Source: an uncultured Collinsella sp. (GTDB taxonomy: Bacteria; Actinomycetota; Coriobacteriia; Coriobacteriales; Coriobacteriaceae). Taken from it: DNA of 12,430 nt. Below are positions 1-12,430 of the stretch, piece by piece. The first letter of the stretch is position 1, and each line of letters begins with the position of its first letter. The DNA lies in NCBI GenBank assembly GCA_902465105.1, contig CABQLM010000060.1:1-12430 (forward strand). The letters run 5' to 3'. The notes under the pieces were generated by a model that saw only the letters and a program-made list of their open reading frames with translations, did no database searches and was not told where the DNA came from. Made by a program: the position numbers and the translations under genes.

Positions 1-49
1 TGCGCCCCCGTCACCACTCGCAATCCCCTTGCAATTACTGTCCCTCTGC

Positions 50-736
50 TTAACATCTGTCATGGATGCCAACCGCACCCACAAACGTGGAGATGCCGAT
101 CACATTCATAACCGTTCCGGCAAGCGTCTCGCACAGCGCCAAATAACGAAACGCCCCGTCAACGTTACCGCCCACGAGTTCCGCCAGACGGTCGCCATCA
201 AACGTCAAACAGCCGAAAAAGTTACTTGATACTGTATAGGTCCAATCACCATGCAGCCCGCCCTCAAAGAGCATCGCCACGACCACGGAAAGACTCGCAA
301 ACCAAAAGATCAATTCCAGATAGTTAATCAACAAATTGACGATAGAACGCTGCACATTTTTGACCTCAGCCGTACCCATCTCCTTGTTGGTTGGCTTGAA
401 CGAATCGATCAGTACGATATGCAGCTGCACAATAAGAATCTCGAGAATACGACACGCGCCCCATAAACTCATGAAGGCGAGCAAGGGAAACAAAGGGCTA
501 TCCTTAAGCAGCACAATCGCCACAGATAGCAAAAATGCTGCCAGCAGATTGCCATCGACCCATTTATCAGTTAAATCATATTCCCGCTCACGGGCTTCCT
601 CCACGCCATAGTGTCTGCGTGCCCAACGTGTCCATACTTTCTTGACGACTGTATAGCCAGTATGCGAATAGCAGCATTCGAGCATGGCAAGAGACAGACG
701 CTGGGGTTTTTTGTTTTCCATGACTTTGATTGACAT
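50..736 (-). CDS. Small multi-pass membrane protein, possibly ion-channel-like
   Basis: A 228-residue protein that I do not recognise as a named family. A charged N-terminal cytoplasmic-type region (about residues 1-60) is followed by hydrophobic segments near 62-77, 82-109, 131-157 and 198-223, so about four membrane passes. The last part has the order of a two-helix potassium-channel pore: a helix, then a short segment around 168-183 (SSNFFGCLTFDGD), then a last helix containing ETLAGTVMNVIG. A true selectivity filter would read like TxGYGD. Here only a loose FDGD remains, so a functional channel is doubtful and the comparison is inference. The start at 736 has AAAGGATG about ten bases upstream; the internal ATG at 721 has no ribosome site. 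It is divergent from the glycosyltransferase at 808, with 71 bp between them. Confident as a gene, weak on role. Confidence 0.75.
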   Translation of the reverse strand: MSIKVMENKKPQRLSLAMLECCYSHTGYTVVKKVWTRWARRHYGVEEAREREYDLTDKWVDGNLLAAFLLSVAIVLLKDSPLFPLLAFMSLWGACRILEILIVQLHIVLIDSFKPTNKEMGTAEVKNVQRSIVNLLINYLELIFWFASLSVVVAMLFEGGLHGDWTYTVSSNFFGCLTFDGDRLAELVGGNVDGAFRYLALCETLAGTVMNVIGISTFVGAVGIHDRC

Positions 737-807
737 GGAGCTTCATCCTTTCTTTATTCGAGGCGCGTAATATGTGCTCGGACCATGCAGCCTTGTAAGG
801 AGTCGAT
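737..807. promoter_or_regulatory. Divergent intergenic region with likely promoters
   Basis: These 71 bp separate two divergent starts, so promoters for both must lie here or overlap the coding ends. A -10-like TAATAT is at 768-773 on the plus strand; it reads ATATTA on the minus strand. I find no good -35 match at the right distance, so the exact promoters are uncertain. The ribosome site AAGGAG at 797-802 serves the TTG start at 808. Confidence 0.35.
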
Positions 808-1872
808 TTGATTAGCACGATAGCACCGAAGACAGCATTTATCTGCGGAACGCCCCTGCAAATATTAGGCTGCATCGACCTCGTGTTCCATCAGATGGAA
901 ACCGATGGGTCCAAGCCGGACCTTTATCTGCGCCACGACTTTAATGGCTCCGGCGAATTGGCGCAGCGTCTAGCCATCGCCGACATCTTCGACAACGTAT
1001 TTCAAATTGGCGTTCCGAACGGTAGGCCGTTCTCCATACGCGGCAACGAGTCAGACACCCTACCGGAACGTCCACTCAACCTGCTCTGCCAGCAAATAGG
1101 AGAAGCCTATAGCGACTTCACCCAAAGCTATACAAAGCTCGTATTCACCTATCCGTACGATACGGTCAAAGCGCTGTATTGCCTAAACCCTCACGCGAAA
1201 ATCGTCACCTTCGAAGACGGTATCGGAAGTTACTTTGGGGACATCCTTGCCGCAAACGGCGGCGCCCTACTTCCCCACCCGCAAAAGCTGTACCTGTGGG
1301 ACGCGCATATGTACACGGGAAACCTTATCGACGATGTACGCTCGCTGCCTTCCATGGCATCGGATCCAGCCATGCAGTTAATCGTCGCCGAAATCTTCAA
1401 TATCACCGCGCAATCGCTCGCCCCGTATAAGGGAAAGCGCTGCGTCTACCTTACCCAGCCCATCGATGGCAAGCCCGAGCGCAAACAAGAACTCCGTGAG
1501 ACCGTCGCCGCCTTAAAGCCTTGGCGCACGATCACCGTGATTCGCCGCCATCCGCGCGACAATTCACCGGAAATGCCAGACTTCACATACGATTGCGAAA
1601 ATGCCCAGTGGGAACTGCTCTGTCTCTCGGGCATCGTTGATAGCACATCGGTACTCGTTTCATCCATCTCCACCGCTCAGCTAAGTCCCAAGCTACTCCA
1701 CGATTCCGAGCCAACGCTTATTTTCACTGCCTGTCTCAACGGGCGTGCGGCGACACAAGGCGAGTTGAGCGTCATCGACACCATTCGACATGCCTATCGC
1801 GACGGCAACAAAATCATTGTGCCGCGCACAAACAACGAGTTCTGCACGGCATTGGCACGCTCATTGGCTTAG
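808..1872 (+). CDS. Sialyltransferase-like glycosyltransferase (GT52-type)
   Basis: A 354-residue protein resembling bacterial sialyltransferases of the GT52/GT38 type, which transfer sialic acid from CMP-sialate to cell-surface glycans on the cytoplasmic face of the membrane. What can be seen: the N-terminal strand-turn FICGTPLQI at 11-19; an EDG motif at 136-138 inside TFEDGIGSY; an HP motif at 248-249 inside VIRRHPRD; and a serine pair at 285-286 in VLVSSIST. The D/E-D/E-G and HP motifs are the known shared motifs of bacterial sialyltransferases, with HP in nucleotide binding. Length is near that of GT52 enzymes. The start is TTG, chosen because AAGGAG lies five bases upstream and no ATG is well placed. 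No CMP-sialate synthesis or other glycan genes occur in this window, so donor and acceptor cannot be told; another nucleotide sugar is possible. Confidence 0.8.
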   Translation: MISTIAPKTAFICGTPLQILGCIDLVFHQMETDGSKPDLYLRHDFNGSGELAQRLAIADIFDNVFQIGVPNGRPFSIRGNESDTLPERPLNLLCQQIGEAYSDFTQSYTKLVFTYPYDTVKALYCLNPHAKIVTFEDGIGSYFGDILAANGGALLPHPQKLYLWDAHMYTGNLIDDVRSLPSMASDPAMQLIVAEIFNITAQSLAPYKGKRCVYLTQPIDGKPERKQELRETVAALKPWRTITVIRRHPRDNSPEMPDFTYDCENAQWELLCLSGIVDSTSVLVSSISTAQLSPKLLHDSEPTLIFTACLNGRAATQGELSVIDTIRHAYRDGNKIIVPRTNNEFCTALARSLA

Positions 1873-2391
1873 GCCAAACATAGATGCCGCCAGAGATTTA
1901 TTGCACACCATGCACATTAACATGTAAAGACAGTATTTTCGATATGATAACGACCGGTCGCAAAAGTGGACGACCGGATTGCCCGGGACGGCCCAAACAA
2001 CCCTGCCGTCAAGTCCCGCCAACATTTTTCGAGTTGTGCGGCCTTTCCGTTGGACTCGAAATAGAACCACCATTTTTTCATGAGTGATATTGTGTATATT
2101 TGGGTGCATTCATACCAATTATCGCACGAGCCTCACAGAATCGCACATTTTAAAGAGTGTAAATGATCCTGAGATAGCATGTTCCGCGGATGAACGACCT
2201 CTGAAGGACCGCGCAACTCGATTTTTGTTGGTGGCAAAATACAATATCGCTCAAAACCTGCCCAACTCGTTTGCTGCGCAACGATTAGACCGTCCCAATA
2301 ACGCAGCGAGTTGTGATTCGGTCCCGTTAATAGGACTAACAATGGCCTCACACGTTGCATCATGCCGGTAACAATCGATAAGGAGGCCGAC
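1873..2391. other. Long non-coding leader before the first A/B fusion gene
   Basis: A 519-bp stretch without a credible gene; open frames here lack ribosome sites and family resemblance. It starts with a short 5-bp stem, TTGGC/GCCAA, over the stop of the glycosyltransferase, without a T-tract, so at best a weak terminator. It holds the perfect palindrome CGACCGGTCG at 1951-1960, whose half ACGACCGG recurs 20 bp on at 1970-1977. The 3' part holds GTCCCAATA at 2292-2300 and the dyad at 2321-2336 listed separately. The base composition is lower in G+C than the flanking genes. It could hold a regulatory leader or the remains of a lost gene. Confidence 0.6.
2311..2342 (+). promoter_or_regulatory. 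Candidate promoter and 16-bp operator of first A/B fusion gene
   Basis: GTCCCGTTAATAGGAC at 2321-2336 is an imperfect dyad centred on TTAA with outer arms GTCC/GGAC. A near copy, GACCCGTTAATGGGAC, lies upstream of the second fusion gene at 5253-5268. TTGTGA (2311-2316) and TAACAA (2337-2342) flank it like -35 and -10 boxes, though 20 bp is long for a spacer. Another partial match, GTCCCAATA, is at 2292-2300. A repressor site is inferred from the conservation and position. Confidence 0.45.
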
Positions 2392-4515
2392 ATGAACAAC
2401 CAGGCAAACGATGCCATCACCGATGCTGGCAAGGACCTTGTCCTCAGCTGCATCAAGAGTCAAGAGCTGCGCGACCACATGCGTAAATACCTATACTGGC
2501 CAGCGCCGATCATCGCCGGGTCGCTGAAGACACTTGACGAAAAGCGCGCCATGCTCAAGCAACTTCGCGAAGAGGTCACATCGGAGCTCATCGAAGATAT
2601 CGATTCGCATCTCGCCCAGCTCAACAGCGCGATCGACATGCTCGACAACGTCGAACGCAATCGTGGAATCCTCCTGCTATACGTCATGTTCTACAACGAG
2701 GAGGAGCGTGACGCCGACGCCCTCGACGGTCCCTTCCCCACCGCATCGTGGGACGCCGCGCAAACGCTCATGAAGCGCTACATCGAAGAGTATCCTGACG
2801 ACGACTGGTCCGAATCGTACTGGAAGATCAATCTCTACACCTCGGAAGACCTGCACGAGCATCAAACGGCGCAACCCTCTCTGTCGTTTGCGGCCACCAA
2901 GGACGGCGAGCTTATATTCCTCCGCGATCTGCGCAATCACCGCACCCGCAAATCGCATGTCGAAAGCGCCTGGCGAAACGATAGCAGGCGGTTCTGCGCG
3001 AACAACGAGCCCGTCTACACGCCGTGGACACCGGGCGACATCCTCAAAATCGACGGTCGCCCCTTCGACCACGGGCCTCGCTTTGCCATTGTGCTCGAAA
3101 ACGACTACGAGCACACGCTCCGGGGACAGATCTGGTGCGCAGGGCCTAGCAAAGATCACGGCGTTAAGGAGGGTTCGCTTTCATCCGGCACCTATAGCGA
3201 CAGTCTCCTGGACCCCTTCATCCCCTCCGCCCTCTACACCGCCGAGCGCTACACCGGCGAGCTGCCGGACGACTGCGCTTTTATGCTCGAGCTTTCGCAG
3301 AAGCTGCGTGACGACCCCGACTACGGCAAGCAGTGGTCTGAAGGCTCGGTCGGACACGATTGCCTGCAGCCGTATCGCAAGCCCGCCAGTCAAAGTGAGC
3401 TGGATATTCGTCCGGACATCTTTGAGTTTTTGGACTCGCACAGCATTAAGGAGCATCTTCAACGAATCAACTACGAGCTCACCACACCCGTAGCGGCCTT
3501 CATCGTCGATCGCTCGCATAAAGCGACGCTGCAGCAAAAGCTCGAAGGCTGGCAAAAGATCATCGACAATATGCCCAATTGCACTATGAGCCGCAGAAAT
3601 GGCACGGTCAACATCCCGGACTTCCATGCCTTTCTGCGCAATGTCATCAGGCAGGAGAAACGAAAGCTCGCGCACTTTAAAAGGACGGACGGTCAAAGCC
3701 TGTATTTCTTTGATGACTACTCATGGGACCGGCGCGGGCAGGGCGGCTGTCTTTACGGCCCGTACAGCAGTTATCAAAAGTGCTTCGATGCAATCTGGAA
3801 AGAGCTCGACGGTGACGATCCCAAAGCCATCAGGATCACTCGTCGTCCCATCGACCCAGACGAAGACCACAATGCCGACGACATGGTCTTACTCAATGCG
3901 AACGGCGAAGTAATGTCTTGCGATTACCGCAACAAAAGCGAGTGGGACGAGGCGGGCACCGCCAGCGATTTCGAGGACATGTGGTTTGATATCCCGACGC
4001 CTTTCCATGCCGGAGACATCGTCTGCAACCTCCAACGCCCCGACGAGCCGATGGTGCTGTTTGACCTGCAAACTTGGGGATCCGAACGAGCCGACAAAGA
4101 GCTGGCCTCCTCCGTCTACAAAGAGCGCCTCGTTCAAAAGGCCGACAAGCTATTGCGCTGGCACCGATATGACGGCGACGCCAGCGACATGTACGCCTAC
4201 GGCTGCCAAGTCTCATCCGCCTTGCATTTCCCCTTCTACATTGGGGAGCCTGAGGGCTTTCTTTTGGACATCGACTATTACCGCAAGCCGCTCAAGTCAG
4301 AGGAGCGAATCCTTTACGGCGTCAGGGCATATGTCAAAGGCGACCTGGCGGTTGACTCACTCGCCGCGATGGCCAGCGCAAACGAGCTACAAGCGCTAGC
4401 GGAGAAAAAGGCCCGCGGCTTCGAGGATGCAGACGGTTGGCTCAAGGACCGCTACCCGGAGCTGTTCGATGCGACGATAGACCCTTTGCTAAAGGGAGAT
4501 AGTACCGGTTGCTAG
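2392..4515 (+). CDS. Uncharacterised A-B fusion protein, paralogue 1
   Basis: A 707-residue soluble-looking acidic protein of a family I cannot name. It has two modules. Module A (about 1-335) contains SLKTLDEKRAMLKQLREEV, GPFPTASW and TPWTPGDILKIDGRP (from residue 210 on). Module B (about 342-707) begins PDIFEFLDSHSIKEHL and contains YGPYSSYQKCFDAIW, ITRRPIDPDED and FDIPTPFHAGDIV (from 532). It ends with YRKPLKSEERILYGVRAY and YPELFD. No signal peptide, membrane helix or known catalytic motif is visible. The gene at 5324 encodes a full-length paralogue, roughly 60-65 per cent identical by eye, and the genes at 7459 and 8541 match module B and module A separately. The start at 2392 is preceded by AAGGAGG five bases upstream; the ATG at 2362 has no such site. 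A terminator follows at 4520-4552. Function unknown. Confidence 0.85.
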   Translation: MNNQANDAITDAGKDLVLSCIKSQELRDHMRKYLYWPAPIIAGSLKTLDEKRAMLKQLREEVTSELIEDIDSHLAQLNSAIDMLDNVERNRGILLLYVMFYNEEERDADALDGPFPTASWDAAQTLMKRYIEEYPDDDWSESYWKINLYTSEDLHEHQTAQPSLSFAATKDGELIFLRDLRNHRTRKSHVESAWRNDSRRFCANNEPVYTPWTPGDILKIDGRPFDHGPRFAIVLENDYEHTLRGQIWCAGPSKDHGVKEGSLSSGTYSDSLLDPFIPSALYTAERYTGELPDDCAFMLELSQKLRDDPDYGKQWSEGSVGHDCLQPYRKPASQSELDIRPDIFEFLDSHSIKEHLQRINYELTTPVAAFIVDRSHKATLQQKLEGWQKIIDNMPNCTMSRRNGTVNIPDFHAFLRNVIRQEKRKLAHFKRTDGQSLYFFDDYSWDRRGQGGCLYGPYSSYQKCFDAIWKELDGDDPKAIRITRRPIDPDEDHNADDMVLLNANGEVMSCDYRNKSEWDEAGTASDFEDMWFDIPTPFHAGDIVCNLQRPDEPMVLFDLQTWGSERADKELASSVYKERLVQKADKLLRWHRYDGDASDMYAYGCQVSSALHFPFYIGEPEGFLLDIDYYRKPLKSEERILYGVRAYVKGDLAVDSLAAMASANELQALAEKKARGFEDADGWLKDRYPELFDATIDPLLKGDSTGC

Positions 4516-4519
4516 GATT

Positions 4520-4552
4520 AAGGGGTCGACGCCCTAGCGGCGGCGACCCCTT
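4520..4552. terminator. Intrinsic terminator between convergent genes
   Basis: A perfect 9-bp inverted repeat, AAGGGGTCG at 4520-4528 and CGACCCCTT at 4544-4552. The loop can pair further (CGCC with GGCG). CTGTT follows on the plus strand. It lies four bases after the stop of the first fusion gene and 33 bases from the stop of the macro gene, so it can serve both, although the T-tracts are weak. Confidence 0.75.
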
Positions 4553-4585
4553 CTGTTACGCTTCGATATGCTGTTTATCGGTACG

Positions 4586-5176
4586 TCAGCGATACCAATC
4601 CTCCAAATTGCGCGACCATGCGTATTCCCAGGTGATCTCTGCGGGAGGTTCGGCGATTTGAAGATAGGCCTCCCACATGAGCATGGCTATTTTCTTGAAC
4701 GGAAGATACCCACATGCTCCACCGAACGCGGGAACCACGATTCGCTGACGCGAAGTTCGCATCGCTTCCATAAGCGTTGTCCTCATGCATTGATAGACAA
4801 CCAAAGGGTCAACGATGGGAGTGGGGACCCGCATGGTTGGAGTATGTATGAGCAGAATGTCCTCGTGCCCGGGAATTGGAACTGAAAAGCTCGTACCAAC
4901 CGGCTGCTCGCCGTAAAACCGCTCCATAATAACCGTTCGCACTCGTTCGGCAAGCTCCGGTCCATACTTATCGGTTATCGCTAGGTCGTAATTGCCATCC
5001 ATCAAGCCATATGAGTTCGCCGGCGATACGACGGCATCGATTTCAGGCTGCTGTTCGACAAACGCCTTAAAATCACAGCAATGCACCGCAATGCCTCTGT
5101 AGCCCCTAAATGTGTCCTCCCAGGCCTCCGCCATACCGGCGCTGTTCGTCACAAGATCCAGCATTATATTCTCCAT
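4586..5176 (-). CDS. Macro-domain protein
   Basis: A 196-residue single-domain protein of the macro (Appr-1''-phosphate processing type) fold, which binds ADP-ribose or related ligands and in some members removes ADP-ribose from proteins or nucleic acids. What can be seen: DAVVSPANSYGLMDGNYD at 47-64 matches loop 1 (usual form VNAANxxLxxGGGVD), with the ligand-binding Asn kept in ANS (54) and the usual glycine run replaced by DGNYD. GTSFSVPI is at 94-101, LLIHTPTM at 108-115, and the glycine-rich loop 2 PAFGGACGYLP is at 149-159. The start at 5176 is supported by AAAGGA five bases upstream; the longer frame from 5278 would run through the promoter and dyad. It sits between the two A/B fusion genes on the opposite strand, convergent with the first and divergent from the second. 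Whether it is a hydrolase or only a reader cannot be told. Confidence 0.85.
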   Translation of the reverse strand: MENIMLDLVTNSAGMAEAWEDTFRGYRGIAVHCCDFKAFVEQQPEIDAVVSPANSYGLMDGNYDLAITDKYGPELAERVRTVIMERFYGEQPVGTSFSVPIPGHEDILLIHTPTMRVPTPIVDPLVVYQCMRTTLMEAMRTSRQRIVVPAFGGACGYLPFKKIAMLMWEAYLQIAEPPAEITWEYAWSRNLEDWYR

Positions 5177-5243
5177 GGCAATCCTTTCAGTACGCGCACC
5201 CCCCATGCACCAGTGCGTTTCCAAAAGTATGTTTGCCGCGAGA

Positions 5244-5273
5244 TTCATATCAGACCCGTTAATGGGACCACAA
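5244..5273 (-). promoter_or_regulatory. Candidate macro-gene promoter with operator in the spacer
   Basis: On the minus strand TTGTGG (5273-5268) and TATGAA (5249-5244) are 18 bp apart, a plausible -35/-10 pair about 70 bp before the macro start. The dyad read on the plus strand as GACCCGTTAATGGGAC (5253-5268) lies in the spacer and just touches the -35 box, the classic place for a repressor. The same dyad, in the same plus-strand orientation, lies upstream of the first fusion gene, and here it is about 55 bp upstream of the second fusion gene. It could therefore control both divergent genes. Confidence 0.5.
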
Positions 5274-5323
5274 AGCACAACCTCTGATGGATGCTAACGG
5301 CAACGACCGAATTGGAGGTTGCT

Positions 5324-7456
5324 ATGGACAGCCAAGCAGATACCGTGATCACCGATGCCGGCAGGGAGCTCGTTTGCAGTTGCATCAAGGACGATGAGCT
5401 GCGTGTTCATATGTTCAAACACATGGGAATGGCAGATGGCTCCCTCTGTAGAATCATCGGCGGTTCCCTCAAGACGCTCGACGAAAAACGAGCCATGCTC
5501 GAGCAGCTTCGCAAAGAGGTCTCATCGGATTACGCTGAAGCGATTGACTCCGGCCTTGACCAGCTCAACAGCGCGCTCGATATGCTTTACAACGTTGACC
5601 GCGACCACGGTATCTTGCTGGTCTCCGGCATGTTTTACAGTGAAGAGGAGCGCGGGCACGACACCTTTGACGGCCCCTTCCCCGTTGCCTCATGGGGAGC
5701 TGCGCAAACCCTCATGAAGCAATACGTCGATGATGACCCCGATGAAGATTGGTCCGAATCATTCTGGCAGATTAAGCTCTATACCGCCGAAGACTTACAC
5801 GACCGCCCGCGCGCTCAAGCCTCGCTGATATTCGCCGCGACCATGGCTGGCGATTTGGTCTTTTTGAGCGATCGCCGGAATCAGCGGACTCCGCACCAAA
5901 GCATCGATCACTTGCCGTGGAACAATAGCAAGCACTTCTGCGCCAATGGTGAGGTCTTTTACACTCCCTGGGTCCCCGGCGACATCATCAAGATTGACGG
6001 TCGGCCCTTCGATCACGGTCCCCGTTTTGCCATCGTGCTCGAAGACGACTACGATAGCTCGTTCAAAGGCCAGGTTTGGTGCGCCTATCCGAGCAAAATC
6101 TACGGCGTTGAGGAAGGCAATCTCCGCTTGAGGGATTTCACGGACGGCTTCCTCGACGACTTCACGCCCTCTGCCCTCTATACCGCCGAACGTTATACCG
6201 GCGAATTGCCCGATGATTGCTCCTTTATGCTCGAGCTCTCGAAAAAGCTGCACGATGACCCCAGCTACGGCAAACAATGGTCGGACGGATCGGTCGTACA
6301 CGACTGCCTGCAGCCATACCGCACATCGGCCGGTCCCAGTGCCAACGCTATACGTTCGGACATTCTCGAGTTTCTCGACTCGCCTGACATCAAGGAGCAT
6401 TTGAGAGACATCGGCTACGAGTTCACCACGTCCGAGGCGGCATTTATTGTTGCCCGTTCGAACGAAAAGGCGCTACGGCAGAAGATCAAGGGCTGGCAAA
6501 AGATTATCAACAACATGCCCAATTGTGCGATGAACAGGCGATACGGCACGTTCAATATCCCCAACTTCCATGTCTTTCTTCGCGACGTCATCAGATGGGA
6601 GCGCAAGAAAATCGCCCGGTTCAAACAGCCTGGCAAGCACATGTATTTCTTTGAGGACAAGACGGGAAGTCCCCATGAGAGCGGGTGCAATTATGGCCCC
6701 TACACCAGCTACGAAAAATGTTTCGAGGCAATCTGGAATGAGCTTGAGGAGGAAAATCCTACCTCGATAGAAATAACGCGCCGCCCGATCGATCCGGACG
6801 AAGACTACTATGCCGCCGACAGGCTCATGCTCAACGCAAAAGGCGAAATTATGGACTGCCAGCTGAGCTGCATCGACATGGAACGCGAGGGCGAAGACCC
6901 CACTTTCGCTTTTGAGTTGATGTGGTTTGACATCCCGACGCCATTCCACGCCGGCGACATCATTTGTCGTCACGACGACCTTGGCGACCCCATGCTGCTT
7001 CTCAATATGCAGACATGGACCACGCAGCGGGTCATGGATGAGCTTCCGCCTTCAACCTACAGGGAATGCGCCGCAAAAAATGCCGACGACCTGCTCAGGC
7101 ACCATCGGCAAAATGGCGATACGAGCGACATGTACGCCTACGGCTGTCAGATTGAATATCCCCTGGAGTACCCCGTCTATATCGGAGAGCCGAGTTGTTT
7201 TCTTCTCGATATGGAATACTGCCGTACCCCGCTCAAGCCGGAGGCGAGAATTCTGTACGGCGTGCGGGCATATCTCGACGGCAATCTGGGTCTTGACTCA
7301 CTTATTGCGCTATCGAGCCTTTACGAGCTGCAGGCGCTGGTCAAGAAAAAAACCGAGCGGTTTGAAGGGGAAGACGGCTGGCTCAAGACCCGCTATCCGG
7401 AGCTGTTCGATGACACGATAGCCCCGCCGGCACGATTCAAAACAAAGAGGAGCTAA
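5324..7456 (+). CDS. Uncharacterised A-B fusion protein, paralogue 2
   Basis: A 710-residue paralogue of the protein at 2392, collinear over its whole length. Module A (about 1-340) has ITDAGRELVCSCIKDDELR near the N-terminus, SLKTLDEKRAMLEQLRKEV, GPFPVASWGAAQTLMK and TPWVPGDIIKIDGRP. Module B (346-710) has SDILEFLDSPDIKEHLRDI, YGPYTSYEKCFEAIWNEL, ITRRPIDPDEDYYAAD and FDIPTPFHAGDII. Both modules share a pattern: a helical xLREHL-like start, a GPF/GPY-aromatic helix, then an aromatic-PTP/TPW-GDI turn. No signal peptide, membrane segment or recognised catalytic motif. The start at 5324 has GGAGG six bases upstream; the upstream ATG at 5291 has none. The stop lies two bases before the next ATG, and the last codons supply the ribosome site GAGGAG for that gene, so translation is probably coupled. 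First gene of a three-gene operon. Function unknown. Confidence 0.85.
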   Translation: MDSQADTVITDAGRELVCSCIKDDELRVHMFKHMGMADGSLCRIIGGSLKTLDEKRAMLEQLRKEVSSDYAEAIDSGLDQLNSALDMLYNVDRDHGILLVSGMFYSEEERGHDTFDGPFPVASWGAAQTLMKQYVDDDPDEDWSESFWQIKLYTAEDLHDRPRAQASLIFAATMAGDLVFLSDRRNQRTPHQSIDHLPWNNSKHFCANGEVFYTPWVPGDIIKIDGRPFDHGPRFAIVLEDDYDSSFKGQVWCAYPSKIYGVEEGNLRLRDFTDGFLDDFTPSALYTAERYTGELPDDCSFMLELSKKLHDDPSYGKQWSDGSVVHDCLQPYRTSAGPSANAIRSDILEFLDSPDIKEHLRDIGYEFTTSEAAFIVARSNEKALRQKIKGWQKIINNMPNCAMNRRYGTFNIPNFHVFLRDVIRWERKKIARFKQPGKHMYFFEDKTGSPHESGCNYGPYTSYEKCFEAIWNELEEENPTSIEITRRPIDPDEDYYAADRLMLNAKGEIMDCQLSCIDMEREGEDPTFAFELMWFDIPTPFHAGDIICRHDDLGDPMLLLNMQTWTTQRVMDELPPSTYRECAAKNADDLLRHHRQNGDTSDMYAYGCQIEYPLEYPVYIGEPSCFLLDMEYCRTPLKPEARILYGVRAYLDGNLGLDSLIALSSLYELQALVKKKTERFEGEDGWLKTRYPELFDDTIAPPARFKTKRS

Positions 7457-7458
7457 CC

Positions 7459-8532
7459 ATGGACATCTTTGATTTCGTTGACTCCCGGGACATTCGGGAG
7501 CACCTGCGTAGTATCGACTTCCAGCCCAGCACCATCGAGGCCGCCTATCTGGTTTGGTTTTCGAAGACCGCCACGCTCGATCAGAAATGCGAAGCCTGGC
7601 AGGAGATTGCCCGAACCATGCCCAATTGTTCGCTGGAGGCAACCCATGCCGGTCTTGGAAGGCCGGCCATCCCCGATTTCCATGCTTTTTTGCGCTGGAC
7701 AATCGATTACAACAAGCGCTGCGTCGATGCGTTTGCGAGTGGGACGGGCTACGTTTATCAGTATGAAGAGGAGATTGTGCCCGACGGGCAACTTTGTGGG
7801 GCCTTCGGCGCGCCATTCAGCTGTTATGAGAAATGTGCCGAGGCGTTGCGCGGTGATGATGAACTGGCGAGCCGTCCAGAGGCACGCGCACGCATCACCC
7901 GGTGCCCGCTCGATATCGATGAAGCTCATCGCCGGGAAGATTGGCTCATGGTGAACGGCAAAGGCGAGGTTCTTTCCGTCTATTGTCCTTCCGCCGGCCC
8001 CGTTGAGAACGATTGGGAGATCGCATTCGAGTTCATCTGGGTCGATATCCCCACGCCGTTTCACACCGGCGACATCGTCTGGACGCCGCAAGGCAGTGCC
8101 CGTGAGCCGTTCACGTTGTTCGATCTGTCCACGTGGGACCGGACAAAGCTTGAGGCAGAGCTTCGGCAGGCAGACCGTTCTGACGAATGGCTTGATCATG
8201 CGCAGCAACGCCTCGAGCACTATCGCCATGCAGGGGATATCAGCAACATGCGTGCCACTGGCTGCTCGATTACCTACAACGAGACGTTTCCCCTCTACAT
8301 CGGAGAGCCGGACCCGCTTTACCTGAATCTTGAGTACTATCGCAAACCACTCGAAGACGAGCAGCGGATTTTAGTCGCAGCCCAGGCCTACCTGCGCGGC
8401 GACCTGTATGTCGACTCACTCATCGCGTTTATCGACACCATAAGGATGGAGTCCAAGGCAAAACGCAACCTAGAAGAGCTGCGTCTTGATCAGGCGCCGC
8501 TCAAGGAAAAGTATCCGCAGTTATTTGAATAG
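7459..8532 (+). CDS. Stand-alone module-B protein
   Basis: A 357-residue protein matching the second half of both fusion proteins from its first residue: MDIFDFVDSRDIREHL aligns with PDIFEFLDSHSIKEHL and SDILEFLDSPDIKEHL. Other shared blocks are TLDQKCEAWQEIARTMPNC, IPDFHAFLRW, the helix after PFSCYEKCAEAL, ITRCPLDIDEAH, VDIPTPFHTGDIV, YIGEP and YYRKPLEDEQRIL. The C-terminus ends at YPQLFE, the equivalent of YPELFD in the fusions, so it is complete rather than a broken copy. ATG at 7459 has GAGGAG overlapping the previous stop. The next gene starts eight bases after its stop. It is clearly more distant from the fusion B modules than these are from each other. No membrane or secretion signal. 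Function unknown; stoichiometric partnership with the following gene is an inference from the operon. Confidence 0.85.
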   Translation: MDIFDFVDSRDIREHLRSIDFQPSTIEAAYLVWFSKTATLDQKCEAWQEIARTMPNCSLEATHAGLGRPAIPDFHAFLRWTIDYNKRCVDAFASGTGYVYQYEEEIVPDGQLCGAFGAPFSCYEKCAEALRGDDELASRPEARARITRCPLDIDEAHRREDWLMVNGKGEVLSVYCPSAGPVENDWEIAFEFIWVDIPTPFHTGDIVWTPQGSAREPFTLFDLSTWDRTKLEAELRQADRSDEWLDHAQQRLEHYRHAGDISNMRATGCSITYNETFPLYIGEPDPLYLNLEYYRKPLEDEQRILVAAQAYLRGDLYVDSLIAFIDTIRMESKAKRNLEELRLDQAPLKEKYPQLFE

Positions 8533-8540
8533 AGGTCGTC

Positions 8541-9575
8541 ATGTCCGAATCCACGAGGGGCTACGCCGATAACCCGGAGACTATCGTGCACAAAGAAATA
8601 ATCAACCTGATCGAATCTCCGGAGCTGCGAGAGCATTTGCTGCATAATCCGCAGCTCCTGAGTGGTGATCATTACATGCAGATTGTCGGCGGAGCACCGG
8701 TTGAAATTACCCGCAAACGAGAGCTACTCGGCAGACTGGTTGCTGACGGGTGCAACTCGTCAGACAACACCCTTTACTGGCACTATCGGCAGATTTGCAT
8801 CGACTATATCGATGGCTGTCTAGACGCGCTAAAGACCGTCGACGGAAACAAGAAAATGCTGCTTGTCAGCGAAATTAGCTTTATCGACAGCGAAGTTGGA
8901 TCTGCGATCACGCATGGCCCCTTCCCTGTGGCGTCGTGGGCAGACGCTCTGGCGGCAATGAAGGCATACGCGGACAAGTGGAGCGAAATGACAGATCTAT
9001 CGTCCTCATACTGGATGATCGAGCTGTTCAACCTTGCCAACGACCCGAGCTGTTCATATCCATACGACGGCTTTCTACAGCCAGACTACACTTACTACGC
9101 AAACGCCTCCGGCGAAATCCAATACATCTGCAGGGAAGAAGAGGGCGAATGTGGCGAGGTGCTCGACTGCATTGTGGGTGGAATCTTTGACCCGTGGTTC
9201 AAGGGGGCATATGTCGACCTGCCCACGCCGTACAGAAAGGGCGACATTCTTGAGATCGACTGCCGGCCATGGGCGCCGGGACCTTGCTATTGTCTGGTAG
9301 CAAACTCGAAATTGGACTGTCTGTATCCCGATGGCGATGGGCAGATCAGATGTGGCTCTATCCCCTACGGCAGTTGCTTTGCCGGATGGGCGCATACGAA
9401 CCTGATGCTGTCGCCTGTGTTCAGGGCGAGAAAAGCAACGCAACCTTTGCCGGAAGCATGCGCAACCTTACAAGCGATCGGGTTGGACCGGATAGATAAC
9501 TTACTAGAAGCGTGCACCGACAACATAGAGGAAGAGCCTGCTTGGCTGAATATATATCGGCATCGTGCTCGATGA
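8541..9575 (+). CDS. Stand-alone module-A protein, cysteine-rich
   Basis: A 344-residue protein matching the first half of the fusion proteins: ESPELREHLL near the N-terminus, THGPFPVASWADALAAMK, SSYWMIELFNL and LPTPYRKGDILEIDCRPWAP. In wording the PTP-GDI block is closer to module B (IPTPFHAGDIV) than the A modules of the fusions are, which links A and B as one family. It has 15 cysteines, many more than its relatives, including C197, C204 and C210 in a glutamate-rich loop and the CYC of GPCYCLV; no standard zinc-site spacing is seen. The start at 8541 has GAGG six bases upstream, eight bases after the module-B stop. Last gene of the operon; the terminator at 9776 lies 200 bp on. Function unknown. 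Confidence 0.83.
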   Translation: MSESTRGYADNPETIVHKEIINLIESPELREHLLHNPQLLSGDHYMQIVGGAPVEITRKRELLGRLVADGCNSSDNTLYWHYRQICIDYIDGCLDALKTVDGNKKMLLVSEISFIDSEVGSAITHGPFPVASWADALAAMKAYADKWSEMTDLSSSYWMIELFNLANDPSCSYPYDGFLQPDYTYYANASGEIQYICREEEGECGEVLDCIVGGIFDPWFKGAYVDLPTPYRKGDILEIDCRPWAPGPCYCLVANSKLDCLYPDGDGQIRCGSIPYGSCFAGWAHTNLMLSPVFRARKATQPLPEACATLQAIGLDRIDNLLEACTDNIEEEPAWLNIYRHRAR

Positions 9576-9775
9576 TGAATCATTTGGGCGAGGCTTCAAA
9601 GGCGGCAAACAGTGACGACACCAGCTCTTCCGGCAACGCAGCATTCGCAGTACCCCACCGATGGAGGCCCGAGCCACGCACGGCTCGGGGGGGGAGGCAT
9701 ACCAAGGTCATCCGCATCTCAGGCCAGAACCTTCGAGGCATTCTGCCAGAAAATAGCCTCGATATCCAAACGAAC
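9576..9775. other. Non-coding 3' region with GC-rich hairpin
   Basis: No credible gene. It contains a strong hairpin, CCCGAGCC (9668-9675) with GGCTCGGG (9682-9689) around a 6-nt loop. The second arm runs into a homopolymer of eight G (9687-9694). No T-tract follows, so it is not a standard terminator. It could protect the 3' end of the operon transcript. Confidence 0.45.
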
Positions 9776-9813
9776 AAATAGCCCTCGCCCAAAAGGTGGG
9801 ACGAGGGCTATTT
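9776..9813. terminator. Bidirectional intrinsic terminator
   Basis: A perfect 12-bp inverted repeat, AAATAGCCCTCG (9776-9787) and CGAGGGCTATTT (9802-9813), whose AT-rich ends give A/T tracts on both strands. The 14-nt loop can add a CCC/GGG pairing. It lies between the convergent operon ending at 9575 and the minus-strand gene ending at 9836. Confidence 0.85.
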
Positions 9814-9835
9814 CATGCAATATTTGCTAGCACCC

Positions 9836-10828
9836 CTAATAATCGATTGAAGCCAAAGCCTGCTTGATACGCTTGCCGCTTGCACCCTTGAAGTAATACC
9901 AAATCAACCGGTCAACTTTGCGGTAGCCAATTTCACCATTCTGATCATTTTCAGAGCGCCATGTATTGATACCCTCGAGAACAGCGTCGTACAACTTCCT
10001 GTATTTGGTATATCCATCATCTTCTTTTTTGTAATTCTCGATTGTACTTACGAGTTCTTGGCTGCCCTTGGCCCCCTTTATCCTCTTCATCCTGCAGCAG
10101 TCCAAGCTAGCAAGTTCCCCGCTCGCATAGTTATCCACGAAATATGGGAAAACGCTGGCGACGACTTTATCGTAAATGCAATACTTATCGCCCAACTCCA
10201 AATACTGGCAAGTCCAATGGCAAAACTTTGTGGCAAACGAGAAATTATTCTTGTTAACATCTGCCACATGAGCCTCATTCAGGTAGGTTTTCGAAGCTTT
10301 CGAAATGTCGGTGACAAGCTGGTCGTCGCCTACGCTTAACCTCTCCCTAAGCCCTTCGATGCCAGCAATAATCTGAGACGTAAAAAGTACACCACCGGTT
10401 ATCGTCTTTTCCCCTTCACCATCATCGGACATTTTCTCCACGGTCATTGGCTTCAGATCGAGCTTTTTCATGATGTCGTCGACTTTATGTCTACCAACGG
10501 CAGTTAAATGGGTCGAGTTTTCATTGTCAATTTCGTAAACCACTCTTCCTATGCATGCCATTCGCTCATGCGCATCGCCAACAAACATGCCTTTGAATAT
10601 TTCGCGGACCTCATCTTTATCCGTCTGGTTGTAATTCGAGTCGTTCTCAACCATGCCGTTGACAAAGGCGATGTTTTTATCCGTAAAAAGAGGCACGCCG
10701 TTCTGGTCCAGGTCAAACTGATATGGGTCAGCCGTTCGCTCCGCATCTTTCACGTAAGGCATCACCATTTTATTTACGCCATTGACCTCTTCCATCACCG
10801 GATTAAAAAACATTTCTTGACGACTCAT
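9836..10828 (-). CDS. Hypothetical protein, AT-richer orphan gene
   Basis: A 330-residue soluble-looking protein, not recognised as a named family. The N-terminal 150 residues are acidic and variable-looking. The C-terminal half holds NNFSFATKFCHW (194-205), YCIYDKVVASVFPYF (216-230) and YRKVDRLIWYYFKG (301-314). This combination, FATK-aromatic, then IYD, then D-x-x-x-W near the end, recalls uncharacterised helical proteins seen in accessory regions; that is from memory and gives no function. The start at 10828 is chosen because AAGGAG lies five bases upstream; the ATG at 10858 has no ribosome site. The gene is visibly lower in G+C than its neighbours, with many AAA, AAT and GAT codons, which suggests separate acquisition. 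It follows the DnaB-like gene by 161 bp, so it may have its own promoter. Confidence 0.72.
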   Translation of the reverse strand: MSRQEMFFNPVMEEVNGVNKMVMPYVKDAERTADPYQFDLDQNGVPLFTDKNIAFVNGMVENDSNYNQTDKDEVREIFKGMFVGDAHERMACIGRVVYEIDNENSTHLTAVGRHKVDDIMKKLDLKPMTVEKMSDDGEGEKTITGGVLFTSQIIAGIEGLRERLSVGDDQLVTDISKASKTYLNEAHVADVNKNNFSFATKFCHWTCQYLELGDKYCIYDKVVASVFPYFVDNYASGELASLDCCRMKRIKGAKGSQELVSTIENYKKEDDGYTKYRKLYDAVLEGINTWRSENDQNGEIGYRKVDRLIWYYFKGASGKRIKQALASIDY

Positions 10829-10989
10829 GTGAACTCCTTCCCAGAGCTGTTCAGACATACCGCCGACAGAACGTAACGCCTAATAGTGATGATAATTCTT
10901 GACCCGCCCAAGTTTCTCTTTGGCTGTTGAACGGTCACTTTCTGCTAGCAAACGCGCTGCTAGCCGAGCAGTTGTTATTGGTCATGACC
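10829..10989. promoter_or_regulatory. Intergenic region with palindromes before the orphan gene
   Basis: A 161-bp gap between two minus-strand genes. It has the perfect 10-bp palindrome GGTCATGACC at 10980-10989, directly after the DnaB-like stop. It also has two copies of the palindromic GCTAGC, at 10946-10951 and 10961-10966, part of a repeated 8-mer. These could be operator half-sites or a weak terminator. An AT-rich patch near 10880-10900 could hold the promoter of the orphan gene, but no convincing -35/-10 pair is seen. Confidence 0.35.
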
Positions 10990-11823
10990 TCAACCGAAGA
11001 CTCGTGCGCAGGAAGGCTCCATGCCATCGGCACTCATGCGGACGAGGGCATCTGCGTTGCAATGAGCCTCGGCGAACGTTGCGTCGTCCTCTCTGCCCTC
11101 TGCCGCAAAGCAACCTGCCAGAATGGCGGATGTTGGGCCGAGCATGTTACGTAAGTCGCGCAGGATCGCATTTATCGGACGGTTGTCGTCGAGCATTTCG
11201 AGCCCGTCGATTACGACCACGATGTCCTTTAGCGCCGCCCTGCTCCACGTTTGGTCGCCGAGCAGCCAACTCGTTAAAAGGTCTATGGTCATGTTATCTT
11301 CGACAAAGATGCCCAGGCTGCGCTGCTTGATCCGCATCGTTGCGCGGACCGTCTCAACCTGTTGTTCCTCAAGATCTTTCGGCACCTTGGCCCCCATCTC
11401 GGCTCGAATCAGCCGGGCGACCGCATCCTCTTCACGCTCCCGCATCGGCACGTAAAGCACAGTGCACTGCTCGCTCAGGCATAAAACCGCATGCGCCAGT
11501 ACGTTCGAAACGTCTTCATGCGCGCCGCCAATCACGCTAAGCTTGCCTAGTCCAATACCGCCGCCCAGGATGTCATCAACAGGCATACCAGTCTTCAATA
11601 CCTGCAGGACCTCGAACACCGATGTTTCCATGGCATGATCGAGCCCGGAAGTCAGTCGATCATGGAAACGGCTTATGTCAAAGCCGTCATCGCCCCGTTC
11701 TTCACGAATCCAACCACGCTGGCTCGCATCTATCGGCGGCATCACGCCTGATAGGCCCAGCATCTCGCCCATGCTCACAGAGTGTCCAATTCGGTCATCC
11801 CTGGAGTCCATCTTTCGCGTCAT
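10990..11823 (-). CDS. DnaB/RecA-like protein with degenerate Walker A motif
   Basis: A 277-residue protein whose middle and C-terminal parts follow the RecA-type ATPase domain of DnaB-like helicases. TGMPVDDILGGG at 78-89 matches the DnaB TGxxxLDxxxGG entry. The following strand reaches LSVIGG, where DnaB has a P-loop of the type GxxSxGKT; here it reads GGAHEDVSN (99-107), without the Gly-Lys-Thr needed for ATP. The hydrophobic strand VVVIDGLEML at 202-211 is a good Walker B with Asp206. The DnaB glutamine sensor region is replaced by ILAGCFAAEG. The N-terminal 70 residues are not recognised and there is no primase-binding domain. It is therefore probably a pseudo-ATPase or adaptor rather than a helicase. 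The start at 11823 has AGGAGGG five bases upstream (11829-11835), which overlaps the rtcB stop. Probably co-transcribed and translationally coupled with rtcB. The exact family is uncertain. Confidence 0.75.
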   Translation of the reverse strand: MTRKMDSRDDRIGHSVSMGEMLGLSGVMPPIDASQRGWIREERGDDGFDISRFHDRLTSGLDHAMETSVFEVLQVLKTGMPVDDILGGGIGLGKLSVIGGAHEDVSNVLAHAVLCLSEQCTVLYVPMREREEDAVARLIRAEMGAKVPKDLEEQQVETVRATMRIKQRSLGIFVEDNMTIDLLTSWLLGDQTWSRAALKDIVVVIDGLEMLDDNRPINAILRDLRNMLGPTSAILAGCFAAEGREDDATFAEAHCNADALVRMSADGMEPSCARVFG

Positions 11824-11833
11824 CGCAACCCTC

Positions 11834-12430
11834 CTAACGCCTACCGCGCTTACCAGTAGCCTTAAAATTCCAAATCGGCTTGAGTCGGTGAATAACATCG
11901 ACCGTCGGGTCCATGAGTCTCAGTACATCATCCGCAGGCTTATACGCTTCGGGCGACTCATCGAGCGTCGTCTCGCATGCGCTCGGACAGTAGATGCCGG
12001 CATCGCGCATCTCGTTAACGAACGACCTGGTATCGAGCGTTTGGAACGCTTTGGTGCGGCTCATCGCACGACCCGTCCCATGCGGCGCCGAGCAGTTCCA
12101 GTCCTCGTTTCCCTTGCCGCGCGCAATAACGGCACCGTCGCGCATATTAAACGGAATCAGCACCATCTCTCCCGCATGAGCGCTAATGGCGCCCTTGCGA
12201 ATCATGCCGCCTTCCGAGATGTAGTTGTGCATGGTGGTAAAGCCGTCTCCGTTGAGTCGAATTCCCGTACGCTCAACAATCTGCGCGACAATCGCCTTGC
12301 GGTTCTGATTCGAGAAGCGTTGGCAGTTATGCATATCGACGAGATACTCGGCAGAAAGATCTCCCACGAGATACTTAAGCTCGTCGGGGATATCTGCCAT
12401 ACACGTCTTCTGCGCCAGCGCCTGATGGTG
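11834..12430 (-). CDS. rtcB: RNA-splicing ligase RtcB, C-terminal part (cut by window edge)
   Basis: The frame stays open to the window edge, so the gene starts outside; 198 residues are present, about half of a normal RtcB. RtcB is a GTP- and manganese-dependent ligase that joins RNA 3'-phosphate or 2',3'-cyclic phosphate ends to 5'-hydroxyl ends. Seen here: NCQRFSNQNRKAIV, TMHNYISEGG with a likely metal-binding His-Asn, IRKGAISAHAGE, VIARGKGNEDWNCS, and APHGTGRAMSRTKAF. In the last, the His (codon at 12080-12082) matches the histidine that becomes guanylylated; the usual HGAGR is HGTGR here. The internal ATG at 12400 is not a likely start because homology runs past it. All seen catalytic motifs are intact. 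The DnaB-like gene follows immediately. Its partners upstream are not visible, so it cannot be told whether it is a tRNA-repair or stress-linked copy. Confidence 0.93.
   Translation of the reverse strand, partial: HHQALAQKTCMADIPDELKYLVGDLSAEYLVDMHNCQRFSNQNRKAIVAQIVERTGIRLNGDGFTTMHNYISEGGMIRKGAISAHAGEMVLIPFNMRDGAVIARGKGNEDWNCSAPHGTGRAMSRTKAFQTLDTRSFVNEMRDAGIYCPSACETTLDESPEAYKPADDVLRLMDPTVDVIHRLKPIWNFKATGKRGRR

Follow-up and report, generated by a model that had tools for sequence, protein, structure and literature searches.

The window analysed here, a stretch of 12 430 nucleotides from an uncultured Collinsella sp., carries six domain copies in a row, arranged in the gene order A-B, A-B, B, A. 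Judged by profile comparison, A and B are remote homologues along nearly their whole length, which makes the array six copies of one family. The best overall explanation, to which we would give an even chance of being right, is a one-family array within a WYL regulon, the products of which would be non-enzymatic binding modules induced by damage or phage. A permuted fusion by itself is an ordinary result of duplication and fusion in an array of paralogues; the value of the finding is that it exposes a family lying outside Pfam, NCBIfam, PHROGs and PADLOC and tied to WYL regulators, and that a predicted operator makes the regulon directly testable.

Layout of the array and the relation of A to B

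The first gene, AB1 (2395-4515, forward strand), is a fusion of an A half (2395-3414) and a B half (3415-4512), with AAGGAGG in front of its ATG at 2395. It is followed on the same strand by the second fusion, AB2 (5324-7456; 710 amino acids; A half 5324-6358, B half 6359-7453), by the stand-alone B gene B3 (7459-8532; 357 amino acids) and by the stand-alone A gene A4 (8541-9575; 344 amino acids), the last two being assigned by BLASTP on the separate halves. GGAGG precedes the AB2 start codon at 5324 and is missing before an in-frame ATG at 5291. The AB2 stop and the B3 start are 2 nt apart and the B3 stop and the A4 start 8 nt apart, with a purine-rich site before each start. The first-pass annotation, in which a 710-residue A-B protein precedes complete B and A genes with their own ribosome sites, is borne out by these reading frames, starts and sites, and its placing of the stand-alone B at the fusion junction agrees with the alignment of residue 2 of B3 with residue 1 of the excised B half. 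A 15-bp hairpin (9776-9813, reported on the reverse strand) between the array and a converging gene (9836-10858) is a likely terminator, found in a scan that was overall no richer in hairpins than shuffled sequences.

The two fusions are 62.7% identical in the A half and 57.8% in the B half. B3 matches B1 and B2 at 41% and 37% identity by BLASTP (E about 1e-80 and 1e-76; shuffle z 106-107), and A4 matches A1 and A2 at 24-27% (E 1e-19 to 1e-24; shuffle z 34-35). The earlier concern that the lone A might be nearer to B than to A came out negative: against the three B domains, A4 reached E values of 0.01-0.08 by BLASTP and 0.0015-0.005 by phmmer, with a shuffle z of 5.9-6.6. A1 and A2 gave z values of -0.7 to 2.2 against B, and single sequences of A and B are thus barely alike. 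Their profiles, however, aligned collinearly over 278 columns with an hhalign probability of 98.2% (E 2.7e-14), compared with a maximum of 0.9% for one reversed, ten column-shuffled and three unrelated control profiles; an earlier, smaller comparison of A and B profiles had given 92.9%. The fusion therefore joins two paralogous copies of one domain, and the reading of A and B as two different modules gives way to homology nearly from end to end. A mixed alignment of the fusions with A-only and B-only sequences was left unused, its invariant columns suggesting that A rows had fallen under the B half. The alignment labelled A2 included P0104, the record of which carries a WCX domain, and weak 'A' matches about 4.6 kb from the array were discarded as being the WYL gene.

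No family match to AB1, AB2, B3 or A4 was obtained in Pfam, NCBIfam, PHROGs or PADLOC, the sole signal being a sub-threshold DUF3195 hit to A4 (E 0.07). Nothing recognizable as the family or its arrangement appeared among the literature matches listed, in a search that had subscription papers mostly outside its scope. B3 found no match among plasmids; viral contigs gave no match to A and a single match to B, taken to be the contig of locus L013.

The four-gene order is common to the window and to four further Collinsella loci (L001-L004), all of which have a counterpart of AB1; AB2 is broken in L002 (L002:6281-8444). Some locus and genome entries are the same contigs (L001 and G034; L002, G001 and G044; L004 and G033), so that the independent Collinsella arrays number five, the window included. 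Few Collinsella species have the array: among 43 genomes of the genus, four match the B profile, with the array in G001, G033 and G034 and one distant B in G041. A tree was made by a quick method without bootstrap, with long branches flagged by the tool, from the 117 domains kept after leaving out L104-L106 and any domain that spanned under 240 positions of the model; in it, 21 A domains separate from 96 B domains (value 99) and Clostridia members occur in both, from which it follows that A and B parted before Collinsella. Collinsella B3 is the sister (99) of the fused domains B1 and B2, and these in turn divide by position (99 each). The fused A domains also group together (100); within this group the A2 copies make up a clade, unlike those of A1, and A4 falls among the A domains. 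Most simply, the fusion preceded the duplication that gave AB1 and AB2. Under the favoured explanation, A and B would be two old branches of one undescribed family of approximately 340-residue domains, also neighbours outside Collinsella; one A-B pair would have fused and the fusion would have been duplicated, with B3 and A4 staying separate.

The array is conserved and under purifying selection. The dN/dS ratios are 0.14-0.22 for AB1, 0.21-0.30 for AB2 (four genomes, L002 left out), 0.12-0.19 for B3 and 0.12-0.25 for A4, and A4 evolves faster than B3 (85-95% against 94-96% identity over five genomes). These ratios, within 0.12-0.30 in all four genes, argue against reading the array as the debris of duplications within a gene-rich island, its copies lacking any joint function. 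The split AB2 of L002, the family variants that have lost internal parts or carry foreign ends and the swapping of flanking genes between strains would fit such debris, but across the five genomes the copies at each of the positions B1, B2, B3, A2 and A4 group together (A1 does not form a clade) and a palindrome is retained at both fusion genes, and we consider debris very improbable.

The shared palindrome and the Collinsella neighbourhood

This 16-bp palindrome, GWCCCRTTAAYGGGWC, stands as an exact match before AB2 (5253-5268), where it is also 5' of a diverging macro-domain gene, and with one mismatch before AB1 (2321-2336); in L001-L004 both sites are exact, that of AB1 at the same place. 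In these four loci it also precedes the WYL gene with one mismatch, within the region in which this gene diverges from rtcB. The distance from site to start codon is 58 nt for AB1, 55 nt for AB2 and 46 nt for the WYL gene (L003). When one mismatch at most was allowed, four sites were found in G001 (2.1 Mb), three in G033 and four in G034, three in each being those of AB1, AB2 and the WYL gene, whereas the reversed pattern used as a control gave one site in G033 and none in G001 or G034. Of five further genomes tried from the genus, G002 had one site and the remaining four had none. The force of the observation lies in these whole genomes: in the window alone, a shorter core, with two mismatches allowed, matches three times where 1.26 would be expected, which is not unusual. 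A direct-repeat search found similar DNA 5' of AB1 and AB2 (family D9, 71% over 34 nt) containing the palindrome, and 10 of the 28 invariant columns in an alignment of eight upstream regions (six of fusion genes and two of WYL genes) fall within the site. Because the AB1 and AB2 sites may stem from one duplication, the WYL copy is the independent witness. Just 5' of the AB1 site, GTCCCAATAACG at 2292-2307 matches the palindrome of the WYL gene in its first 12 letters; it is a possible second half-site, with four mismatches to the consensus, as in several chance sites.

The WYL repressor CapW is known to bind such palindromes (PMC9122588), and the WYL repressor BrxR to bind inverted repeats (PMC9122601). 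Since both operons share the palindrome with the WYL gene, AB1 and AB2-B3-A4 probably belong to one WYL regulon, with the palindrome as the proposed operator; the site is seen in the DNA and its binding is what we infer. The rtcB gene would come under the same WYL control, and the array may be switched on together with this RNA-repair gene by the WYL-type regulator. The sharing of a palindrome by regulator and target promoters was observed in Collinsella; a search extended to WYL and B promoters in Clostridia missed the Collinsella WYL site, probably owing to misplaced start codons.

The window proteins and their gene order match those of L001-L004. Upstream of the array lies a gene resembling glycosyltransferase family 52 (808-1872), just below the Pfam cut-off. 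The macro-domain gene (4586-5176, reverse strand; Pfam PF01661, E 9e-9; start set from the L004 homologue) is located between AB1 and AB2 and diverges from AB2 across the palindrome, as it does in L004 and not in L001-L003. Converging on the array is a gene of unknown function, family f9 (9836-10858, reverse strand), with homologues near B in four loci of Clostridia (L018, L054, L061 and L073). The f9 version in L003 is only 38% identical, and in L001 its slot beside A4 is taken by McrBC (McrB-like AAA_5 and McrC genes, L001:10240-12964). Next is a RadA/DnaB-like gene (10990-11898, reverse strand; NCBIfam RadA E 6e-4, far below the cut-off) with a degenerate Walker A motif; the position reads GGAHEDVSN, so the product is probably no ATPase, and it had no profile link to the Clostridia DnaB genes (0.8%). 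Among the 43 Collinsella genomes, this gene occurs in G001, G033 and G034, with a weak match in G041. The last 198 amino acids of the RNA ligase RtcB are encoded at 11834-12430 on the reverse strand (Pfam PF01139, E 1e-28), where the gene runs off the window end. It is present in all five loci, in one piece in L001-L003 (by tblastn in L002) and frameshifted in L004 (L004:9611-10782). Beyond rtcB, outside the visible window, L001-L004 carry a WYL-type regulator gene, identified by similarity, and a UvrD/PD-(D/E)XK helicase-nuclease gene, both checked with Pfam on the copies in the L002 genome (L104). The WYL gene is found at 96-100% identity in G001, G033 and G034, at 40% in G022 and weakly elsewhere (24 of the 43 genomes in total).

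Co-occurrence of A and B

Fused and separate forms do stand side by side, as the first-pass annotation had it, and AB1 adds a second fusion to the row. The term 'permuted' in that annotation is too strong, given that both gene orders occur among unfused relatives. A precedes B in L009 (overlapping) and L019, B precedes A in L016, L018 and L040, and L026 has the order B B A A. The A-B fusion is present in five of five Collinsella arrays and in none of 76 other loci at a cut of 30 bits, below which A and B matches were dropped from the locus counts (L081-L103 were left out of the gene tables). Among the 76 non-Collinsella B loci, 36 contain at least two family genes, A is near B in six, and B is without A in 70, some of them short contigs; five of the loci without A have weaker A-like matches of 12-27 bits.

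A and B co-occur above chance but not obligatorily. In 299 genomes of one family, strong matches (E < 1e-20) to A were found in six and to B in six, three being shared; A and B are close together in G053 and G202 and on different contigs in G184. Without the centre genome, two genomes are shared between five with A and five with B among 298 (hypergeometric P 0.002). At E 0.001 the counts in the 299 genomes rise to seven and 12, with only part of the candidates scored in some genomes. All 29 genomes chosen for B match B and ten of them match the A profile at E 0.001; of the five non-Collinsella genomes among them with a strong A, four have it within 1 kb of B.

The suggestion that A and B act as partners therefore stands as far as their linkage is concerned and falls as a claim that they act only together. 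In its strict form, the fusion and the separate pair would be two routes to the same obligate A:B complex, for which the fusion in every Collinsella array, the above-chance meeting of A and B and their closeness in the genomes chosen for B speak. However, B mostly occurs without A, three of the six genomes with a strong A lack a strong B and the unfused genes of Clostridia stand in either order, leaving obligate partnership unsupported and, in our judgement, rather unlikely.

Loci outside Collinsella and the likely function

A gene of the WYL cluster, named from its representatives, is present in 34 of the 76 non-Collinsella loci. Over the 70.5 Mb of 29 genomes, the Pfam model detected 73 WYL genes. 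Such a gene lies no more than 8.5 kb from B (start to start) in 16 of the 28 genomes outside Collinsella, against about 0.55 expected (Poisson P 2e-18). One 18-kb stretch per genome was assumed for this expectation, which makes it something of an underestimate where the B genes are scattered; the genomes, which go back to a choice of 30 among 80 loci, mainly ones on long contigs, are not fully independent, several being rabbit-gut MAGs. Other recurrent neighbour clusters, each named by one representative, are AAA+ (21 of 76 loci), DUF2779 (15), metallophosphatase (10), DraG-type (9), rtcB (4) and f9 (4). The f9 families of Collinsella and Clostridia are homologous (profile match 99.1%, E 1.5e-18), so that three gene families, A/B, f9 and WYL, occur together in two phyla.

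Of 237 neighbours within two genes, 133 stood at distance 1, and Pfam was run on the 131 of these that are below 1000 amino acids; AAA was the commonest match, with ten members. Together with the 21 loci of the AAA+ cluster, the representative of which is an AAA_lid_6-type ATPase, this count would suit A/B proteins that are adaptors or substrates of an AAA+ machine and not binders of nucleic acids or ligands, as would the best solved-structure match, the SH3-like barrel of HspQ/YccV, HspQ being reported to enhance the AAA+ protease Lon. The AAA_lid_6-type cluster is, however, absent from all Collinsella loci, and the HspQ match is marginal in score and limited to 12% identity over 77 of 357 residues; a role at an AAA+ machine is distinctly unlikely.

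This match was obtained with the AlphaFold2 model of B3 (mean pLDDT 90.5, pTM 0.89). The AB2 fusion model, made without B-only rows, was poor (pLDDT 61, pTM 0.49) and gave no Foldseek match at E < 0.001; by eye, its A half has secondary structures in a similar order to those of B3 over the N-terminal two thirds. A viral library likewise gave B3 no match at E < 0.001, the top row being a 95-amino-acid Bacillus phage protein (E 0.025, probability 0.99), and profile searches against sequences of solved structures reached only E 0.4-0.78. The modules would consist of a helical N-terminus, an alpha/beta middle, an SH3-like barrel and a long C-terminal helix.

Most likely, the A/B proteins bind other molecules without acting as enzymes and belong to a repair or defence locus under WYL control. 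Damage to nucleic acids or attack by phage would relieve the repression and so lead to their production, and judging from the gene context, damage- or infection-induced binding adaptors would be the most economical mechanism. AB1, AB2, and B3 with A4 could be parallel versions for different ligands, in the service of what RtcB, the macro protein and the RadA-like protein do in the locus. An anti-phage role of the array locus would be in keeping with its context, namely the McrBC genes of L001 and the WYL gene.

In the type of its regulator and in having modules that are exchanged, the locus is reminiscent of defence and repair islands. Loci that combine RtcB with a WYL regulator have been described, and the Collinsella loci share their rtcB gene, diverging from the WYL gene in L001-L004, but have the A/B array in addition; a scan of ten window genes showed no RtcA. 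The BrxR/CapW defence loci are alike in having a WYL gene near the locus (here in the relatives), a palindrome 5' of targets and regulator, and swapped modules such as McrBC; they differ in that the genes bearing the site here encode an undescribed family, and PADLOC had no match among the ten window genes. Systems centred on ADP-ribosylglycohydrolases combine these enzymes with WYL regulators, phosphatases, macro domains and variable extra genes, as outlined in section 3.8 of PMC9503650, in which section no family like A/B was recognized. The DraG-type and metallophosphatase clusters of the relatives and the macro domain of the window recall these systems, but no ADP-ribosylglycohydrolase is found among the ten window genes scanned.

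In 11 loci of Clostridia (L036, L043, L044, L054, L061, L062, L066, L073, L076, L078 and L079), B shares one open reading frame with parts that resemble the alpha subunit of DNA polymerase III, in some cases including a PHP domain; these parts were confirmed by Pfam in L036, L043, L054 and L073 and assigned by similarity in the remainder. Some of these frames retain the PDID motif, which we take to be catalytic, whereas in others it is changed or was not detected. In Clostridia, B is also fused to a DnaB C-terminal domain (L080:406-2349) and to an ASCH domain (L041:7836-9539). As a tentative and somewhat improbable extension, A and B may be modular adaptors in gut-bacterial WYL loci, through which a signal of damage or phage reaches either RNA-repair and ADP-ribose enzymes or a reduced replication machinery (PHP and PolIII-alpha fragments, DnaB). 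The Collinsella array, with its mixture of fused and split genes, would then make a number of different A:B complexes out of a single set of operons.

Two further observations concern single proteins. An 830-amino-acid protein encoded next to B and A genes (L018:10167-12656) combines a DnaG-type CHC2 zinc finger with PHP and PolIII alpha fragments. In addition, the A-type proteins P0114 and P0115 carry PF14206, presumably the Cys-rich CPCC domain.
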